Origin: Candidatus Binatia bacterium | GTDB taxonomy: Bacteria; Desulfobacterota; Binatia; HRBIN30 | Direction: 5' to 3' | Assembly (NCBI GenBank): GCA_026415395.1 | Contig: JAOAHD010000007.1 | Coordinates: forward strand, 919,972 to 983,971 | Length of the DNA stretch: 64,000 nucleotides | Part shown: positions 1-64,000 of the stretch, one piece after another | How the letters are laid out: every line of letters begins with the position of its first letter | Position numbering within the stretch: the stretch's first letter is position 1 | The notes under the pieces: model-generated | The model's database searches: none | What the model saw: only the letters and a program-made list of their open reading frames with translations | Told to the model about the DNA's origin: nothing | Made by a program: the position numbers and the translations under genes

Positions 1-168
1 CAACGGCCGGGAGAAAGTCGTGCGTGCTTGATGTGGGCGAGGGCCGGTTGGAGAAGGAGAAGTAGGCACTTGGCAAGTTTTCGAGGTGCCGGTGAAGCTG
101 TGGTTCGGTGGTGGCGGTCGCACAGCGCCCGTCGCAGTGCATTGTGGTGTTTTTCCTGCGATTCTTCC
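1..168. other. No gene recognised upstream of the first secreted protein
   Basis: An open frame crosses this stretch, but its translation is dominated by Arg, Trp and Ser and has no recognisable motif or good ribosome binding site. It may be an untranslated upstream region, or the tail of a gene outside the window. I see no RNA gene or repeat. Confidence 0.4.
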
Positions 169-198
169 TTGACAAGCCCGCGATTTTTTGAGTATGTA
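169..198 (+). promoter_or_regulatory. Possible sigma-70 promoter for the secreted protein pair
   Basis: A perfect TTGACA lies at 169-174 and TATGTA at 193-198, with an 18-nt spacer. The -10 match is poor (3 of 6), so only the -35 box is convincing. It lies about 100 nt before the first secreted gene and nothing else competes for it. Confidence 0.35.
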
Positions 199-300
199 TG
201 CGCGCACTTCCGCGGTGCCGAGGGTGGCGCATCCGCTCTGGGTTGGAAAGATGGGCGGAGGGAGTGAGGCAGGTTCGGTCGACTGGAAAGGAGGAGGGCA

Positions 301-1359
301 ATGCGAACGGTGAAGTGGAATGTGTTCCTCTCAGGGCTTTGTGCCTGGGCGGTCCTGGGAGTTGGGGCGTCGGGGGTGCGCGCCGACGTCACATCGGAAA
401 AGACGGCTTCAATCCTCGTCTTTCCAAAGGTCGTCGCAAATCAAAACACCGACACTGTGATCATGCTCGTGAACGCGAGCAACTCGCTGATCCAAGTGCA
501 CTGCAACTACGTCGATGCGCGCTTGTTCGACATCGTCACGGGTGAGGAATGCGAGCGGCAAAGTGCGACCTGTCGGCCACTGTGGCAAGAAACCGACTTT
601 GATTTGTGGCTCACTCGCCAACAGCCGACACACTGGTCCGTAGCGCGTGGCCGCAGGGTAGATCCGACCGACGGTTTCAATGCCGACGGCTCCGGGTTCG
701 ACCCAGGACATATCCCTCCAAAGCCGGATTTTGAAGGCGAGCTGAAATGCGTCGAGGTCAGCGCCTCTGGTGAGCCGGTCACGGGCAATCGCCTGCGCGG
801 GCAAGCGGTGCTGGCTTCGGCCAATGGCGACCTGGCCCGTTATAACGCCATTGGTATCGAGGGTAACCCTGACGTTTCGCCTACGAACCCATTGGTGCTC
901 GATGGGGACATGTACGCAGCGTGTCCGGAGAAGCTCTGGCTGAATCACCCGGCCGAGGGTTTTAATGGCGCACGCACGGAACTCACCTTGGTACCTTGTT
1001 CTCAGGACCTAGAGAACCAGGTTCCTCGGAGCGTGACGTTGCAGTTCCTAGTTTACAACCAATTTGAGGAGCGGTTCTCGGCTAGCACTACGGTGACCTG
1101 CTACCTGAACACGCAACTCTCGGACATTGATGCGCCAACGAATCCGGTGACGTCGGTCTTCCACCGAAACGTCCTTGGAACCGACGTGGCGATGACCGAG
1201 ATTACGCCGGTCATTCAAACGGACGGAACCTCTGGTGGGGTAATCGGTGTGGCGCAGGTCTTCGGTGGCACCCGTTCGGGTGCGTATAGCTTGCACACCA
1301 CCGGGAGTTTTGTGCCTCCCGCAGGACCGGACACGATCTTTCTCGCGCCCCGCGAGTGA
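301..1359 (+). CDS. Secreted protein of unknown function, copy 1
   Basis: 352 residues. An N-terminal signal peptide (hydrophobic run at about residues 9-28, ending near VRA-DV) points to export. The mature part begins with an ASILVFPKVV strand and carries conserved cysteines, a WQETDF motif and an ELTLVPCSQD motif. All three recur in the next gene (AILVFPKLVV, WQETDF, DLTLVPCSQD), so the two are paralogues. Length and strand-rich composition suggest a beta-rich extracellular or periplasmic domain. The start is set by AAAGGAGGAGGGCA just before the ATG. I do not recognise the family and assign no function. Confidence 0.85.
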   Translation: MRTVKWNVFLSGLCAWAVLGVGASGVRADVTSEKTASILVFPKVVANQNTDTVIMLVNASNSLIQVHCNYVDARLFDIVTGEECERQSATCRPLWQETDFDLWLTRQQPTHWSVARGRRVDPTDGFNADGSGFDPGHIPPKPDFEGELKCVEVSASGEPVTGNRLRGQAVLASANGDLARYNAIGIEGNPDVSPTNPLVLDGDMYAACPEKLWLNHPAEGFNGARTELTLVPCSQDLENQVPRSVTLQFLVYNQFEERFSASTTVTCYLNTQLSDIDAPTNPVTSVFHRNVLGTDVAMTEITPVIQTDGTSGGVIGVAQVFGGTRSGAYSLHTTGSFVPPAGPDTIFLAPRE

Positions 1360-1367
1360 GGCGCGAG
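1342..1367 (+). other. Small hairpin over the stop codon of secreted copy 1
   Basis: An 8-bp perfect stem, CTCGCGCC (1342-1349) and GGCGCGAG (1360-1367), brackets the TGA stop. There is no T-run, so it is not a typical terminator. It could modulate readthrough or mRNA stability between the two paralogues. Confidence 0.3.
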
Positions 1368-1428
1368 CATCTAGGGTGAGGGGTTGATGGTGGCTGAAGG
1401 CTCCCAGCCAAGCGAAAGGAGAAGGGCA

Positions 1429-2577
1429 ATGCGTAGGGTGCGTTGGATGCAGCAACTCGCTGTAGCCGCAGGTGTTGCGGGGATATTGGGCTATGCCGCG
1501 GTGGCGGCCTGGGCCGATGTGAGTTCCACCAATCCAGCGGCGATTCTAGTTTTCCCAAAGCTCGTTGTGGACACTTCGAACGGCATCGATACGTTCGTGC
1601 AAATTTCGAACGTGGCGGATCAGCCGGTCAACGTCCGGTGCTTTTATGTGAACGCCAACGGGCGCTGCAGCACGTTTCCGTTTCAGGTGTGTAATCCGTA
1701 CGGGGTCAACGACTGCAGCACCGGAGGCATTTGTGTTCCGGGGTGGCAGGAGACAGATTTTGCATTCCGGCTGACCTCAAAGCAGCCCATCTACTGGCGT
1801 GTTTCGCAAGGCCTGCCGGATCTGCCGCTCGCAAACCGGCCTGGCCCAAAGGGCGAGTTTAACTCGGGGTCGATTCCGCCCTCTCCGGATGACCCCATGC
1901 TTGGTGAGCTCAAGTGCGTGCAGGTGGGTGACGATGAGTTACCAGTCGACCAAAACTCGTTGATCGGCGAGGCTGGCATTGTGGAGCAAGGCGACACTCG
2001 TACCTACAACGCCTATGGAATCCAGGCCATCGAGGGTGCAAACAATCGCGACAACACGCTGGTGCTTGGTCAGGAGTACAACGGCTGTCCCAACTTACTG
2101 CTGGTGAGCCACTTCTTCGATGGAGTTAGCGTTGCCGGCGTTTTGCCGGGTGGCGGCAGGATCAATACGGACCTTACGCTTGTGCCTTGCTCGCAGGACT
2201 TTAACTTCCAGGCGCCGCGGACGGTGGTTGCGCAGTATCTGGTGTTCAACGAGTTCGAGCAGCGTTTCTCCACCAGCCGTAGTGTTACCTGCTTCCAGGA
2301 AATAGCATTGTCGGATATCGATACGCGGCCCGGTGCTGGCGATGATGCGTTCTCTATTTTCAACGTGGCTGTGCAGGGTACGTTCACCGGGCAAACAATT
2401 ATTCGGGGCGTACAGACGACGGATCCAGTGCGTGGAACCGGCTTGTTGGCCATTACCGAGCAGTTCCGTACTGGCCAGGGGATCCGGGGGAGCGACGCTA
2501 ATGTTGTGCACCAGCGTGGGTTGCGTAGGCAACCGGATGTGATCCTTCTCCCTGCAGCACAACCGACCGGCCTGTAA
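1429..2577 (+). CDS. Secreted protein of unknown function, copy 2
   Basis: 382 residues, a tandem paralogue of the preceding gene. It has a signal peptide (hydrophobic core at about residues 8-27, cleavage near AWA-DV), then AILVFPKLVV, a Cys-rich segment at about residues 60-105, WQETDF and DLTLVPCSQD. An in-frame TTG lies 45 nt upstream. I chose the ATG at 1429 because AAAGGAGAAGGGCA precedes it with the spacing seen in copy 1. This copy has extra cysteines in its first third that copy 1 lacks. A strong terminator follows, so the two genes probably form one transcription unit. Function unknown. Confidence 0.85.
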   Translation: MRRVRWMQQLAVAAGVAGILGYAAVAAWADVSSTNPAAILVFPKLVVDTSNGIDTFVQISNVADQPVNVRCFYVNANGRCSTFPFQVCNPYGVNDCSTGGICVPGWQETDFAFRLTSKQPIYWRVSQGLPDLPLANRPGPKGEFNSGSIPPSPDDPMLGELKCVQVGDDELPVDQNSLIGEAGIVEQGDTRTYNAYGIQAIEGANNRDNTLVLGQEYNGCPNLLLVSHFFDGVSVAGVLPGGGRINTDLTLVPCSQDFNFQAPRTVVAQYLVFNEFEQRFSTSRSVTCFQEIALSDIDTRPGAGDDAFSIFNVAVQGTFTGQTIIRGVQTTDPVRGTGLLAITEQFRTGQGIRGSDANVVHQRGLRRQPDVILLPAAQPTGL

Positions 2578-2600
2578 CACGCCTTGGTTTTTGGAGCTTG

Positions 2601-2636
2601 CGGGGATCGGGCGCGAGCCCGGTCCCCGTTTTTTTT
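2601..2636 (+). terminator. Rho-independent terminator after the secreted pair
   Basis: A 12-bp stem (2601-2612 with 2617-2628, one G-T wobble) is closed by a GCGA tetraloop and followed by eight T. It separates the secreted pair from speA. Confidence 0.9.
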
Positions 2637-2693
2637 CGGCAGAAACAGTTTTAGCCACCGCACAAATTTCAGAAATGTGCTAAGAGGGCGAGC

Positions 2694-4625
2694 ATGAATC
2701 TACGGGTGCGGGACAACGGGACGGTGATTCGTGGCTGGACCGTGCGGGACAGCATCGAGCTCTACAATGTATCGGCGTGGGGTGCGGGCTTTTTTACGGT
2801 GAATGCCAAAGGCCATGTTGAGGTTCGCCCTCAGGGAGAACAAGGGCCGGCGGTGGATTTGCTGGAGTTGGTCGAGGACCTCCAGCGGCGGGGCGTCCGT
2901 ACCCCGATGCTCATCCGGTTTTCGGACATCTTGGCGGCGCGTGTGCGGGGGCTGTGCGCTGCGTTCGAGCGCGCGATGCTGGAATATGGCTACCAAGGAC
3001 AGTACCGCGGCGTTTACCCCATCAAGGTGAACCAACAGCGCCACGTCGTAGAGGAGATCGTCCAGTACGGGGCTCCGATGAAAGTTGGGTTGGAAGCCGG
3101 GAGCAAGCCTGAGCTGCTCATTGCCTTGGCGATTTTGGACACGCCCGAAGCCTTGATCGTGTGTAACGGTTACAAGGACCGGAGTTACATCGAAACGGCG
3201 CTCTTGGCGCAACGGCTTGGGCGAACACCGATTATCGTCGTTGATCGGGCGCACGAGGTCGACCTCATCTTACGAGTGGCTGGTGAGCTGAACATTCGGC
3301 CGCACATTGGGGTGCGGGCCAAGCTCAGCACCCGGGGAGCCGGAAAGTGGGTGGACTCCACTGGGGATCGGTCGAAATTCGGGCTGACCGCGGTGGAGAT
3401 CGTGGAGGCTGTGGAGAAGCTGCGTGCGGAGGGGATGCTCGACTGCCTGGAGTTGTTGCACTTCCACATCGGGTCGCAGATCACGGCGATCCGGGCACAT
3501 AAGGACGCGCTCAAAGAGGCCTCCATGATCTTTGTCGGGCTCCATGAGATGGGTGCCCGTCCGCGCTTCCTCGATGTTGGCGGAGGGCTTGGGGTGGATT
3601 ACGACGGCTCGCAAACGAATTTCCACTCCTCGATGAACTACACAGTGCAGGAGTACGCGAACGACGTGGTGGCAACCATCCAAGAAGCCTGTGATGCCAA
3701 GGGTCTCCCGCACCCCGATATCGTCACGGAGTCCGGCCGAGCGATGACCGCCCACCACTCGGTGTTGATCTTCGACGTGCTCGGCGTGCATGAAATGATC
3801 TCGGGGCGGCCACCGGAGCCGGTGTCTGAGAGCGATCCGCGGGTGCTGCAAAACCTTGCTGAGGTTTACGCGACGATCTCACAAAAGAACGTCCTCGAAG
3901 CATATCACGACATCCTGCAGTTAAAGGAGGAAGCCACGAATCTTTTCACGCTTGGATTCCTCGATCTTAGGGAACGGGCCCGGGTCGAGCGGCTCTTTTG
4001 GGACTGTTGCGAGAAGATCCTACGGATCGTCCGCGATCTCCCGTACGTGCCGGAGGAGTTGGAGCCGTTGGAGAAAGGCCTGGCAGATACGTACTACGGA
4101 AATTTTTCCGTCTTCCAGTCCGCGCCGGACCACTGGGCGGTCAAGCAACTATTTCCGGTGATGCCGATTCACCGCCTAGACGAAAAGCCCACGCGCCGGG
4201 GGATTTTCGCCGATCTGACCTGCGATAGCGACGGGAAAATTGATCGCTTCATCGACCCGCGGGACGTTCGTGACGTCCTCGAATTGCATCCGTGGAATGG
4301 CGAGCCGTATTACATTGGCGTGTTTCTGGTCGGGGCCTATCAGGAAATCCTCGGTGACTTACACAATTTGTTCGGGGATACTGACGCGGTGCACGTGCGC
4401 CTCGGGGCTGACGGTCGCTACGAAGTGGAACACGTGGTCGAAGGCGACGCAGTTACGGACGTTCTTCGCTACGTTGAGTACGACAAGGGTGCACTGGTTG
4501 AACGGGTGCGCCGTACCATTGAGGACGCGATGCGTGCAGGCCAGATCAGCTTGGAGGAGTCTGCCCGTTTGCGGCGCCACTACGAGCAGGGGCTGCAGGC
4601 ATATACCTACCTCACCCGCGAGTAG
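2694..4625 (+). CDS. speA: Biosynthetic arginine decarboxylase
   Basis: 643 residues, the usual length for SpeA (about 630-660). It converts arginine to agmatine and CO2 with PLP, the first step of the agmatine route to putrescine. Visible motifs: VYPIKVNQQ with the Schiff-base lysine at about K111, HFHIGSQ in the barrel, DVGGGLGVDYDG at the phosphate-binding loop, and ESGRAMTAHHS. It starts at the ATG after TAAGAGGGCGAGC, a modest ribosome binding site. It stands alone between the secreted-pair terminator and a convergent carboxylase operon. No speB or ureohydrolase gene is in the window. Confidence 0.95.
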   Translation: MNLRVRDNGTVIRGWTVRDSIELYNVSAWGAGFFTVNAKGHVEVRPQGEQGPAVDLLELVEDLQRRGVRTPMLIRFSDILAARVRGLCAAFERAMLEYGYQGQYRGVYPIKVNQQRHVVEEIVQYGAPMKVGLEAGSKPELLIALAILDTPEALIVCNGYKDRSYIETALLAQRLGRTPIIVVDRAHEVDLILRVAGELNIRPHIGVRAKLSTRGAGKWVDSTGDRSKFGLTAVEIVEAVEKLRAEGMLDCLELLHFHIGSQITAIRAHKDALKEASMIFVGLHEMGARPRFLDVGGGLGVDYDGSQTNFHSSMNYTVQEYANDVVATIQEACDAKGLPHPDIVTESGRAMTAHHSVLIFDVLGVHEMISGRPPEPVSESDPRVLQNLAEVYATISQKNVLEAYHDILQLKEEATNLFTLGFLDLRERARVERLFWDCCEKILRIVRDLPYVPEELEPLEKGLADTYYGNFSVFQSAPDHWAVKQLFPVMPIHRLDEKPTRRGIFADLTCDSDGKIDRFIDPRDVRDVLELHPWNGEPYYIGVFLVGAYQEILGDLHNLFGDTDAVHVRLGADGRYEVEHVVEGDAVTDVLRYVEYDKGALVERVRRTIEDAMRAGQISLEESARLRRHYEQGLQAYTYLTRE

Positions 4626-4642
4626 GGTGGGCAGCGAGTCTG

Positions 4643-4675
4643 GCTTGGTCGAGCCCGGGTCGGGCTCAACCAAGC
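4643..4675. terminator. Bidirectional terminator hairpin between speA and the carboxylase
   Basis: 15-bp arms at 4643-4657 and 4661-4675 match at 14 positions around a 3-nt loop. The right arm contains the stop codon of the convergent carboxylase gene. There is no T-run on either side. Confidence 0.6.
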
Positions 4676-7497
4676 ATGCGTTCGAGATACCGCTCTGTGT
4701 GCTCGCGTCGCCGACGTGCCTGGGTTTCAGGGTCCTCCTGCTGGATCTCTTCGTCCGGCCGGACTTTGAACAACGGCTGACCCTTCCGAACAACCACGCC
4801 GCTTTCGGGCACCAGCACCTCTAAAATAGTTCCCGAGAACGGCGCATAGACTTTGTTGAACATCTTCATGACCTCGATGATGTACAGGGGATCGCCGCGC
4901 TCGAAGTGACTGCCCTTTTGGACAAATGGCGGTAGCCCAGGCGCTTCCTGGTGGTACAACGTTCCGCCCATCGCGGCGACGATTTCGTCGGAAGCTGCCG
5001 CGGGAGGTGGCACGAGAACTTTGCGCATGGCGTCTTGGTGGTGCGGATCCAGCAGCCGTTCGGGAATAAGCACGGTGAGGTCGTCGGCCAGGCGCAAATC
5101 GTAAAAGCCCGTGGCCTTCGCGATTAGTGGCAGCAAGGACAAAATTTCCAATCCGGCTTGATGGCCTTCGTGAGCCGCGCGGATTCGCTGCCAGAGCTCA
5201 GGTGCAAAGCCAAGCGCCGGTTCCGCTTGGCGCAGCAAGGAGTCGAGTTCCGGCCAGCTCTGGGGCACACCGGGACGCGCAGCAAGCTTGCTGTAAAAGC
5301 TGCGCGCCTTGTCCAGCAAGGCTTGGTCATGGTTCCAAATCCGGTGCGCGGCAGGCTCGCCTGGGCGGTCATCGAGGTGCAGCAGGTGGTAGGTATCGGC
5401 GAGAACCTCGACCGGGTTCCGCAGCCAGCGAATCCCGTCGCCGACATACTCGAAGTCTCGACGATGCTGGCTCAACCATGCGGACAGAAAGTGCGGCTCT
5501 TCGAAGAGAGCCTGGATCGGCCGCTCCAAGAGCGTCTCTTTGAGTTCAATCACCTGTCGTGCCGCGGCCGCAGCCTCCTTACCACCGGCGGCAGCGTGCA
5601 AGTCGATAAAGTGCTCAGCGATCCGTTGGAAGGCATGGTCGAGATCGAGCTGATTTGCCTCCTGGGCCAGTTCACCGACGGCAGTGAGGTAGGGGACGAC
5701 AAACTTCGTAGTCGGTTTTGCCCATACGTCGCGCGACAAAAACCACATGACCACGCCGTAAAGAAACTCTCGGTTCGTAAAGAGGTCGATGCCCCTCAGC
5801 GTGGTGCACCGCAGCACCTCGGCGATGTGCTCGAAACTCTCGCGGCGGTTGTGACCCGTAGCAAGCAGCAGTGCGATGTTCGAGTCGTAGGCACCGGCAA
5901 GGCGGTACCGCATGAACAGCCCCGTGTCGGGATTTTTGATGCAAATCCCTTGGTCGTCCCGAATTTCCCCTGGGATCGGATCTGACCAGGAGACGATTAC
6001 ACCTCCAGCAGCCGGTTGCAGGGCTCGGTCGGTCGCATTGAGCCGCACCTCAATTGCCGCCATTTCTCGCGGCACGCGCGTAGGTCGCGGCAACCGTTGC
6101 TTGTGTCGCGCAATCAGCGCCATGCACTCAACGAGCGAGTGCACGTCGAAATAATCGTTCGGATCCTCCGGGTTGGTAAAGCGGAGTGCGTAACACAGCT
6201 CCGAGACGCGGTGCTCCACTTGGATTCGAGTGTTGACCTCCATGAAGTAGTGGCGGTCGCCCTCGACAATGCACTCGAAGGTGGAGGCAGAGTCCAGCTT
6301 TACCGCTTGGCCAAACCGCTCAGCTTCTGCCTCCATCCGTTGGAGCACGCCGAGGTCGCTTTCCAAGACGGCTGCCTTTTGGTGTTCCCCTCGTGCTTTG
6401 GCCTCTTCGATGGCCTGGCGCAGCCCTTCAACCGTAATCGAGACCTCGACGAGCTTTTGCTCGTGCATTTGTAAGGAGCAGTCGCGCCCGCCGAGTGTGA
6501 TGCACCACTCGCCGTTGCCAACCATCTGGATCTCGTTGTGGCGGGTACTTTCGATGTTGAGTTCGATCAACATGTTCTTGTTGTCGCCCACGCCGGTGGC
6601 CTTCACCTCGGCCAGGACTTCGCGCACCAGGCTCGGCACGGCCTTGGGGTCGGAGAAAATCCGCTGTCCCTTGCCACCCCCGCCGCCAATGGCCTTTAAG
6701 CGAAAGCGGCGGCCGGGATACTCCCGCAATAACGCCTCCGCCTCAAGCTGGATGTGCTCGGCGAGTTCATCGATCGTGTACAGGTCGATGTGCTTGCGAT
6801 AGGCGGCGTCGAGCACCAAGTCCGCGACTTCCTCCAGCCGGAGCTTCGTCGAGCGCACTTGAGGTACGTCGAGTCCGTGTTTTTGCACCACTTCGGCTAG
6901 CGCTTCGCGGGTGGGGTACTTGCGGAGCAACAACCGCGCCGTGGCGTTGTTGATTCCGGGAGTCACGGATACCCGGTTTTCAATGGCCGTGCGCTTTGCC
7001 TCGTCTTTGGCACCAGCCGCTTCTTGCGTGTAGGAGCAGGGGCCGATGAACTTGATGCCAGCATCCTCGAGTGAGCGGACAAAATGGGCATCTTCGGCCA
7101 TGAAGCCGTAGCCCGCAAACACGTACTCGTAGCCGTGTTCCTTGCAGATCTGGATGATTTGTTGGATGCGCTCTTCGCGCTCCTCTTTCGTTGCCCCCGT
7201 GTAATCGGGCACGGGGTGGACGCACTTCGGGTCCATGATGCGCAGCTCTGGAGACAAAGCGCGGGGGAACACAATGCTGTCCTTCTCCGAAAGCAGCATT
7301 CCCACCTTGGCCACGCCCATCTCGCGGAACACGTCGATCGCCTCTTTGCGAATCGGCCCCCGGCACACGATGAGAATGCGCATGTCTTCGCAAGAAAACG
7401 AGCGCACCCACGGTGACGGCGACAAGCTCAAACGGCGATCGCGGTGGACTAATGGGTTGAAGTATTCGGGCTGTTGAATTGGTGTTGCCGGCAACAT
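4666..7497 (-). CDS. Biotin carboxylase fused to biotin carboxyl carrier domain (acyl-CoA carboxylase alpha)
   Basis: 943 residues. It charges biotin with bicarbonate and ATP and carries the carboxylated biotin to the carboxyltransferase encoded just upstream. Order: an N-terminal extension of about 38 residues, the biotin carboxylase N domain (MRILIVCRGPIRKEA), the ATP-grasp core with AIGGGGGKGQRIF, HNEIQMVGNG and EVNTRIQVEHRVSE, a helical middle region, and a C-terminal biotinyl domain with IIEVMKMFNK (biotin lysine near K878). Unusually, about 90 residues separate the SVTPGINN segment from the glycine-rich ATP loop; in standard subunits this stretch is short. I start at the ATG at 7497, which overlaps the upstream stop as TGATG behind a GGGAG site. 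Substrate cannot be read; acetyl-, propionyl- or a longer acyl-CoA are all possible. Confidence 0.88.
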   Translation of the reverse strand: MLPATPIQQPEYFNPLVHRDRRLSLSPSPWVRSFSCEDMRILIVCRGPIRKEAIDVFREMGVAKVGMLLSEKDSIVFPRALSPELRIMDPKCVHPVPDYTGATKEEREERIQQIIQICKEHGYEYVFAGYGFMAEDAHFVRSLEDAGIKFIGPCSYTQEAAGAKDEAKRTAIENRVSVTPGINNATARLLLRKYPTREALAEVVQKHGLDVPQVRSTKLRLEEVADLVLDAAYRKHIDLYTIDELAEHIQLEAEALLREYPGRRFRLKAIGGGGGKGQRIFSDPKAVPSLVREVLAEVKATGVGDNKNMLIELNIESTRHNEIQMVGNGEWCITLGGRDCSLQMHEQKLVEVSITVEGLRQAIEEAKARGEHQKAAVLESDLGVLQRMEAEAERFGQAVKLDSASTFECIVEGDRHYFMEVNTRIQVEHRVSELCYALRFTNPEDPNDYFDVHSLVECMALIARHKQRLPRPTRVPREMAAIEVRLNATDRALQPAAGGVIVSWSDPIPGEIRDDQGICIKNPDTGLFMRYRLAGAYDSNIALLLATGHNRRESFEHIAEVLRCTTLRGIDLFTNREFLYGVVMWFLSRDVWAKPTTKFVVPYLTAVGELAQEANQLDLDHAFQRIAEHFIDLHAAAGGKEAAAAARQVIELKETLLERPIQALFEEPHFLSAWLSQHRRDFEYVGDGIRWLRNPVEVLADTYHLLHLDDRPGEPAAHRIWNHDQALLDKARSFYSKLAARPGVPQSWPELDSLLRQAEPALGFAPELWQRIRAAHEGHQAGLEILSLLPLIAKATGFYDLRLADDLTVLIPERLLDPHHQDAMRKVLVPPPAAASDEIVAAMGGTLYHQEAPGLPPFVQKGSHFERGDPLYIIEVMKMFNKVYAPFSGTILEVLVPESGVVVRKGQPLFKVRPDEEIQQEDPETQARRRREHTERYLERMLG

Positions 7498-9257
7498 CAA
7501 TGAAACTCCCTTTGTACGGATTGCCACGGACCAGGTTGATAATGATCCAGTAGGAACTGCAAATTGCGCCACAGAACCCAGCGGAGATCTGTCGGCATGA
7601 CGATTTCAGAAATCGAGCCGAGACTCAGCGCCTCGCGGGGATTCATGAGTTCTTTTTCGTAGCGCCGATTGAATTCTGCCTCTTGGGCACGTAGCCACTC
7701 GGTGGCCTCGCGTTCCGCTTCTTGTCTTGCTTCGTCCGCCGGGATACCGGCTTCGATGCGTTGAAGGGTGCCTTCTTCAGCCATCTTGGCGGCCGCGGCG
7801 CGTACCTGCTGCAGCTCCTTCTTGTACGTGTACTCCTTGCCCGCAGTGCCCATCACGGCGACGCGGGTGGTGGGTAGGGCCAGGACCACGTCCGCCCCGG
7901 TGGCGTACGAGTTAAACGCTGCATAGGCACCGCCAAAGGCGTTGCGCAAAATCAGGAGGATCCGCGGGGTGCGCAAATCGATAATTGCGTCGAGCATGGC
8001 GCGGCCAGCCTGCACAATGCCGCGGCTTTCCTGATCGCGGCCCGGTAGGAAGCCGGTGGTGTCCTCCATGAAAATGACCGGGATGTTGTAAATGCTGCAA
8101 AAGCGGACGAAGCGGGCGATCTTGTAGGCGGCGTCAATATCGATTTGCCCGCTTGCGACGGCGCTGTTGTTGGCGACAAAGCCCACAACATGCCCACCGA
8201 GCCTGCCAAAGGCAGTAATCGCATTGCGAGCTCGGTCAGGCTGAAGCTCGAAGTAGTCCCCGTGGTCACAGACTTGCTGGATGATGATCGAAGAGTCGAA
8301 AGGCGTATTGAAACCCGTCGGTGAGTTGAAGGCCTTGCGCAGCAGGGTGTCGATCTCCACCGTGCGTCGATCCACCGGATCGCTTGTCGGCTGATACGGA
8401 GGGCTGACACGATTGGAATCGGGCAAGTAGCTTAACAGTCGCTGGGCCGTGCGCAGGGCCGCAACTTCGTCCGCCACCGTAATGTCTGTCACACCGCTCG
8501 CACCGTGCACCTTGGGGCCGCCGAGCTCGTCCGGAGTAACGTCCTCACCGAGAGCGCTCTTCACCACGCCCGGACCGGTGAGCCCAAAAAACGTATTGGC
8601 CGGCTGAATCATGAAGCTCCCTTGGCGCGGCAGGTAGGCGCCACCGCCCGCGTTGAAGCCGAACATGCACATGATGCTCGGCACCACGCCGCTAATTTTC
8701 CGCAGCGCGGTGAAGGCTTCGGCATAACCATCCAACCCGCCGACCCCCGCAGGTACAAAGGCGCCAGCGCTGTCGTTCATTCCGATGAGTGGAATGCCGC
8801 GGTTGCCCGCCAGGTAAATGAGATTGGCAAGCTTGCGACCGTTGGTCGCGTCCATCGAGCCAGCACGTACGGTGAAATCGTGCCCATAAAGGGCAACATC
8901 GCGCCCGCGAATTTTGAGAATTGCGGTGACGATGGACGCACCATCGAGGTTGCGGCCCCAGTTCTGATACAGGATGAAGGGTTGCACCCCTTTATCCTGT
9001 AAAACCTCGATCCGTTCCCAGACCGTCATCCGTCCTTTGGAATGTTGGCGGATGACTTGCAGAACGCCCCCCGCAATGTAGGGCCGACGCCGAAGTTCCT
9101 CGCCTTGTTCGAGAGCTTCCTCGTAAAGGCCCCCAGGTTTGTTCGTTGTGGGGGACGTCGGTTCGCTTAATGGGTCATCTAACGCGGGTGGCACGAGCGC
9201 GAGTTTCTCGCGTGCTCGCAGTCGATGCTCTTTTGCTTTACTTGGTGCGATCGCCAT
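7497..9257 (-). CDS. Acyl-CoA carboxylase carboxyltransferase (beta) subunit
   Basis: 586 residues, both crotonase-like halves in one chain as in propionyl- and methylcrotonyl-CoA carboxylase beta subunits. It moves the carboxyl group from carboxybiotin to the acyl-CoA. Visible: [11 protein letters not shown] in the N half, [30 protein letters not shown], and in the C half [33 protein letters not shown], and [10 protein letters not shown]. The start ATG follows AAAGGAACAGCGT. It overlaps the downstream biotin carboxylase start by one base, so the two are translationally coupled. The acyl-CoA substrate is not determinable here. Confidence 0.9.
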
Positions 9258-9714
9258 ACGCTGTTCCTTTCTTTTTGCGTCGCTGCGCGGCCGGCAACAC
9301 TCCGACCGAAAAAGACCAGCACCGCGGGCTCAAGAATGGGAAAAAAGATCCCCTGCCCCAGCCACACCTCGGAATCAAGCTTTGCACCCGAATCCGCGCG
9401 GTGTGTCGGTCCCGAGCCTCCTCACCAAAAAGGTGCATGCGGAGCTTCTACTTTACCAAGCTCAGAGGATTCGGCAAGGGAACTCGTTTCGAGGAAAAAA
9501 AGAAGAGGTGGCTGCGAAAAAATTGGATCGAGGATCGAGGGCGGAGGCTTGGCGGCCACGCGCAAAGCACCGTTACGTAGCGGCACCGTGCGCTCTGTCT
9601 GCCCCCCATAGCCCGAGGATTGCCTGTCGAGCGCTGGGGTCACCGTACGGCTTGGTCGGGGTGTGGTCGATTGCCCTTGTCAGTTGACAGTCGCAAGGCA
9701 GGGCCGCTGAGCGG
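9258..9714. other. 457-bp gap with no gene
   Basis: This lies upstream of the carboxylase operon and downstream of the DUF192 gene. Frames here are short, on both strands, and without recognisable motifs. A small GCCGCT/AGCGGC inverted repeat at about 9703-9715 abuts the DUF192 stop. The carboxylase promoter should lie here, but I could not place one confidently. Confidence 0.5.
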
Positions 9715-10242
9715 CTACTCGACCGCCGCAGGCACGTTTACGAACCGCGCTTGTTGGCCCGTTGTAATTCCATGTCGAGCGGCAAAGCCGCCGTGCACTT
9801 CGAGCACATATTGTGCGGGCGTATCGGGTCCCAACGCGCGCGTACTAAACGGTTTGGCGCGTTCTACGATGCCGACGATGCGCCGCTCGCTGTCGAAAAA
9901 GATCATGTCCAACGAAAGGGGCGTGTTCTTCATCCAAAACTGCAAGACCTCGGCTTTGGGGAACACGAACAGCATCCCCGCGTTGGCTGGGAGGTCTCGC
10001 CGGTACATGAGGCCGCGGGCCCGCTCCGCGGGCGTGTCGGCAATCTCGACGGGTACGCTCACCGCTCCATCTGGAGTGTCGATGATCACCGCAGGACGCT
10101 GCTCACAGGCGCTCGCAGTGCTGCACAGCGACCAGAGCGCAACGACAATCGCCGCACGAACGACCGGACGCGGCTCGCGACCTTGTGTTTGGGATGCCTT
10201 TATCTTAGGACTCGGCCTACTCACCACTGTTTCTCTCTCCAT
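9715..10242 (-). CDS. DUF192 family secreted protein
   Basis: Up to 175 residues. DUF192 signatures are clear: ERARGLMYRRDLP, AGMLFVFP, FWMKNTPLSLDMIFF and ALGPDTPAQYVLEV. The molecular role of the family is not settled. A hydrophobic stretch at about residues 30-45 ends in STASAC, which could be a signal peptide or a weak lipobox, so the protein is probably periplasmic. The start is uncertain: the ATG at 10242 lacks a good ribosome binding site, and GTG codons at 10227 and 10224 follow a GAGAGA. The gene is divergent from the Fe-S oxidoreductase, whose ribosome binding site fills the 11-bp gap. Confidence 0.85.
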   Translation of the reverse strand: MERETVVSRPSPKIKASQTQGREPRPVVRAAIVVALWSLCSTASACEQRPAVIIDTPDGAVSVPVEIADTPAERARGLMYRRDLPANAGMLFVFPKAEVLQFWMKNTPLSLDMIFFDSERRIVGIVERAKPFSTRALGPDTPAQYVLEVHGGFAARHGITTGQQARFVNVPAAVE

Positions 10243-10253
10243 GGAGGTTCTGC

Positions 10254-12347
10254 ATGACTGCGCTGATTTTCAGCGTCATGATGCTGATCGCCCTCGGTTG
10301 GTTTGGGCGAACCATGTACCGGCGAGTGATGATCTTGCTCAAGTCACAGCCGGATTCGCGCTTCGATAACATTCCGGAGCGCATCAAGGCGGTACTGATA
10401 TACGCCTTTGGACAGCGTAAGTTCATCGTCCCCGATCCGCCCCCCACCTCGCCGATCAGCGAATGGAAAGCCGGGTGGCTGCATTTCTTTGTCTTCTGGG
10501 GATTCATGATCCTCGCCATTCAAGTGCTTACCATGTTTGGACGCGCCTACTCGGAGCATTTTTACGTTCCCCTGTTTAGCCCGGGATTGCTTGGAGGCCC
10601 GTACTTTTTGCTGAAGGACATCATGGAGGTGGTGGTGCTGATTTGCATCATCTTTCTCCTCACGCGTTGGGCAGTGACGCACCCGAAACGGCTGTACGGC
10701 TTTCTACCAGCGGAAGAACGGCTCGCCAAACAGTCGCACTGGGAAGCCTACGTGATTCTTTGTTTCATTGGCGGGATCATGATCGGGGGGAAACTCTACG
10801 ATGGCGGGCGGATGATCTACGCGGGGGCGAATCCTGAAGTCCAACAAGAGGCAGCTTGGCAACCATTTAGCAGCATGGTCGGGCACGCCCTCGCTGCTTG
10901 GTTCGGCACCGAGGGTGCGAAGTTTTTCAGCGACCTTGGTTGGTGGCTGCACAACACGATCATCCTGGTGTTCCTGAACCTCCTCCCGCTGTCGAAGCAC
11001 TTCCACATTATTACTTCGTTACCCAACGTGTTCTTCCTGAAAACGCAACCGAAGGGCGCTCTCTCCAAGCAAGACTTAGAAAACGCCACGCGCTTTGGTT
11101 CGTCCTTCATCAACCATTTCACATGGAAGCAGGTGCTCGACATGTATTCGTGCACCGAGTGTGGGCGCTGTTCGTCGCACTGCCCAGCGACTCAGAGCGG
11201 CAAGTTGTTGGCGCCTCGCCAATTGTTGCTGAACTTGCGCGATTATCTGTACGAGCATGAAGACGCGATGTTGGCGCTCCCCAATGCCGCTTTGGGCACG
11301 AACGGGCCGTCAGAGGCGCCAAATGTTGGCGAGAACATCGTCGGCGAGCGATTGATCCTCGATGAGGTGTTGTGGGCTTGCACCACGTGTCGCGCGTGCG
11401 AGGAGGCGTGCCCGGTGCTGATCGAATACGTGGACAAGATCGTCGACATGCGCCGGCACCTGGTGCAGGAAGAGGCTCGATTCCCGAGCGAACTTACGCG
11501 CACGTTCAAAGCCATGGAGACACAAAGCAATCCCTGGGGGGTGGACGCGAGCCAGCGAGATGCTTGGGCGGCGGGTTTAGGGATCCCCACGATGGCTGAA
11601 AAGCCGGATGCTGAGTACCTGTACTACGTCGGGTGCGCGGGTGCCTTCGACGAGCGCGCGAAACGAACCACGCAGGCGGTGGCTAAGATTCTAAAACAAG
11701 CAGGCGTGGACTTCGCGATTCTCGGCAAAGAAGAACTGTGTAATGGAGAAACCGCGCGCCGCATTGGCAATGAATACTTGTTCCAATCTATGGCGCAAAT
11801 GAACGTGGAGGTGCTCAATGGGTACGGCGTGAAGAAAATCATCACCAACTGTCCCCATTGCTTCAACACCTTGAAGAACGAGTACCCACAGTTCGGCGGC
11901 AATTACGAGGTGTACCACGCCACGGAATTTGTGCAGCGGCTGATCGCCCATGGGCGGCTGCGCTTTGCTCCGAACGGAACTCGTACAGTCACGTACCACG
12001 ACTCGTGCTACCTGGGACGTTACAACGAAGTGTACGAGGCTCCGCGGCAGATTCTGCAGAGCATCCCTGGGGTGCAACTCAAAGAGCCGGTACGGTCGCG
12101 CCGCTTCGGGATGTGTTGTGGTGCAGGAGGCGGCCGGATGTGGATGGAGGAGGATCCGGATAAGCGCGTCAATCTACGCCGCGTTGATCAACTCCTCGAA
12201 ACCCATCCGGATGCTGTGGCTGTGGCTTGCCCGTTCTGCATGACCATGATCGACGACGGGATCAAGTCGAAAAACTTGGAAGAGAAGGTGCAGGCCCTCG
12301 ACGTCATGGAGATTGTTGCCGAACGGATGGAGAGCGCTGCGTCGTAA
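10254..12347 (+). CDS. Membrane-anchored Fe-S oxidoreductase (HdrD/GlpC-like, ETF-quinone type)
   Basis: 697 residues. The N-terminal third has about six hydrophobic segments like the NarI heme b subunit, for example WLHFFVFWGFMILAIQV and LHNTIILVFLNLLP. Then come two 4Fe-4S clusters, CTECGRCSSHCP and CTTCRACEEACP. The C-terminal half has two CCG-type repeats: GCAGAFDE with TNCPHCFNTL, and YHDSCYLGRYN with GMCCGAGGG. Proteins of this layout next to etf genes are thought to pass electrons from ETF to menaquinone. Here etfAB lies convergently just downstream, which supports that role. The start is set by GGAGG six bases before the ATG. Confidence 0.88.
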   Translation: MTALIFSVMMLIALGWFGRTMYRRVMILLKSQPDSRFDNIPERIKAVLIYAFGQRKFIVPDPPPTSPISEWKAGWLHFFVFWGFMILAIQVLTMFGRAYSEHFYVPLFSPGLLGGPYFLLKDIMEVVVLICIIFLLTRWAVTHPKRLYGFLPAEERLAKQSHWEAYVILCFIGGIMIGGKLYDGGRMIYAGANPEVQQEAAWQPFSSMVGHALAAWFGTEGAKFFSDLGWWLHNTIILVFLNLLPLSKHFHIITSLPNVFFLKTQPKGALSKQDLENATRFGSSFINHFTWKQVLDMYSCTECGRCSSHCPATQSGKLLAPRQLLLNLRDYLYEHEDAMLALPNAALGTNGPSEAPNVGENIVGERLILDEVLWACTTCRACEEACPVLIEYVDKIVDMRRHLVQEEARFPSELTRTFKAMETQSNPWGVDASQRDAWAAGLGIPTMAEKPDAEYLYYVGCAGAFDERAKRTTQAVAKILKQAGVDFAILGKEELCNGETARRIGNEYLFQSMAQMNVEVLNGYGVKKIITNCPHCFNTLKNEYPQFGGNYEVYHATEFVQRLIAHGRLRFAPNGTRTVTYHDSCYLGRYNEVYEAPRQILQSIPGVQLKEPVRSRRFGMCCGAGGGRMWMEEDPDKRVNLRRVDQLLETHPDAVAVACPFCMTMIDDGIKSKNLEEKVQALDVMEIVAERMESAAS

Positions 12348-12452
12348 TTGCGGCCGATCCGCTGCCTTTGTGTCACCGGGGCCGGTTTAAGCAGCGAAGG
12401 CATGCCGTCCCAGTAGAGCACGCAGCTTTCTACGATGCAGGTGCAGAAAACG

Positions 12453-12492
12453 TTGCTGGGAGCTAGCCGTTTGCTCGGCTAGCTCCCAGCAA
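12453..12492. terminator. Bidirectional terminator between the Fe-S oxidoreductase and etfA
   Basis: A perfect 17-bp inverted repeat (12453-12469 with 12476-12492) surrounds a 6-nt loop. On the minus strand the stem is followed by CGTTTTC, a short T-run that would end etfBA transcripts. It serves the convergent Fe-S gene as well. Confidence 0.85.
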
Positions 12493-12517
12493 TCGCTTCG
12501 TTACCAGCGAGGGGGGC

Positions 12518-13492
12518 TTAAGAAGATTTAAGCTTCTTGATCTCCTCGGTGAGCTCGGGCACTGCCTTGAACAGATCGGCCACCAGGCCGTAGTCCGCAA
12601 CTTGGAAGATCGGCGCCTCTTCGTCCTTGTTGATGGCGACGATCACCTTTGAATCCTTCATTCCGGCTAGATGCTGGATGGCGCCAGAAATGCCAACAGC
12701 AATATACAACTCCGGAGCGACCACTTTCCCCGTCTGGCCGACTTGCAAGTCATTGGGCACGAAGCCCGCGTCCACCGCCGCACGGCTTGCTCCCATTGCG
12801 GCCCCGAGAACATCGCAGAGGGGCTCGAGGATCGTCTTGAAGTTTTCGCCTGATTTGAGCGCGCGTCCACCGGATACGACGATGCGGGCCTCGGTGAGCA
12901 CCGGGCGGTCTGACTTGGTTTCGCTGAATTCGACGAACCGGATTTTCTGCGCGTTGGCATCCAGGTTCACCGCCAGCTTCTCCACAGGTGCTTTTTGTGC
13001 GTCCTTCGTTGCTGCATCAAAAGCCGTGGCGCGCACGCTGATCACCCGCGGAGAACTTTCGAGACGGACAGTGGCAACCGCGTTACCGGCATACATCGGG
13101 CGTGTCATGGTGCCATCGTCGTTAAAGGCAAGTACGTCACTGGCCATGCCAACTCCGAGGAGGCCAGCCACCCGAGGAAGCAGATCCTTGCCCACCGCCG
13201 TAGAGGTAGCCAAGAGGGTCTCTACGTTCTTGTCCCGGACCAATTGCGCAAGCGCGGCAGCGTGAGCATCGGCTGTGTAATGCTCAAACGCGTCGTGCTC
13301 TAACGCGAACACGTGCTGCACGCCGTACTCAGCCAACTCGACCGCGAGCGCGTCAATTGCCTTCCCGAGAATCACCGCCTGACACTGGCCCCCCGACTTT
13401 GCTGCCAAGGTCCTTCCCGCCTGGATCGCGACCAGGCTCGGCTTGACGAGCTTTCCGCCGTGATGCTCCGCAAACACCAATACGTTACCCAT
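12518..13492 (-). CDS. etfA: Electron transfer flavoprotein alpha subunit
   Basis: 324 residues, normal for EtfA. With EtfB it forms the heterodimer that accepts electrons from acyl-CoA dehydrogenases. The C-terminal FAD domain shows [57 protein letters not shown] and [21 protein letters not shown], matching the classic EtfA core. The ATG follows CCAGGGAGAAGCGATCC. It lies 30 bp after etfB. A convergent membrane Fe-S oxidoreductase is the likely next electron carrier. Confidence 0.95.
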
Positions 13493-13522
13493 GGATCGCT
13501 TCTCCCTGGATTGAAGATTTCC

Positions 13523-14317
13523 TCAGATGACCTTTGCTTCGGTGTGCAGCAAATGAACGAGCTCCTGCACTGAGCTCACCTTACGGCCCGCCTTGCGCTT
13601 AGGTGGTGGGTCGAGCCGGAGTACCCGGAGCTTCGGAGTGACGTCGACCCCGAGGTCGGCCACGGGAATCTCCTTAAGCTCCTTCTTCCGTGCTTTCATG
13701 ATGCCGGGCAACGAGGCATAGCGCGGGATGTTGAGCCGGAGGTCGACCGTGACCACACCAGGGAGCGGGATTTCCACGGTTTCCAAACCCCCGTCTACCT
13801 CCCGCACCACGGTAGCCCGACCGTTGGCAAGTTGGATCCCGGGGAGGCCGCTTTTTTCCGCCTCCGACTCCAAACTTTCCTTTTTCGATGCGAATGTCGC
13901 CTGCGGCCATTGGAGCAGCGCCGCTAACATTTGCCCGGTTTGGTTCGCATCATCGTCAATTGCCTGCTTGCCCATTAACACGAGGTCAGGCTTTTCTTGC
14001 TCTACGATCCTCTGCAAGATCCGAGCAACACCCAACGGATCCAGTTCTTGCTCAGCAACCACCAGAATGGCCCGGTCAGCACCCATGGCGAGGCCAGTAC
14101 GCAATTGCTCCTGCGCGACCTTTGCCCCAATGCTCACCAAAACCACTTCAGCACCGCCGCCTTTTTCTTTGATCCGTAGCGCTTCTTCGATAGCGATTTC
14201 GTCGAACGGGTTGACGACGTATTTCAGGTTTTCCGTGACAATGCCTGTCCCGTCGGGCTTGACCCTAATCGTCGCATTAGGATCTGGCACCCGCTTTACG
14301 GTAACGAGAACCTTCAC
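13523..14317 (-). CDS. etfB: Electron transfer flavoprotein beta subunit
   Basis: 264 residues, normal for EtfB. Visible: the [13 protein letters not shown] start, [35 protein letters not shown] (the family signature containing the AMP/FAD-binding DDxNQTG segment) and [19 protein letters not shown]. The start codon is GTG, preceded by AAGGAGGCACGTCT. It is co-transcribed with etfA downstream. The IclR gene upstream is in the same orientation, 94 bp away, and may belong to the same unit or regulate it. Confidence 0.95.
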
Positions 14318-14411
14318 AGACGTGCCTCCTTTTCACGCGGATTGCGAAACTCCCACCCGGTACCATAGGGCTGGAAGTCGTTCAAGGAACTCACGGCGAG
14401 CGACGGCGAAG

Positions 14412-15191
14412 CTACTTCTTTGGCTCGAACCCCAGGCGGGCGGACAGCTCCTCACTCGCACGCGCAAGCAGCGGCACGATTTGTTCGCGCAAACGCTGCT
14501 CGGTCATCCGGTGAACTGGACCCAACAGGGCGAGAGCAGCGACAAAACAACCAGTGTAGTCCCGGACCGGCGTGGCTGCGGCAGTCACGTCTGCCACGTG
14601 CTCGCCTTCCTCCGTCGCAAAGCCCTGGGCGGCTACACGGTCAAGCTCCGCGAACAGCCGCTCTTTGTCCACAACCGTCTTCTCCGTGCACGGCTTCAGG
14701 GGCTCTGTCAATCCCTCGCGCAGGGATGTCTCGCCGAAGGCCAAGGCAACCTTTCCGATCGCAGAACAATGCAGCGGAATGGGTTCCCCCATCCGAGCCA
14801 CCACCCGTACCGGTTGCTCCGCATGAGCAGCATCCAGCACCACGGCCATCCCGAGGCGCACAACCCCGATAACAGCCGTCTCTCCGGAGGCCTGTGCCAA
14901 CTGTTGCAGCACTGGCCGCGCCGGCTTTAGCAGACCCACTTGGCTTAGGTACCGCTGACCGAGCGAAAGGCAACGAACCCCCAGCCGGTAGTTCTCGGTA
15001 AGCTTGTTTTGCTCGATGTATCCACGGGCCTCGAGGGTGGCCAGGATCCGAAAGACGTTGTTCTTGTGCAGCTTGAGGCGCTTGCTCAATTCCGTGACCC
15101 CCAGCTCCTCCTGGTTGCCGGCAAACTGCTCCAAGACGTCCAAGGCATGAGACACTGACTGGATCACGTAGTTGGTCTTGTCACGTCGCAC
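14412..15191 (-). CDS. IclR family transcriptional regulator
   Basis: 259 residues. The N-terminal winged helix-turn-helix reads ELGVTELSKRLKLHKNN followed by VFRILATLEARGYI. The C-terminal effector domain has GETAVIGVVRLG, PLHCSAIGKVALAF and a GFATEEGEHVADVTAAATPV segment, typical of IclR. The GTG start follows AAGGAGGCTCACA. Such regulators respond to small organic acids or aromatics. It is divergent from the hydrolase at 15327 and upstream of etfBA, either of which could be a target; the effector cannot be read. Confidence 0.92.
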   Translation of the reverse strand: MRRDKTNYVIQSVSHALDVLEQFAGNQEELGVTELSKRLKLHKNNVFRILATLEARGYIEQNKLTENYRLGVRCLSLGQRYLSQVGLLKPARPVLQQLAQASGETAVIGVVRLGMAVVLDAAHAEQPVRVVARMGEPIPLHCSAIGKVALAFGETSLREGLTEPLKPCTEKTVVDKERLFAELDRVAAQGFATEEGEHVADVTAAATPVRDYTGCFVAALALLGPVHRMTEQRLREQIVPLLARASEELSARLGFEPKK

Positions 15192-15326
15192 TGTGAGCCT
15201 CCTTGCCGAGTGGCCGAGCGCGGTTTAGTAGTCGAGGGCCTGCAGTCTTGCAAACGGGGTTTTGCTGGGGTGTTGCATTGATCCGGGACCAGCCGTATAC
15301 CCGCCCGCCAGTCGAGGAGGCAAGCG

Positions 15327-16064
15327 ATGGAAGTGTCCGGAACGATGGTTTCTGTTGCTGTAAATGGCGAGGCGATGCCCGCCTATTTGGTCGAGCCGCG
15401 TGGAGCCGGACCGTACCCGGCAGTTGTCGTGGTGATGGAAGCGTTTGGCCTGAACGGGCACATCAAGAGGGTGGCGGAGCGCTTGGCCGCGGAGGGCTAC
15501 GTCGTTTTGGCTCCTGACCTTTATCACCGGATCGCCCCCAACACAGTGGTGCCTTACGACAACGTTCCAGAGGCAATTCGGTTGCTAACCAGTTTACGCG
15601 ATGACGATATCGTTCGTGACATGAATGCCGCCATCGGCTTTTTGCAGAAATTGCCCGAGGTGAAGCGCGATCGGATCGGTGTCACAGGGTTTTGCATGGG
15701 TGGGCGAGTGACCTTCCTCACCGCGTGTCGGAATCCAAATGTACGGGCTGCAGTGGCGTTTTACGGCGGCGGCATCGCCAGTGTCATGAATCCGAATGAC
15801 CAAGGCTCCAAGGCACCCTTGGATTATGCGGAGCAGTTACGCGGGGCCATCTTGCTCTTCTTTGGCGAGGCGGACCCGTTGATTCCCATGGAAGACGTTC
15901 GCCGCATCGAGGCCCGACTCAAAGAGCTTGGAAAACAAGCCGACGTTGTGGTGTATCCGGGTGCCCCCCATGGCTTTTTCTGCGATGAGCGTGACTCCTA
16001 CCGGCCCGACGCCGCTGCTGATGCATGGAAGCGCTTGCTCGAATTTTTCGCCCGTCACTTGTGA
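15327..16064 (+). CDS. Dienelactone hydrolase family protein
   Basis: 245 residues, alpha/beta hydrolase fold. The catalytic triad is visible: Cys in GVTGFCMGGR, Asp in GEADPLIPMEDV and His in YPGAPHGFF. The N part, VVVMEAFGLNGHIKRVAERLA, matches carboxymethylenebutenolidase. The family hydrolyses dienelactones in chlorocatechol breakdown, but many members act on other esters, and no other aromatic-degradation gene lies here. It is divergent from the IclR regulator. Confidence 0.9.
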   Translation: MEVSGTMVSVAVNGEAMPAYLVEPRGAGPYPAVVVVMEAFGLNGHIKRVAERLAAEGYVVLAPDLYHRIAPNTVVPYDNVPEAIRLLTSLRDDDIVRDMNAAIGFLQKLPEVKRDRIGVTGFCMGGRVTFLTACRNPNVRAAVAFYGGGIASVMNPNDQGSKAPLDYAEQLRGAILLFFGEADPLIPMEDVRRIEARLKELGKQADVVVYPGAPHGFFCDERDSYRPDAAADAWKRLLEFFARHL

Positions 16065-16138
16065 AGGCATAAAATTGCACGCGGCAGTTCCGATCCACAG
16101 CGCAGGGATGCCAGAGTTAGGTTAGGAGTAATCGACCG

Positions 16139-17053
16139 ATGCGCATCATTCTCGTCGGGCAGGCGGCGTTTGCCGCCGAGGTGTTAGATCGACTTGTGAA
16201 AGGTGGTCACGAAGTTCTGGCCGTATACTGCCCTCCGGACGCTGCGCCAGACAAGCCAGACCCGGTGAAGGTGCGCGCGCTTGGGCTCGGGATACCGGTT
16301 CGCCAGTACCCCTCGCTCAAGAATCCAGCCGTGCGCGAGGAATGGAAGCAGCTTAATGCGGATCTCGCCGTGCTTGCGTACGTGACGCAAATTGTACCGC
16401 CCGAAGTCTTTTCCGTTCCCAAACAGGGCAGCATTTGTTTTCACCCATCGTTGCTGCCGAAGTATCGCGGCGGCAGCGCAATCCCGTGGCAAATCATCAA
16501 AGGCGAGACAAAAACTGGTGTCACTGTGTTTTGGGTCGATCCAGGAATCGACACTGGCCCGATCCTGTTGCAGAAAGAGGCAACCATTGACCCGGACGAC
16601 ACTGCGGCGTCCCTGTACTTCAACAAGTTGTTCCCCTTGGGGGTGGACGCCGTCGTTGAGGCGGTGCGTTTGATTGATCGCGGCGTAGCTCCGCGCGTGC
16701 CGCAGGATGAGTCGCAGGCCACCTACGATCCGCTTTGTCGCGACGAGCATGCCGCTGTCGATTGGTCGAAGCCCGTCGGCGAGGTCTATAACTTAATTCG
16801 TGGCTGCGATCCCCAGCCCGGGGCCTACAGCTTGCTGAACGGCGAAAAGTTGCGCTTTTTCGATGCTCGGAAAGTTGAAGGTAGTTCCGGGGACCCGCCT
16901 GGGACCGTGATCGAGGTAGGGCCGGACGGTCTCAAGGTTGCGGCGAACGGTGGCTCCATCATCGTGAGGAAACTGCGATTCGGAAGCGGGCAGAAACGGC
17001 CGGCACAGGAAGTCGCGCGCGAGCTGGGTCTCGTTGCGGGTCACAAATTTTAG
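16139..17053 (+). CDS. Formyltransferase family protein (10-formyl-THF hydrolase/transferase-like)
   Basis: 304 residues. The N-terminal formyltransferase domain has FHPSLLPKYRGGSAIPW (catalytic His with SLLP loop) and VFWVDPGIDTGPILL, with a smaller C-terminal domain. These variants resemble the hydrolase domain of 10-formyltetrahydrofolate dehydrogenase more than Fmt. A true fmt exists at 59.8-60.8 kb in its normal context, so this copy is not the housekeeping enzyme. Likely roles are removal of formyl groups from folate or formylation of a sugar or small molecule. The gene follows the hydrolase by 75 bp on the same strand. Confidence 0.85.
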   Translation: MRIILVGQAAFAAEVLDRLVKGGHEVLAVYCPPDAAPDKPDPVKVRALGLGIPVRQYPSLKNPAVREEWKQLNADLAVLAYVTQIVPPEVFSVPKQGSICFHPSLLPKYRGGSAIPWQIIKGETKTGVTVFWVDPGIDTGPILLQKEATIDPDDTAASLYFNKLFPLGVDAVVEAVRLIDRGVAPRVPQDESQATYDPLCRDEHAAVDWSKPVGEVYNLIRGCDPQPGAYSLLNGEKLRFFDARKVEGSSGDPPGTVIEVGPDGLKVAANGGSIIVRKLRFGSGQKRPAQEVARELGLVAGHKF

Positions 17054-17067
17054 CCAAGCCAAAAATA

Positions 17068-17100
17068 AAGCCACGCCGAGCATGATGCTCGACGTGGCTT
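17068..17100. terminator. Bidirectional terminator hairpin
   Basis: 16-nt arms at 17068-17083 and 17085-17100 pair at 15 positions; the inner pairs must open to form a real loop. On the minus strand the stem is followed by TATTTTTGG, so it can end the twin-Cx3C gene. It serves the convergent formyltransferase too. Confidence 0.75.
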
Positions 17101-17133
17101 GAGTTGCAGTGGTGCTTTGCGCGGCGCGAGGGG

Positions 17134-17640
17134 TTAGTTGATGCTTGGCATTAGTCCGGAGTGGCGGCTGCAGACCGGTTGCGCCAGAACACGCGCCTTC
17201 GCGCGGTCAAACTGGCTCTCGCACCGGTCGTTGCAGCGCGAGCTGTCAAAGGTGTCTGAGTTTTGCGCCAAGCGGTTGCAGCGCAAGTAGCATTTCACCT
17301 GCTTCCAAGCCGCTTTCAGAAGTTGCAAATCGCAAATGCCGTTGTTGGCAGCCGAGCCGCTCGTTTGCCCCGTACAGATAGGCGATGCGGACAAGACCGA
17401 GATTTTGCGGGTGAACCGCTCGTCACAGCGGGTTTGACACGCTTGCACCCGCTCCGGCGGGCGTTGCCCGCAGCGTACGCTACAACGGGCGTGGTTGACC
17501 TGCGCGCTGAGCTTGGCGGCCTGGCAGCCCAGTGGTTCGGCTGCGCTGGCCGCGGTGGCAACCGCAACCAGTGCGGCGGCAACGAGCGCTCCGGTCGACA
17601 GGGTTCTGATGCGGTGAACTGGGGTCGTGGCTGGTTTCAT
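17134..17640 (-). CDS. Secreted protein with two twin-Cx3C cysteine modules
   Basis: 168 residues. An N-terminal signal peptide (TGALVAAALVAVATAASA, then AEPLG) sends it out of the cytoplasm. The mature part holds two copies of one cysteine pattern: C-x13-C-x3-C-x10-C-x3-C-x16-C, then the same with x14 in the middle. Both copies have an RC(D/N)xRC(D/E)-type second Cx3C. Paired Cx3C motifs usually make disulfide-linked helical hairpins, as in the small Tim chaperones and CHCH-type folds; that is only a structural analogy. The start at 17640 follows AGGAGAAGGAGAGAGCCA. Not a family I recognise. Confidence 0.8.
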   Translation of the reverse strand: MKPATTPVHRIRTLSTGALVAAALVAVATAASAAEPLGCQAAKLSAQVNHARCSVRCGQRPPERVQACQTRCDERFTRKISVLSASPICTGQTSGSAANNGICDLQLLKAAWKQVKCYLRCNRLAQNSDTFDSSRCNDRCESQFDRAKARVLAQPVCSRHSGLMPSIN

Positions 17641-18034
17641 TGGCTCTCTCCTTCTCCTCGATTGTTCTGGGTCGTTGGGCTCGCCTTGCATCTCGTCTGG
17701 CCAGTGAGTGTTTGCTCGGTGGGAGCCGGTTGCGATGCTCGAACATGAATCAACTATCGTGCCAACGAAACTTGGGAGTGCTGCCTCGCTGGCGACTGAT
17801 CACCTGGTGCACGGAGGAGATGATTCAATGAATCTCGCCAGCGGTTGTCTCTATTTTGCTCCGCCTTCGGTTCGCTTGTGGCCGAATTGGAGGAGTATTG
17901 CTTCCGGGTGAATTACTGCGGGAGCCGCGGCCGGCCTGCAATTTTAGGCTTGTGGCAACGACTTTCGAGTTTCCGTGGGGTTTTCCTGTTCGCAGTCCGT
18001 GCGCGGCCTTGAGGTTGGTGTTGGCCCTACAGAT
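17641..18034. other. Divergent intergenic region, no gene seen
   Basis: About 450 bp separate the twin-Cx3C gene and the activator gene. Short frames here lack motifs and ribosome binding sites. The sequence should hold promoters for both divergent genes; only the operator-like repeat listed next stands out. Confidence 0.5.
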
Positions 18035-18068
18035 ATTGTTCGCGTTTCTCTTGTGGCCGCGGAACAAT
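18035..18068. promoter_or_regulatory. Operator-like inverted repeat upstream of the activator gene
   Basis: ATTGTTC (18035-18041) is mirrored by GAACAAT (18062-18068). The dyad extends inward as GCG/CGC with one unpaired base, and its centre lies about 37 nt before the start codon. The position suits autoregulation by the activator, but this is inference. Confidence 0.35.
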
Positions 18069-18088
18069 CGGCGTAGGATGCACGACGT

Positions 18089-19660
18089 ATGAATCTGACG
18101 GGCAGCGAGGAGCTGGCCCATGTCCGACGCGAACGCGACCTTTATCTACGGTTGCTCGAACTTGGGCGCGAGACGGCCATAGAACCCTTTTTGCAAGAGG
18201 CATTGCTGTTGCTCGTCGGAATGACCGGCGCGCGGCAAGGTTACTTGGAACTCGTGGACCGCACGGATGCCAGCGCGCAAGCCGAGTGTGTGTGGTTCCG
18301 TGCCCATGGCTTCTCCACCGTCGAGATCGAGCAGGTGCGTGTGTTGGTATCCCGCGGGATCATTGCCGAAGTGCTGGCCTCGGGTAAAGCGGTGTTAACT
18401 CCGGCGGCGGTTTTCGATCCACGGTTCAACCAAAGGGCCAGCGTGTCCTCGGCACAAATTGGCGCAGTGTGTTGCGCTCCGATTGGCACCGATCCCACTG
18501 TTGGGGTGGTGTACCTCCAGGGTGGGGATTATTTGCCGATGTTGTCTGACGACTGCTGCCATGCGGTGGAGACTGTGGCCCGCTTGCTTGCCCCTTTGGC
18601 GCAGCGCATTCTTCAAGGCTACCGGGACGCCAAAATTGGTGATCCGACTGCCGCTAGTCGTACCAAGCTGACTCTTCCGGGAGTCATCGGCCGCTCGCAA
18701 GCCCTCGCGCGGGTTTTGCAACAGGCACAAATGGTGGCACCATTAGATGTGACCGTGCTGCTCACTGGTGAGTCGGGAACAGGCAAAAGCCAATTGGCAC
18801 ACATCATTCATGCGAACGGTCCGCGTGCTGACGCCCCGTTTGTGGAGCTGAATTGTGCCGCGTTGCCGGAAACCTTGGTCGAAAGCGAACTCTTTGGGGC
18901 CGTACCTGGTGCCCATTCGACCGCAAATCGCGCCATCCAAGGCAAAGTGGCAGCGGCCGAGGGAGGAACGCTGTTGCTGGACGAAGTTGGCGATCTGCCG
19001 TTCAGCGCGCAAGGGAAACTTCTCCACCTGCTACAAACCCGCGAGTACTATCCGCTGGGCAGTGCCCGTCCGGCTCGGGCGAATGTGCGTATCATTGCAG
19101 CAACCAACATGGATTTGCGGCAAGCAGTTGCTGATCGCCGGTTTCGCGAGGATTTGTTTTACCGCCTGGAGGTCATGCCGATTGGGCTTCCAAGCTTGGC
19201 CGAGCGCCGCGAGGATATTGCGGAACTGGCCGCGTATTTTTGCACCGAGGCTTGTCAGCGACATCAGCTCGGGGACTTGTGCTTGTCAGCGACGGCAGTG
19301 CGGAGGCTCGAGCTAGCCGAGTGGCCCGGCAATATTCGCCAGCTCGCTAACGTAGTAGAAGCCGCGGTTATTCGCGCGGTGAGCGAGGGCAGTTCCGCGG
19401 TGGAGGTGCTCCATTTGTTCCCCGATGCTTCCGCCTGCGCGGAAATCGAAACGCCGGGAAGCGACACCGAAGCGGCTTCTCTCTGGCAGGGCTCGTTTCA
19501 TCAGGCCACGCGCGAATTTCAAACGGAATTGTTGCGCCGTACCTTGAAGGCCACCGGATGGAACGTGACCGAGGCAGCTCGCCGTCTGGATCTGGCGCGC
19601 TCACATGTCCATCGACTGATCCGCCATTTCGGTCTCACCGAAGAAGCGCAGGGCTCTTGA
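18089..19660 (+). CDS. GAF-AAA+-Fis transcriptional activator with an altered GAFTGA loop
   Basis: 523 residues. A GAF sensor domain occupies about residues 25-175. The AAA+ core follows: Walker A GESGTGKS (227-234), ELNCAALPETLVESELFG, Walker B LLLDEVGD (295-302) and the arginine-rich RRFREDLFYRLEV. The C-terminal Fis-type helix-turn-helix reads TEAARRLDLARSHVHRLI. The loop that normally reads GAFTGA, which contacts sigma-54, is GAHSTA (274-279). The essential F and T are gone, so action through sigma-54 is doubtful or altered. Its TGA overlaps the ATG of the kinase gene, implying coupled synthesis. Confidence 0.88.
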   Translation: MNLTGSEELAHVRRERDLYLRLLELGRETAIEPFLQEALLLLVGMTGARQGYLELVDRTDASAQAECVWFRAHGFSTVEIEQVRVLVSRGIIAEVLASGKAVLTPAAVFDPRFNQRASVSSAQIGAVCCAPIGTDPTVGVVYLQGGDYLPMLSDDCCHAVETVARLLAPLAQRILQGYRDAKIGDPTAASRTKLTLPGVIGRSQALARVLQQAQMVAPLDVTVLLTGESGTGKSQLAHIIHANGPRADAPFVELNCAALPETLVESELFGAVPGAHSTANRAIQGKVAAAEGGTLLLDEVGDLPFSAQGKLLHLLQTREYYPLGSARPARANVRIIAATNMDLRQAVADRRFREDLFYRLEVMPIGLPSLAERREDIAELAAYFCTEACQRHQLGDLCLSATAVRRLELAEWPGNIRQLANVVEAAVIRAVSEGSSAVEVLHLFPDASACAEIETPGSDTEAASLWQGSFHQATREFQTELLRRTLKATGWNVTEAARRLDLARSHVHRLIRHFGLTEEAQGS

Positions 19661-22600
19661 TGAGCCCGCATAGAGTAGCCTGGTTTGAGTCGGAGGAAGG
19701 CCGATTCCAAATTCGTGGCGTTGTCGGGCGCGGCGCGTACAGTGTGGTATACCGGGCTTACGACCGCGAAACACGCACAGAGGTTGCACTCAAGGTTTTG
19801 GAAGGATGGAACCCCCAGGAGCTCTATCGCCTCAAACGTGAGTTCCGCCTGCTGCGCTCATTGCGTCACCCGTCTTTAGTAGAGTTTTACGAATTATTTT
19901 CGAGCCCGAGCCGGGGAACGTTCTTCTCGATGGAATTCGTCGATGGGGCTCCGCTTTTGGGCGAGAGTACGGCAGCGTCAGCTCCGGGTCCATCGCCGAC
20001 CAGCCGGCCTCTGGATCCTAGCGCTTGTGCAGAGCTGCTGGCGGCTGCCCGCGAGCTCGTTGATGCTTTAAACCTAGTGCACGCCGCGGGCATCGTGCAT
20101 CGCGATGTCAAACCGAGCAATATTCTTAAGCGGCTCGCCGGCGGTGTTGTGCTCCTCGACTTTGGCCTAGCCGCCCACCGTGATCCTGACGGCATCGACA
20201 CCTTGGTCGAGCGTGGCTTGGCAGGAACATGGGTGTACATGGCTCCCGAAGCGATCTTGGGGCGAGCTGCCACTCCAGCATGCGATTGGTACAGCCTGGC
20301 GGTTTTGTTGTTCGAGGCAATTACTGGACAGCCCGCGTTTGCCGGAACGGCTGCGGAAGTTTGGCAAGCAAAGCAGCGGGGCCTGATCCCCTCCTGTCTG
20401 CGTTTGGCGGGACGCGTACCGGAAGGCATTGCTGAAGTCATTGTGGCCTCACTCGATCCAGATCCAAACTCTCGGCCAGACGGGGCAAGCTGGAGCCGTG
20501 CGTTGGCGGAGGCTGATCGTAGCCCGACTGCCGGTTTAACGCCCTTTACTGGCGCAGCGGCCACCGCAACTTCGAATCGGCTGTTTGTTGGCCGCGCGGC
20601 TGAGCTCGACGAGCTTGCTGATGCCTACCGGCAAGCGGTTCGAGGGCATACCGTAATCGCGCGCATTAGCGGTCCCGGCGGGATCGGCAAAACCGAACTC
20701 GTGCGGCAGTTCCTGGGCGAGATTCCGCTCGCTGAATCACCCCTGATCCTTCGAGCCCGTTGCCATTGGCAGGAGTCCGTGCCGTTCAACGCCGTAGACG
20801 GAATTGTGGACGAGCTGGCACTTTGGCTTCGGGCGCACGATCCGGGCCTGCTCGGAGAACTGACAGAATTCCAGCAGGATTGCCTCGCGCGGATGTTTCC
20901 GGTGCTTGGTCCCGATGCACCACAGTTGTCGGAAAAGCCGCAGGTGCAGCTTCACCCCGCCGAGGTGCGGCGCGTTGCCTTCGAAGCAATGCGGCTCCTC
21001 TTCGCGCACCTTGCGACCGTGCGACCGCTCGTGCTGTGGATTGACGACGGGCAATGGGCCGACGCGGACAGCGCGGCGCTACTGAGCGCGGTGTTTCGGT
21101 CGCCGGATGCACCGCGTGCCTTGATCCTCGTTTGCCAGCGCTCGGAACAAGCCGATGAGGTGCTTCCCCTGCTCGACGACGCCTCCGCACGCGCCTGGGC
21201 GGAGCTCGTGCGGCAAGTGCCTGTGGGTCCATTGTCGGCGGATGCCGCAAGGGAGCTTGCGCTGGGCTGCTCTCCGAAACTTGCGGAGAATTCCTTCGAA
21301 GCTGATCAGATCCTGAGAGAAGCGGAAGGGTCGCCGTTGCTGATTGCGCAACTCGCGCAGCACGTGGGAAGGTCTGCGATGAGCTCACCATCGCCCTCAT
21401 TGGCGCTACCGCAGGTGGTGGGTGTGCGTGTCGATAGCTTACCAGCGGCCGCGCGGCGAATTCTGGACCTGGCGGCCGTGGCTGTGCGTCCGATCAATTC
21501 GAGCTTGCTGTTGCGCGTGGCCGGGCTTGGCGAAGGCGGGCGGCGGTTCGTGTCGTTGCTGGACGCAGTCCGCTTACTTCAGAGTACCCGCGTAGGTGGC
21601 GAGGTGTGTGTAGAGCCGTACCACCAGCGCATTGGCGATGCGGTTCGCTCGCGTTTGTCCAGAGCAGAATTGGAGAGATGCCACGCGCTGTTGGCTGAAC
21701 ATTTGGCTACCGAGTCTGTGGTCGAAGAGGAGCGTGTGTTCTACCACTGGCGCGCGGGTGGCCGTCTGACCGAAGCGACAGAGTGGGCCCTGTTGGCTGC
21801 GGAGCGAGCTGGCCGGCAACTCGCTTTCGAAAAAGCGGTGGAGCTTTACACAGAAGCCCTGGCATTGGGTTGTGTCAGAGGCGCAGAACAGCGTGCCAAC
21901 GTGGAACGCAAGCGTGCGGAGATGCTTGCGAACGCTGGTCGCGGAGCCGCCGCCGCGCCGATCTTTTTGGCGTTGGCAGAGCAGGCGAGCGACGCCGCGT
22001 TTGCGCACGACCTGCGCCGCCGCGCAGCGGAAGAATACTTGATGAGCGGCCACCTGCGGGAGGGCACAGCGGCATTGCGCGCTGTGCTGCAGCGCGTGGG
22101 TGTGAACATGCCTGCGTCCCCCGCCGGCGCGTTGGTGCGCTCCCTGTTGTGGCTCTTGCCGCTCTGGCTCGCAGAGAGGCGGGCGCGGCGGGGAGGGCAC
22201 AAAGCCGTGCTTCCGGAAGCGGATGCGCGATGTGACGCGTGCCACTCTGCCGCCAAGGGTTTGTCGTTTGTGGACCCACCGCGAGGGCTCTACTTTTCTA
22301 TGCACGCGCTGCGCTGGGCGTTGGCTGCTGGAGGGCCCCGGCGCATGGCGCGTGGACTGTCGTTCGTCGGCAGCAATCTCTTGCCCATGGGAGGATTCTT
22401 TGCGCGTTGGTCAAGCCACATGATCGAGCGGGCGGGAGCCCTGGCTCGGATGAGCGACGAGCCTTACCTCGAAGCTACGACCGCATTAGCGATTGCCCAA
22501 ATGCGCATGATGGAGTGCCGCTGGGCAGAGATGTTGACCCTCTGTGAGCGCGCGCGTGCAATATTCCGGGAGCAGTGTCCGGGCTCAGCCTGGGAAGTCA

Positions 22601-23385
22601 GTGTGGCAACGATGGCCGCGCTGCGTGCCTTGGAAGAGTTGGGCCATTTGCCCGAACTCCACCGGCAGGCGGTCGCCATGATTCAAGAGGCCGAGCGCAC
22701 CGGCAACCTTTATGCTGAGGTTACGGGTCTTTTAAACGAGGGCTTTTGCCTATTGGCTCAGGGCGACCCGGTGGAAGCGTGGCGCCTCGCTGACGAGAGC
22801 AGCCGGCGGTGGAAAACAGAGGGGTTTCACGTCCAGCACTTTTACGCTGCCCGGCTGAAAAGCCTCTGTGCCCTCTACGAAGGGCACACAGATGAAGCTG
22901 TGCGCAGCTTCGCCGCGCCTTGGCGAGCGATGCAACAGAGCGGCCTCTTGCGGCACACGATCTACCGAATCGATGCGTTAACCTTGCGCGCCCGCCTCTT
23001 GTTGGCAGAGTTGGCGCACGAGCAGAAACGCAGCGCGCGTGCTCGCCATCGGGTGGAGCGCGTGGTCAACAAGCTCGCCCAGGAGGGCCGCGTGGATAGC
23101 AGCGCTTGGTCGCTCGTGTTGCGCGCTACCTTGGCGAACTGGACCGACGAGGGGGAGCGGGCTCTGGAATGGCTCACGGCAGCCCAACAAAAGTTCGAGT
23201 CGGCCAGTATGAGCGTGGGAGCAGCCATTGGTGGCTACGGCGCTGCCCAGAAGTGCGCGGCTCCGGTGGCAGAAAAACTCAGGCAGCAGTCTTCAGCGTT
23301 GTTTTCCACAGCCAACATCGCTTCTCCTCGCCGCTTCGTGCATATGCTCGCTCCTGGCCTTTGCGGAGATGGGCTCGACGGTTGA
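19660..23385 (+). CDS. Serine/threonine kinase fused to a STAND ATPase and TPR-like region
   Basis: 1241 residues. Kinase domain at about residues 15-285: glycine loop GRGAYSVVYRAYD, ATP lysine K45 in VALKVL, catalytic loop HRDVKPSN (147-154), DFG at 167-169 and APE at 195-197, all intact. Then a STAND-type NTPase: FVGRAAELDELADAYR, P-loop GPGGIGKT (338-345), and Walker B VLWIDDGQWADADS. The C-terminal half is helical and TPR-like (EKAVELYTEALALG). No transmembrane segment stands out, so it is probably cytosolic. The start is the ATG of a TGATG overlap with the activator gene. A phosphorelay onto that activator is a reasonable guess. Confidence 0.9.
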   Translation: MSPHRVAWFESEEGRFQIRGVVGRGAYSVVYRAYDRETRTEVALKVLEGWNPQELYRLKREFRLLRSLRHPSLVEFYELFSSPSRGTFFSMEFVDGAPLLGESTAASAPGPSPTSRPLDPSACAELLAAARELVDALNLVHAAGIVHRDVKPSNILKRLAGGVVLLDFGLAAHRDPDGIDTLVERGLAGTWVYMAPEAILGRAATPACDWYSLAVLLFEAITGQPAFAGTAAEVWQAKQRGLIPSCLRLAGRVPEGIAEVIVASLDPDPNSRPDGASWSRALAEADRSPTAGLTPFTGAAATATSNRLFVGRAAELDELADAYRQAVRGHTVIARISGPGGIGKTELVRQFLGEIPLAESPLILRARCHWQESVPFNAVDGIVDELALWLRAHDPGLLGELTEFQQDCLARMFPVLGPDAPQLSEKPQVQLHPAEVRRVAFEAMRLLFAHLATVRPLVLWIDDGQWADADSAALLSAVFRSPDAPRALILVCQRSEQADEVLPLLDDASARAWAELVRQVPVGPLSADAARELALGCSPKLAENSFEADQILREAEGSPLLIAQLAQHVGRSAMSSPSPSLALPQVVGVRVDSLPAAARRILDLAAVAVRPINSSLLLRVAGLGEGGRRFVSLLDAVRLLQSTRVGGEVCVEPYHQRIGDAVRSRLSRAELERCHALLAEHLATESVVEEERVFYHWRAGGRLTEATEWALLAAERAGRQLAFEKAVELYTEALALGCVRGAEQRANVERKRAEMLANAGRGAAAAPIFLALAEQASDAAFAHDLRRRAAEEYLMSGHLREGTAALRAVLQRVGVNMPASPAGALVRSLLWLLPLWLAERRARRGGHKAVLPEADARCDACHSAAKGLSFVDPPRGLYFSMHALRWALAAGGPRRMARGLSFVGSNLLPMGGFFARWSSHMIERAGALARMSDEPYLEATTALAIAQMRMMECRWAEMLTLCERARAIFREQCPGSAWEVSVATMAALRALEELGHLPELHRQAVAMIQEAERTGNLYAEVTGLLNEGFCLLAQGDPVEAWRLADESSRRWKTEGFHVQHFYAARLKSLCALYEGHTDEAVRSFAAPWRAMQQSGLLRHTIYRIDALTLRARLLLAELAHEQKRSARARHRVERVVNKLAQEGRVDSSAWSLVLRATLANWTDEGERALEWLTAAQQKFESASMSVGAAIGGYGAAQKCAAPVAEKLRQQSSALFSTANIASPRRFVHMLAPGLCGDGLDG

Positions 23386-23542
23386 TTCAGCGATGACGCA
23401 CCGGGGTGCAGGGACGGACGGAAATCGGCAGTACCCATTCGTAGGAGCGGAAAACTGGATGCTTGCCGGCACCTGAGCGGCTGTACTCCGTTAACCGTGT
23501 TCGGCTCGTTGCCCCTGCACACCGAGCTGCAGCTCAACCCAC

Positions 23543-24604
23543 TCACGCCGGACTCGTGTCGGGGCTGTTTTGCCCAGAGCGTGGGCTGCGCGCGCCGAGG
23601 TAGAGTTTTGCGGTCAGCGGGTGGTTGCCGTGCACGACAACCTTGAGGTGACTCAAGTAGGGCCTACCGACGTGCACATCGTCAGGATCGTCCCCGAGTG
23701 GTTGGTGAACCCAGTGCTGAGCAGCCTCAGCACAGCGCTGGTGGCATAGCCCATCGCGGACCAAAGCAGCCAGCAAGTCCAGCCAATCTCCCGCTGCAGG
23801 CGGCAGCAGTGTGAGGCCGATGCGTGGGGAAACGGTGTGCGCAACATCCATGTCGAGTTGCGCTCGCTGGGCTCCCGAGCCGAAGCAGGTCACGCGCGCG
23901 TAACGCTCGATCAGCGCGGCAATCGCGGCCGTGTTTGCCCCCGGTGCAACGCGCTGCAGATAGCCGGGTGCTGCTGAAGCCGGGAGGAGAAGCGACACGC
24001 GATGGCCGGCCGCAGGCCGGCTTGTTAGAACACCCGCGTGTGCCCACACGCCGCCCTCAGGCAATTCCTGCCACACGCGGGCGAGCTGCGATGCCTCCTC
24101 AGCGGTTGCCCGGCGGCCGAGCAGACTCAAAAGCCGTAAGATGAACTGGAACCCCGGAACCGCGAAGGCGTTCTGCCGGAGTGCAGGCTCAAGTTCGGCA
24201 AGGGGCCAGTCGAGGGCAAGGAACACGCCGGGCTGTGCCTCCCAGTTCCGGCCCCGATCGAATTCGAGAAACAAGAACGGCACTCGTGCACGGAGCGCGG
24301 TCTGGTCGCGTTGCAACCACAGTAGGATAAAGGCGCTCAGACGCCGCCAGCACGCAAATCGGAGAGCGAGTCGATGCAGTTGCAGGTTCGCCCCCGTTGG
24401 GAGAAGTGTGCGCGTAGCCGGCGCCTGGGGTGTAACTGCCATGCCGACCGCGTAAAGCGTCCCTGGTCTCTCCAAGCCGCATTCAAGTCCGACGTCCTCA
24501 CTGCACGCCGGCAATCGCTGCAGGAAACGCCGGATCTCCGGTTTGCGCCGCGAGCTGCAGAGTGCGCTTGGGACTTTGGCGACCCAAGCCAGCGGGTCGG
24601 CCAT
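23543..24604 (-). CDS. Hypothetical protein, 353 residues
   Basis: I do not recognise this protein. It has no signal peptide or membrane segment. Composition is Leu/Ala/Arg-rich with mixed helices and strands: FLFLEFDRGRNWEAQPG in the middle and SHLKVVVHGNHPLTAKLYLG near the end, both strand-like. The last segment vaguely recalls the KxY strands of ABBA-fold prenyltransferases, but this is too weak to name it. The start has no clear ribosome binding site; ATG at 24604 is the longest choice, and a downstream ATG near residue 53 is possible. It follows the next gene by about 48 bp on the same strand, so the pair probably forms an operon. Confidence 0.65.
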   Translation of the reverse strand: MADPLAWVAKVPSALCSSRRKPEIRRFLQRLPACSEDVGLECGLERPGTLYAVGMAVTPQAPATRTLLPTGANLQLHRLALRFACWRRLSAFILLWLQRDQTALRARVPFLFLEFDRGRNWEAQPGVFLALDWPLAELEPALRQNAFAVPGFQFILRLLSLLGRRATAEEASQLARVWQELPEGGVWAHAGVLTSRPAAGHRVSLLLPASAAPGYLQRVAPGANTAAIAALIERYARVTCFGSGAQRAQLDMDVAHTVSPRIGLTLLPPAAGDWLDLLAALVRDGLCHQRCAEAAQHWVHQPLGDDPDDVHVGRPYLSHLKVVVHGNHPLTAKLYLGARSPRSGQNSPDTSPA

Positions 24605-24651
24605 CGTTGTGCTTTACGCCTGCGTGAGAAGGCGGAAGGGCTTCGAGCGCA

Positions 24652-25311
24652 TCAGAGCGAAAACTGGGTTTGCGCCACGGGCGAGTCGATCGTAAAGTCC
24701 CAGCCGTTGCCTAGTGCAATCTTGACCACTGCGTGGTACGACCCAGGAGGAAGGGACAAAGGACTCACCACAATCTTCCCGCCGCGGAATGTGGAGCCGG
24801 GCTCGGGGTCGCGTCGGACTTGATACACAGGACTCCCAGAAGCGGCGGCGCGCACTTCTACCGTCGTGCGTCCTGGGAGGAATCCCTCGCCATAGATTTC
24901 AAGGCTTGTGGGTCCGGCAGCACTGGGTTTGCGCACCACCACGGCTTCGATCTGACACACGGGGTCGGGGTAGCTGGCGACGATCGCTTGAGGAGCAGAA
25001 AAACCCTTTTCGTATTCTGTATCCTCGTTCGGATCCCAGTCCCAGCGCGAGTACTCGTAGAGCCAAAGTACGTAGTCGCGAATGTCTTCTGCATTGCCGC
25101 GCAACGTGGGATCTGTGCCAATAAGATCGTTGAGGACTTGGAGGCTGATCGGGCCTTTCCGCAGTTGTAAGAAGGCATCGAGCTCCGCTGGCGACAACTT
25201 GGAGAGATCCGCTCCAGGGTCGAGGTTGAACTGCTTGCGGTTGGTCAGCCCGCTGGCATGCGGGTTCGCGGTAAGCTTGGTGACGAGCAGTGCGAGTGGG
25301 GTGAGGGGCAT
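24652..25311 (-). CDS. Hypothetical protein with a helical N-terminal region and an IPT/TIG-like C-terminal domain
   Basis: 219 residues. The N-terminal 60 residues (LTPLALLVTKLTANPHASG, then LSPAELDAFLQLRKGP) form a small helical domain. This resembles nif11/LigA-like helical segments, which is only a hint. The C-terminal half has an Ig-like TIG pattern, SLEIYGEGFLPGRTTVEVR and PPGSYHAVVKIALGNGW. There is no signal peptide. Of two in-frame ATGs, I take the second (25311), because AAAGG lies nine bases before it; at the first (25320) the site directly abuts the codon. It precedes the 353-residue gene in a likely two-gene operon. Confidence 0.7.
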   Translation of the reverse strand: MPLTPLALLVTKLTANPHASGLTNRKQFNLDPGADLSKLSPAELDAFLQLRKGPISLQVLNDLIGTDPTLRGNAEDIRDYVLWLYEYSRWDWDPNEDTEYEKGFSAPQAIVASYPDPVCQIEAVVVRKPSAAGPTSLEIYGEGFLPGRTTVEVRAAASGSPVYQVRRDPEPGSTFRGGKIVVSPLSLPPGSYHAVVKIALGNGWDFTIDSPVAQTQFSL

Positions 25312-25598
25312 CGGGTCCATCCTTTCCGGGGAATTTGCTTCTGCGTTGCAGCTATCACGCCGAGCTTGTGGCCTACAACAGAACGCCTGTGTTTTTTCCC
25401 CGCGTTGCCACTCTTGCTCCGCCTAGAAGGCACGCCAATGGGAGAGGGCAAAAAACCCGCTCGGTCCTTGCCGCCGGGCTGCCATCCGTCCTACAAGAAC
25501 ATTCGAGTGGACGATCTTGCGCTCTTTCCTCGCGATTTCGAATAGCACCACCGAGTAGGGACGGTATGAGCGGGTCGCGCCACCGGAAAGGAGCGCAC

Positions 25599-27230
25599 AT
25601 GAGCCACCCTTTATGCGGCGTGGCTGCGGCCACCCTCGTTGTTGTGAGGGTTGCGGCCTGCGTCCTAAGTGCCGGGGGTGCGATAGCGGTGGCTACGGTG
25701 ACGCCCACGCCGCAGCTTGGGAGCGGTGGCGCGAGCTTTAGTCAGGCGGAAACGACCTCGCCAACCGCCACACCAACTTGCAGTTGTCCGGTTCGCTGCC
25801 GCTGCGCCGAGGATCAGCCCTACGGTGTAGGTTTGCGTCAAATCTTGCCGCCGCTCGACGCCGCCACACTGATTGGCCAAGGCAGCAGAAACTCCCCCGC
25901 GCGCTTCGGGGACCCGGGCCGAGTGGCGACGGACCAGGCGCCGGCCGTAGCCGAAGGAGAATGCCCGCAGAACCTGCCATCTACTCCCACACCCCTACCG
26001 GGCGCGGCATGGAACCTCATACAGATCGGGGCCGAGCCAGCGTGGAGGGCACTGGGCTGGCCACAGACAGCGATGGCGCAGCACAAGGTGTACGTCGCTG
26101 TGGTGGATACCGGAGTCGACACATCGCACCCCGATTTGTCGGGCCGCATCGCACCTTGGCAGATAAGCTTTGCCGAATTGCAGCCGAGCGATGATGTTAG
26201 CTCCGATTCCGCGCACGGCACTGCGATGAGCAGCATCATTGCTGCACGCGGAGACAACGGCGAGGTGGGGATCCACGGGATCATGTGGGGTACACAGGTG
26301 ATCCCTTGCAAGGTTGGCGGCGGAAACAATGGCACCCTGCCCAAGGCCCTCGCGTGTCTCGCGTGGTTGGAAAAGCTAATGGACGAGCAGCGCGTGCCCA
26401 TTGTCGCAGTGAATTTTTCGTTTGGTTCCGACTGCTGCGATTGCGAGATGGAGCGCGCCGTGGCACGACTGCGCGACCGCGGTGTGTTGTTCGTTGCCTC
26501 GGCCGGCAACGGGAGGAAAAACGCCGATGCTGCGGAGAGCTGCCCCTTCTACCCCGCAAGCTACCCGCTGTCGAATGTCGTGGCGGTAACCGGTTCCGAC
26601 AGTTACGGAAACGTGTTGTACCGCTACGGTAAGCGGCGCGTGCACGTGGCGGCTCCCGGGATAGCCATTCCCGTTCTCACTCCCGGGGGCGGGCGGAGCG
26701 TCATACCTGGCGGGAGTTCTCCGGCGGCAGCACATGCGACGGGTCTGGTCGCGTTGCTCTATGCGCAGAACCCAAGTCGCACTTGGATGCAGGTGCGCAA
26801 TTTATTATTGAGCAGTGGTCCGCTCGTAACGTGTGCGAATCAGCCGATTTGTGCGTTAGTTACGGGCCGCCGTGTACAAGCATGGGGTGCAGATGGCCAC
26901 GGTGCGCTGAGTTGTAGGCAGCAAATTGTGGTCCGCCGCCTGCTCCCCGTCGATGACAATATCGTTGCGCGGCCTGGCGACACGTTGGATTTGCGCGTAC
27001 TCAGCATCAACTGCGCAGAGCCGCTTGCTCTCAGCGACATTGAGGTACAAAGAGCCAGCGGCTTCATTGGATCTGTTGCCCGGCTCAACTTTCGTGACGA
27101 TGGGTTGCCGCCGGACGAGGTCGCTGGGGATGGCGAGTTCCATGCGAGGTGGGCGATAGCGGGTCCGCCGAACCGAGATTACGTCGTAACGATTGGTGGC
27201 GAGAGCTTGCGAATTCACGTGGTCCCCTAA
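25599..27230 (+). CDS. Secreted S8 family (subtilisin-like) serine protease
   Basis: 543 residues. A signal segment of about 35 residues leads into a Thr/Pro-rich, Cys-containing pro-region. The catalytic triad is visible: Asp in AVVDTGVDTSHPDLSG (near 168), His in DSAHGTAMSSIIAA (near 206) and Ser in GGSSPAAAHATGLVALL (near 373). The last replaces the usual GTSMAAPHVAG. The oxyanion Asn is probably in LFVASAGNGRKN. A C-terminal beta domain of about 100 residues follows. The ATG at 25599 has AAAGGAG six bases before it; an in-frame frame extends further upstream but is poor. Extracellular or periplasmic. Confidence 0.88.
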   Translation: MSHPLCGVAAATLVVVRVAACVLSAGGAIAVATVTPTPQLGSGGASFSQAETTSPTATPTCSCPVRCRCAEDQPYGVGLRQILPPLDAATLIGQGSRNSPARFGDPGRVATDQAPAVAEGECPQNLPSTPTPLPGAAWNLIQIGAEPAWRALGWPQTAMAQHKVYVAVVDTGVDTSHPDLSGRIAPWQISFAELQPSDDVSSDSAHGTAMSSIIAARGDNGEVGIHGIMWGTQVIPCKVGGGNNGTLPKALACLAWLEKLMDEQRVPIVAVNFSFGSDCCDCEMERAVARLRDRGVLFVASAGNGRKNADAAESCPFYPASYPLSNVVAVTGSDSYGNVLYRYGKRRVHVAAPGIAIPVLTPGGGRSVIPGGSSPAAAHATGLVALLYAQNPSRTWMQVRNLLLSSGPLVTCANQPICALVTGRRVQAWGADGHGALSCRQQIVVRRLLPVDDNIVARPGDTLDLRVLSINCAEPLALSDIEVQRASGFIGSVARLNFRDDGLPPDEVAGDGEFHARWAIAGPPNRDYVVTIGGESLRIHVVP

Positions 27231-27338
27231 TGGAACGTTGGAGCCGTGCGTGGGGCCAGGTTAGGTTGAGTTCGTCGAACGCCTTCCGAGCGCACTGTGG
27301 AAGCTGTCGGCAACTCAGCGGGCGGGTGGTGCTCGGAA

Positions 27339-28865
27339 TCAGTTGGCTTCCTTCTGTTCAGAAGAAGCGGGCGGGTTGCCGATTGCGGCAGGTGCGTTGC
27401 GTGGCCACCAGCGTAGCACCGGGCGCCGCGCGGCGCGTGCTTCGTCAATGCGCCCGACTGGCGTGTGCACAGGAGCTGCCTTGAGCGTCTCGGGTGTCTC
27501 GCGCGCCTCGCGTGCGATTTGCAGCATCGCTTCGATGAAAGCGTCGAGGGTTTCCTTGCTCTCGGTTTCCGTTGGTTCAATCATCAAAGCCCCCGGCACA
27601 ACGAGCGGAAAGTAAATGGTGGGTGCATAAAAGCCGAGATCGAGCAAGCGCTTGGCGACATCGAGGGTTTTGACCCCCGTGCCCTCAAAGCCTTTGTCGC
27701 TGAACACGCACTCGTGCATGCACACCCCGGGGAAGGCCAAGTGATAAGCCTCGGACAATCGCACCCGCAGGTAGTTGGCGGCCAGCACGGCCAGGCGGCT
27801 GACCTGTGCGAGCCCGTCTCCGCCGAGTGCCAGCATATAGGCCAGGGCGCGCACGTGCATGCCGAAATTGCCGTGAAACGTACGCACCCGGCCAATCGAC
27901 TTAGGGAAGTCCTCGCTCCACCGCCATCCATCCGCCGCGCGGACCACGCGAGGGATCGGGAGATAGGGTTCGAGCGCTGCGGCGACGGCCACGGGGCCCG
28001 CACCTGGGCCGCCTCCTCCGTGGGGAGTGGAAAATGTCTTGTGCAAATTGATTTGCATGACATCCGCGCCCATGTGCGCCGGCTTCGCCACTCCGAGGAG
28101 TGCATTCAGATTGGCCCCGTCAAGATAAACGAGCCCGCCCTGTTCATGCACGATTTGGGCAATTTGGACGATCTCCCGTTCAAATAGCCCTAGGGTGTTC
28201 GGATTCGTGATCATCAGGGCGGCCACCTCGCGATCCATCGCTTTACGCACCGCAGTTGGCTCGATGAGGCCAATTTGGTTCCCCTCGAGAGTTACGGTCG
28301 TGTAGCCGCAGAGAGCAGCACTGGCGGGGTTCGTGCCGTGCGCGCTGGCAGGAATGAGCACCTTTTGCCGGGGATTCCCGCGATCGCGGTGAAACGCCCG
28401 GATCATTTTCATCCCGGTGAGCTCGCCCTGGGCGCCCGCGGCAGGTTGAAGCGTGACCGCCGCCATACCGGTAACCTCAGCAAGCCACTGCTCGAGCTCG
28501 TACAGAAGCTCCAGGGCGCCTTGTGCAAGTTCATCGGGCGTGAGCGGATGCAGGTGCGCAAACCCTGGGAGGCGGGCAAAGCCCTCATTCGCCACCGGAT
28601 TGTACTTCATCGTACACGAGCCCAACGGATAAAAGGTGGTCGCCGCCCCGTAGTTCCATTGCGAAAGCCGCAAGAAATGCCGCAGAACCTCGGGCTCCGA
28701 TACCTCCGGAAATCCTTTGATTGGACCCCGAATCAATTGGCGTGGAAGGAATCGCTCTGCTTCTGGGGTCGAGGCCGGTAGATCGATGCCGCACTGCCCG
28801 GCACGGCTGCGTTCGAAAATGAGGGGTTCGTCGAGAAGCAAGCCTTCTTGCTTATGTCCGCGCAT
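27339..28865 (-). CDS. gcvPB: Glycine dehydrogenase (decarboxylating) subunit 2, P protein beta
   Basis: 508 residues. It is the PLP-binding half of a split glycine decarboxylase, releasing CO2 from glycine and passing the aminomethyl group to lipoyl-GcvH. The PLP lysine is in VMQINLHKTFSTPHGGGGPG. Other signatures are STMKYNP (in YPLGSCTMKYNP), HGTNPASAALCGY and GVAKPAHMGADV. The last gene of folD-gcvT-gcvH-gcvPA-gcvPB, 18 bp after gcvPA. The tail past about residue 480 (rich in Arg, Ala, Pro) looks non-conserved. Confidence 0.97.
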   Translation of the reverse strand: MRGHKQEGLLLDEPLIFERSRAGQCGIDLPASTPEAERFLPRQLIRGPIKGFPEVSEPEVLRHFLRLSQWNYGAATTFYPLGSCTMKYNPVANEGFARLPGFAHLHPLTPDELAQGALELLYELEQWLAEVTGMAAVTLQPAAGAQGELTGMKMIRAFHRDRGNPRQKVLIPASAHGTNPASAALCGYTTVTLEGNQIGLIEPTAVRKAMDREVAALMITNPNTLGLFEREIVQIAQIVHEQGGLVYLDGANLNALLGVAKPAHMGADVMQINLHKTFSTPHGGGGPGAGPVAVAAALEPYLPIPRVVRAADGWRWSEDFPKSIGRVRTFHGNFGMHVRALAYMLALGGDGLAQVSRLAVLAANYLRVRLSEAYHLAFPGVCMHECVFSDKGFEGTGVKTLDVAKRLLDLGFYAPTIYFPLVVPGALMIEPTETESKETLDAFIEAMLQIAREARETPETLKAAPVHTPVGRIDEARAARRPVLRWWPRNAPAAIGNPPASSEQKEAN

Positions 28866-28883
28866 AGCCTGCCTCAGACCCTG

Positions 28884-30218
28884 CTATCCGAGCGCCGCGA
28901 CTAAATCTTCGATCGCTTGAGCGCTCGCTAGCTCCGTAACGCACAGCAGCAGCGCGCCTGGACACTCAGGATACCAGCGCCAAAGGGGTACTCCCGGAAG
29001 GAGATTTTGTGCCAGGGCGCGCTGGTAGCGAGCCGAGGCTTGCGGGTGGTGCACGACGAACTCGTTGAAAAAGGGAGCGGAAAACCGTCGTTGCCAACCG
29101 CGTTGCTCGAGTGCATCGGCCACGGCATGGGCGCGCGCCAGGTTGGTTTGCGCGAGCTCTCGTAGCCCACGCTTCCCTAGCAACGATAAATGAACGGCGA
29201 ACGCCAACGCCATAAGCCCGTGATTCGTGCAAATGTTCGATGTTGCTCGTTCTCGCCGAATATGTTGCTCGCGCGTGGCCAACGTGAGCACGAAGGCCCG
29301 TCTGCCTGCACTGTCGACGGATTCACCTACTAAGCGTCCGGGCATCATGCGCACGAAGTCGAAGCGCGTCGCGAACAACCCCACACCGGGACCGCCGTAT
29401 GAGAGTGGGATCCCGAAGCTTTGCCCTTCTCCCACGGCAATGTCCACACCGAACTCTCCCGGCGGCCGCACAATGCCGAGAGCCAGGGCTTCTGCTGTCG
29501 CCGTAATCGCCAGCGCCCCAGAGGAGTGCACGGTGGCAACAAGCGCGTCTAAATCTTCGATAATTCCGAAGAAATTAGGGTAACCGAGCACCACCGCCGC
29601 TACATCCTCGCCAATTTGCGACTCGAGAGCCTCGACATTCGTTGTCCCCTGAGGTGCAAACGGTACCTCTTCGAGATGACAACCGGCATGTCCGTCGAGG
29701 TAAGTCTGAATCACTTGTCGGTACTGGGGATGGAGATTGCGAGCGACGAGCACGCGATTGCGGCCAGTACGCAAACGCAAAGCCATGAGGACTGCCTCCG
29801 CGGTTGCCGATGCGCCGTCGTACATGCTGGCGTTGGCTACCTCCATGCCGAACAGCATGGCCACTAGCGTCTGGAATTCGTACGTCGCCTGCAGCGTGCC
29901 TTGGCTGACCTCTGGCTGGTACGGCGTGTAGGCGGAGTAAAACTCCGCGCGCTGAAGGATGTGGTCGACCACTGCGGGAACGAAGTGCGCATAAGCACCC
30001 GCACCGAGAAAGCAGCGGTCCACTGCAACGAAGTTGCGACTGGCGAGCTCTTCGAAGCGCGAGCGCAAGTCAATTTCGTTTAAGCCCGGTGGCAGCGAGA
30101 GTTTTGCGCGCTCGCGTAGCTCGGCAGGGATGTCGTGGAACAGTTCTTCCACGTTTGCCACCCCGATGGTGTCGAGCATTGCTTGGATGTCCGCAGGTGT
30201 GTGGGGGAAAAAACGCAA
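28884..30218 (-). CDS. gcvPA: Glycine dehydrogenase (decarboxylating) subunit 1, P protein alpha
   Basis: 444 residues, normal for the alpha half of a split P protein. It forms an alpha2-beta2 enzyme with GcvPB. Signatures: FLGAGAYAHFVPAVVDHIL, YTPYQPEVSQGTLQATYEFQ, and NASMYDGASATAEAVLMALR. The segment LSYGGPGVGLFATRFDFVRMMPGRLVGE is typical. It lacks the PLP lysine, as expected. An 84-bp gap to gcvH is the largest in this operon but holds no obvious terminator. Confidence 0.97.
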   Translation of the reverse strand: MRFFPHTPADIQAMLDTIGVANVEELFHDIPAELRERAKLSLPPGLNEIDLRSRFEELASRNFVAVDRCFLGAGAYAHFVPAVVDHILQRAEFYSAYTPYQPEVSQGTLQATYEFQTLVAMLFGMEVANASMYDGASATAEAVLMALRLRTGRNRVLVARNLHPQYRQVIQTYLDGHAGCHLEEVPFAPQGTTNVEALESQIGEDVAAVVLGYPNFFGIIEDLDALVATVHSSGALAITATAEALALGIVRPPGEFGVDIAVGEGQSFGIPLSYGGPGVGLFATRFDFVRMMPGRLVGESVDSAGRRAFVLTLATREQHIRRERATSNICTNHGLMALAFAVHLSLLGKRGLRELAQTNLARAHAVADALEQRGWQRRFSAPFFNEFVVHHPQASARYQRALAQNLLPGVPLWRWYPECPGALLLCVTELASAQAIEDLVAALG

Positions 30219-30302
30219 GGTTTGGCACTCCGTTCAAGAGCGCTGGGCCGAGGCGGCGCAGCGCTCTCGCGTGAATTGACCCTGCCGGGGGTAGAGCAAC
30301 GT

Positions 30303-30692
30303 TCACTCTTTGAGTTCGGCGACGTAGCGCTCGTATTCCTCGGCAGTCATGAGCTCCTCGAGCTCCGCTGGATCACTCATTTCAATCTTGAGCATCCAGC
30401 CGTCGCCATAAGGATCCTCGTTCAGGAGCTCGGGATTATTCGGCAAGTCGTCATTCACTTCGATCACGCACCCACTCACGGGCGCGTACACATCGGAGAC
30501 GGTTTTCACCGACTCGACCACACCAAAAGCATCTTCTTTGCTGACTTTTTCACCGACCTCGGGAAGCTCGACATAGACGATTTCGCCCAGTTGCTCTTGG
30601 GCGTAGTCGGTGATGCCCACGGTTGCCACGTTCCCTTCGACGAGCACCCACTCGTGCTCTTTTGAGTACCGCAGGTCTTCGGGGAACTCCAT
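30303..30692 (-). CDS. gcvH: Glycine cleavage system H protein
   Basis: 129 residues. Carrier of the lipoyl arm between P, T and L proteins. The lipoylated lysine is K63 in GVVESVKTVSDVYAPVSG. Other conserved parts are YSKEHEWV and DPAELEELMTAEEYERYV. The ATG at 30692 follows AAGGAGG at seven bases, and the gcvT stop (TAA) runs straight into this site, so the two genes are tightly coupled. An in-frame TTG two codons earlier is less likely. No lpd or lipoate ligase gene is in the window. Confidence 0.97.
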   Translation of the reverse strand: MEFPEDLRYSKEHEWVLVEGNVATVGITDYAQEQLGEIVYVELPEVGEKVSKEDAFGVVESVKTVSDVYAPVSGCVIEVNDDLPNNPELLNEDPYGDGWMLKIEMSDPAELEELMTAEEYERYVAELKE

Positions 30693-30704
30693 CGCCAAAC
30701 CTCC

Positions 30705-31817
30705 TTAACGATCCGGTCGCACGAACGGCCGGGCCACAATCTCTGCAGGCACCAACCGCTCGCGAATTTCTATCTGCACGCGATTGCCCACCTCAGCTTC
30801 GGCGCTCGCCACATAGCCAAGGCCGATTCCTGTGCCAAGCACAGGAGATTTGCAACCACTGGTCACCACCCCAATTCTGCTGCCGTCTTTCACGATCTTA
30901 TATCCCTGCCGCGGAATACCAGGCTCGGTCAATAGAAGCGCAACCAGCTTGCGAGCCACGCCGCAAGCTTTCTGCCTGCACAAGACATCCTTGCCGACGA
31001 ATTCATGCTTCTCGCAGCGCACGGCCCATTGCAACTGTGCTTCGATCGGAGTGGTGGTCTCATCGATCTCGTGGCCATAGAGGGGAAGCCCAGCTTCAAT
31101 ACGCAAAGTGTCACGCGCACCGAGCCCGCAAGGGAGCAGCCCGAGTGGGCCGCCACAATCCAGCAACGCATCCCAAATGGCGGGTGCATCGTCCCACGAG
31201 CAGAAGATTTCCCATCCATCCTCGCCCGTGTAGCCACTACGGGAGCAGAAGGCTGGTTTGCCGGCGGGCGCGATCGTAACGCAGCCGTAGCGTGGAGTCT
31301 GTGCAAGTGTCGTATTCCCTGCCACCGCGGAGAGAATGCTGGTTGCACGCGGGCCTTGCAATGCAAGCAAGGCATACTCCCGACTGCGATCGACAACCGA
31401 GGTGATTGCGGCGGCGTGCTCTTGGAGCCAGCGGACGTCTTTCTCGGTGTTGATGGCGTTGACGCAAAGGAGAAAGCGATCGATCTCGAGCCGGTAAACC
31501 ACGAGGTCGTCGATGACTCCACCGCTAGGAAGGCAAAGGAGCGAATACTGCCCCCGGCCAGGTTGGAGCCGCTCGGCATCGTTCGTTGCCAGACGTTGTA
31601 CGGCCGCCAGAGCGTGAGCGCCGCAAAGCTCGATCTCACCCATGTGGCTGACATCGAACAGGCCAGCCGTTTGCCGCACCGCGAGGTGCTCTTCGGTGAC
31701 GCTGCGATACTGGAGCGGCATCTCCCAGCCCGCAAAGGCAATAAAGCGAGCCCGGAGCGCGCGGTGGCGTTCGTGGAGCGGTGAGCGCGCAAGGCTCGTA
31801 TTCTCGCGTACGGTCAT
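30705..31817 (-). CDS. gcvT: Glycine cleavage system T protein (aminomethyltransferase)
   Basis: 370 residues. It transfers the methylene from aminomethyl-lipoyl GcvH to tetrahydrofolate, releasing ammonia. Motifs: AGWEMPLQY near the N terminus, FDVSHMGEIELCG, GGVIDDLVVYRL, SGYTGEDGWEIF and TLRIEAGLPLYGHEID. It precedes gcvH by 12 bp and follows folD by 37 bp, linking the one-carbon product to folate metabolism. I saw no tandem glycine riboswitch in the 37-bp gap. Confidence 0.96.
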   Translation of the reverse strand: MTVRENTSLARSPLHERHRALRARFIAFAGWEMPLQYRSVTEEHLAVRQTAGLFDVSHMGEIELCGAHALAAVQRLATNDAERLQPGRGQYSLLCLPSGGVIDDLVVYRLEIDRFLLCVNAINTEKDVRWLQEHAAAITSVVDRSREYALLALQGPRATSILSAVAGNTTLAQTPRYGCVTIAPAGKPAFCSRSGYTGEDGWEIFCSWDDAPAIWDALLDCGGPLGLLPCGLGARDTLRIEAGLPLYGHEIDETTTPIEAQLQWAVRCEKHEFVGKDVLCRQKACGVARKLVALLLTEPGIPRQGYKIVKDGSRIGVVTSGCKSPVLGTGIGLGYVASAEAEVGNRVQIEIRERLVPAEIVARPFVRPDR

Positions 31818-31854
31818 GAGTCGAGTGAGGTGGCCGTATCGAAGCCCCGGAGTG

Positions 31855-32715
31855 TTAGAGTGTCCCCTCTGCTTGCCACTTTGCCGCTTGCACGGTGTTG
31901 CGCAGCAACATGGCGACGGTCATGGGTCCCACCCCACCGGGAACGGGGGTGATGAAGGCTGCGCGGGCGGATGCAGAGGAGAAGTCGACATCGCCCACCA
32001 AGGTTCCGTCGGGCAGGCGGTTGATGCCGACGTCGATGACCACGGCGCCCATGCGCACCCAGTCGCCGCGGACAAGACCCGGCCGCCCAGTGGCGACCAC
32101 TAGGACTTCAGCCCCTTGGACGACGCGCGCCAAGTCGCGCGTGCGTGAGTGGCAAAGGGTGACGGTGGCGTCGCGCTCGAGCAGAAGCAAAGCCGTGGGC
32201 TTCCCGACGAGTGTGCTGCGGCCAACGACCACCGCGTGTGCTCCCGTGAGCGAGACCCGCGTGCGGTCTAGCAAAGCCATGACTCCAAGCGGCGTACACG
32301 GGCGCAGCCCTGGAAGCCCTTGTAAAAGTCTTCCTTGGTTGACGGGATGAAGCCCATCGACGTCTTTACGCGGATCCAGGGCGCCAATCACTGTTTGCGG
32401 CGGCAGGTGGGCGGGGAGCGGCAGTTGCACGAGAATGCCGTGGACATCCGCCCGCTCGTTGAGCTCGCCGATTAAGGCGAGCAATTCGTCGAGCGTAGTG
32501 TGTTCGTGGAGTTCGTAGGGAAACGAAGCAATGCCCACCTCCGCGCACGCGCGTCGTTTGCTCCGCACGTAAGTGGCGGAAGCGGGATCCGAGCCCACCA
32601 AAACAGTGGCAAGTCCCGGCGGCATGCCATGGTGGCTTTCGAACTCCAGCACTTGCTGCCGAACTTGTTCCCGCACCTCTTGGGCAGCGGCCTTTCCGTC
32701 GATGAGCTCTGCCAT
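31855..32715 (-). CDS. folD: Bifunctional methylenetetrahydrofolate dehydrogenase/cyclohydrolase
   Basis: 286 residues, standard FolD length. It interconverts 5,10-methylene-, methenyl- and 10-formyl-THF with NADP. Motifs: SATYVRSKRRACAEVGI with the catalytic Lys, GILVQLPLPAHL, PCTPLGVMALLDR, AVVVGRSTLVGKPTA and TPVPGGVGPMTVAMLLRNT. First gene of a unit with the glycine cleavage genes, so methylene-THF from glycine feeds into this enzyme. It is divergent from ald across 232 bp that should contain both promoters. Confidence 0.97.
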   Translation of the reverse strand: MAELIDGKAAAQEVREQVRQQVLEFESHHGMPPGLATVLVGSDPASATYVRSKRRACAEVGIASFPYELHEHTTLDELLALIGELNERADVHGILVQLPLPAHLPPQTVIGALDPRKDVDGLHPVNQGRLLQGLPGLRPCTPLGVMALLDRTRVSLTGAHAVVVGRSTLVGKPTALLLLERDATVTLCHSRTRDLARVVQGAEVLVVATGRPGLVRGDWVRMGAVVIDVGINRLPDGTLVGDVDFSSASARAAFITPVPGGVGPMTVAMLLRNTVQAAKWQAEGTL

Positions 32716-32947
32716 TGTGCCCGGCCATAGTGAAAGTGCCGGAGCGAGTAAAGCGGCGCAGTGGGCTCTTCGCGCTGGAGCGCGAGATTGGGCCTCGCAC
32801 AGCGACGTTGCTGCAAGTGCGGGCCGCCGGCGGAAATTGCGGGTGGTCTCCTCGAGGTCGCCGCGTGACGATGAGCCGTTGCAGTTCCTTTAGGGTCGTG
32901 GAGTATCTTGCTAGCTCGGCGCCCAGGTTTCGGGCAAAGTTGCACCC

Positions 32948-34063
32948 ATGATCATCGGTGTGGTGAAGGAAATCAAACCCGAGGAAAATCGTGTCGCGCT
33001 GACGCCGAGCGGAGCTGCAGCGCTGGTGCAACACGGCCACGAGGTGTGGATCGAGCGCGGCGCCGGTGCGAACAGTGGCTTGTCCGATCGCGAATATGAG
33101 CAAGCAGGCGCGCACGTGGCGCGCTCGAGCCGCGAGGTGTGGCAGCGCGCCGAGTTGATGCTCAAGGTTAAGGAGCCGCTTCCCCCAGAATATCGCTTTC
33201 TGCGGCCCGGGCTGGTGCTGTTCACGTACCTGCATCTCGCGGCGAATCCCGAGCTGACACGCGAGCTTTGCCGTCGCGGGGTGCGCGCGCTCGGTTACGA
33301 GACCGTGGAACTCGACGACGGCTCGCTCCCCCTGCTCGCACCGATGAGCGAGGTGGCCGGCCGTTTGGCCATCCAGGTGGGCGCATGGTGCCTGCAAAAA
33401 CAAAGTGGGGGGATTGGCATTTTGCTGAGCGGTGCGTCGGGCGTGCGCCCCGGTAAGGTTGTCGTGCTCGGAGCCGGGACAGCGGGCAGTAACGCCGCGC
33501 AAATTGCCTTTGGACTTGGGGCGCACGTGAGTGTGATTGATTCCAACCCCGCCAAGTTGCGTTATCTCCATGACATTCTCGGCGGGCACATCACGACAGT
33601 CATGTCGAACCGTGCAAACATTGAAGAGGAAGTACGCAGTGCCGACCTGCTGATTGGCGCTGTGCTGGTGCCAGGAGCTCGTGCTCCCAGGCTGGTTACC
33701 CGCGCCATGGTGCGGCGCATGCGGCCAGGATCGGCGATTGTGGACATCTCCATCGACCAAGGCGGCTGCGTGGAAACCTCTCGACCGACGACCTTGGATC
33801 AACCCACGTACGTCGCGGAGAACGTGGTGCACTACTGTGTGACCAACATGCCGAGCATCGTTCCGCGCACCTCGACGTTTGCCCTCACCAACGTGACTTT
33901 TGCCTATGCGTTGGAAATTGCCGACAAGGGGTTGATGCGCGCGTTGCGGGAAAATCAACCCTTGCGGCGGGGAGTCAACGTGTTCGATGGGCACGTCGTA
34001 CACTCGGCCGTTGCCGCCGCCGTCGGCCTCCCGCAGATGCCGCTCGAAGACCTGGTGGAATAG
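32948..34063 (+). CDS. ald: Alanine dehydrogenase
   Basis: 371 residues. It interconverts L-alanine and pyruvate plus ammonia with NAD. Catalytic residues align exactly with the known family: R15, K75 and H96, plus the Asp in DISIDQGGCVE. The nucleotide fold is VVLGAGTAGSNAAQIAFGLGA. Other signatures: EIKPEENRVALTPSGA and NMPSIVPRTSTFALTN. It is divergent from folD and followed 12 bp later by a membrane glycosyltransferase gene. A long frame antisense to this gene is a codon-bias shadow. Confidence 0.96.
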   Translation: MIIGVVKEIKPEENRVALTPSGAAALVQHGHEVWIERGAGANSGLSDREYEQAGAHVARSSREVWQRAELMLKVKEPLPPEYRFLRPGLVLFTYLHLAANPELTRELCRRGVRALGYETVELDDGSLPLLAPMSEVAGRLAIQVGAWCLQKQSGGIGILLSGASGVRPGKVVVLGAGTAGSNAAQIAFGLGAHVSVIDSNPAKLRYLHDILGGHITTVMSNRANIEEEVRSADLLIGAVLVPGARAPRLVTRAMVRRMRPGSAIVDISIDQGGCVETSRPTTLDQPTYVAENVVHYCVTNMPSIVPRTSTFALTNVTFAYALEIADKGLMRALRENQPLRRGVNVFDGHVVHSAVAAAVGLPQMPLEDLVE

Positions 34064-34074
34064 CTCGAGGTTCC

Positions 34075-35613
34075 ATGAGTCCCGTAAGCCAGAGTCAACG
34101 ACTCCCGGACAAGGCCCTGACGTGGGTGGCTTACGGGCTCCTGGTGGGGCTCGCGGCGTGGCTGCGCTTGCGCGGTTTGGCTTGGGGCGCACCGTATGTC
34201 TATCACGCGGACGAACATTATATCCTCAACGCCGCTCTCCACATGGTGCGGGAGGGCACGCCCAACCCGGGATTTTTCCAGTACCCTTCGCTTCTGCTGT
34301 ACATGCAGGCCTCGCTGGTGGCACTGTTGCAACCGTGGTTGAAGGTCGACTTGCACATCGACCCCACTGCGCGGGGATTGGGCCCGTGGGACGTTCCCCC
34401 GGAGCACTTTCCCTTCATTCTCGCTGGTCGAGCGGTCGTCGCGGTGGCCGGGATTGCCTCCGTGATCTTGCTTGCGTGGTTATGGCGGAGGTGGTTCGGC
34501 TCTGCGGCGGCGCTGCTCGCCACGGGGTTGCTCGCGGTGTCCCCGCTCCATGTGGAGCACAGCCACTACCTGACCACCGACGTGCCAGCCATGCTTTGGG
34601 TCCTGCTTGCACTGTTCTGGTCCGCCTACGGGAGGGACCAGCCGAGGGCGTTGGCAACGGCTGCCGTGGCTGCGGGGTTGGCAGCGTCAACCAAGTATCC
34701 CGCGGGGATGGTGTGGCTTGTGGTCCTCGTTTCCGCGGTTTCGAGTCAGCGCCCATGGCAGGCGGTGGTCGTATCCTTCGTTTGCTTTGTAACTGCCTTT
34801 GCACTGACGAGCCCGTATGTCGTACTCGATCCACGACGGGCGTGGGCCGATCTCTCCATCGTACGCCACAACTACGCAAGCGGTCCTTGGTCGCCCTGGA
34901 ATTTGTGGTTTTACTTGTCGTACCTTTGGCACACGGCGTTAGGGCCAGCGGCCTCGGTTTTAGCGCTGGTTGGCATGATTGTTTGGTGGCGGTCGCGCTC
35001 GGTTGGCGGCGGGGCGTGCCGTGTAGCGGGTGCAGCCTTGCCCTGGCTCTACGTGGTGTACTTGTCGACTTGGTCGGTGCGGTTCGAGCGCAATCTTCTG
35101 CCAGTCCTGCCCTTTGCCTTGCTGTTCCTTGGCTTGGCAGTAGCCCGTCTCGAGTTAGTCGTCGTTTCTGGGCGCCGCCTGCGCGCCGTGCTGGCGCTGC
35201 TTTTTGTGGCTGTGGCGTGGCTTCCGCTGCGGCACAGCGAGGCTCTGGTGGAGCGGTTTCTTCTTCCCGACACACGTACGCTTGCTCTCCAGTGGATTGA
35301 GGAACATGTGCCGAGCGGAGCGCACATCGCTCGTGAGGAGTATACCCCGCAAGTGTCCGGTAGCCGTCATCGAGTAACCTTTGTTCAGGTTTTGGGCACG
35401 CGCCCCTATGGTTGGTTTCTCGGCGAGGGTGTCGACTACATCGTCGTCAGTAGCCTAATTTATGAGCGTTACCGGCAGGTGCCGAGCATCTTTGGTTTGT
35501 ACGAGTTCGTGTTTGCCCTGCTTCCCTTGGTCGCGGAGTTTCAACCGAGCGCGACGGTGGCCGGTCCGACCATCCGCATTTATCAGGTGCCGCGGTGGCG
35601 AGACGATTCGTAG
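34075..35613 (+). CDS. Membrane glycosyltransferase, PMT/GT39-like
   Basis: 512 residues, polytopic. About ten hydrophobic segments are spread through the chain, including LTWVAYGLLVGLAAWLRL at the start. The catalytic acidic pair lies in the first loop, YVYHADEHYIL, as in protein O-mannosyltransferases, ArnT and related lipid-linked sugar transferases. FFQYPSLLLYM follows, matching the family. It probably moves a sugar from a polyprenyl phosphate to a periplasmic acceptor; the acceptor is unknown. It follows ald by 12 bp and may be co-transcribed by accident of position. Confidence 0.85.
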   Translation: MSPVSQSQRLPDKALTWVAYGLLVGLAAWLRLRGLAWGAPYVYHADEHYILNAALHMVREGTPNPGFFQYPSLLLYMQASLVALLQPWLKVDLHIDPTARGLGPWDVPPEHFPFILAGRAVVAVAGIASVILLAWLWRRWFGSAAALLATGLLAVSPLHVEHSHYLTTDVPAMLWVLLALFWSAYGRDQPRALATAAVAAGLAASTKYPAGMVWLVVLVSAVSSQRPWQAVVVSFVCFVTAFALTSPYVVLDPRRAWADLSIVRHNYASGPWSPWNLWFYLSYLWHTALGPAASVLALVGMIVWWRSRSVGGGACRVAGAALPWLYVVYLSTWSVRFERNLLPVLPFALLFLGLAVARLELVVVSGRRLRAVLALLFVAVAWLPLRHSEALVERFLLPDTRTLALQWIEEHVPSGAHIAREEYTPQVSGSRHRVTFVQVLGTRPYGWFLGEGVDYIVVSSLIYERYRQVPSIFGLYEFVFALLPLVAEFQPSATVAGPTIRIYQVPRWRDDS

Positions 35614-35653
35614 TGCCTCGTGGTCGGCGAATTCTCTCGCGCTGATCTCTTCG

Positions 35654-36493
35654 TCAGGGTGAAGGCGCACCCGCGAGTCGTGCTAGCCAACGATTGAGCG
35701 AGCGAAGGAGTGTGGGGCTCAACCGCTTGAGGTAATACATGATCCACGCTTCGGGTGAGATGGGCGCCACCGCACGGTTGCGCTGCACCGCTTTGAGAAT
35801 GTTTTCTGCCACACGTTCCGGCGGATAATTCCGCCGTTCGTAAAAGGCGACCATGCGTTGCCGTGCTTCCTCGGTCGCACCGGGGCCGCGCAAACGCGCC
35901 GTGCGGGTGATGGGCGTGTTGATGATGCCCGGGCACACCGCTGTCACCCCGATGCCGTAGCGCGCAAGCTCCTCGCGTAGTGCTTCGCTCAAACCGAGAA
36001 CGGCGAACTTCGTGGTTGCGTACGCACACAACGGTTCGGTGGCTACGTAGCCGGCTGCAGAAGAGACATTGATCACGTGGCCACCCTGGCCGCGGGCAAT
36101 CATCTGCGGCAGGAAGAAATGGCAACCGTGCACCACTCCCATCAAGTTGATGCCGACGATCCAGTCCCAATCCTCCAGCGTCGTGTCGCGGAAGCTGGCT
36201 CCCAGGCCCACTCCGGCATTGTTCATCAAAATGTCCACGGCGGCGACGCGCTCGTGTACCGCCGCGGCGAACTCGCGCATGTCGTGACGCGAAGCCACGT
36301 CCACCCGTTGGAAATACGCCTCGCGTCCGAGGTCACGGATGCTCTCCGCAGTGGCTTCGAGACCCGATTCATCTACGTCGCACAGCACCAAGTTGGCCCC
36401 GCGCCTTGCTAAAGCGAGTGCAGTGGCCTTGCCGATGCCGCTGGCGGCGCCGGTCACTAAGGCAGTCTTTCCGGTGAGATTTCGCACGTCCAT
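35654..36493 (-). CDS. Short-chain dehydrogenase/reductase
   Basis: 279 residues, classical SDR. The NAD(P) site is VTGAASGIGKATALAL, the active site has NNAGVG, a VSSAAGYVA serine and YATTKFAV (Tyr-x3-Lys). The VLCDVDESGLEA segment after the second strand, with an Asp, favours NAD. The C terminus is basic with a hydrophobic patch, as in membrane-associated members. I start at the ATG at 36493; an upstream TTG adds six poorly supported residues. The substrate is not predictable. Confidence 0.88.
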   Translation of the reverse strand: MDVRNLTGKTALVTGAASGIGKATALALARRGANLVLCDVDESGLEATAESIRDLGREAYFQRVDVASRHDMREFAAAVHERVAAVDILMNNAGVGLGASFRDTTLEDWDWIVGINLMGVVHGCHFFLPQMIARGQGGHVINVSSAAGYVATEPLCAYATTKFAVLGLSEALREELARYGIGVTAVCPGIINTPITRTARLRGPGATEEARQRMVAFYERRNYPPERVAENILKAVQRNRAVAPISPEAWIMYYLKRLSPTLLRSLNRWLARLAGAPSP

Positions 36494-36633
36494 GCTCAGT
36501 GCGTGAGCCAAGTGAAGTTGCGTGTTCCTCTACGCGGGGTGCGGGTTTGTGGCAAGATGCCGTGCGGGAATGTGGGACTGCGAATTGACGGCGTTGCTTG
36601 GGGGCCGTAAAGCTGGCTCTAAGGAGGGTGGTC

Positions 36634-36948
36634 ATGGCGCTGATCGAAGTGAGTGTCGTACCCGTGGGAACGAATAGCCCGAGCATCGGCGATTATATCG
36701 CGGATGCCGTGCGCGTGTTGGATGACGCTCGTGTGCCCTACGAAATTTCCGCGATGGGTACTCTGTTCGAGGCCACTTTAAAGGAAGCCCTGCCGCTGAT
36801 CCAAAAGATGCACGAAGCCGCCTTCAAGCGTGGGGCCTTGCGCGTGTTGAGTACGATCGTCGTGGACGATCGGCGGGACAAAGTCGTGACGATGAAGAGC
36901 AAAGTTGCAAGTGTGAAGCGCCGCTTGAGGCGCACGGCACGTAAGTAG
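36634..36948 (+). CDS. MTH1187 family thiamine-binding protein
   Basis: 104 residues. It matches the MTH1187/YkoF-like ferredoxin-like fold: ALIEVSVVPVGTNSPSIGDY, then YEISAMGTLFEATLKEALPL and LSTIVVDDRRDK. Family members bind thiamine or related pyrimidines in the cytosol; the cellular role is not settled. The start at 36634 follows AAGGAGGGTGGTC; an upstream frame extension is not needed. It stands alone on its strand. Confidence 0.9.
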   Translation: MALIEVSVVPVGTNSPSIGDYIADAVRVLDDARVPYEISAMGTLFEATLKEALPLIQKMHEAAFKRGALRVLSTIVVDDRRDKVVTMKSKVASVKRRLRRTARK

Positions 36949-37178
36949 GTTCCGGGCGCACCGAAGGTCAGCCGAAGCCCTGGCCCAGAGGAGATGCCGT
37001 ACTTCCGCCTGCTGGACCCACCGTTCCTCGTGAGATCAAGCAGAGGTCGCCGCTCGCCACCTGGGCGCAAGGAGCGCAGACTGCTCCTGCCGCTCGAGGA
37101 GGAGCAAACTCCGCAGGCGGTGCTTACTGAGGGTTGCCGAGGGCGGTCATCCCAGCGTCGCCGCGAGGCTACGGAAAT

Positions 37179-37634
37179 TCACCGGCGACGAGCACGCCGA
37201 ACGGTCAGCACGGGGCAAGGTGCCAGCCGGACCACGCGCTCAGCGACGCTTCCTAACAACGCATGAGCCAGGCCGGTGCGGCCATGTGTGGCCATGATGA
37301 TCAGGTCGGCTTTGATGCGCTTGGCGGTATCGGCAATAACTTGCGCTGGTGAGCCGCTCTTGATCAGTGTCTGCACCTTGGCTCCCTGGTTGGCGAATTT
37401 AGTGGCGAGGTCCTGCAACTGTGCCTCGGCCGCTTTGCGTTGCTCTTCGATTAACAAGGCGAGGTTCGGGCTTGCCGCGTACATATCTGCTGGGGATGCG
37501 TAATAAATCGGTTCGATCACGTGCAGGAGTACGAGCTGGGCTTTGAAGGGGGCGGCGAAATTGCGGGCGTACTCGGCTGCGCGCAAAGAGTCCTTGGAAA
37601 AATCCACGGGCACCAAAATCTTTTTGAGTTGCAT
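37179..37634 (-). CDS. Universal stress protein (UspA family)
   Basis: 151 residues, single USP domain. KKILVPVDFSKDSLRAAEYA opens the fold. The ATP-binding signature is IIMATHGRTGLAHALLGSVAE followed by RVVRLAPCPVLTVR. USPs of this type bind ATP and respond to starvation or redox stress. The start at 37634 follows GGAGGTGGAC. It is divergent from the CoA transferase gene. Confidence 0.93.
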   Translation of the reverse strand: MQLKKILVPVDFSKDSLRAAEYARNFAAPFKAQLVLLHVIEPIYYASPADMYAASPNLALLIEEQRKAAEAQLQDLATKFANQGAKVQTLIKSGSPAQVIADTAKRIKADLIIMATHGRTGLAHALLGSVAERVVRLAPCPVLTVRRARRR

Positions 37635-37757
37635 GTCCACCTCCACGCCCCGCCATAGCACAACCGCGAATGCTGGGGACCAGGGTTGCGTTGTCTCCTG
37701 CTCTCTTCAAACGCAGGCGGAACTGTGGCAGGGTGCGAATGTGCTCGGGAGGTGCAC

Positions 37758-38966
37758 ATGCGCAAGGTGTTAGAGGGGGTTCGGCTCATCGAGGTTGCCG
37801 AGTGGTTCTTCGTTCCTGGCGCGGGGACGGTTCTGGCCGATTGGGGAGTCGATGTCATCAAGATCGAGCACCCAGTGCGTGGCGACCCTCTGCGCGGCTT
37901 GATCCACTCTGGTATGGTTCCCGGTGCGAGCGGCCTCAACTTCTTCATTGAAAACGGCAGCCGCAACAAGCGCAGTGTAGGCCTCGATTTAAACAGTGAA
38001 CGAGGCCGCGAGGTGCTGTATCGCCTGGTGGAAAAGGCGGACGTCTTTTTGACCAACTTTTTGCCCGCAGCACGCCGTCGGCTAAAGATCGACGTCGACG
38101 ATCTCCGTCGGATCAATCCCAAGCTGATTTATGCGCGCGGCACTGGGCAGGGCCCGCTCGGCCCCGAGGGCGAGCGCGGCGGGTTCGATGCTGGATCGTT
38201 TTGGTGTCGCGGCAGTGTGGCGCACATGCTGACGGAGCCCGGCAAGCCGCCGGTCATGCAGCGTGCCGCGTTCGGCGACACGATCGGGGCCACCTTCATC
38301 GCTGGCGGGATCGCTGCTGCCTTGTATCACCGGGAGAAGACAGGAGAGCCTACGGTTGTGGACGTTTCGTTATTGGGCACCGCAGTCTGGTTGATGGCCC
38401 CGGACATTTTGGCCGCGCGCGCCTTGGGCCGGGAGCTGCCCCACGGCGATCGAAGTCGCGCCCCAAACCCGTTGATGAACACCTACCTTTGCCAGGACGG
38501 GAAGTGGCTCATGCTCATGATGCTCACCCCTATCCGGCATTGGGAGGAATTTTGCAAGGCGATCGAACGGCTCGATTTGTTGGAAAGATACCCCCTTCCG
38601 CGGTGGGTGGATGAATCCGTGCGCCAAGAACTCGTGCGGGAGCTCGACCGTCACTTCGCCACGCGTCCACGCGCTGCTTGGATCGAGCGGCTGTTGCAGT
38701 TTGACACCTTACACGCCCCGGTGCAGACGCCCTTGGAGGTGCTCGAAGATCCGCAGGTCAAGGCAAATGGCTACCTGGTGGATTACGTGCATCCGCAGCA
38801 CGGCCCATTTCAGGTCGTCTCGAGCCCGGTCCAATTTGATCAGGAGCCGACCGAGGTCCGTCGCGTAGCTCCGGAGATGGGGCAAGACACCGAAGAGGTT
38901 TTGCTGGAGCACGGCTACTCTTGGGAGGACATCGCTCGCTTGAAGGAGACACAGGTCATTCCTTGA
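37758..38966 (+). CDS. CaiB/BaiF family (class III) CoA transferase
   Basis: 402 residues, normal for family III. It moves CoA between carboxylic acids through an aspartyl anhydride. Motifs: VRLIEVAEWFFVPGAGTVLADWGVDVIKIEHP at the N terminus (quoted in parts: LADWGVDVIKIEHP), SRNKRSVGLDLNSERG, and FDAGSFWCRGS with the likely nucleophilic Asp. The start at 37758 follows GGGAGGTGCAC. It overlaps the HAD hydrolase gene downstream. Substrate unknown; acyl-CoA turnover fits the thiolase and carboxylase elsewhere in the window. Confidence 0.92.
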   Translation: MRKVLEGVRLIEVAEWFFVPGAGTVLADWGVDVIKIEHPVRGDPLRGLIHSGMVPGASGLNFFIENGSRNKRSVGLDLNSERGREVLYRLVEKADVFLTNFLPAARRRLKIDVDDLRRINPKLIYARGTGQGPLGPEGERGGFDAGSFWCRGSVAHMLTEPGKPPVMQRAAFGDTIGATFIAGGIAAALYHREKTGEPTVVDVSLLGTAVWLMAPDILAARALGRELPHGDRSRAPNPLMNTYLCQDGKWLMLMMLTPIRHWEEFCKAIERLDLLERYPLPRWVDESVRQELVRELDRHFATRPRAAWIERLLQFDTLHAPVQTPLEVLEDPQVKANGYLVDYVHPQHGPFQVVSSPVQFDQEPTEVRRVAPEMGQDTEEVLLEHGYSWEDIARLKETQVIP

Positions 38967-39739
38967 GTTTGCGTGGAGGCGGACTGCGGATTCGAGCCGT
39001 CACGTTCGACGCCGCCGGCACATTGATCGAGCCGAGCGAACCGGTGGGGGAGACATACGCCCGGATCGCGCGCGCGTGCGGTCTCGCGGTCGATGCGGAG
39101 CTTTTGGAGACGCGCTTTCGCGAAGCCTATGGCAGCGCTCCACCATTGTGTTTTCCCCGCCTTCCACAGGCAGAACTCGCGCAAGCCGAGCGGCGTTGGT
39201 GGCGCGACATTGTCGGCCGTGTGTTCGCCGACTTCCCTGCCGCCAAAGTGGACGTTGTCTTCGAGCGCTTGTTTTCCCACTACGCACAAGGAGCCGCTTG
39301 GCACGTGTTCCCTGACGTCTGGCCCACGCTGCAGGCCCTTCAGGAGCGGGGCGCCGTCCTCGGCATTGTTTCCAACTTCGATAGTCGCCTATTCAACGTA
39401 TGCGCGGAACTGGGCTTGGAGCCCGTGTTCCGCACAATTGTGGTGTCGTCACGGGTGGGCTTTGCCAAACCGAACCCCGGGATCTTCCGCCGGGCATTGA
39501 ACGAACTTGGAGCCCGTGCCGAGGAGAGCTTGCATGTCGGTGACTCCTGGGGTGACGACGTCGGTGGTGCGGAGGCTGCCCGGATGTGGGCCCTCTGCGT
39601 GGATCGTACGCGCCCTGCGCGCGGACAATGGATCGACGATTTGCGGGCCGTGATCCCGTGGCTGGATCAGTTTGAGTACGGTAGTCGGCGCGCCATTACT
39701 GAGCCCATGCCTGCGCCACGCACGGATCGTGCTAAATAG
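38963..39739 (+). CDS. HAD-IA family hydrolase
   Basis: About 258 residues. Motif I is VTFDAAGTLIEPSEP, with Ala in the usual second Asp place; motif II is GIVSNFDS; motif III is GFAKPNPGIFRRAL; motif IV is HVGDSWGDDVGGA. The layout is close to the HDHD3 group of phosphatases or dehalogenases. The start is uncertain. No good ATG is near; a TTG at 38963 overlaps the CoA transferase stop, and a CTG near 38985 follows GGAGGCGGA. The coordinate given is the TTG choice. Substrate unknown. Confidence 0.8.
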   Translation: MSLRGGGLRIRAVTFDAAGTLIEPSEPVGETYARIARACGLAVDAELLETRFREAYGSAPPLCFPRLPQAELAQAERRWWRDIVGRVFADFPAAKVDVVFERLFSHYAQGAAWHVFPDVWPTLQALQERGAVLGIVSNFDSRLFNVCAELGLEPVFRTIVVSSRVGFAKPNPGIFRRALNELGARAEESLHVGDSWGDDVGGAEAARMWALCVDRTRPARGQWIDDLRAVIPWLDQFEYGSRRAITEPMPAPRTDRAK

Positions 39740-39746
39740 CTCGTCG

Positions 39747-40526
39747 ATGAGCTTAGACCGTGTACGAATCATCCTAGTGCGTCCCGCGGGGGCTGCCAAT
39801 GTGGGTGCAGTGGCGCGGGCGATGAAGAACATGGGCCTGAGCCAACTCGTGCTCGTGCAGCCGCGTTTTCGCAATCGGTTTTGGGTGCGAGCGATGGCGG
39901 TGCACGCAGGCGACATTGTGGAGCAGATGCGCGTGGTGAGCGACCTGGCGGAGGCGGTGGGGGAGTGCGGGTTGGTGGTTGGGACGACCTGCCGGGCTGG
40001 CCTCTACCGAACGCCCACCGGAACAGCCCGGGAGCTGGCCGGACAGATCGTGAGCTGTGCCCAAAACAACCTAGTCGGGCTGGTGTTCGGACCCGAAGAT
40101 CATGGTCTTCCGAATGAAGACATCAAACTGTGCCACCGCTTGCTCACGATCCCGGCAAGCCCAGCCTATCCATCGCTCAACTTGGCGCAAGCAGTGATGG
40201 TCGTCTGTTACGAGTTGTTTCTTGCCGCACAGGAGGGGCGAAGTGTAGAGCCGGCGCTTCAGCTCGCCCCCGCGCGCGATGTCGAGTTCATGTTCCAGCG
40301 ACTGCGTGCGGCGCTACTACGCATTGGCTATTTGCACCCCCAAAATCCCGATCACATTTTGTTTGCCTTCCGCCGCATCCTCGGCCGGGCGGGTTTGGAA
40401 GCACGGGACGTCAAAATCCTTCTCGGGTTGGCGCGGCAGATTGAATGGTACGGTGCGGGGGGCTGGAAGGTGCGAAAAGGCGCACAGGATCAGGGGGCGC
40501 GTGCGCACTCGGGTGACAACAGTTGA
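39747..40526 (+). CDS. trmJ: tRNA 2'-O-methyltransferase, TrmJ-like (SpoU family)
   Basis: 259 residues. SPOUT fold with motif 1 RPAGAANVGAVARAMKNMGL, motif 2 GLVFGPEDHGLPNEDI and motif 3 IPASPAYPSLNLAQAVMVV. TrmJ adds 2'-O-methyl to nucleotide 32 of tRNAs. The C-terminal extension of about 85 residues (FMFQRLRAALLRIGYLH) fits the bacterial TrmJ form. The start at 39747 lacks a strong ribosome binding site; a GTG shortly upstream is possible. It follows the HAD gene by seven bases. Confidence 0.9.
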   Translation: MSLDRVRIILVRPAGAANVGAVARAMKNMGLSQLVLVQPRFRNRFWVRAMAVHAGDIVEQMRVVSDLAEAVGECGLVVGTTCRAGLYRTPTGTARELAGQIVSCAQNNLVGLVFGPEDHGLPNEDIKLCHRLLTIPASPAYPSLNLAQAVMVVCYELFLAAQEGRSVEPALQLAPARDVEFMFQRLRAALLRIGYLHPQNPDHILFAFRRILGRAGLEARDVKILLGLARQIEWYGAGGWKVRKGAQDQGARAHSGDNS

Positions 40527-40545
40527 GTCAGAGGGGCTAGCGATC

Positions 40546-40758
40546 ATGGCCACGATCATTCCGTTTCAGCAACTAATCGAACGACGGGCGCGCCAGCAAG
40601 CACGCGGGGTGCACGAAGAATGCGTGAGAATTCTCCGGTGCAATTGCGCGTTTGCTCGGCAGATGTGTGAAGTCGCCGTGGGCTTTGAGCAAGACGTGTG
40701 GCGCCGGCGGGTTGCCGTCCTCGACGGACTGCTGCGCTACGCCGAGCGTTGGTTATGA
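40546..40758 (+). CDS. Small hypothetical protein, 70 residues, coupled to the M48 protease
   Basis: Seventy residues, no signal peptide, mostly helical and basic. Three cysteines occur in a short span (EECVRILRCNCAFARQMCEV gives four in 20). The stop overlaps the ATG of the protease gene as ATGA, so translation is coupled. Start ATG follows a weak GAGGGG. I do not recognise it. A regulatory or adaptor role for the next gene is speculation. Confidence 0.6.
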   Translation: MATIIPFQQLIERRARQQARGVHEECVRILRCNCAFARQMCEVAVGFEQDVWRRRVAVLDGLLRYAERWL

Positions 40759-42128
40759 GGTGGAGCTCCGCACAGACTCGTTTTGCGGTCGTTGCTGTGT
40801 GTGCCGTCGGGAGCTTGGGGGGCGCAGTGAGAGTTGGGGCGTGGGACACGGGCGAGGAGATTCGTCTCGCCCGGCGGTTCGAGTTGCAAGCTCGGGCTCG
40901 GCTGCCGCTGGTTTCGGACGTCGAGGCACTCGAGTACGTGAGCCGAATCGGTGGGCGCATTGTGGCTAGTTTGGGGCCGCAACCGATTTCTTACCGGTTT
41001 TACGTGACCCGCGATGCGCGGGTGAACGCGTTCGCGGTACCGGGAGGGGTCATTTACGTCAACGCGGGCCTGCTGCTACGCGCCGAGTCGGACGACGAAG
41101 TGGCTGGCGTTCTCGGCCATGAAATCGCGCACGTTCACGCGCACCATTTGGCACGCCAGCAGGAGGCAACCCAGATTCTTAACTATACTTCATTGCTGGG
41201 CATATTGTTGTCGACGGTGCAGCCCGCCGTCGGTGCTGGAGCCGTCGCCCTGCAGGCGGCAACGCAACTCCGTTACCAACGCGAGTTCGAGCAAGAGGCA
41301 GATTACCAAGGTGCCCGTTTTATGAAGCAGGCAGGGTTCAACCCCCGCGGCATGCTGCAGTTTTTCCGAAAGTTGTCGGAGGACCAGCGTGGGTCGGCAG
41401 CAGTGGCGACGCCGTATTTGCTGTCGCATCCGCTGACAGAAACGCGCCTCGCGAATCTCGAGGCGCTGCTCAAAGAGCATGGCTGGGAGGGCACATCTCA
41501 GAGCTCGCCGAATCTGTTACTTGCCCGCGTGCAGGTTCGATTGCGGACATTGCTAGAGCCCGCGGCGGACGTTGTGGAGCAATACCGGCGGCGCGCTGCG
41601 GAGAAACCTGAGGACGCCGCGAGCCAGTACCTGTGGGGGCTGGCATTGCTGTTCGCTGGACAGCCCGACCTGGCCATGACGGCCTTCGAGAAAGCACGGG
41701 AGCTCGGATTGACCAATGGAGAGCGAGAAATTGGTCGCGCTTGGCTCGCGCGCCGCGATCCAGCCAAGGCAGCCCAGTGGCTACTGCAGGCGGTGGAAAA
41801 GGATCCGCAAGATGCCGTCGCGCATTACGAGCTCGCGCAAGCGCTGCGCGCATTGGGGGAAGATGGGTCGGCGGAGCATGCTTTAGAGCGAGCGGTCGCC
41901 CTGGTGCCGAACTTCGAGGAGGCGACACAAGCATTGGGAACGCTAGCTGGAAGGCGAGGCGAGGAAGCGAAAGGCCTGTATTACCTTGGCCGAGCAGCTT
42001 ACTTGCGCGGTGACCTGGAGCAGGCGGTCAGTTACTGGGAGAGGGCCTTGCCACTGTGGCCAGGGGATAGCGAGCGCGGTGCGGAAATTCGTGAGGCATT
42101 GGCCGAGATGCGTACCTTGCGTCGTTAG
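40755..42128 (+). CDS. M48 family metalloprotease with TPR repeats (BepA-like)
   Basis: 457 residues. A signal peptide (about residues 8-28) exports it to the periplasm. The zinc site is HEIAHVHAHH, with the third ligand Glu probably in EFEQEADYQGARFM. Three or more TPR-like helical pairs fill the C-terminal 180 residues (QYLWGLALLFAGQPDLAMTA; AVAHYELAQALRALGEDGSA). This matches BepA, an outer-membrane protein quality-control protease and chaperone. The start at 40755 overlaps the 70-residue gene. Confidence 0.92.
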   Translation: MRWSSAQTRFAVVAVCAVGSLGGAVRVGAWDTGEEIRLARRFELQARARLPLVSDVEALEYVSRIGGRIVASLGPQPISYRFYVTRDARVNAFAVPGGVIYVNAGLLLRAESDDEVAGVLGHEIAHVHAHHLARQQEATQILNYTSLLGILLSTVQPAVGAGAVALQAATQLRYQREFEQEADYQGARFMKQAGFNPRGMLQFFRKLSEDQRGSAAVATPYLLSHPLTETRLANLEALLKEHGWEGTSQSSPNLLLARVQVRLRTLLEPAADVVEQYRRRAAEKPEDAASQYLWGLALLFAGQPDLAMTAFEKARELGLTNGEREIGRAWLARRDPAKAAQWLLQAVEKDPQDAVAHYELAQALRALGEDGSAEHALERAVALVPNFEEATQALGTLAGRRGEEAKGLYYLGRAAYLRGDLEQAVSYWERALPLWPGDSERGAEIREALAEMRTLRR

Positions 42129-42216
42129 CGAGTCCTTTCCCACCCCCCTTCCTTGACTGAGCGATGCCCCGTTGGCAGCAGCTTTAGAGAACTGATTTTG
42201 GGAGGTTGCCCATTTC

Positions 42217-43356
42217 ATGAGAGAAGCCTTGATTATCGATGCCTGTCGAACACCGCGCGGGCGGCGCAAGGGAAGCCTGGCGGAGGTCCATCCGATTGAC
42301 CTGTTGTGCGTTCCTCTGCGAGCGCTCGTGGAGCGCAACCAACTCGATCCCCACCACATCGACGATGTGGTGATCGGTTGTGTTACGGAAACGGGCGAGC
42401 AAGGCACGAACATCGCCCGGGGCACCGTGCTCGCGGCTGGCTGGCCGGTAGATATCCCGGCGGTGACGCTCAACCGCTTTTGCGGCTCCGGACAGCAAGC
42501 CGTGAATTTTGCGGCGATGGCCGTGCGCTCGGGTGCGCAGGACTTGGTTGTTGCAGGTGGCGTGGAAAGCATGACCCGTGTGCCCATGGGCTCCGACATG
42601 GGGCCGTTACCTGCGTCGTTGCTCGACAAGTACAATCTAATCCCGCAGGGCTTGTCGGCCGAGTTGGTTGCTGACAAGTGGAACTTGAGCCGCGAAGAAC
42701 TCGACGAATTTGCTTTAGGTAGTCAGCAGAAAGCGTGGCGGGCCATCCAAGAGGGACGGTTCAAAAAAAGCATTGTCCCTGTACCGGTGAGCCAAAACGG
42801 AGAGTCCCGCTTGTTCGACACCGACGAGCATGTGCGCCCGCAATCGACCTTAGAGGGCTTGCTTGCGCTGCAACCGAGCTTCAAACCCGGTGGGAAGATC
42901 ACGGCGGGCAACTCGAGCGGGATCGTCGACGGTGCTGCGGCTGTACTCATTGCATCGGAAAAGAAGGCGCAGGAACTGGGGCTGCGCCCGCGGGCTCGCA
43001 TCGTGGAACAAATGATTGTGGGTTCCGACCCGATCTTGATGCTCACCGGGCCGATCCCGGCGACAAAAAAGGTGTTGGCCAAGGCGGGTATGAAGATCGA
43101 CGACATCGATCTGATCGAGATCAATGAGGCATTTGCCTCGGTGCCTTTGTGTGTGATGCGGGAGACGGGGATGGACCCCGAAAAGGTCAACGTGAACGGT
43201 GGCGCCATCGCTTTGGGGCATCCATTGGGAGCCACAGGCGCGATGTTGATCGGCACGGTGCTCGATGAACTCGAGCGTCAAAACAAGCGTTTCGGGCTCG
43301 TGACCATGTGCATCGGCATGGGCATGGGCATTGCCACGATCATTGAGCGTGTGTGA
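42217..43356 (+). CDS. Acetyl-CoA C-acyltransferase (thiolase)
   Basis: 379 residues. The acyl-accepting Cys is C89 in NRFCGSGQQAVNFAA. The His base is in NGGAIALGHPLGATGAM. The second Cys is in CIGMGMG, where the family usually has CIGGGQG. It condenses or cleaves 3-ketoacyl-CoA, in beta-oxidation or in acetoacetyl-CoA formation. The start at 42217 follows TTTTGGGAGGTTGCCCATTTC. It stands alone after the protease gene and is followed by a hairpin. Confidence 0.93.
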   Translation: MREALIIDACRTPRGRRKGSLAEVHPIDLLCVPLRALVERNQLDPHHIDDVVIGCVTETGEQGTNIARGTVLAAGWPVDIPAVTLNRFCGSGQQAVNFAAMAVRSGAQDLVVAGGVESMTRVPMGSDMGPLPASLLDKYNLIPQGLSAELVADKWNLSREELDEFALGSQQKAWRAIQEGRFKKSIVPVPVSQNGESRLFDTDEHVRPQSTLEGLLALQPSFKPGGKITAGNSSGIVDGAAAVLIASEKKAQELGLRPRARIVEQMIVGSDPILMLTGPIPATKKVLAKAGMKIDDIDLIEINEAFASVPLCVMRETGMDPEKVNVNGGAIALGHPLGATGAMLIGTVLDELERQNKRFGLVTMCIGMGMGIATIIERV

Positions 43357-43379
43357 CCAGTCTCTGCCAAAAGACTGGT
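43356..43379 (+). terminator. Hairpin after the thiolase gene
   Basis: A perfect 8-bp stem, ACCAGTCT (43356-43363) and AGACTGGT (43372-43379), follows the stop. No T-run follows, so termination by this element alone is not sure. Confidence 0.45.
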
Positions 43380-43671
43380 GAACCGAGGAGATTGGGTGCG
43401 GGCTGAACGGTGGTTCCCTCAAAGCGCGGGCGCGGGTCGTTCCGAAGGCCGCCCGCTTCCGCACCAGCGGGTCAGGAAGAACTTTCGTAGCCTTCCTCGT
43501 TTACCGAAGAACGCCGCGCGATTCATGTGCTGCCATACGGCCCACCCGAGGCTTTCTGAGTCGGGCGCGGAGAGAGGAAGCAGGTAAATAAACCGGCCGG
43601 AACCGCAGTGTTCGCGTGGTCCCGGCGGAAAATTTTGCGAAGAAGCTGACCCGGAGACCGCACGCTGACAG
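43380..43671. other. 292-bp gap with no recognisable gene
   Basis: This lies between the convergent thiolase and patatin genes. A short minus-strand frame has no motif or ribosome binding site. I see no tRNA, repeat or terminator beyond the hairpin already listed. Confidence 0.5.
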
Positions 43672-45015
43672 CTAGGCGACATGAAGCTGGCGCCGTGGCG
43701 ACTCTTCGGTAAGGACCGGAGAGGCTTCTTCCTCGCCCGCCTCCCGAATGCGCTCGACTCCTGCGCGCACCTGCTTGCGCGTCATCGAGATGCCGTAGCT
43801 GGCAAGAATTTGCTTGATGAGATCGTAGTTGTGCTCAATGGACTCGCTAACGGAAATGTACCCATGGTTCGCGGCCGCCACTCGTTGCCAGAAGGCAAGT
43901 GCGCTGAGCTCGAAGAAGTGCAGGTCGGTCTCCTGCGGTTCGATCACCACGATGTCTCCGCGGAAGTTGGGGTCGTCCTGATATTGCCGCAGCCCGTACT
44001 GCAGGCGTGAGTGGAGTAGCGTGCGGAACACTTGGTTGATGACGGTAAACAAACCCATATCCGCCAGAGGCTTTCCCTCCATGCGGTACGTACCGTTCTC
44101 GCGGATGCGGCGCACGCGGTTGTTGAACGGGCGGAAGGGGTTGTAGCAAATCACCAAGTCCGCCCCATGCTCAATGGCAACATCGATGTTCGCCGTGCGG
44201 CGTACCCCACCGTCGACGTAGTCCACTCCCCGGATGCGAGCGGGCTTATAGAATCCGGGCAATGCCGTAGAGGCTTGCACTGCCTCGGAGATCGTCAAAG
44301 ACGTATCTTCATCATGCCCGAACACCACCCGCTCGGCGGTGTCCAGATTCATGGCGCTGATGTAGAGTTCTTTGCCGGTCCGCCGATAGAGCCCCACGAA
44401 ATCATTCGGCATACCGGCAGCTTCGAAGTTGCGCCGCAAGTAGCGCTCAATCGGGCTGTTATCGAACAACCCCGAGGGTAGGTAATCGAGCGGGGAGGGA
44501 AGTCCGCGCTGTTTGGCCAGTAGGGTGCCAATCGGGGCTAGTGCCGCTTGTAGATTTTTCACCGATGGTTTTTTCCATACCCGATCAAGGGAGTCCTCGA
44601 GTTCAAGTTTGAGGCGCGGCAAGGAGCGCAATACGTCAGCCAGCAGATTCGGGAGGTAGCAGGCCACATCGAGTGCAAATTGCGCGGGCTTGCTGAGGAA
44701 CTCGCGCAAATTTGGGTAGTAAAAGTCCCACGCTTGCAGCGGGCTAAAGTGCTCCGACTCCCCTGCGAGACTGCGCATCATCTCCGCTGGGCTCACCCCC
44801 GCAGCCAAAGGTGCGGAGAGCACAGCACCAGCACTCAGGCCAACGTAGGTGTCAAAGTCGGTCGTCTTCCGGTTTACAAGGAAGTCATCCAGGGCTTTGA
44901 GCCCGCCCAGCTTGAACCCGCCCCCAGTGACAGCCCCTCCTGCTAGAACCAGGGCCACCTTGGCCTTACGCTTGCGTTCGCTGAGATTGCTTTTTTGAAC
45001 AATGGTGATTCCCAT
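43672..45015 (-). CDS. Patatin-like phospholipase
   Basis: 447 residues. The oxyanion loop is LVLAGGAVTGGGFKLGGLKAL, the nucleophile Ser is in GLSAGAVLS (GxSxG), and the catalytic Asp is in VDYVDGGVRRT (DGG). No signal peptide is visible. The C-terminal 200 residues extend beyond the core. Such proteins are lipid acyl hydrolases. I start at 45015, where GAGG lies five bases before the ATG. A longer upstream frame starts with TTG. It follows murU by about 60 bp on the same strand. Confidence 0.9.
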   Translation of the reverse strand: MGITIVQKSNLSERKRKAKVALVLAGGAVTGGGFKLGGLKALDDFLVNRKTTDFDTYVGLSAGAVLSAPLAAGVSPAEMMRSLAGESEHFSPLQAWDFYYPNLREFLSKPAQFALDVACYLPNLLADVLRSLPRLKLELEDSLDRVWKKPSVKNLQAALAPIGTLLAKQRGLPSPLDYLPSGLFDNSPIERYLRRNFEAAGMPNDFVGLYRRTGKELYISAMNLDTAERVVFGHDEDTSLTISEAVQASTALPGFYKPARIRGVDYVDGGVRRTANIDVAIEHGADLVICYNPFRPFNNRVRRIRENGTYRMEGKPLADMGLFTVINQVFRTLLHSRLQYGLRQYQDDPNFRGDIVVIEPQETDLHFFELSALAFWQRVAAANHGYISVSESIEHNYDLIKQILASYGISMTRKQVRAGVERIREAGEEEASPVLTEESPRRQLHVA

Positions 45016-45075
45016 GAAACCTCGCTGTTCTTTAGGCAACAGCAATGCAAAACTTCGGCCTCGCCATCTGGTGTG

Positions 45076-45810
45076 TCAAGACGGGGGCAATCCGGCGCGG
45101 CGCGCGGCGATTTCGCGGCAGCCAATCTCAAAGTCTTCGTGAGTATCGAGAACCCGCCAGTAGCCAGTGTGCTCCTTGGCAAACACCGGTTTGTTCTCCG
45201 CAAGTAGGTGGGGTAGGACGTCGCGGGTGAGGCTGTAAATGCCCGAAGGCAAAAACTCGAAGATTTCTGGGCTACACACCATGACGCTAGCGTAAAAGTA
45301 GCGTTGACAGCGGCGCGCAAGGTCGGGAGCAGGTGTATGGCCCAAAATGCCGCGCACCCGCCCATCGGCATCCACGCGTACGTCGTCCTTACGGCGACCC
45401 GTTGGGTCGGGCCGCACCCACAGAGTCGTGAGTGCAGAGGAGCGGTGGTGGAAGTCAATGAGGCTACGGAGATCGCCTTCGAGGTAGACGTCAGCGTTCA
45501 CGACAACGAAGGGTTGCCCACAGAGGTACTCTCGAGCCGCTGCGATGCCTCCACCTGTGTCCAGGAGTTGGGGCTCGACGGAATAGAAAATCTTCACTCC
45601 GTACCTCTCACCGTTGCCGAGAAGCGCCCGAATTTGGTCGCCTAAATAGTGCAGGTTAATGACGACCTCGTGGATGCCCGCGCCCGCAACCAGCTCGAGC
45701 GCGTATGCGATCATGGGGCGGCCGGCAACCTCGAGGAGCGGTTTAGGCACTTTTTCGGTGAGGGGGCGAAGCCGCGTGCCGAATCCCGCGGCGAGAATCA
45801 TGGCGCGCAT
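45076..45810 (-). CDS. murU: N-acetylmuramate 1-phosphate uridylyltransferase (MurU-like)
   Basis: 244 residues. The N-terminal GFGTRLRPLTEKVPKP motif is the nucleotidyltransferase signature, with the rest of the Rossmann-like fold (VVNADVYLEGDLRSLIDFHH). MurU joins UTP and MurNAc-1-phosphate to UDP-MurNAc, so recycled MurNAc skips the fosfomycin-sensitive MurA/MurB steps. The name depends on the partner gene directly upstream, three bases away, which encodes an AmgK-like kinase. On sequence alone mannose- or glucose-1-phosphate nucleotidyltransferase would be possible. Confidence 0.85.
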   Translation of the reverse strand: MRAMILAAGFGTRLRPLTEKVPKPLLEVAGRPMIAYALELVAGAGIHEVVINLHYLGDQIRALLGNGERYGVKIFYSVEPQLLDTGGGIAAAREYLCGQPFVVVNADVYLEGDLRSLIDFHHRSSALTTLWVRPDPTGRRKDDVRVDADGRVRGILGHTPAPDLARRCQRYFYASVMVCSPEIFEFLPSGIYSLTRDVLPHLLAENKPVFAKEHTGYWRVLDTHEDFEIGCREIAARRAGLPPS

Positions 45811-45813
45811 AGT

Positions 45814-46884
45814 TCAGTGCGGGAAATGGACGTGGACGGCCCGAGCCAGCGTGGGAAATTCCGGGAAGCGGGGCAAAAGGCGACGAATTTGCCTCAACGT
45901 CCCGGGGATGTAGCGCAGATACTGCGGCTTGCGTTTCGCCTCTGCCAGGTAATGGAACCGTCCGACAACCTTGAGCGCCTTTTGTAAGGCGCAGAGGTAG
46001 TAGGTTTGCGTGAAATGGGTGGGATCGAGTGGTGGCCCGCCGTGTGCGTGCCATTGCGTGAGGTAATAGTCGATCAAGCGACGCTCGCGTTCGCTTGTGA
46101 GTACCGTGGGCGTGTCTCGATCTCCCAGTAACGTGGCTAGATCGTAAGCTGGGGTGGCGAGCAGGGCATCCTGAAAATCGATCACGCGTAGCCTTTGTTC
46201 GGGCTGAACGAACAGGTTCCAGGAGTGAAAATCTCGATGGGCAAGATAGCGCGGTTGAGCGTCTAAGCGCGACGCTATCTCCTCGAATTCAGTCTCGAGA
46301 GACTGTCGCTCGCTCGGGGAGAGTGTGCGTTCCTGCCGATCAAGGCCCCACTCCAGAAAATGATGGCACTCCCAAAGATAGAGGCGGGCATCGAATTCTT
46401 GTTGGAAGGCGATACAGTCGGCCGTCCGCTGCGCGGTTCCCTTGATTTGGAGAAGGAGAAGTTGGTCGATCGCCGCCTGAAAGTAGGCGGTGATGCGGTC
46501 TTCTTCCGAAGTCTCGGAAACAGCATGCCACAGTGTGCGGTCGCCGACATCTTCGAGTAGAAGAAGGCCCTCGTGCGACCAATCCGCATAGAGGAGGGGC
46601 ACATCCACCCCCACCCGGCACAGGAAGCGGTACACATTTACGTAGGGCAACTCGGTGAGGGTTTCGGGCAGCATGGCGAGCTCATCAGAGGAAATGGAAA
46701 CGCCTCGGTCAGCAAGCCACATAACCACGGCTGTTGGTGGTGCCTCAGGGCCGGAGAGCCGGAGCCGCTCGTAACTGCGAGTGGAAGCATCGCCGGCGAG
46801 CGGGTGTCGCTGATCAATTTGGGTGTAGCTGCCGAAGGTGGAGCGAACGGCTTGCTCCAGGAGATCGAGGCGATGTTCTTTCAC
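45814..46884 (-). CDS. amgK: Anomeric MurNAc/GlcNAc kinase (AmgK-like)
   Basis: 356 residues, aminoglycoside-phosphotransferase fold. The catalytic loop is RYLAHRDFHSWNLFV (HRD-type with Asn) and the metal site is RVIDFQDALLATPAYDLATLL. AmgK phosphorylates MurNAc or GlcNAc at C1 for MurU. The three-base gap to the nucleotidyltransferase and the same order as in Pseudomonas support the pair. The start ATG at 46884 has no strong upstream site. Other recycling genes (anmK, nagZ, mupP) are not in the window. Confidence 0.85.
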   Translation of the reverse strand: MKEHRLDLLEQAVRSTFGSYTQIDQRHPLAGDASTRSYERLRLSGPEAPPTAVVMWLADRGVSISSDELAMLPETLTELPYVNVYRFLCRVGVDVPLLYADWSHEGLLLLEDVGDRTLWHAVSETSEEDRITAYFQAAIDQLLLLQIKGTAQRTADCIAFQQEFDARLYLWECHHFLEWGLDRQERTLSPSERQSLETEFEEIASRLDAQPRYLAHRDFHSWNLFVQPEQRLRVIDFQDALLATPAYDLATLLGDRDTPTVLTSERERRLIDYYLTQWHAHGGPPLDPTHFTQTYYLCALQKALKVVGRFHYLAEAKRKPQYLRYIPGTLRQIRRLLPRFPEFPTLARAVHVHFPH

Positions 46885-46984
46885 GACTTCGGCGTACTAC
46901 CAAGAAAAACCCCAAGGAGACAAGGAGATGGTGGGTGTGGTCTCGTTGCACGGCGAATCGATGGAGGTGCGCGGCTCCCGAGGT

Positions 46985-47016
46985 ATCAGGGATCAGGGAT
47001 CAGGGTTCAGGATCAG
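46985..47016. repeat. Short heptamer tandem repeat upstream of ileS
   Basis: Three perfect copies of ATCAGGG (46985-47005) are followed by TTCAGG and ATCAG. It lies between amgK and ileS, divergently transcribed, and may be a slippage tract. No other copies were seen in the window. Confidence 0.8.
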
Positions 47017-47177
47017 CGACGAGCTTTTGTAGGATCCCTACCGGTACAACGCCGCGAGATGGATGTCGGATACTATGCCTAGCCTTGGCCATGATGCGTT
47101 TGAAATCTCGGCGGCCGCCCTGCTAGAACGCGCGCTTCAGATTTTTTCCTGCTGGTTCGCGATGGCGAGACACCGGG

Positions 47178-49991
47178 ATGGATTACAAAGAGACCCTTAA
47201 CCTACCGAAGACAAGCTTTCCCATGCGTGCTAACCTCCCCGAGCGCGAGCCTGGGTGGGTGGAGCGATGGGAGCAGGAGCACTTGTACGAACGGCTGTTG
47301 CAGGCCACCGCTGATCGACCACTGTACGTTCTGCACGATGGTCCGCCCTATGCCAACGGGCATGTGCACTTGGGTACCGCTCTAAACAAGGTTGTCAAAG
47401 ATATTGTGCTCAAATCGAAGCTCATGGCCGGGTACAGGGTGCCGTTTGTGCCGGGTTGGGACTGCCACGGTATGCCCATCGAGCACCAAGTGATGAAAGA
47501 GCTCGGTGCGAAGGGGCGATCGTTGAGCCAACTGGAAATTCGTCGCCGTTGCCGGGAGTACGCGGAAAAGTTCGTCAACATTCAGCGTGAAGAATTTAAG
47601 CGCTTAGGCGTGGTTGGGGACTGGGGACAGCCGTACCTGACCATGTCTCCGGATTACGAGGCACAGATTGTCCGCGTGTTTCGTGAGCTCGTCGAGGGCG
47701 GATATATCTACCGCGGCTTGCGGCCAGTGCACTGGTGCACAACCTGCGGGACGGCGCTGGCCGAAGCCGAGGTTGAATATCACGAGCATGAATCTCCCTC
47801 GATTTACGTGCGCTTCCCGTTTATTGGCTCACGCGAGGATGCGGAAGCCCTTGCCAAGCGCCCGGAGGATCGCCCCCTGTTGCGGGACCATGCAGACCAT
47901 CTCTTCGTGGTCATTTGGACGACTACGCCCTGGACCCTACCTGCAAACCTGGCCGTTTGTTTGAATCCGCACCTGGACTATGTAGCCCTGGCAATTGACG
48001 ACGCCTTGTACGTCGTAGCCGAACGGCTGGCCGATGCGTTTCTCGCCGCAGTCGGCCGCTCGGCCAAGGCCCGCATCCCTGTAGATTTACGATCGCTCGA
48101 TGGGCGGGACATCTTCCGCCACCCCTTCTTCGATCGTGCGGCCCGACTGGTGTTCGAATCCCATGTGACGGCAGACGTGGGCACGGGATGTGTCCATACG
48201 GCGCCCGGCCACGGCTACGAGGACTTCGCGGTCGGTCAAAAGTATGGTTTGCCGGTGCTGACACCTGTGGACGGCGCTGGCCGGTTCACAGATGAGGCCG
48301 GGCCGTTTGCCGGGCGGCAGGTGTTCGAGGCCAACGATGACATTGTGGGCTTGCTGGTGCAGAAGGGGCACCTGCTGAAAGGAGAGCGGCTGAGTCACGC
48401 CTACCCCCACTGTTGGCGATGTAAGGAGCCGTTGATTTTTCGCGCCACCGAGCAGTGGTTTTTCCGCGTGGATCATCAACAGTTGCGCGAGCGTGCGCTC
48501 GGGCAGATTGACCAGGTTACATGGATTCCCGCCTGGGGGCACGATCGGATTTACAACATGGTGCAGCACCGGCCCGACTGGTGCTTGTCGCGGCAGCGTG
48601 CCTGGGGAGTGCCGATCCCAGCTTTCCGTTGCGTGCAATGTGGCGAGTTTCTGTTCGACCCGGACACAATTCGCCACGTCGAGGGCGTATTTGCCGAGCG
48701 TGGTTCGGACGCTTGGTACGAGCTCCCGGCTAACGAGCTGCTTCCCCCAGGGAAAACCTGCCGCTGTGGGGGCAGCTCCTTTGAAAAGGATCACAACATC
48801 CTCGACGTTTGGTTCGACGCTGGGTGCTCGCACGTGGCAGTGTTGGAGCGCCGCCCAGAGCTCCACTGGCCGGCAGAGCTGTACGTCGAGGCGGTCGACC
48901 AGCACCGCGGGTGGTTTCAAGTGTCGCTCTTGACCTCGGTTGCGACGAGGGGGGCTGGGCCGTATCGAGCAGTGCTCACGCACGGGCTTATTCTGGATGA
49001 AGCGGCGAAGAAGATGTCTAAGTCGTTGGGCAATGTGGTGTCGCCCGAGGAAATTATTCGCCAGCACGGTGCGGAGGTGCTCCGCCTCTTGTTTGCATCC
49101 GTGGATTACACGGCAGACGTTTCGTTCTCAAAAGCCTTACTGGCGCCACTGCTGGAATCGTACCGGAAGATTCGCAACACGTGCCGCTTCTTGTTGGGGA
49201 ACTTGTACGACTTTAATCCCGAAACGGACCGCGTGCCTGTGCGCGATCTCCCAGAGCTCGATCGGTGGATTTTGCACCGCGCCGCCGAGTTCAACGAGCG
49301 GGTGCAGCGTGCCTACGAGCAGTTCCAGTTCCACCAGGTCGTGCAAAATTTAGTGAACTTTTGCGCGGTGGACTTGAGTGCCCTGTACCTCGACATTGTG
49401 AAGGACCGCCTGTACACAGCCGCTCCTGCGTCGCGTGCCCGTCGTGCTGCGCAAACGGTGCTCTTCGAACTTTTGGATACGTTAGTTCGGGTTATGGCAC
49501 CGATCCTGTCGTTCACGGCGGAAGAGGTCTTTAGTTATGTTCCGGGCCGGAAAGGGGAGAGCGTGTTTCTGCTCAGTTTCCGTAAAGATTTGCCGCGAGA
49601 CGCAGAGCTCAACGCGCGGTGGGAGAAATTGTTCGAGGTACGGGCTGCAGTGACCAAGGCATTGGAAGACGCCCGCCGGGCAGAGATGATTGGGCACTCG
49701 CTGGATGCTCGCGTTCGGCTGTACGCTGGTGGGGCGTTAGGAGACCTTGTCCAGCGCTATCTTCCGGAGTTGCCTGCCGTGTTTATCGTGTCGCAAGTAG
49801 AATGGGCTCCGGAGCTGGATGCAGACGCCGCGAGTCCCGTGCTCCAAGGCGTCCGTGTCCGAGTTGAGCCCGCGCGAGGTCGGAAGTGCGAGCGGTGCTG
49901 GAATTACAGCGAGTCCGTGGGGCAGGATGTGGATCATCCTGGACTCTGCCAGCGGTGCGTCGAAGTGGTCAGGGCCCTGCCGCATGGGTAA
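47178..49991 (+). CDS. ileS: Isoleucyl-tRNA synthetase
   Basis: 937 residues, standard. Class I signatures: YANGHVHLGTALN (HIGH-type HVHLG) and the KMSKS motif in AAKKMSKSLGN. The editing domain includes VIWTTTPWTLPANLA. The C-terminal zinc motif is RKCERCWNYSE with LCQRC. It charges tRNA-Ile with isoleucine. The start is set by the ATG at 47178. Its last eight bases overlap the start of lspA, a common ileS-lspA arrangement. No T-box was seen in the upstream region. Confidence 0.97.
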   Translation: MDYKETLNLPKTSFPMRANLPEREPGWVERWEQEHLYERLLQATADRPLYVLHDGPPYANGHVHLGTALNKVVKDIVLKSKLMAGYRVPFVPGWDCHGMPIEHQVMKELGAKGRSLSQLEIRRRCREYAEKFVNIQREEFKRLGVVGDWGQPYLTMSPDYEAQIVRVFRELVEGGYIYRGLRPVHWCTTCGTALAEAEVEYHEHESPSIYVRFPFIGSREDAEALAKRPEDRPLLRDHADHLFVVIWTTTPWTLPANLAVCLNPHLDYVALAIDDALYVVAERLADAFLAAVGRSAKARIPVDLRSLDGRDIFRHPFFDRAARLVFESHVTADVGTGCVHTAPGHGYEDFAVGQKYGLPVLTPVDGAGRFTDEAGPFAGRQVFEANDDIVGLLVQKGHLLKGERLSHAYPHCWRCKEPLIFRATEQWFFRVDHQQLRERALGQIDQVTWIPAWGHDRIYNMVQHRPDWCLSRQRAWGVPIPAFRCVQCGEFLFDPDTIRHVEGVFAERGSDAWYELPANELLPPGKTCRCGGSSFEKDHNILDVWFDAGCSHVAVLERRPELHWPAELYVEAVDQHRGWFQVSLLTSVATRGAGPYRAVLTHGLILDEAAKKMSKSLGNVVSPEEIIRQHGAEVLRLLFASVDYTADVSFSKALLAPLLESYRKIRNTCRFLLGNLYDFNPETDRVPVRDLPELDRWILHRAAEFNERVQRAYEQFQFHQVVQNLVNFCAVDLSALYLDIVKDRLYTAAPASRARRAAQTVLFELLDTLVRVMAPILSFTAEEVFSYVPGRKGESVFLLSFRKDLPRDAELNARWEKLFEVRAAVTKALEDARRAEMIGHSLDARVRLYAGGALGDLVQRYLPELPAVFIVSQVEWAPELDADAASPVLQGVRVRVEPARGRKCERCWNYSESVGQDVDHPGLCQRCVEVVRALPHG

Positions 49992-50487
49992 GTACGGTTT
50001 CGTTCTGGGGCTCGCTACGGCGATCGCCGTTCTCGATCAAGTCACGAAGTGGATGGTGGTGGCCTGGTTACCATTGCACACGACGATTCCAGTGATCCCA
50101 GGGTTTGCCGAATTGACCCATGTGAAAAATACCGGCGGCGCGTTTGGCTTTTTGGCCGGAGCTCATGAAGCATGGCGGCTCCCGTTCTTCTTGGGGGCCT
50201 CGCTCGTCGCCATATTGTTGTTGTGGCAAGTCGTCCGGCGGGCACGTTCAGAGGAAAAAGGGGTTTTGTTTGCGGTGGGCAGTATTTTGGGTGGGGCGGT
50301 GGGCAATCTCATTGATCGTGTCCGTGTGGGTGCAGTGACGGATTTCATTTCCCTGCATTGGCGGGAGTATTACTGGCCAGCATTCAACGTGGCCGATTCG
50401 TTTATTTCCATCGGGGTCGCGGTACTGGTGTGGCAATCCTTGCGCACCGGGCGGACGGAGACCGCCGCCTCAAAGGAAAACGGTTAG
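49984..50487 (+). CDS. lspA: Lipoprotein signal peptidase (signal peptidase II)
   Basis: 167 residues, four hydrophobic segments. The catalytic Asp pair is in GNLIDRV (D111) and FNVADSFI (D138); NTGGAFGF is the third family motif. It cleaves the signal peptide of diacylglyceryl-prolipoproteins in the inner membrane. It starts inside the end of ileS (eight-base overlap), so it is translationally coupled. The C-terminal tail is polar. Confidence 0.97.
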   Translation: MGKYGFVLGLATAIAVLDQVTKWMVVAWLPLHTTIPVIPGFAELTHVKNTGGAFGFLAGAHEAWRLPFFLGASLVAILLLWQVVRRARSEEKGVLFAVGSILGGAVGNLIDRVRVGAVTDFISLHWREYYWPAFNVADSFISIGVAVLVWQSLRTGRTETAASKENG

Positions 50488-50675
50488 CTTTGCCTCTAGA
50501 TTTGGTGTCGTTCCCGAAAATAGCGCGGCTGCGTGGGGGCGCGGGACTGCTCGGCCGAATCGGCGGATCGTTAACGCCTTGGTCTGCTTGAGTCTGAACC
50601 CCAGCAGTGCAAAGGGGAGTCCATGTGTAGGCTTGCCACAGGCGGCGAGCGACCACCGGAGCAAGGAGGCGAACC

Positions 50676-52112
50676 ATGGCGCAAACGGCACAAGTTCGGA
50701 AACTCGAGGTTGTAGAAAACGAGGCGCAACGGATTTTTTTACTGCAGCGGCAGGCGTATTTGCGGCAACCGTATCCTAGCCTCGAGGAAAGGCTGGAGAA
50801 CCTGGGCAAGCTTGAGAGGATCTTGCTTGATCACGCGGACGCGATTGCCGACGCCGTGCGGCAGGATTTTGGGCACCGCTGTGCAGAGGAAACCAAAATG
50901 CTCGAGTTGTTCGGTTGTGTGGACGGGATCCGGTACACCCGCAAGATGCTCAAGAAATGGGTGCGCCCGCAACGGCGAAAAGTCTCGCCGATGTTTTTTC
51001 CGGGCAGCAATCGCGTGATTCCTCAGCCAAAGGGTGTCGTGGGAATTATTTCGCCGTGGAACTATCCAGTGTTCCTCACGATCAGCCCGCTGACGAGTGT
51101 GCTCGCGGCTGGCAACCGTGCGATGATCAAAATGGCGAGCAACTCGCAAACCGTTTGCCGGCTGTTGGCGGAGAAATTTCGCGCAGTATTTCCCGAAGAT
51201 ACCGTGGCGATTCTCCCTGGGGTGCGGCCTCAGGAGTTTTCGACGTTGCCGTTCGACCATTTGATTTTCACGGGCTCGGCGGATGCTGGAAAGACCGTGA
51301 TGCGCAACGCGGCGGAGCATTTGACTCCGATCACCCTGGAGCTCGGCGGCAAGTCGCCGACGATTGTTTGTGATGACTTCGACTTAGAAGAGGCAGCGGA
51401 GCGGATTCTTTACGGCAAGTACATCAACGCGGGGCAGACTTGCTTGGCTCCCGACTACCTGTTCGTGCCCGCGAAGAAGCGGGACCAGTTCGTAAACATC
51501 GCCAAGCAAATCATGAGTCGCCGTTACCCGGATCCTGATGACGAGTCGTACACTTCGGTAATCGACGAGCGCTCGTTCCGGCGCCTGCGAGCGACGTTGG
51601 AGGATGCTGAGCGCAAGGGTGCGCAAATCGTCCCGCTGGTGCCTAAGGCAAGCTTCAATGAGTTGCTGCGCAAGATTCCACCCACCTTGGTGCTGAATCC
51701 TACCGACGATATGCGGATCATGCAGGAGGAGATCTTCGGACCGCTCTTCCCGGTGAAAACGTACGAGGACCTGGACGAAGTGATTGCCTACATCAATGAG
51801 CGCGACCGGCCTTTGGGCCTTTACATTTTTACACACGACAAGGCGAAACAGGAAAAAATCCTGTATCGAACGTTGTCCGGCGGGGTGACAATCAACCACA
51901 CCATCTTGCACGTGGCGCAGCACGACCTGCCGTTCGGCGGCATCGGCGCAAGTGGGATGGGCCAATATCACGCTTACGAAGGCTTCTTAGAATTCAGCAA
52001 GTTGCGCCCGGTATTCCACGCGCCGCGGTTTTCCCTGTTGCGGCTCATGTACCCGCCGTACCGCCGCTGGCACCGGCGTGCGATCGATTTCCTCCTGCGC
52101 TACGCCCGCTGA
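50676..52112 (+). CDS. Aldehyde dehydrogenase (class 3 / coniferyl aldehyde dehydrogenase-like)
   Basis: 478 residues. Motifs: VGIISPWNYPVFLTISPL, FTGSADAGKTVM, LELGGKSPTIV (Glu base) and NAGQTCLAPDYLFVP (nucleophile Cys). It lacks an N-terminal extension and ends in a basic, possibly membrane-associated tail, like class 3 ALDH and coniferyl aldehyde dehydrogenase. It oxidises an aldehyde to its acid with NAD(P). Substrate unknown. AAGGAGGCGAACC precedes the start. A hairpin follows. Confidence 0.9.
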   Translation: MAQTAQVRKLEVVENEAQRIFLLQRQAYLRQPYPSLEERLENLGKLERILLDHADAIADAVRQDFGHRCAEETKMLELFGCVDGIRYTRKMLKKWVRPQRRKVSPMFFPGSNRVIPQPKGVVGIISPWNYPVFLTISPLTSVLAAGNRAMIKMASNSQTVCRLLAEKFRAVFPEDTVAILPGVRPQEFSTLPFDHLIFTGSADAGKTVMRNAAEHLTPITLELGGKSPTIVCDDFDLEEAAERILYGKYINAGQTCLAPDYLFVPAKKRDQFVNIAKQIMSRRYPDPDDESYTSVIDERSFRRLRATLEDAERKGAQIVPLVPKASFNELLRKIPPTLVLNPTDDMRIMQEEIFGPLFPVKTYEDLDEVIAYINERDRPLGLYIFTHDKAKQEKILYRTLSGGVTINHTILHVAQHDLPFGGIGASGMGQYHAYEGFLEFSKLRPVFHAPRFSLLRLMYPPYRRWHRRAIDFLLRYAR

Positions 52113-52142
52113 GCGTCTTGGAGCGCGTGCTGAGCAAAAAAG

Positions 52143-52174
52143 AAGGGGCGAGAGCTTGCGCGCTCTCGCCCCTT
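52143..52174. terminator. Bidirectional terminator between the ALDH gene and glnA
   Basis: A perfect 13-bp stem (52143-52155 with 52162-52174) surrounds a 6-nt loop. On the minus strand it is followed by CTTTTTTG, a good Rho-independent signal for glnA. The plus-strand tail has only a weak T content. Confidence 0.9.
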
Positions 52175-52196
52175 CGTACTTTGGGAATCGTTCAAA

Positions 52197-53609
52197 TCAC
52201 GAGTCAAAGTAGAGCGCGAATTCCCACGGATGTGGGCGTAGCCGCATGGCGCTCACTTCGTTAGCCATTTTGTACTCGATCCACGTTTCGATCACGTCTT
52301 CGGTGAAGACATCGCCTTGCAGCAAGAACTCGTGGTCGCGCTTGAGATTTTCCAGAGCCTCTTCCAGGCTTGCCGGCATGCTCGGAACGTCTTTGAGTTC
52401 CTCCGGTGTGAGCGAGTAAATGTCCTTATCCAGCGGGTCCCCAGGAGAGATGCGCTTTTGGATACCGTCGAGCCCAGCCATCAACATCGCCGCGAATGCC
52501 AGGTAACCATTGGCAGTCGGATCCGGGAAGCGAACTTCAATGCGCTTCGCTTTTGGGCTCGGGCTGTACATCGGGATGCGTACGGCGGCCGAGCGGTTGC
52601 GGCTGGAGTAGGCGAGGTTCACCGGTGCTTCGAACCCCGGCACGAGCCGGCGGTAGCTATTCGTCGTTGGGTTCGTGAAAGCTGCCAGGGCCGGCGCGTG
52701 TTTGAGGATCCCCCCAATGTAGTGCATGGCGAGTTCGCTGAGGCCTCCGTAGCGGTCGCCCGCGAATAGCGGTGTCTCGCCTTTCCAAATACTTTGGTGG
52801 GTGTGCATGCCGGAACCGTTATCGCCAAAAATCGGTTTGGGCATGAAAGTAACGGTTTTCCCGTGCCGTCGCGCGACGTTCTTGACGATATATTTGTACC
52901 AGTTCAGCGCGTCGGCCATTTTGACGAGAGGAAGAAAACGCAAGTCGATTTCGGCTTGGCCCGCAGTGGCCACCTCATGGTGGTGCTTTTCAACGCGCAG
53001 GCCAACCTGTTCCATCACTCGCACCATTTCGGAGCGAATATCCTGTTGGCTGTCGGTGGGGGGAACGGGGAAATAGCCTTCCTTGTACCGCGGCTTGTAA
53101 CCGAGGTTCGGCTTCTCCTCGCGCCCGGTGTTCCACTGCCCCTCGATGGAGTCCAGGAAATAGTAGCCCGAGTGTTGGTCCTGCGCGTAGCGAATGTCGT
53201 CGAAGATGAAAAATTCGGGCTCTGGGCCGAAATAGGCAACATCGCCAATGCCCGTGGACTTGAGGTACGCTTCTGCCTTGCGCGCGATGTTCCGCGGGTC
53301 GCGGGAGTAATCTTCTTTGGTGAGCGGATCCACAATGTTCCCAATCAAGGACAGCGTCGGTTCCTGGAAAAACGGGTCGATCACAGCGGTCGTGGGGTCC
53401 GGGACGACGAGCATGTCGCTAGCATGAATCGGCTGCCAACCACGGATAGATGAGCCGTCGAAGCCCGATCCTTCTTCGAACAATTTTTCGTCCAACTCGC
53501 TCACCGGGATGGTGAAGTGCTGCCAGATCCCAAGAAAGTCGTTGAACTTAATGTCGACCATCGTGACCTTTTTCTCTTTTGCAAACTTGATCACCTCTTT
53601 CGGCGTCAT
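52197..53609 (-). CDS. glnA: Glutamine synthetase, type I
   Basis: 470 residues, standard GSI. It makes glutamine from glutamate, ammonia and ATP. Motifs: [13 protein letters not shown] at the N terminus, [30 protein letters not shown], and the adenylylation loop with Y398 in [11 protein letters not shown]. This suggests GlnE control, though glnE is not in the window. AAAGGAGGAGGAAGCTCGGC precedes the ATG. It follows glnK by 75 bp. Confidence 0.98.
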
Positions 53610-53684
53610 GCCGAGCTTCCTCCTCCTTTGCCAAGTTATTCGATGGTTATGAAATGCGCCGCCGTCAGGCGGTTTCGCGCGATA

Positions 53685-54068
<384 letters not shown>

Positions 54069-54109
54069 TCACATACGCCAGGGCTGTGGTGGAGTAAAGT
54101 TCGGCAGCC

Positions 54110-55423
54110 TCACAGGGAGTACGCACTCTCGCCGTGCTGTGAGAAATCGAGTCCTTCGACTTCCTCTTCGTCCGCCACACGAAGGGAGCCCAGAATTAAC
54201 CGGGTGATTCCTAGGAGAAGCAGCGAGACGAGAGGCGCGAAAATGGCAACGAAAACGATTCCCTTGAGCTGCACGCCAATTTGCTGCCAATTGCTCTCGA
54301 TCCCGCTGCCAAGGGTGACAGCGAAGATACCTGAGGCGAGGGCACCCCAAGCCCCGCCCAGGGCGTGCACCCCGAAGACGTCCAGTGAATCATCGTAGCC
54401 GAGGGCGGGCTTGAGCCAAGTGAGTGCAAAGTAGGAGATGAAAGTGACTCCAAGCCCCACGCCAATGGCTCCGAGAGGGCTGACGTTCCCACACGCGGGT
54501 GTGATGGCCACTAAACCAGCAACGGCCGCAGTTGCCGCTCCCAGGGCGGTGGGCTTACCGCGATGAAGCCATTCGAGGAGCACCCATGCTACGACGGCGG
54601 TTGCCGTGGCGGTGTTCGTGTTGGTGAAGGCCAGCGCGGCAAGCCCGCTGGCGCTAAGAGCGCTGCCAGCATTGAAGCCGAACCACCCCGTCCACAGTAA
54701 GCCTGCTCCGGTGAGACAAAGTGGTAGATTGTGCGGGGGAAGTGGCTCGCGCCCGTAGCCGCGCCGGGCACCAAGTACGATGGCAGCCGCTAGCGCCGAA
54801 AACCCGCTCGACATATGGACGACGAGGCCACCAGCAAAGTCGATCGCGCCGGACTTGAAGATCCATCCTTCCGCACCCCACACCATGTGGGCCAAGGGGC
54901 AGTAAACGCAAAGAAACCACAACGTGAGGAACACCACCCAAGCGCTAAAGCGCATCCGCTCCGCGATTGCCCCAAGGATCAACGCTGGGGTGATGATGGC
55001 AAACATCGCCTGAAACATCACAAACACGTACTCGGGAATTTGTCGCGGGGGAGACGCGAGGTTTTCCCAAGTGGAGTCGATCGTGACCCCCCGCAACCCG
55101 ACCTTGGCAAGATCCCCGATGAACGGCCCACCGCCGCTGAACGCCAAGCTGTAACCCACCAACACCCACAGGAGACCGACGATCCCAGCGGAGATGAAAC
55201 ATTGCATGAGGACGTTGAGGACGTTTTTCGCGCGTACCAGCCCTCCATAAAAGAGCGCGAGGCCCGGCAACGTCATCATCAACACGAGGGCTGAGGCAGT
55301 CAGGACCCACGCAGTGTCTCCCGAGTCCACACCGCTTTCGGCCCGCACGGCCGCAGCAAGCAAGAATTGCACGCTGACACTAGTGAGCACTTGTCCAACG
55401 ACTTGCGTGCGCTTTTTTTCCAT
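54110..55423 (-). CDS. amt: Ammonium transporter
   Basis: 437 residues, Amt/MEP/Rh fold with a signal-like N terminus and about eleven membrane segments. Motifs: ALFYGGLVRAKNVLNVLMQ, WGAEGWIFKSGAIDFAGGLV (with the family DFAGG), and LGYDDSLDVFGVHALGGAWG with the conserved His. It imports ammonium, and PII binds its cytosolic face. First gene of amt-glnK-glnA. A possible sigma-54 site lies about 110 bp upstream. Confidence 0.97.
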   Translation of the reverse strand: MEKKRTQVVGQVLTSVSVQFLLAAAVRAESGVDSGDTAWVLTASALVLMMTLPGLALFYGGLVRAKNVLNVLMQCFISAGIVGLLWVLVGYSLAFSGGGPFIGDLAKVGLRGVTIDSTWENLASPPRQIPEYVFVMFQAMFAIITPALILGAIAERMRFSAWVVFLTLWFLCVYCPLAHMVWGAEGWIFKSGAIDFAGGLVVHMSSGFSALAAAIVLGARRGYGREPLPPHNLPLCLTGAGLLWTGWFGFNAGSALSASGLAALAFTNTNTATATAVVAWVLLEWLHRGKPTALGAATAAVAGLVAITPACGNVSPLGAIGVGLGVTFISYFALTWLKPALGYDDSLDVFGVHALGGAWGALASGIFAVTLGSGIESNWQQIGVQLKGIVFVAIFAPLVSLLLLGITRLILGSLRVADEEEVEGLDFSQHGESAYSL

Positions 55424-55541
55424 GACCTTCCTCGCTCTCGTTCAGCTCCGTCCTCCGGGTTTCCCGGGAGCTGCAAATCGAGGGCCAAAGCTGTTCACGG
55501 GAGGGCGTAGTCCTCGATACTGAGCTAGGTGCTGCTCACAA

Positions 55542-55558
55542 AGCAAAGTGCTGCCCAA
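55542..55558 (-). promoter_or_regulatory. Possible sigma-54 promoter of amt-glnK-glnA
   Basis: On the minus strand TTGGGCAGCACTTTGCT keeps the invariant GG (-24) and GC (-12) ten bases apart and matches TTGCT at -12. The -24 half is only partial (TTGG, not TTGGCAC). Nitrogen genes of this kind are often sigma-54 and NtrC controlled. No NtrC site was found nearby. Confidence 0.4.
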
Positions 55559-55599
55559 CCAACAGGCAGTGCCCGCGGTAAGAGCAGACGACAGGGTGA

Positions 55600-56193
55600 C
55601 TAGGAGTGTCGGAACGCGATCTTCGGCTCCGTGCCGTTCGCAATGCGGTAGAGGTTGTCGCGATGGCGGATCCAAATGAGGGTTGACATGAGCGCTGAGG
55701 CCAGCACGATCATGTTCGGGCAGCCATACAGCCACGCGAACAAGGGTAGCACGAGTGCGGCGCTCAAAGAGCCAGCGGATACGTAGCCGGTGCAATACAC
55801 GGTTCCGAAGAAGACAAGCATTGCACCGAGCAGAGGGCCCGGCGCGACCACCAGCATTGCACCAGCCGCAGTCGCCACACCTTTGCCACCGCGAAACTTG
55901 AGAAACGGAGTAAACACATGCCCGCCAACGGCACCCAGTGCGGCGTAAGCCCCGACAGCGGGATCGGCAGCGCTCCGTTCCGCTAACAGGACGGGAATGG
56001 CGCCCTTGGCAGCGTCCGCGAGCAGCGTGCCCAGTCCGGCAACCCACCCCAACGCTCGCGCGACGTTGGTTGCTCCGATGTTGCCGCTGCCAACCCGCCG
56101 CACGTCCACGCTTCGAGCGCGGGCCAGGATCCACCCGAACGGTATGCTCCCGCAGGCATAGCCCACTACTAGCCAGAGCAGGCTCTCAGTCAT
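55600..56193 (-). CDS. plsY: Glycerol-3-phosphate acyltransferase
   Basis: 197 residues, five hydrophobic segments. It transfers an acyl group from acyl-phosphate to glycerol-3-phosphate, the first step of phospholipid synthesis in the inner membrane. Motifs: GSIPFGWILAR, VGSGNIGATNVAR and FLKFRGGKGVATAAG, the three PlsY loops. It begins inside the last bases of the SH3 gene (ATGA overlap), so the two are coupled. The substrate-supplying plsX is not in the window. Confidence 0.97.
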   Translation of the reverse strand: MTESLLWLVVGYACGSIPFGWILARARSVDVRRVGSGNIGATNVARALGWVAGLGTLLADAAKGAIPVLLAERSAADPAVGAYAALGAVGGHVFTPFLKFRGGKGVATAAGAMLVVAPGPLLGAMLVFFGTVYCTGYVSAGSLSAALVLPLFAWLYGCPNMIVLASALMSTLIWIRHRDNLYRIANGTEPKIAFRHS

Positions 56194-57254
56194 TGGAATC
56201 GCAAGCGCCCGATGCGGCGTCGTTCAGCCCGGCGGGCATAGCGGCTGCCGCCAAACCACCCGAGCATGAAACCGACCGACCCTAGGAGCACGGCGAGCGG
56301 CGTCACCACGTGGTTATCTGCACTTGCGGCTGGGGAACCGGTGCCCCCTGCGTTACCTCCACCATCTTGGTGCATGAGCTCGGTGCCTGCGTTACGCTGC
56401 TCGATCAGCGCGCGCAAACGCAGGAGCTCTTCGCGGAGTTCCTGCGGGCAAGTTGCCAGGGAAGATGAGGGGTTTTGCTGTCGGCAAGCGGCTAATTGCT
56501 GGCGGGTGGCCAGCAACTCTGCCTCTAATTCGCTGAGTTGCTGCAATGCTTCGCCGATTACCGTTGGAGTAGCAGTTTCTCGTCTGGTTGCCTGTGTAGC
56601 GGGAGCAGTTGGCGTGATGTTGCCGACCGCTGGAGAGGTTACGGTAGGCGAAGGGGTTCGTGTGGGCGGAGCCGTGCGGGTCAAACTCGGGGAACGGGTG
56701 GGCGTGATGGTGCGTGTTGCAGTGAGGGTGCGCGTTGGAAACGGGGTGCGTGTCGCACGCGGCGTGCGCGTTGGCGGTGGCGTGCGGGTGGGGACAGGGG
56801 TCGGCATGATCGTCGCGACCTCCGAACGCACGCCTTGGTGCCAAGGCGTGGGTGGAAGATCCGACATTCCTGCGGGTTGGTCCCGCGGCGTCACGGTCGC
56901 CAGGCCGGGATGGGGCGCCTCCGGGAAAGAAAGAAAACGCGTGTGGATAAAGCCCACTTGGCCGCTCGCAGTGATAATTTGCGCCCAGTCGTCGCGTACC
57001 TCTTGCACTTCAACTGTGCTCCCGCTGGGGATCCGCGCAAATGGCGGAAATTGGTTTCCCGGTCCTCGCCGAATGAACACCCACTCGGTTCCGGTCACAA
57101 TTGCTGTGCGCGCTTGAGCAGGGTTCGCACCGGCGTGCAGAGAAGCGAGAGCGGCAAGGCACCACAGTATCAGGGAAACAAGGTGACGCTGGATCCGCTG
57201 GGTCCATCGCTCCGATCGTGCCTGGTTGGTCATCCGTGGGCTCGGTTGTGACAT
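56190..57254 (-). CDS. SH3 and anchor-domain protein with (PTRTPx)n linker
   Basis: About 354 residues. A signal segment is followed by a bacterial SH3 domain (TEWVFIRRGPGNQFPPFAR, DWAQIITASGQVGFIHTRFL). A Thr/Arg/Pro linker of about 60 residues, a coiled coil (LQQLSELEAELLATRQQLA), one C-terminal membrane segment (PLAVLLGSVGFMLGWFGG) and a basic tail come next. This layout matches YgiM-like SH3/anchor proteins of the inner membrane facing the periplasm, with an unusual linker insert. The start is uncertain; ATGs at 57254 and 57233 and a GTG at 57266 are all poor. It overlaps plsY. Confidence 0.75.
   Translation of the reverse strand: MSQPSPRMTNQARSERWTQRIQRHLVSLILWCLAALASLHAGANPAQARTAIVTGTEWVFIRRGPGNQFPPFARIPSGSTVEVQEVRDDWAQIITASGQVGFIHTRFLSFPEAPHPGLATVTPRDQPAGMSDLPPTPWHQGVRSEVATIMPTPVPTRTPPPTRTPRATRTPFPTRTLTATRTITPTRSPSLTRTAPPTRTPSPTVTSPAVGNITPTAPATQATRRETATPTVIGEALQQLSELEAELLATRQQLAACRQQNPSSSLATCPQELREELLRLRALIEQRNAGTELMHQDGGGNAGGTGSPAASADNHVVTPLAVLLGSVGFMLGWFGGSRYARRAERRRIGRLRFQ
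56646..56789 (-). repeat. 18-bp coding minisatellite, eight units
   Basis: The linker has the Thr-Arg pair at exactly six-residue intervals for eight units (Thr-Arg-Thr-Pro-x-Pro type), which is eight diverged 18-bp tandem units in the DNA. It lies inside the SH3/anchor gene and should be prone to copy-number change. Confidence 0.85.
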
Positions 57255-57277
57255 CAGAAGAGACACTATCTGTAGAA

Positions 57278-57354
57278 TGGTCGGGGTGACTGGACTTGAA
57301 CCAGCGACCTCACGGTCCCGAACCGTGCGCTCTACCAGTCTGAGCTACACCCCG
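57278..57354 (-). tRNA. tRNA-Pro (anticodon CGG)
   Basis: 77 nt with encoded CCA. The acceptor stem CGGGGTG pairs with CACCCCG, the D arm is GCTC/GAGC, the anticodon stem CACGG/CCGTG carries loop TTCGGGA (anticodon CGG), and the T arm GCTGG/CCAGT holds TTCAAGT. All lengths fit exactly. Confidence 0.97.
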
Positions 57355-57395
57355 TTGCAGCGCGATGTTGAACCGGCGAACAGGAACGACGGGCG

Positions 57396-57423
57396 CTCAT
57401 AACATAGGGGTGAGAATTTGCAA
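57396..57423 (-). promoter_or_regulatory. Possible promoter of tRNA-Pro
   Basis: On the minus strand TTGCAA (57418-57423) and TATGAG (57396-57401) are separated by 16 bases, each 4 of 6 to consensus. The -10 box is about 41 nt from the tRNA start. A weak but well-placed match. Confidence 0.3.
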
Positions 57424-57701
57424 CGAGTCGGCAAAGGGCAGATGTGACCGAACTGGCTACGGTCGCCGTGCTCTTGGTCTCCCTCGTGCTGGTGAAGGGG
57501 CACTCGTTAGGCGTGAGCGATCAGAGGACAGTGGAGGCGCCACTCTACGCAACCCCAGGCAAGCGATGGAGCAACGATTTGTTTAGAGAGACGCGGCAGG
57601 CCGGCGAGTTCCGTATTGGCGAGCCAATGTTTTGCGTGAGCCACTCCCGCTGCCGCGTGGAACGAGACACGTCTGACTCGTCATGGTCTAGGCATTGCCC
57701 C
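57424..57701. other. 278-bp gap with no recognisable gene
   Basis: Between the tRNA promoter region and the end of rpe. Short plus-strand frames have no motif or good start. I see no repeat or RNA structure. Confidence 0.45.
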
Positions 57702-58379
57702 CTAGGAAGTTCTCTTGGCCTGAGCCTCTTCAGCCCGCCTCCGCATTTCGGCAATCGTCGCTGAGTAGTCGGGCGTTCCGAAAATGCCGGAGCCAGATAC
57801 CAATACATCCGCTCCTACTTCCGCTACGGCCGCCGCGTTGTGCGCTTTGACTCCGCCGTCAACTTCAATGAGGAACGACAAACCGTGGCGAGCGCGAAAC
57901 TCGGCTGCCGCACGAATTTTGTCCAACGCCTGCGGAATGAACTGCTGTGCGGCAAAGCCCGGATGAACGCTCATGATGAGGAGCATATCGACAATGGGCA
58001 ACACTGGGAAAGCTCGCTGCAAGGGAGTTTCCGGGTTGACCACGACCGCCGGGTGCTTCCCGAGCGCCCGGATGTGCTCGACGAGTGCCCGGGTGTCGTG
58101 CGCCACTTCCACGTGCACCGAAATGTAGTCGCTCCCGGCCTCGGCGAACGCATCCAGAAAGCGCTCGGGATGCTCGATCATGAGGTGCGTGTCCAGTGGA
58201 AGCGGTGTGTGGCGGCGTACAGCCCGAACCACGTCTGGCCCGATGGTCAGGTTGGGCACAAAGTGGCCGTCCATCACGTCAAGATGAATCCAATCAGCAC
58301 CGGCACGGGTGACCGCCTCCACTTCCTCGCCTAGGCGAGCAAAGTCAGCCGAAAGAATCGAAGCGGCAATGCGAATCAC
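57702..58379 (-). CDS. rpe: Ribulose-phosphate 3-epimerase
   Basis: 225 residues, TIM barrel. Motifs: ASILSADFARLGEEVEAV, WIHLDVMDGHFVPNLTIGP (metal and substrate ligands), LIMSVHPGFAAQQFIPQAL and EVDGGVKAHNAAAV. It interconverts ribulose- and xylulose-5-phosphate in the pentose phosphate pathway. Its ATG overlaps the rsmB stop (ATGA), so it is the last gene of the def-fmt-rsmB-rpe array. Confidence 0.97.
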   Translation of the reverse strand: MIRIAASILSADFARLGEEVEAVTRAGADWIHLDVMDGHFVPNLTIGPDVVRAVRRHTPLPLDTHLMIEHPERFLDAFAEAGSDYISVHVEVAHDTRALVEHIRALGKHPAVVVNPETPLQRAFPVLPIVDMLLIMSVHPGFAAQQFIPQALDKIRAAAEFRARHGLSFLIEVDGGVKAHNAAAVAEVGADVLVSGSGIFGTPDYSATIAEMRRRAEEAQAKRTS

Positions 58380-59764
58380 GGCGCGACGTTACCCTCGTCG
58401 TGGCGGCGCTGCAACCGCACAGCAAAAAAGCCATCGACATCGTGTCGATGCGGCATGGTGCGAAAGAAACCTTGCGAATCGACGAGTGCCTGGATTGAGG
58501 GCGGGAGCTGCTCGGGAATGCGGGAGAGGGCGAAATCCCGTCGCTCCGCCAGGAAGTGCGCGATTACCTCTTCATTTTCTTCCCGGAGCAGCGTACAGGT
58601 CGCATAAACAAGAAGACCTCCAGGCCGGGTCCAACGGGCGGCTTGCTGCAAGAGCTCTCGTTGCAGTTGCGCCAATTCTCGTACCGACTCCGAAGTGCGC
58701 CGCCAGCGGATTTCTGGATGCTCCCGTAAGGTGCCAAGCCCCGAGCAGGGGGCATCGAGCAATACGCGATCAAATCGCTGCTGTGCTTGGGGTTCCCAAA
58801 GCCGCGCGTCGGCCAGGTAGGGTTCGACGATGCCGATGCCTAAACGGCTGCATTCTTGCTGCACTCGCTCGATGCCCGGGCGGCTCGCGTCTACCGCGAC
58901 GACGATGCCTTGATTGCTCATCAGCTCGGCCAGGTGTGTTGCCTTCCCTCCGGGTGCCGCGCACAGGTCCAACACGAGCTCGCCTGGCTGCGGTGCGACT
59001 AAGTAGCTGACCAGTTGTGCGGCCTCGCTTTGCACCGAGTACACGCCTTGCTCGAAGAGGGGATGGTGCAACGGGTCGAAGCCGCGCACCAGCACCGCAT
59101 CCGGGGAGTAATTCCCCGGCTCCGCCTCTAGACCCTGAGCCCGGAACTCCCGCAGAAGATGCTCTCGTGTTCCCCGCAGCCGGTTTACCCGCAGGGCGGT
59201 GGGGGACACCTGGTTGTTTGCCTCCAACAGGAGCTCCGTTTCTATCTCGTCGTACTGGCTTAACCAGGCTTCGACGAGCCAGCGTGGATGCGAGTAGCGG
59301 ACGCTGAGGTAGGCGGCGAGATCACGCTCTCGCTCTGGCAATGGAACATCTTTCCATCCTCGAGCGGCACGGCGGAGCACAGCGTTGACGAGCGGCACGG
59401 CGGCGCCGTGTTTGTGAGTTTTCGCCAAATCCACCGCGGTATCGACCGCGGCAAACGGCGGAACCTTGTCGAGAAAGCAGATTTGAAAGAGCGCAAGACG
59501 CAGCAGGACGCGAATTGGCGGATCCAATTTTTCCAGCGGCTGATGGCAAAACTGCTGAAGCAAGTAGTCGAGATACAACTGCCACGCGAGGGTCCCGTAC
59601 ACGAGGCGAACCGCGAGTGCGCGGTCTTTGGCGGTGAGTGACGCTGCCGAGAGGGTTCGCCCCAGGACGGCGTCGGCGTGAGCACCCGTTTCAACGCGTT
59701 GGAGCACGCGCCAGGCGAGTAGCCGTGGGTTTGTGTTCGTGGGCGCCCTTTGCTCCCCGCTCAT
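58376..59764 (-). CDS. rsmB: 16S rRNA (cytosine-967 C5)-methyltransferase
   Basis: 462 residues. An N-terminal NusB-like helical domain (NPRLLAWRVLQRVETGAHAD) precedes the methyltransferase core. The SAM motif is VLDLCAAPGGKATHLAELM, and the two catalytic cysteines are in DAPCSGLGTLREHPEIRW and YATCTLLREENEEV. It methylates C967 of 16S rRNA. Standard place between fmt and rpe. Confidence 0.96.
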   Translation of the reverse strand: MSGEQRAPTNTNPRLLAWRVLQRVETGAHADAVLGRTLSAASLTAKDRALAVRLVYGTLAWQLYLDYLLQQFCHQPLEKLDPPIRVLLRLALFQICFLDKVPPFAAVDTAVDLAKTHKHGAAVPLVNAVLRRAARGWKDVPLPERERDLAAYLSVRYSHPRWLVEAWLSQYDEIETELLLEANNQVSPTALRVNRLRGTREHLLREFRAQGLEAEPGNYSPDAVLVRGFDPLHHPLFEQGVYSVQSEAAQLVSYLVAPQPGELVLDLCAAPGGKATHLAELMSNQGIVVAVDASRPGIERVQQECSRLGIGIVEPYLADARLWEPQAQQRFDRVLLDAPCSGLGTLREHPEIRWRRTSESVRELAQLQRELLQQAARWTRPGGLLVYATCTLLREENEEVIAHFLAERRDFALSRIPEQLPPSIQALVDSQGFFRTMPHRHDVDGFFAVRLQRRHDEGNVAP

Positions 59765-59773
59765 GGAGGCCCT

Positions 59774-60772
59774 TTAGGCCAAGCGATGCCCCGGTTGCCA
59801 GCGCAAACCGCGGGCAACTTCGCTGCCCTTGCCCTGGCGACGTCCTTCAACCTGGATTTCGACGAGCTCCAGGACCCCATCCCCACAGGCAACTTCGAGT
59901 CGTGGGTCTACACGTACGATCGTGCCGGGATCGAGCCGAAGCTGTTCCTCGCTGCTCTGGACCCGTGCCCGGTAGACCTTCACGCGCCGACCCTTCCATA
60001 AGAAGTATGCTCCGGGGGATGGGCTAAGTCCCCGAACTAATTGGGCGATCTCCGCCGCTGGTTTCTGCCAATCGATCTTCCCTAAGTCGGAGCGGATCAA
60101 AGGGGCAAAAGAAACCTGCGCCGCATCCTGGAGACGAGGTTGGAGCACGCCCTTATGCCAGGCGTGCAGGGCTTCGAGCAAGCACGCGGCGCCAAGATGA
60201 GCAAGTCGCTTCTGCAACTCGCCATAAGTTTCCTCCGAGGCGATGCTCACGCGCCGCTGCAAAAGGATCGGCCCGGCGTCCATTTCCTCGGTCATCAACA
60301 TGATCGTGATGCCGCTTTCGCTCTCCCCGCGAATGAGCGCCCACTGAATGGGTGCAGCGCCACGGTAGCGGGGTAGCAGGGACGCGTGCACGTTGATACA
60401 TCCATGAGGTGGAATCTCAAGGATCTCACGCGGGAGGATCTTGCCGTACGCAACGACGACAATGACGTCGGGTTGCCAGCCACGGAGCACGCGAAGGAAC
60501 TCTGCGTTCCCGCGCACCTTTTCTGGCTGCACCACTGGGATCCCGGTGTTCTCCGCAAAGCTCTTCACAGGGGGAGGCGTAAGGTGGCGCCCCCGGCCGG
60601 CCGGTTTGTCGGGCTGAGTAACCACACCGACAACATGTTCTCCGGCGTTGACGAGGGCTTGGAGCGAGGGAACCGCAAACTCGGGCGTACCGAAAAATAC
60701 AATGCGCCATCCAGTGGGTTGCCCGACCTTCTGGTCGGCCGCCTGGTCAGTAGGAGAAGATAGATGACTCAC
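59774..60772 (-). CDS. fmt: Methionyl-tRNA formyltransferase
   Basis: 332 residues. The N-terminal core has RIVFFGTPEFAVPSLQALV and NVHASLLPRYRGAAPIQWAL (catalytic Asn/His and SLLP loop), then MDAGPILLQRRVSI. A C-terminal OB-like domain follows. It formylates initiator Met-tRNA. The start overlaps the def stop (ATGA). The N-terminal 20 residues are poorly conserved, so a later start is possible. Confidence 0.96.
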   Translation of the reverse strand: MSHLSSPTDQAADQKVGQPTGWRIVFFGTPEFAVPSLQALVNAGEHVVGVVTQPDKPAGRGRHLTPPPVKSFAENTGIPVVQPEKVRGNAEFLRVLRGWQPDVIVVVAYGKILPREILEIPPHGCINVHASLLPRYRGAAPIQWALIRGESESGITIMLMTEEMDAGPILLQRRVSIASEETYGELQKRLAHLGAACLLEALHAWHKGVLQPRLQDAAQVSFAPLIRSDLGKIDWQKPAAEIAQLVRGLSPSPGAYFLWKGRRVKVYRARVQSSEEQLRLDPGTIVRVDPRLEVACGDGVLELVEIQVEGRRQGKGSEVARGLRWQPGHRLA

Positions 60773-61311
60773 AGCCCGCTCGAGCCGGCCACAACGTCCT
60801 CAGGGAGGCCCTCACGCATCCACTTCCTGAGGCGGCGCCGGTAGAGATCACGCTTGAGGCTGCTGATGCGGTCGATAAAGAGTTTACCGTCCAGGTGGTC
60901 GATTTCGTGCTGCAGGGCCACCGCAAACAAACCTTCTGCCTCGATTTCGATTTCCTTTTCTTCCGGCGTCCAGGCGCGCACGAGTACCTTCGCAGCGCGC
61001 CGCACCTCGGCGGTGTAACCGATCACGCTCAAGCAGCCCTCTTCGAACACGATGGAGCCCTCGCGTGCGGCGATTTGTGGATTGATGAGTTTGATCAGCC
61101 CCACTCCGTGTTGTTCCTTGTCGACGTCGAGCACGATCACCCGTTCGCTCACCCCAACTTGGGGCGCGGCCAGTCCGATGCCCGGTGCATGGTACATGGT
61201 CTCGACCATGTCGTTGAGTAATTCCTGCACCCGCCCATCGATGTTTTGTACGGGTAGCGACGTGCGTTTGAGGGTCGGATCGGGGTACTTCAGAATCGGT
61301 CGCAAAGCCAT
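60769..61311 (-). CDS. def: Peptide deformylase
   Basis: 180 residues. The three motifs are intact: GIGLAAPQVG, EEGCLSV and LQHEIDHLDGKLF. It removes the formyl group from nascent proteins using Fe2+ or a similar metal. The first gene of the tight def-fmt-rsmB-rpe set. A 273-bp gap upstream separates it from the CARF-deaminase gene; I found no clear promoter there. Confidence 0.97.
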   Translation of the reverse strand: MALRPILKYPDPTLKRTSLPVQNIDGRVQELLNDMVETMYHAPGIGLAAPQVGVSERVIVLDVDKEQHGVGLIKLINPQIAAREGSIVFEEGCLSVIGYTAEVRRAAKVLVRAWTPEEKEIEIEAEGLFAVALQHEIDHLDGKLFIDRISSLKRDLYRRRLRKWMREGLPEDVVAGSSGL

Positions 61312-61584
61312 AACGCGACAAACGTAAGGAAGTGTGTGCTATACGCGCAAGTGCCGCTTTGGCCTGAGGCGGGGCCGGTAGCGCTGCACCTGGCGCGGAA
61401 GATTGTTTTAAATCCAGTCCGTGGTGCCGTGGCGTGAGCGCACACAGTTCGCACAGGCGCACGTTGATGTGGCGGAAGTTGTGTTGAGTTTTGCGCACGA
61501 GTGCCGAGAAAGGCTTCTTCGAGCAATGGGGAGCAGTGGGGAGCGCCTGCCCGGGTGCGCAGAGCCCACGGGACTCGCTCTCCA

Positions 61585-63726
61585 CTATGCGAGCGTGCCG
61601 TCTGTCCCTTGCAGCAGCTGGGTGACTTTCTCGACGACCTCCGCATCGTAGCGGCGAAGCAAGCTCGAGCGTTCGGCCGCCGGCAGGAAGGCATGTTCGA
61701 AACCTGCCCGCACGAGAGCAAGTAACTGCCACACGTTTAAGCCACCGCACATCCTTGCCGCGCGCAGGTACTCGTCGGCTAAACTTGTCCGGCTAATGCC
61801 TGGGTTGTCGGTGCATAGGACGACATCGAGACCGAGGTCCTGCAGGTAGCTCCTCAGTGGGTACTCGGGACGGTTCCAGGTGGTGTCCACCTCCGGGTCG
61901 TAGTAGCCGACCACCTCGACATTACTCGTGGGGCAAAGCTCGATGGCGATTCCGCGATCGCGCAGTCGTTGCGCCAGTTCGGGATGCTCGTGCAGGGTGA
62001 GGCCATGGCCAACCCGCTCCGCGTGCAAACGATAAACAGCTTGCCAAATGTTGTGCGCACTTTCCCCTTCGCCAGCATGGATGGTCAGGGGTAGACACTC
62101 CCGGAACACGGGGTTCAACAGCCGCGCAAGTTCGCCGAAGCGCGGGGCGGTGCTTTCGTCGCCGGCAATGTCGACACCGACGATGAGATGCTGATGGGAG
62201 CGGCGAGCCCGGATAATAGCTTTAATGTCGGCGAGGCTGAGCTCTCGGCGCCGGTCGAGTACGATCAACAAGCGGATGTCTAGCCCGGGATCTTCCTGCT
62301 GCGCTTCCCGCAGCGCGTCGTCGAACACGAGTAAAAAGCGACCGATGTTCCCCTCGCCGGTGTGGTCGCACAAATACTTGTGGGGGCTACAGCGAAGCTC
62401 ACAGTAGCATACTCCGTCGCGCCGGAGCCGTGTATAGGTTTGGCGTACGTACTCGCGCACTGCCGGTTCGGATTGGAGGAGGGCGGATCCGGAGAGTTCC
62501 CCTGGGATTTCGTAGGCGCGAAAACCCAGCCCTGCTCGCAAGCCAACCCGCGGCTCCGTTGTTCGATAGAGGCGTTCAACGAGTTCGCCTTCGCTCAAGT
62601 TGCAGAGGATGGCTGTGGCGGCGTTGAGGCGGTCGCGACCACGGCCTAGCAAGTTCGGCCAATTCGCAGGCCATTCTTTTTCTCGGTACCAAACCTTCAC
62701 GCGCTCGAGCGCACGTTGGCGCTCCCGCTGGGACAGAAGGTCCCACACCACGCGGGCAACTTCCCGCTGCTGCGCAACGTCGAGCACCCCACCTAGGTGG
62801 CAATGGAGGTCAGCCTTCGGTAGCGCTGTGAGCCACGTGCGGAGCTGTGGGCCGACCGTGTGCCGGCGCAGGGCTTCGATGTGCCGGGGGGAAAGGCGGT
62901 ACAGTCCGTACCAGTTTGGTCGCGGTTCTTGCTCGAGCAAGTGTTTGAGGTGGCCCACGTAAATCCGCGGGCGCGCACGCTCGCGCGCACGCCAAACGTC
63001 CACCAGAGACGGCGCACGATGCTCCCAGAGGATCGTTATGGCGGTCGTGCTGCTGCTGGGAAGAGCTTCTCCTTCGATGGGGAACTCTTCCGGATCGAGG
63101 AGAGGAAATTCCGCGGTTTGCACGTCGAGCAAATCAGAGCGTTCGAGCGGACCGAAAAAAACTGGCTCGAGGCTGTTGGCGAGTTCGGGTTTCAACGGCG
63201 CGGTGAACAGGTCCGGAGTCGGTCTCCGCAGCGGTTCAGGGAGATTACGGTCGATGACGTGCACGCAAGCCCGTGCACCAAAGACGCTTCCCGCCCACTG
63301 CAAGTCGGCACTCATCGTTTTGCGCCCCCCAGCCACGCTCAAGACCAGCGCTTGGTGTTGGCCGTTGTGAGCAGCGTGAAACGTGAGGCGAAAGAGAAGC
63401 TCTCGCATTTCGTCGCATTCCTCGGTCGACCCTAAGTCGTGAGTGCGCCGCGCAACCCAGATCTTCAGAGGTGGAGCATCGGTGATTTGGTTCCAACAGG
63501 CGAGCAAAGCTTGACGTTGCTCTTCTGTGCCACCGGTGGTGGCGACCCAAACCTCATCGGGGGGAGCAATGCCGCGACTGAGGGTTTCTTGCCGAAAGCG
63601 CTCTCTTCGCTCGTGGTGGCGGAACAAATCCAGGATGTCGGGAGCCACCACCGCATACACCTCGGGTACAACCGCCCACGACGCGCCCAACGTACAGAGC
63701 AAAATGGAACGAGGCCTGTCTCCCAC
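61585..63726 (-). CDS. cad1: CARF domain-adenosine deaminase fusion (Cad1-like)
   Basis: 713 residues. N-terminal CARF domain (about residues 8-165): ILLCTLGASWAVVPEVY, then LVLSVAGGRKTMSADL, the NE0113/Csx-type signature for cyclic-oligoadenylate sensors. After a linker of about 130 residues comes adenosine deaminase: KADLHCHLGG (zinc H308, H310), IVGVDIAGDE, TIHAGEGESAHN (H550, E553), RVGHGLTLHEH (H574), ELCPTSNVEV and VLCTDNPGIS (zinc D640; N641 replaces the common second Asp). All zinc ligands are present. Published Cad1 proteins deaminate ATP to ITP when cyclic oligoadenylate binds; activity here is inferred. I choose the GTG at 63726, four bases after GGGAGG, over an ATG at 63780. Confidence 0.87.
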   Translation of the reverse strand: MGDRPRSILLCTLGASWAVVPEVYAVVAPDILDLFRHHERRERFRQETLSRGIAPPDEVWVATTGGTEEQRQALLACWNQITDAPPLKIWVARRTHDLGSTEECDEMRELLFRLTFHAAHNGQHQALVLSVAGGRKTMSADLQWAGSVFGARACVHVIDRNLPEPLRRPTPDLFTAPLKPELANSLEPVFFGPLERSDLLDVQTAEFPLLDPEEFPIEGEALPSSSTTAITILWEHRAPSLVDVWRARERARPRIYVGHLKHLLEQEPRPNWYGLYRLSPRHIEALRRHTVGPQLRTWLTALPKADLHCHLGGVLDVAQQREVARVVWDLLSQRERQRALERVKVWYREKEWPANWPNLLGRGRDRLNAATAILCNLSEGELVERLYRTTEPRVGLRAGLGFRAYEIPGELSGSALLQSEPAVREYVRQTYTRLRRDGVCYCELRCSPHKYLCDHTGEGNIGRFLLVFDDALREAQQEDPGLDIRLLIVLDRRRELSLADIKAIIRARRSHQHLIVGVDIAGDESTAPRFGELARLLNPVFRECLPLTIHAGEGESAHNIWQAVYRLHAERVGHGLTLHEHPELAQRLRDRGIAIELCPTSNVEVVGYYDPEVDTTWNRPEYPLRSYLQDLGLDVVLCTDNPGISRTSLADEYLRAARMCGGLNVWQLLALVRAGFEHAFLPAAERSSLLRRYDAEVVEKVTQLLQGTDGTLA

Positions 63727-63921
63727 GGAACCTCCCTTCGTTGCCAATGAACTGCCGCGTTGCGGTAGTGTTTCACGCATGAGGCGCGAATTCTACTGCG
63801 ACCGATGGTTGGCAATGTTGCACTTTGCGCCGCTGAAGGGTCCGCGGGCTAGCGCCGAGGAGTCGGGGCCTTCAACATGGACTGCGCCCTGGTCGTCGAG
63901 CGGAGGTAGGGCCCGCGTTGG

Positions 63922-64000
63922 TCACAGTAAGGACTGGGGGTCGACATCGAGAACGATCCTCACATGTGCCTTTTGGGACAAGCGTTCCCGTACCAGGGTC
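63922..64000 (-). CDS. priA: Primosomal protein N' (PriA), C-terminal end only
   Basis: Partial; the gene enters from beyond the right edge. Its last 25 codons read ...AHVRIVLDVDPQSLL then stop, matching the conserved PriA C terminus (typically IDVDPQSLL or a close variant). PriA is the replication restart helicase. Its normal neighbour is def; here the CARF-deaminase gene lies between them. The call rests on a short piece. Confidence 0.75.
   Translation of the reverse strand, partial: TLVRERLSQKAHVRIVLDVDPQSLL

Follow-up and report, generated by a model that had tools for sequence, protein, structure and literature searches.

AAA+ enhancer-binding proteins (EBPs) are usually reached by phosphorylation from histidine kinases, and those of the NifA/NorR type have NO, NifL or a histidine kinase as their partner. 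FHA-domain EBPs of Myxococcus xanthus are presumed to respond to Ser/Thr kinases. In Mycobacterium tuberculosis, pknK and virS are presumably neighbouring genes. PknK, a soluble Ser/Thr kinase classified as a STAND protein, is reported to phosphorylate VirS and to shift its affinity for promoters (PMC9045387, PMC4601284). The locus studied here lies in a stretch of 64,000 nucleotides from a Candidatus Binatia bacterium, the window of this report, and resembles the PknK-VirS system, as far as PknK can be compared by its description, in that a STAND kinase is encoded beside a transcription factor. It differs in that VirS is of the AraC type, whereas here the kinase gene is overlapped by that of a GAF-AAA+-Fis partner, which brings an ATPase ring of its own. 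Phosphorylation has been demonstrated for PknK and VirS, while here we infer it. The preliminary description of this DNA called such a circuit unusual, and beside PknK it is less so than claimed. The regulator shares the GAF-AAA+-Fis order with sigma54 EBPs of the NifA/NorR type that carry GAF, but has GAHSTA where these have GAFTGA, and its putative partner is a Ser/Thr kinase. Its likeness to the Myxococcus EBPs would be this link to Ser/Thr kinases, but those carry FHA instead of GAF, and a Pfam scan finds no FHA domain in the regulator. The kinase protein has the NTPase core and predicted helical-repeat sensor of STAND ATPases such as PH0952 (which we take to be PDB entry 6mfv), MalT and Apaf-1, but an N-terminal protein kinase where those have DNA-binding or CARD output. 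Our preferred reading is a circuit of the PknK-VirS kind that serves a natural-product-like locus, with EBP and kinase as a one-kinase, one-regulator signalling unit; we give this reading as a whole a probability of about 0.5.

Architecture of the regulator and the kinase

18089-19660, + strand: EBP, GAF-AAA+-Fis transcriptional regulator, 523 aa (open reading frame and Pfam)
18182-18592, + strand: GAF domain of the EBP, residues 32-168 (Pfam PF01590, E 2e-7)
18683-19183, + strand: AAA+ sigma54-interaction domain (Sigma54_activat) of the EBP, residues 199-365 (Pfam PF00158, E 2.7e-61)
18908-18925, + strand: GAHSTA of the EBP, residues 274-279, replacing GAFTGA at the sigma54-contact position in loop L1
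19511-19609, + strand: Fis-type helix-turn-helix (HTH_8) of the EBP, residues 475-507 (Pfam PF02954, E 6.9e-7)
19658-19662, + strand: TGATG stop/start overlap of the EBP and kinase genes (read in the sequence)
19660-23385, + strand: kinase-STAND-TPR protein, 1241 aa, from the ATG at 19660 (open reading frame and Pfam)
19711-20478, + strand: Hanks-type Ser/Thr kinase domain (Pkinase), residues 18-273 (Pfam PF00069, E 6.3e-37)
20584-21129, + strand: STAND/AAA_16 NTPase core, residues 309-490 (Pfam PF13191, E 7.3e-21; AlphaFold2 model and Foldseek)
21727-23352, + strand: TPR-like alpha-helical superhelix, about residues 690-1230 (AlphaFold2 model; best PDB match 6mfv)

The overlapping pair described earlier is borne out by Pfam, by the sequence and by a model of the kinase tail. 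The EBP keeps its Walker A and B motifs (GESGTGKS and LLLDE, read in the sequence), and its top NCBIfam scores, NorR with 319 bits and NifA with 305 bits, lie below the cut-offs of 476 and 529. All the catalytic residues claimed for the kinase protein are indeed present: the kinase domain has a complete set (K45, HRDVKPSN with D149, DFG at 167-169, APE), and the ATPase has the P-loop GPGGIGKT and the Walker B LVLWIDD with its double acidic residue. The protein is thus a STAND NTPase, with the class given by AAA_16 alone and the sensor part predicted. Pfam detects TPR nowhere in the tail. The model that AlphaFold2 builds for residues 290-1241 (mean pLDDT 84.9) places a helical superhelix after the ATPase. 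By Foldseek its best PDB match is the STAND-TPR protein 6mfv (E 9.3e-12, TM-score 0.30/0.39); 8bob (E 1.0e-6), with the PDB title 'Structural basis for negative regulation of the maltose system', and 1z6t (E 2.6e-6) also match, and chains of Avs3 and SAMD9 are within the top six. The TGATG overlap suggests that EBP and kinase are translationally coupled.

The GAHSTA loop and sigma54

Relatives of the EBP at E<=1e-100 occur in 24 of 58 related genomes, the window's own genome being counted in. GAHSTA marks a subfamily, as it is found in 27 of 36 family members; two rows left out of this count, one partial (G017) and one an open frame that lies at the end of its contig and contains an in-frame stop (G439 C772), also have GAHSTA and would make it 29/38. 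Canonical-like loops (GAFTGA, GAYTGA, GSFTGA or GAFTDA) are found in 5/36, and in our EBP tree, which has long branches for one outgroup and for G441_C271, these five together with a GIHNDA row form one weakly supported subclade nested among the GAHSTA members. A scan of named genomes with generic patterns gave at least 80 loci for EBP relatives; among the 80 matches listed three were taken as family members (46-56% identity over most of the protein), and loops were read in those three. A Sorangium strain has a family member, whereas in Archangium (G443) there is no family-level match, the best (E 9.9e-105) having a GAFTGA loop. The replacement of GAFTGA by GAHSTA is absent from the preliminary description.

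According to the rules set out for GAFTGA, F is replaceable by Y alone, and T is not listed there for the second G (PMC3162934), so that a GAHSTA protein would score as sigma54-inactive. It is therefore possible, though we lean against it, that GAHSTA abolishes sigma54 contact and that the EBP has ceased to be a sigma54 activator, working instead as an activator or repressor of the sigma70 type in the manner of TyrR or Caulobacter NtrC. The other 11 strong EBPs of the same genome have GAFTGA-like loops, which fits such a loss, as does the report that Caulobacter NtrC without GAFTGA is active at sigma70 promoters; however, in the same source NtrC mutants reportedly promote sigma54-dependent expression without the motif (PMC12421884). 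The loss is also at odds with the unchanged length of loop L1 in our alignment, with the kept Walker motifs, and with the presence of RpoN in 58/58 genomes (a single copy, E 6e-64, in the window's genome). The nested canonical-like loops, if the nesting is real, would have reverted to the canonical form, which suggests that sigma54 contact was never lost. The word "activator" used earlier thus needs care: the GAF-AAA+-Fis architecture, the AAA+ domain and RpoN support it, but the sigma54 loop does not. With GAHSTA in this loop, the EBP ring probably contacts RNA polymerase in a modified way. A loss of sigma54 dependence would be compatible with the other explanations considered below.

Sigma54 promoters were rejected as evidence. 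Nine loci were scanned with TGGCACG-N4-TTGCW against simple base shuffles, and no promoter stands out near the pair: positions 17000-28000 of the window show no enrichment (5 weak sites against 5.55 expected), and counts elsewhere are mostly close to expectation, the top excesses being 5 against 2.2 (L170) and 11 against 6.35 (L031). When the intergenic regions before the EBP gene and between Y and the subtilase (genes described below) are aligned, no conserved operator is visible, nor any clear common block except start codons and the stretch immediately before them. The GAHSTA subfamily is a natural experiment that bears on what sigma54 truly needs of the GAFTGA loop, with variant and canonical loops coexisting in the window's genome alongside a single RpoN, and even inside one protein family.

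Conservation of the gene pair

The kinase is present in 12 of the 58 related genomes, and a family EBP adjoins it in 11 of these 12, in eight of nine kinase-bearing genera, whereas chance would give about 0.2-0.4% per genome; three of the 11 pairs come from a single genus, so they do not count as independent. Between congeners pN is far below pS, with synonymous sites near saturation, and this together with the frequency of adjacency puts the pairing beyond chance. The genes are overlapping, tandem, divergent or convergent, with a start/stop overlap in 4/11 pairs: TGATG in three congeners (the window, L031 and L032) and ATGA in L170 (G005). One distant pair, L236, has a possible GTGA overlap. 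The two-gene module proposed earlier therefore holds, and the pair is by no means confined to this genome, though it is not universal. Across the class (148 genomes, at most 4 candidates scored per genome) the EBP adjoins 11 of 15 kinase loci. This search brought in three further loci from two more genomes, and none of them has an EBP on its contig, flanks being short for two of the three (about 1.4 and 1.7 kb on G503 C293, no downstream flank on G503 C467, over 3 kb on either side on G500 C115). In the phylum-wide search of 395 genomes the few matches do not amount to absence, because 2 candidates were scored per genome. No family EBP lies within 3 kb, as far as contigs extend, of ten same-architecture kinase loci from three distant genomes reached via named loci, nor within 3 kb of nine more distant kinase-STAND loci from related genomes. 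In more distant genomes the EBP subfamily overlaps or lies within 2 kb of other large kinases at four of seven loci, with nSTAND1 present in three of these four kinases.

These distributions bear on the view, which we consider doubtful, that EBP and kinase are independent regulators of the same locus, with GAF sensing a small molecule and the kinase acting on the subtilase, X, Y or distant proteins, so that the neighbourhood reflects common target genes and not modification of one by the other. EBPs without the kinase are frequent (24 genomes have an EBP match at E<=1e-100, and in 12 of these there is a kinase match at E<=1e-60), and six EBP family loci have a FAD amine oxidase within 5 kb, from which it follows that the EBP can work alone. 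The kinase occurs without the EBP as well, for example in G041, where it adjoins another FAD amine oxidase (L040). However, independence fits poorly with the start/stop overlap in four pairs and with an adjacency that survives inversions and varied gene orders. In the EBP tree, members paired with the kinase are intermixed with unpaired ones; a single clade of paired EBPs is unsupported, the STAND-kinase label requiring 9 changes against a shuffled mean of 10.8, with 61 of 500 shuffles as low. Proteins that bind MalT inhibit it, and a similar arrangement here, in which the TPR/STAND part holds the EBP at rest in fixed stoichiometry and frees it on cue while kinase activity serves other purposes, would fit co-translation and the resemblance of the tail model to an 8bob chain, but is quite improbable given that catalytic residues are retained over 11 kinase sequences (with DFD for DFG in one and SPE for APE in two), which means that catalysis matters.

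A proposed signalling unit

We therefore return to the one-kinase, one-regulator unit, which builds on the observed architecture, catalytic residues, gene overlap, kept adjacency, variant loop and conserved neighbours, and on fold predictions for the kinase tail and for X. A cue, perhaps a protein, peptide or metabolite, would be bound by the TPR superhelix and the STAND ATPase, whose nucleotide exchange and presumed oligomerisation would let the N-terminal kinase domains meet and autophosphorylate. The active kinase would then phosphorylate its co-translated GAF-AAA+-Fis partner, lifting GAF-mediated inhibition so that the AAA+ ring could assemble on DNA and alter transcription of the nearby locus, both the direction of this regulation and its targets being presumed. 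In the window's genus, and partly elsewhere, this locus would comprise X, Y and a secreted subtilase, and may encode a natural-product-like or processed-peptide pathway. If the kinase does act on the EBP, Ser/Thr phosphorylation would reach an AAA+ enhancer-binding protein in one step, with a NOD-like switch as the sensor. The kept pairing, often beside a predicted prenyltransferase, suggests a signalling circuit dedicated to a pathway for a small molecule or a peptide. We speculate further, and hold it unlikely in this full form, that there is a widespread unnamed module in which a STAND-switch Ser/Thr kinase, with AAA_16-TPR, nSTAND1 and nSTAND1-FGE freely exchanged, drives its own GAF-AAA+-Fis regulator, that GAHSTA sets apart a new subclass of EBPs whose contact with sigma factors is altered, and that the module controls small natural-product loci, here with a new ABBA prenyltransferase family tied to a secreted protease and perhaps also to peptide modification.

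Neighbouring genes

23543-24604, - strand: X, 353 aa, predicted ABBA-type aromatic prenyltransferase, a conserved neighbour (AlphaFold2, Foldseek, VIA-align)
24652-25320, - strand: Y, 222-aa protein with no assigned family, encoded on the strand of X and upstream of it (homologues in L031, L032 and L033)
25566-27230 (start alternatively 25599), + strand: S8 subtilase, divergent from Y (Pfam PF00082, E 1e-34)

These three genes, missed in the preliminary description, recur downstream of the pair. Y has no Pfam or NCBIfam match. The subtilase has homologues in L031, L032, L033 and L035 and an N-terminus that by eye is signal-peptide-like. X is predicted to be an ABBA prenyltransferase with a PT-barrel fold. 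Its AlphaFold2 model (pLDDT 85.9) has ten strands in five pairs and matches 6zs0 by Foldseek (E 5.6e-7), with a top VIA-align Z of 17.5 over 289 residues; the best 50 VIA-align rows (Z 17.5 to 12.6) are all aromatic or indole-type prenyltransferases by title. The predicted fold is like that of DMATS, MpnD and CymD, the cyanobactin enzyme PagF being more distant, whereas no sequence similarity to ABBA prenyltransferases is detectable in Pfam or the PDB: Pfam gives no match at E<=1 for the three of six copies scanned, NCBIfam none at E<=0.1 for the window copy, and the best PDB sequence (E 0.34) is an unrelated protein. As a predicted prenyltransferase, X was thus overlooked by sequence searches here and revealed by its modelled fold alone.

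RiPP or cyanobactin-like loci combine a precursor peptide with modifying and protease genes, for which X and the subtilase would be candidates here. A cyanobactin-type subtilase was rejected, since its PatA/PatG match is too weak (21.3 bits against a cut-off of 421). Ternary STAND/peptidase conflict systems have been described (PMC7159879, PMC8195603), and a reading of this kind was set aside because a partial search found no such partner domain among the neighbour proteins scanned. Six full-length copies of X occur in the 58 genomes, every one beside the kinase; X is missing from the other 6 of the 12 kinase genomes and cannot be the sole target. A distant homologue of X (G036) adjoins a TOMM YcaO gene, and its contig also encodes a C39-peptidase ABC exporter.

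Architecture of the gene pair

The preliminary description read two overlapping genes of the window as a signaling module made of a GAF-AAA+-Fis activator (hereafter EBP) and a kinase with a STAND ATPase and a TPR-like tail, and both genes match that description, including the TGATG overlap and the length of the kinase.

18089-19660, plus strand: EBP, 523 residues, with GAF (residues 32-168), AAA+ sigma54-interaction domain (residues 199-365) and Fis-type HTH (residues 475-507)
19658-19662: EBP/kinase junction, TGATG
19660-23385, plus strand: kinase, ATG at 19660, 1241 residues, with Ser/Thr kinase domain (residues 18-273) and AAA_16/STAND ATPase (residues 309-490)

Across 11 aligned kinases no change is seen in the catalytic Lys, alpha-C Glu, HRD, the Asp and Phe of DFG or the P-loop Lys; the deviations are DFD for DFG in one and SPE for APE in two. 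In the window protein, the kinase and ATPase motifs reported as retained are indeed kept. Although Pfam matches no TPR in the tail, AlphaFold2 models residues 290-1241 as the ATPase followed by a long helical superhelix (14-row alignment, mean pLDDT 84.9), and among PDB entries this model best matches 6mfv, a STAND-TPR protein (E 9.3e-12, TM-scores 0.30/0.39), with Avs3, SAMD9, MalT (8bob) and Apaf-1 (1z6t) as the rest of the top eight. Comparison of the congeners G000 and G002 gives pN/pS values of 0.15/0.69 (EBP) and 0.24/0.75 (kinase), which places both frames under purifying selection. Upstream of the EBP lies a gene for a cysteine-rich 185-aa protein (17134-17691, minus strand), 59% identical in congeners and with no Pfam match.

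Conservation of the pair among relatives

The kinase was searched in the window's genome and 57 relatives (E<=1e-60, similarity required over the tail too), and up to about 20 kb around each match was fetched. It is found in 12 of these 58 genomes, and in 11 of the 12 (G000, G001, G002, G005, G008, G010, G011, G012, G013, G020 and G021; 8/9 when counted by genus) it is adjoined by an EBP of the same family with 49-76% identity to that of the window, so that the adjacency is not confined to this genome. Only in G041 is this not so; its two family EBPs sit on contigs other than that of the kinase. The two genes overlap by TGATG in the window's genus (G000, G001, G002) and by ATGA in G005, where the pair spans two contig ends, the EBP and the kinase N-terminus on one and the remainder opening another. 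Elsewhere the arrangement is tandem (G008, G010), divergent (G012) or convergent (G011, G013, G020), and in G021 a subtilase gene sits between the two. Random placement would bring an EBP within 3 kb of the kinase in about 0.2-0.4% of cases per genome, and descent alone hardly accounts for adjacency that survives such rearrangement of gene order. In G008, two EBP copies enclose a gene for a nucleotide cyclase of class III (Guanylate_cyc, E 2.5e-7; L033:12206-13480). In one genus the EBP is flanked by REC-LuxR response regulator genes (L038, L039, L185), an assignment confirmed by Pfam in L039 and judged from the appearance of the N-terminus in L038 and L185.

The pair is conserved yet separable. 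A class-wide search (E<=1e-60, at most four candidates scored per genome) gives 15 kinase matches in 14 of 148 genomes, with EBP adjacency at 11 of the 15; at the three added loci (one in G500, two in G503) the fetched contigs show no family EBP, though only in G500 do they reach beyond 3 kb on each side. Within 3 kb, a family EBP is likewise absent from nine more distant kinase-STAND loci of relatives (L042-L050), where the shortest distances are 3.9 kb (L046) and 8 kb (L047). In Sorangium cellulosum So0008-312, deltaproteobacterial MAG DP_38 and Polyangiaceae MAG OFTM3, three genomes to which named loci led, we fetched 13 of the kinase matches, ten of which combine all three parts (kinase, ATPase, tail). 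All ten lack a family EBP within 3 kb, or as far as the contig extends; in one of them it is about 7 kb off, and in another (L196) an EBP of a different family lies 1.5 kb upstream. Conversely, family EBPs at E<=1e-100 occur in 24 of the 58 genomes, twice the number with the kinase, and the fetched stretches around unpaired EBPs of the class (L171-L177, L179-L186) carry no kinase. EBP and kinase are linked but separable.

Of five more distant genomes searched, four yielded family EBPs, seven in all; the fifth, Archangium, has none at family level. At four of these seven loci the EBP gene overlaps a gene for a large Ser/Thr kinase or has one within 2 kb: a kinase-nSTAND1-FGE gene starting about 40 bp downstream, given a GTG start, in Sorangium (L089); convergent kinase-nSTAND1-FGE (L235) and kinase-nSTAND1 (L237) genes; and a kinase whose possible GTG start overlaps the EBP stop (GTGA) and whose C-terminal part has no Pfam domain (L236). 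A kinase-AAA_16 gene lies 6 kb from the EBP in G440 and about 7 kb in G439 (contig C239), and the other G439 contig (C772) ends at the EBP. These loci hint that the EBP subfamily may pair with STAND kinases of several types; chance neighbors are possible, because in three of the distant genomes the kinase protein has well over a hundred matches. The EBP frame on C772 (L206/L239) has an in-frame stop and retains GAHSTA; it is possibly decaying, or the stop is a sequencing error.

An altered sigma54-contact loop

At the GAFTGA position, the sigma54-contact loop, the window EBP has GAHSTA. In a 39-row tree, 36 family EBPs are separated from three other EBPs (support 100/100); 27 of them carry GAHSTA and one each GAHSSA, GAHSGA and GAHSAA. 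The other six (GAFTDA twice; GAFTGA, GAYTGA, GSFTGA and GIHNDA once each) share one weakly supported subclade nested among the GAHSTA EBPs. Twelve strong EBP domains, plus five weak matches, were counted in the window genome, and GAHSTA is a trait of the subfamily rather than of the genome, since the other 11 strong EBPs carry GAFTGA (eight) or GSFTGA, GAYTGA or GAFTDA. By the rules of Francke et al. (PMC3162934), where F is replaceable by Y only and T is unlisted for the second G, GAHSTA would score as sigma54-inactive. RpoN (sigma54) is present in all 58 genomes, once in that of the window. The variant loop may mean altered or lost sigma54 contact. No paper in the literature collection searched in full text mentions GAHSTA. 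This loop and the linked predicted prenyltransferase described below are the more surprising parts of the finding.

A working model

In the most likely working model, a cue would act on the TPR/STAND switch of the kinase protein and trigger its autophosphorylation; the kinase would then phosphorylate the co-translated EBP, which in turn would drive transcription of the neighboring locus. Of this chain, the data show the protein anatomy and the linkage of the genes and nothing more; the earlier interpretation as a signaling module is plausible and has partial support. PknK-VirS is the closest circuit known: according to two reports (PMC9045387, PMC4601284), a kinase classified as STAND phosphorylates a transcription factor there and increases its affinity for the promoter 2.5-fold; phosphorylation is shown in that case, whereas here it is proposed. 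Our literature search, which covered mainly open-access papers, found none that combines most of the features of this module.

Neighboring genes

All-against-all comparison of the pair loci and profile searches gave three more linked genes; the preliminary description had proposed a look for co-evolving neighbors, and these three recur at pair loci.

23543-24604, minus strand: X, predicted prenyltransferase (homologue loci L240-L245)
24652-25320, minus strand: Y, uncharacterized protein, 80% identity between congeners
25566-27230, plus strand: subtilase, probably secreted

Y is present in G000, G001, G002 and G008, and the subtilase lies beside the pair in the same four genomes; in G021 (L035) it separates the EBP from the kinase, and a weaker match is found at the Sorangium locus L089. 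X is present in G000, G001, G002, G008, G012 and G021; these six full-length copies, one per genome, are all that a search of the 58 genomes gave (at most 35 candidates scored per genome), and 6/6 are beside the kinase. Three copies scanned have no Pfam match at E<=1. The AlphaFold2 model (six-row alignment, mean pLDDT 85.9) has ten strands as five pairs with helices between, its best Foldseek match is 5-dimethylallyltryptophan synthase 6zs0 (E 5.6e-7), and VIA-align pairs it with MpnD (Z 17.5, 289 residues), all 50 matches listed being prenyltransferases. X is therefore predicted to be an ABBA (aromatic) prenyltransferase. In G036, the one partial X match, a distant predicted prenyltransferase homologue, adjoins a TOMM-type YcaO (278 bits, cut-off 219), and the contig has a C39-peptidase ABC exporter about 6 kb off (817 bits, just below the cut-off of 853) and a second ABC protein, making the locus (L253, 2410-12692) RiPP-like. 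Non-systematic inspection of the window revealed no evident precursor peptide.

FAD amine oxidase neighbors point to small-molecule pathways too. A conserved 700-aa enzyme of this type lies within 5 kb of the EBP at L046, L169, L171, L176, L177 and L185, loci that all lack a STAND kinase of the window type (at L046 a more distantly related one lies 3.9 kb off), and other FAD amine oxidases lie beside the kinase at L037, L040 and L041. A further conserved protein, 230-300 aa long and of unknown family, is encoded at four of the six EBP/FAD amine oxidase loci.
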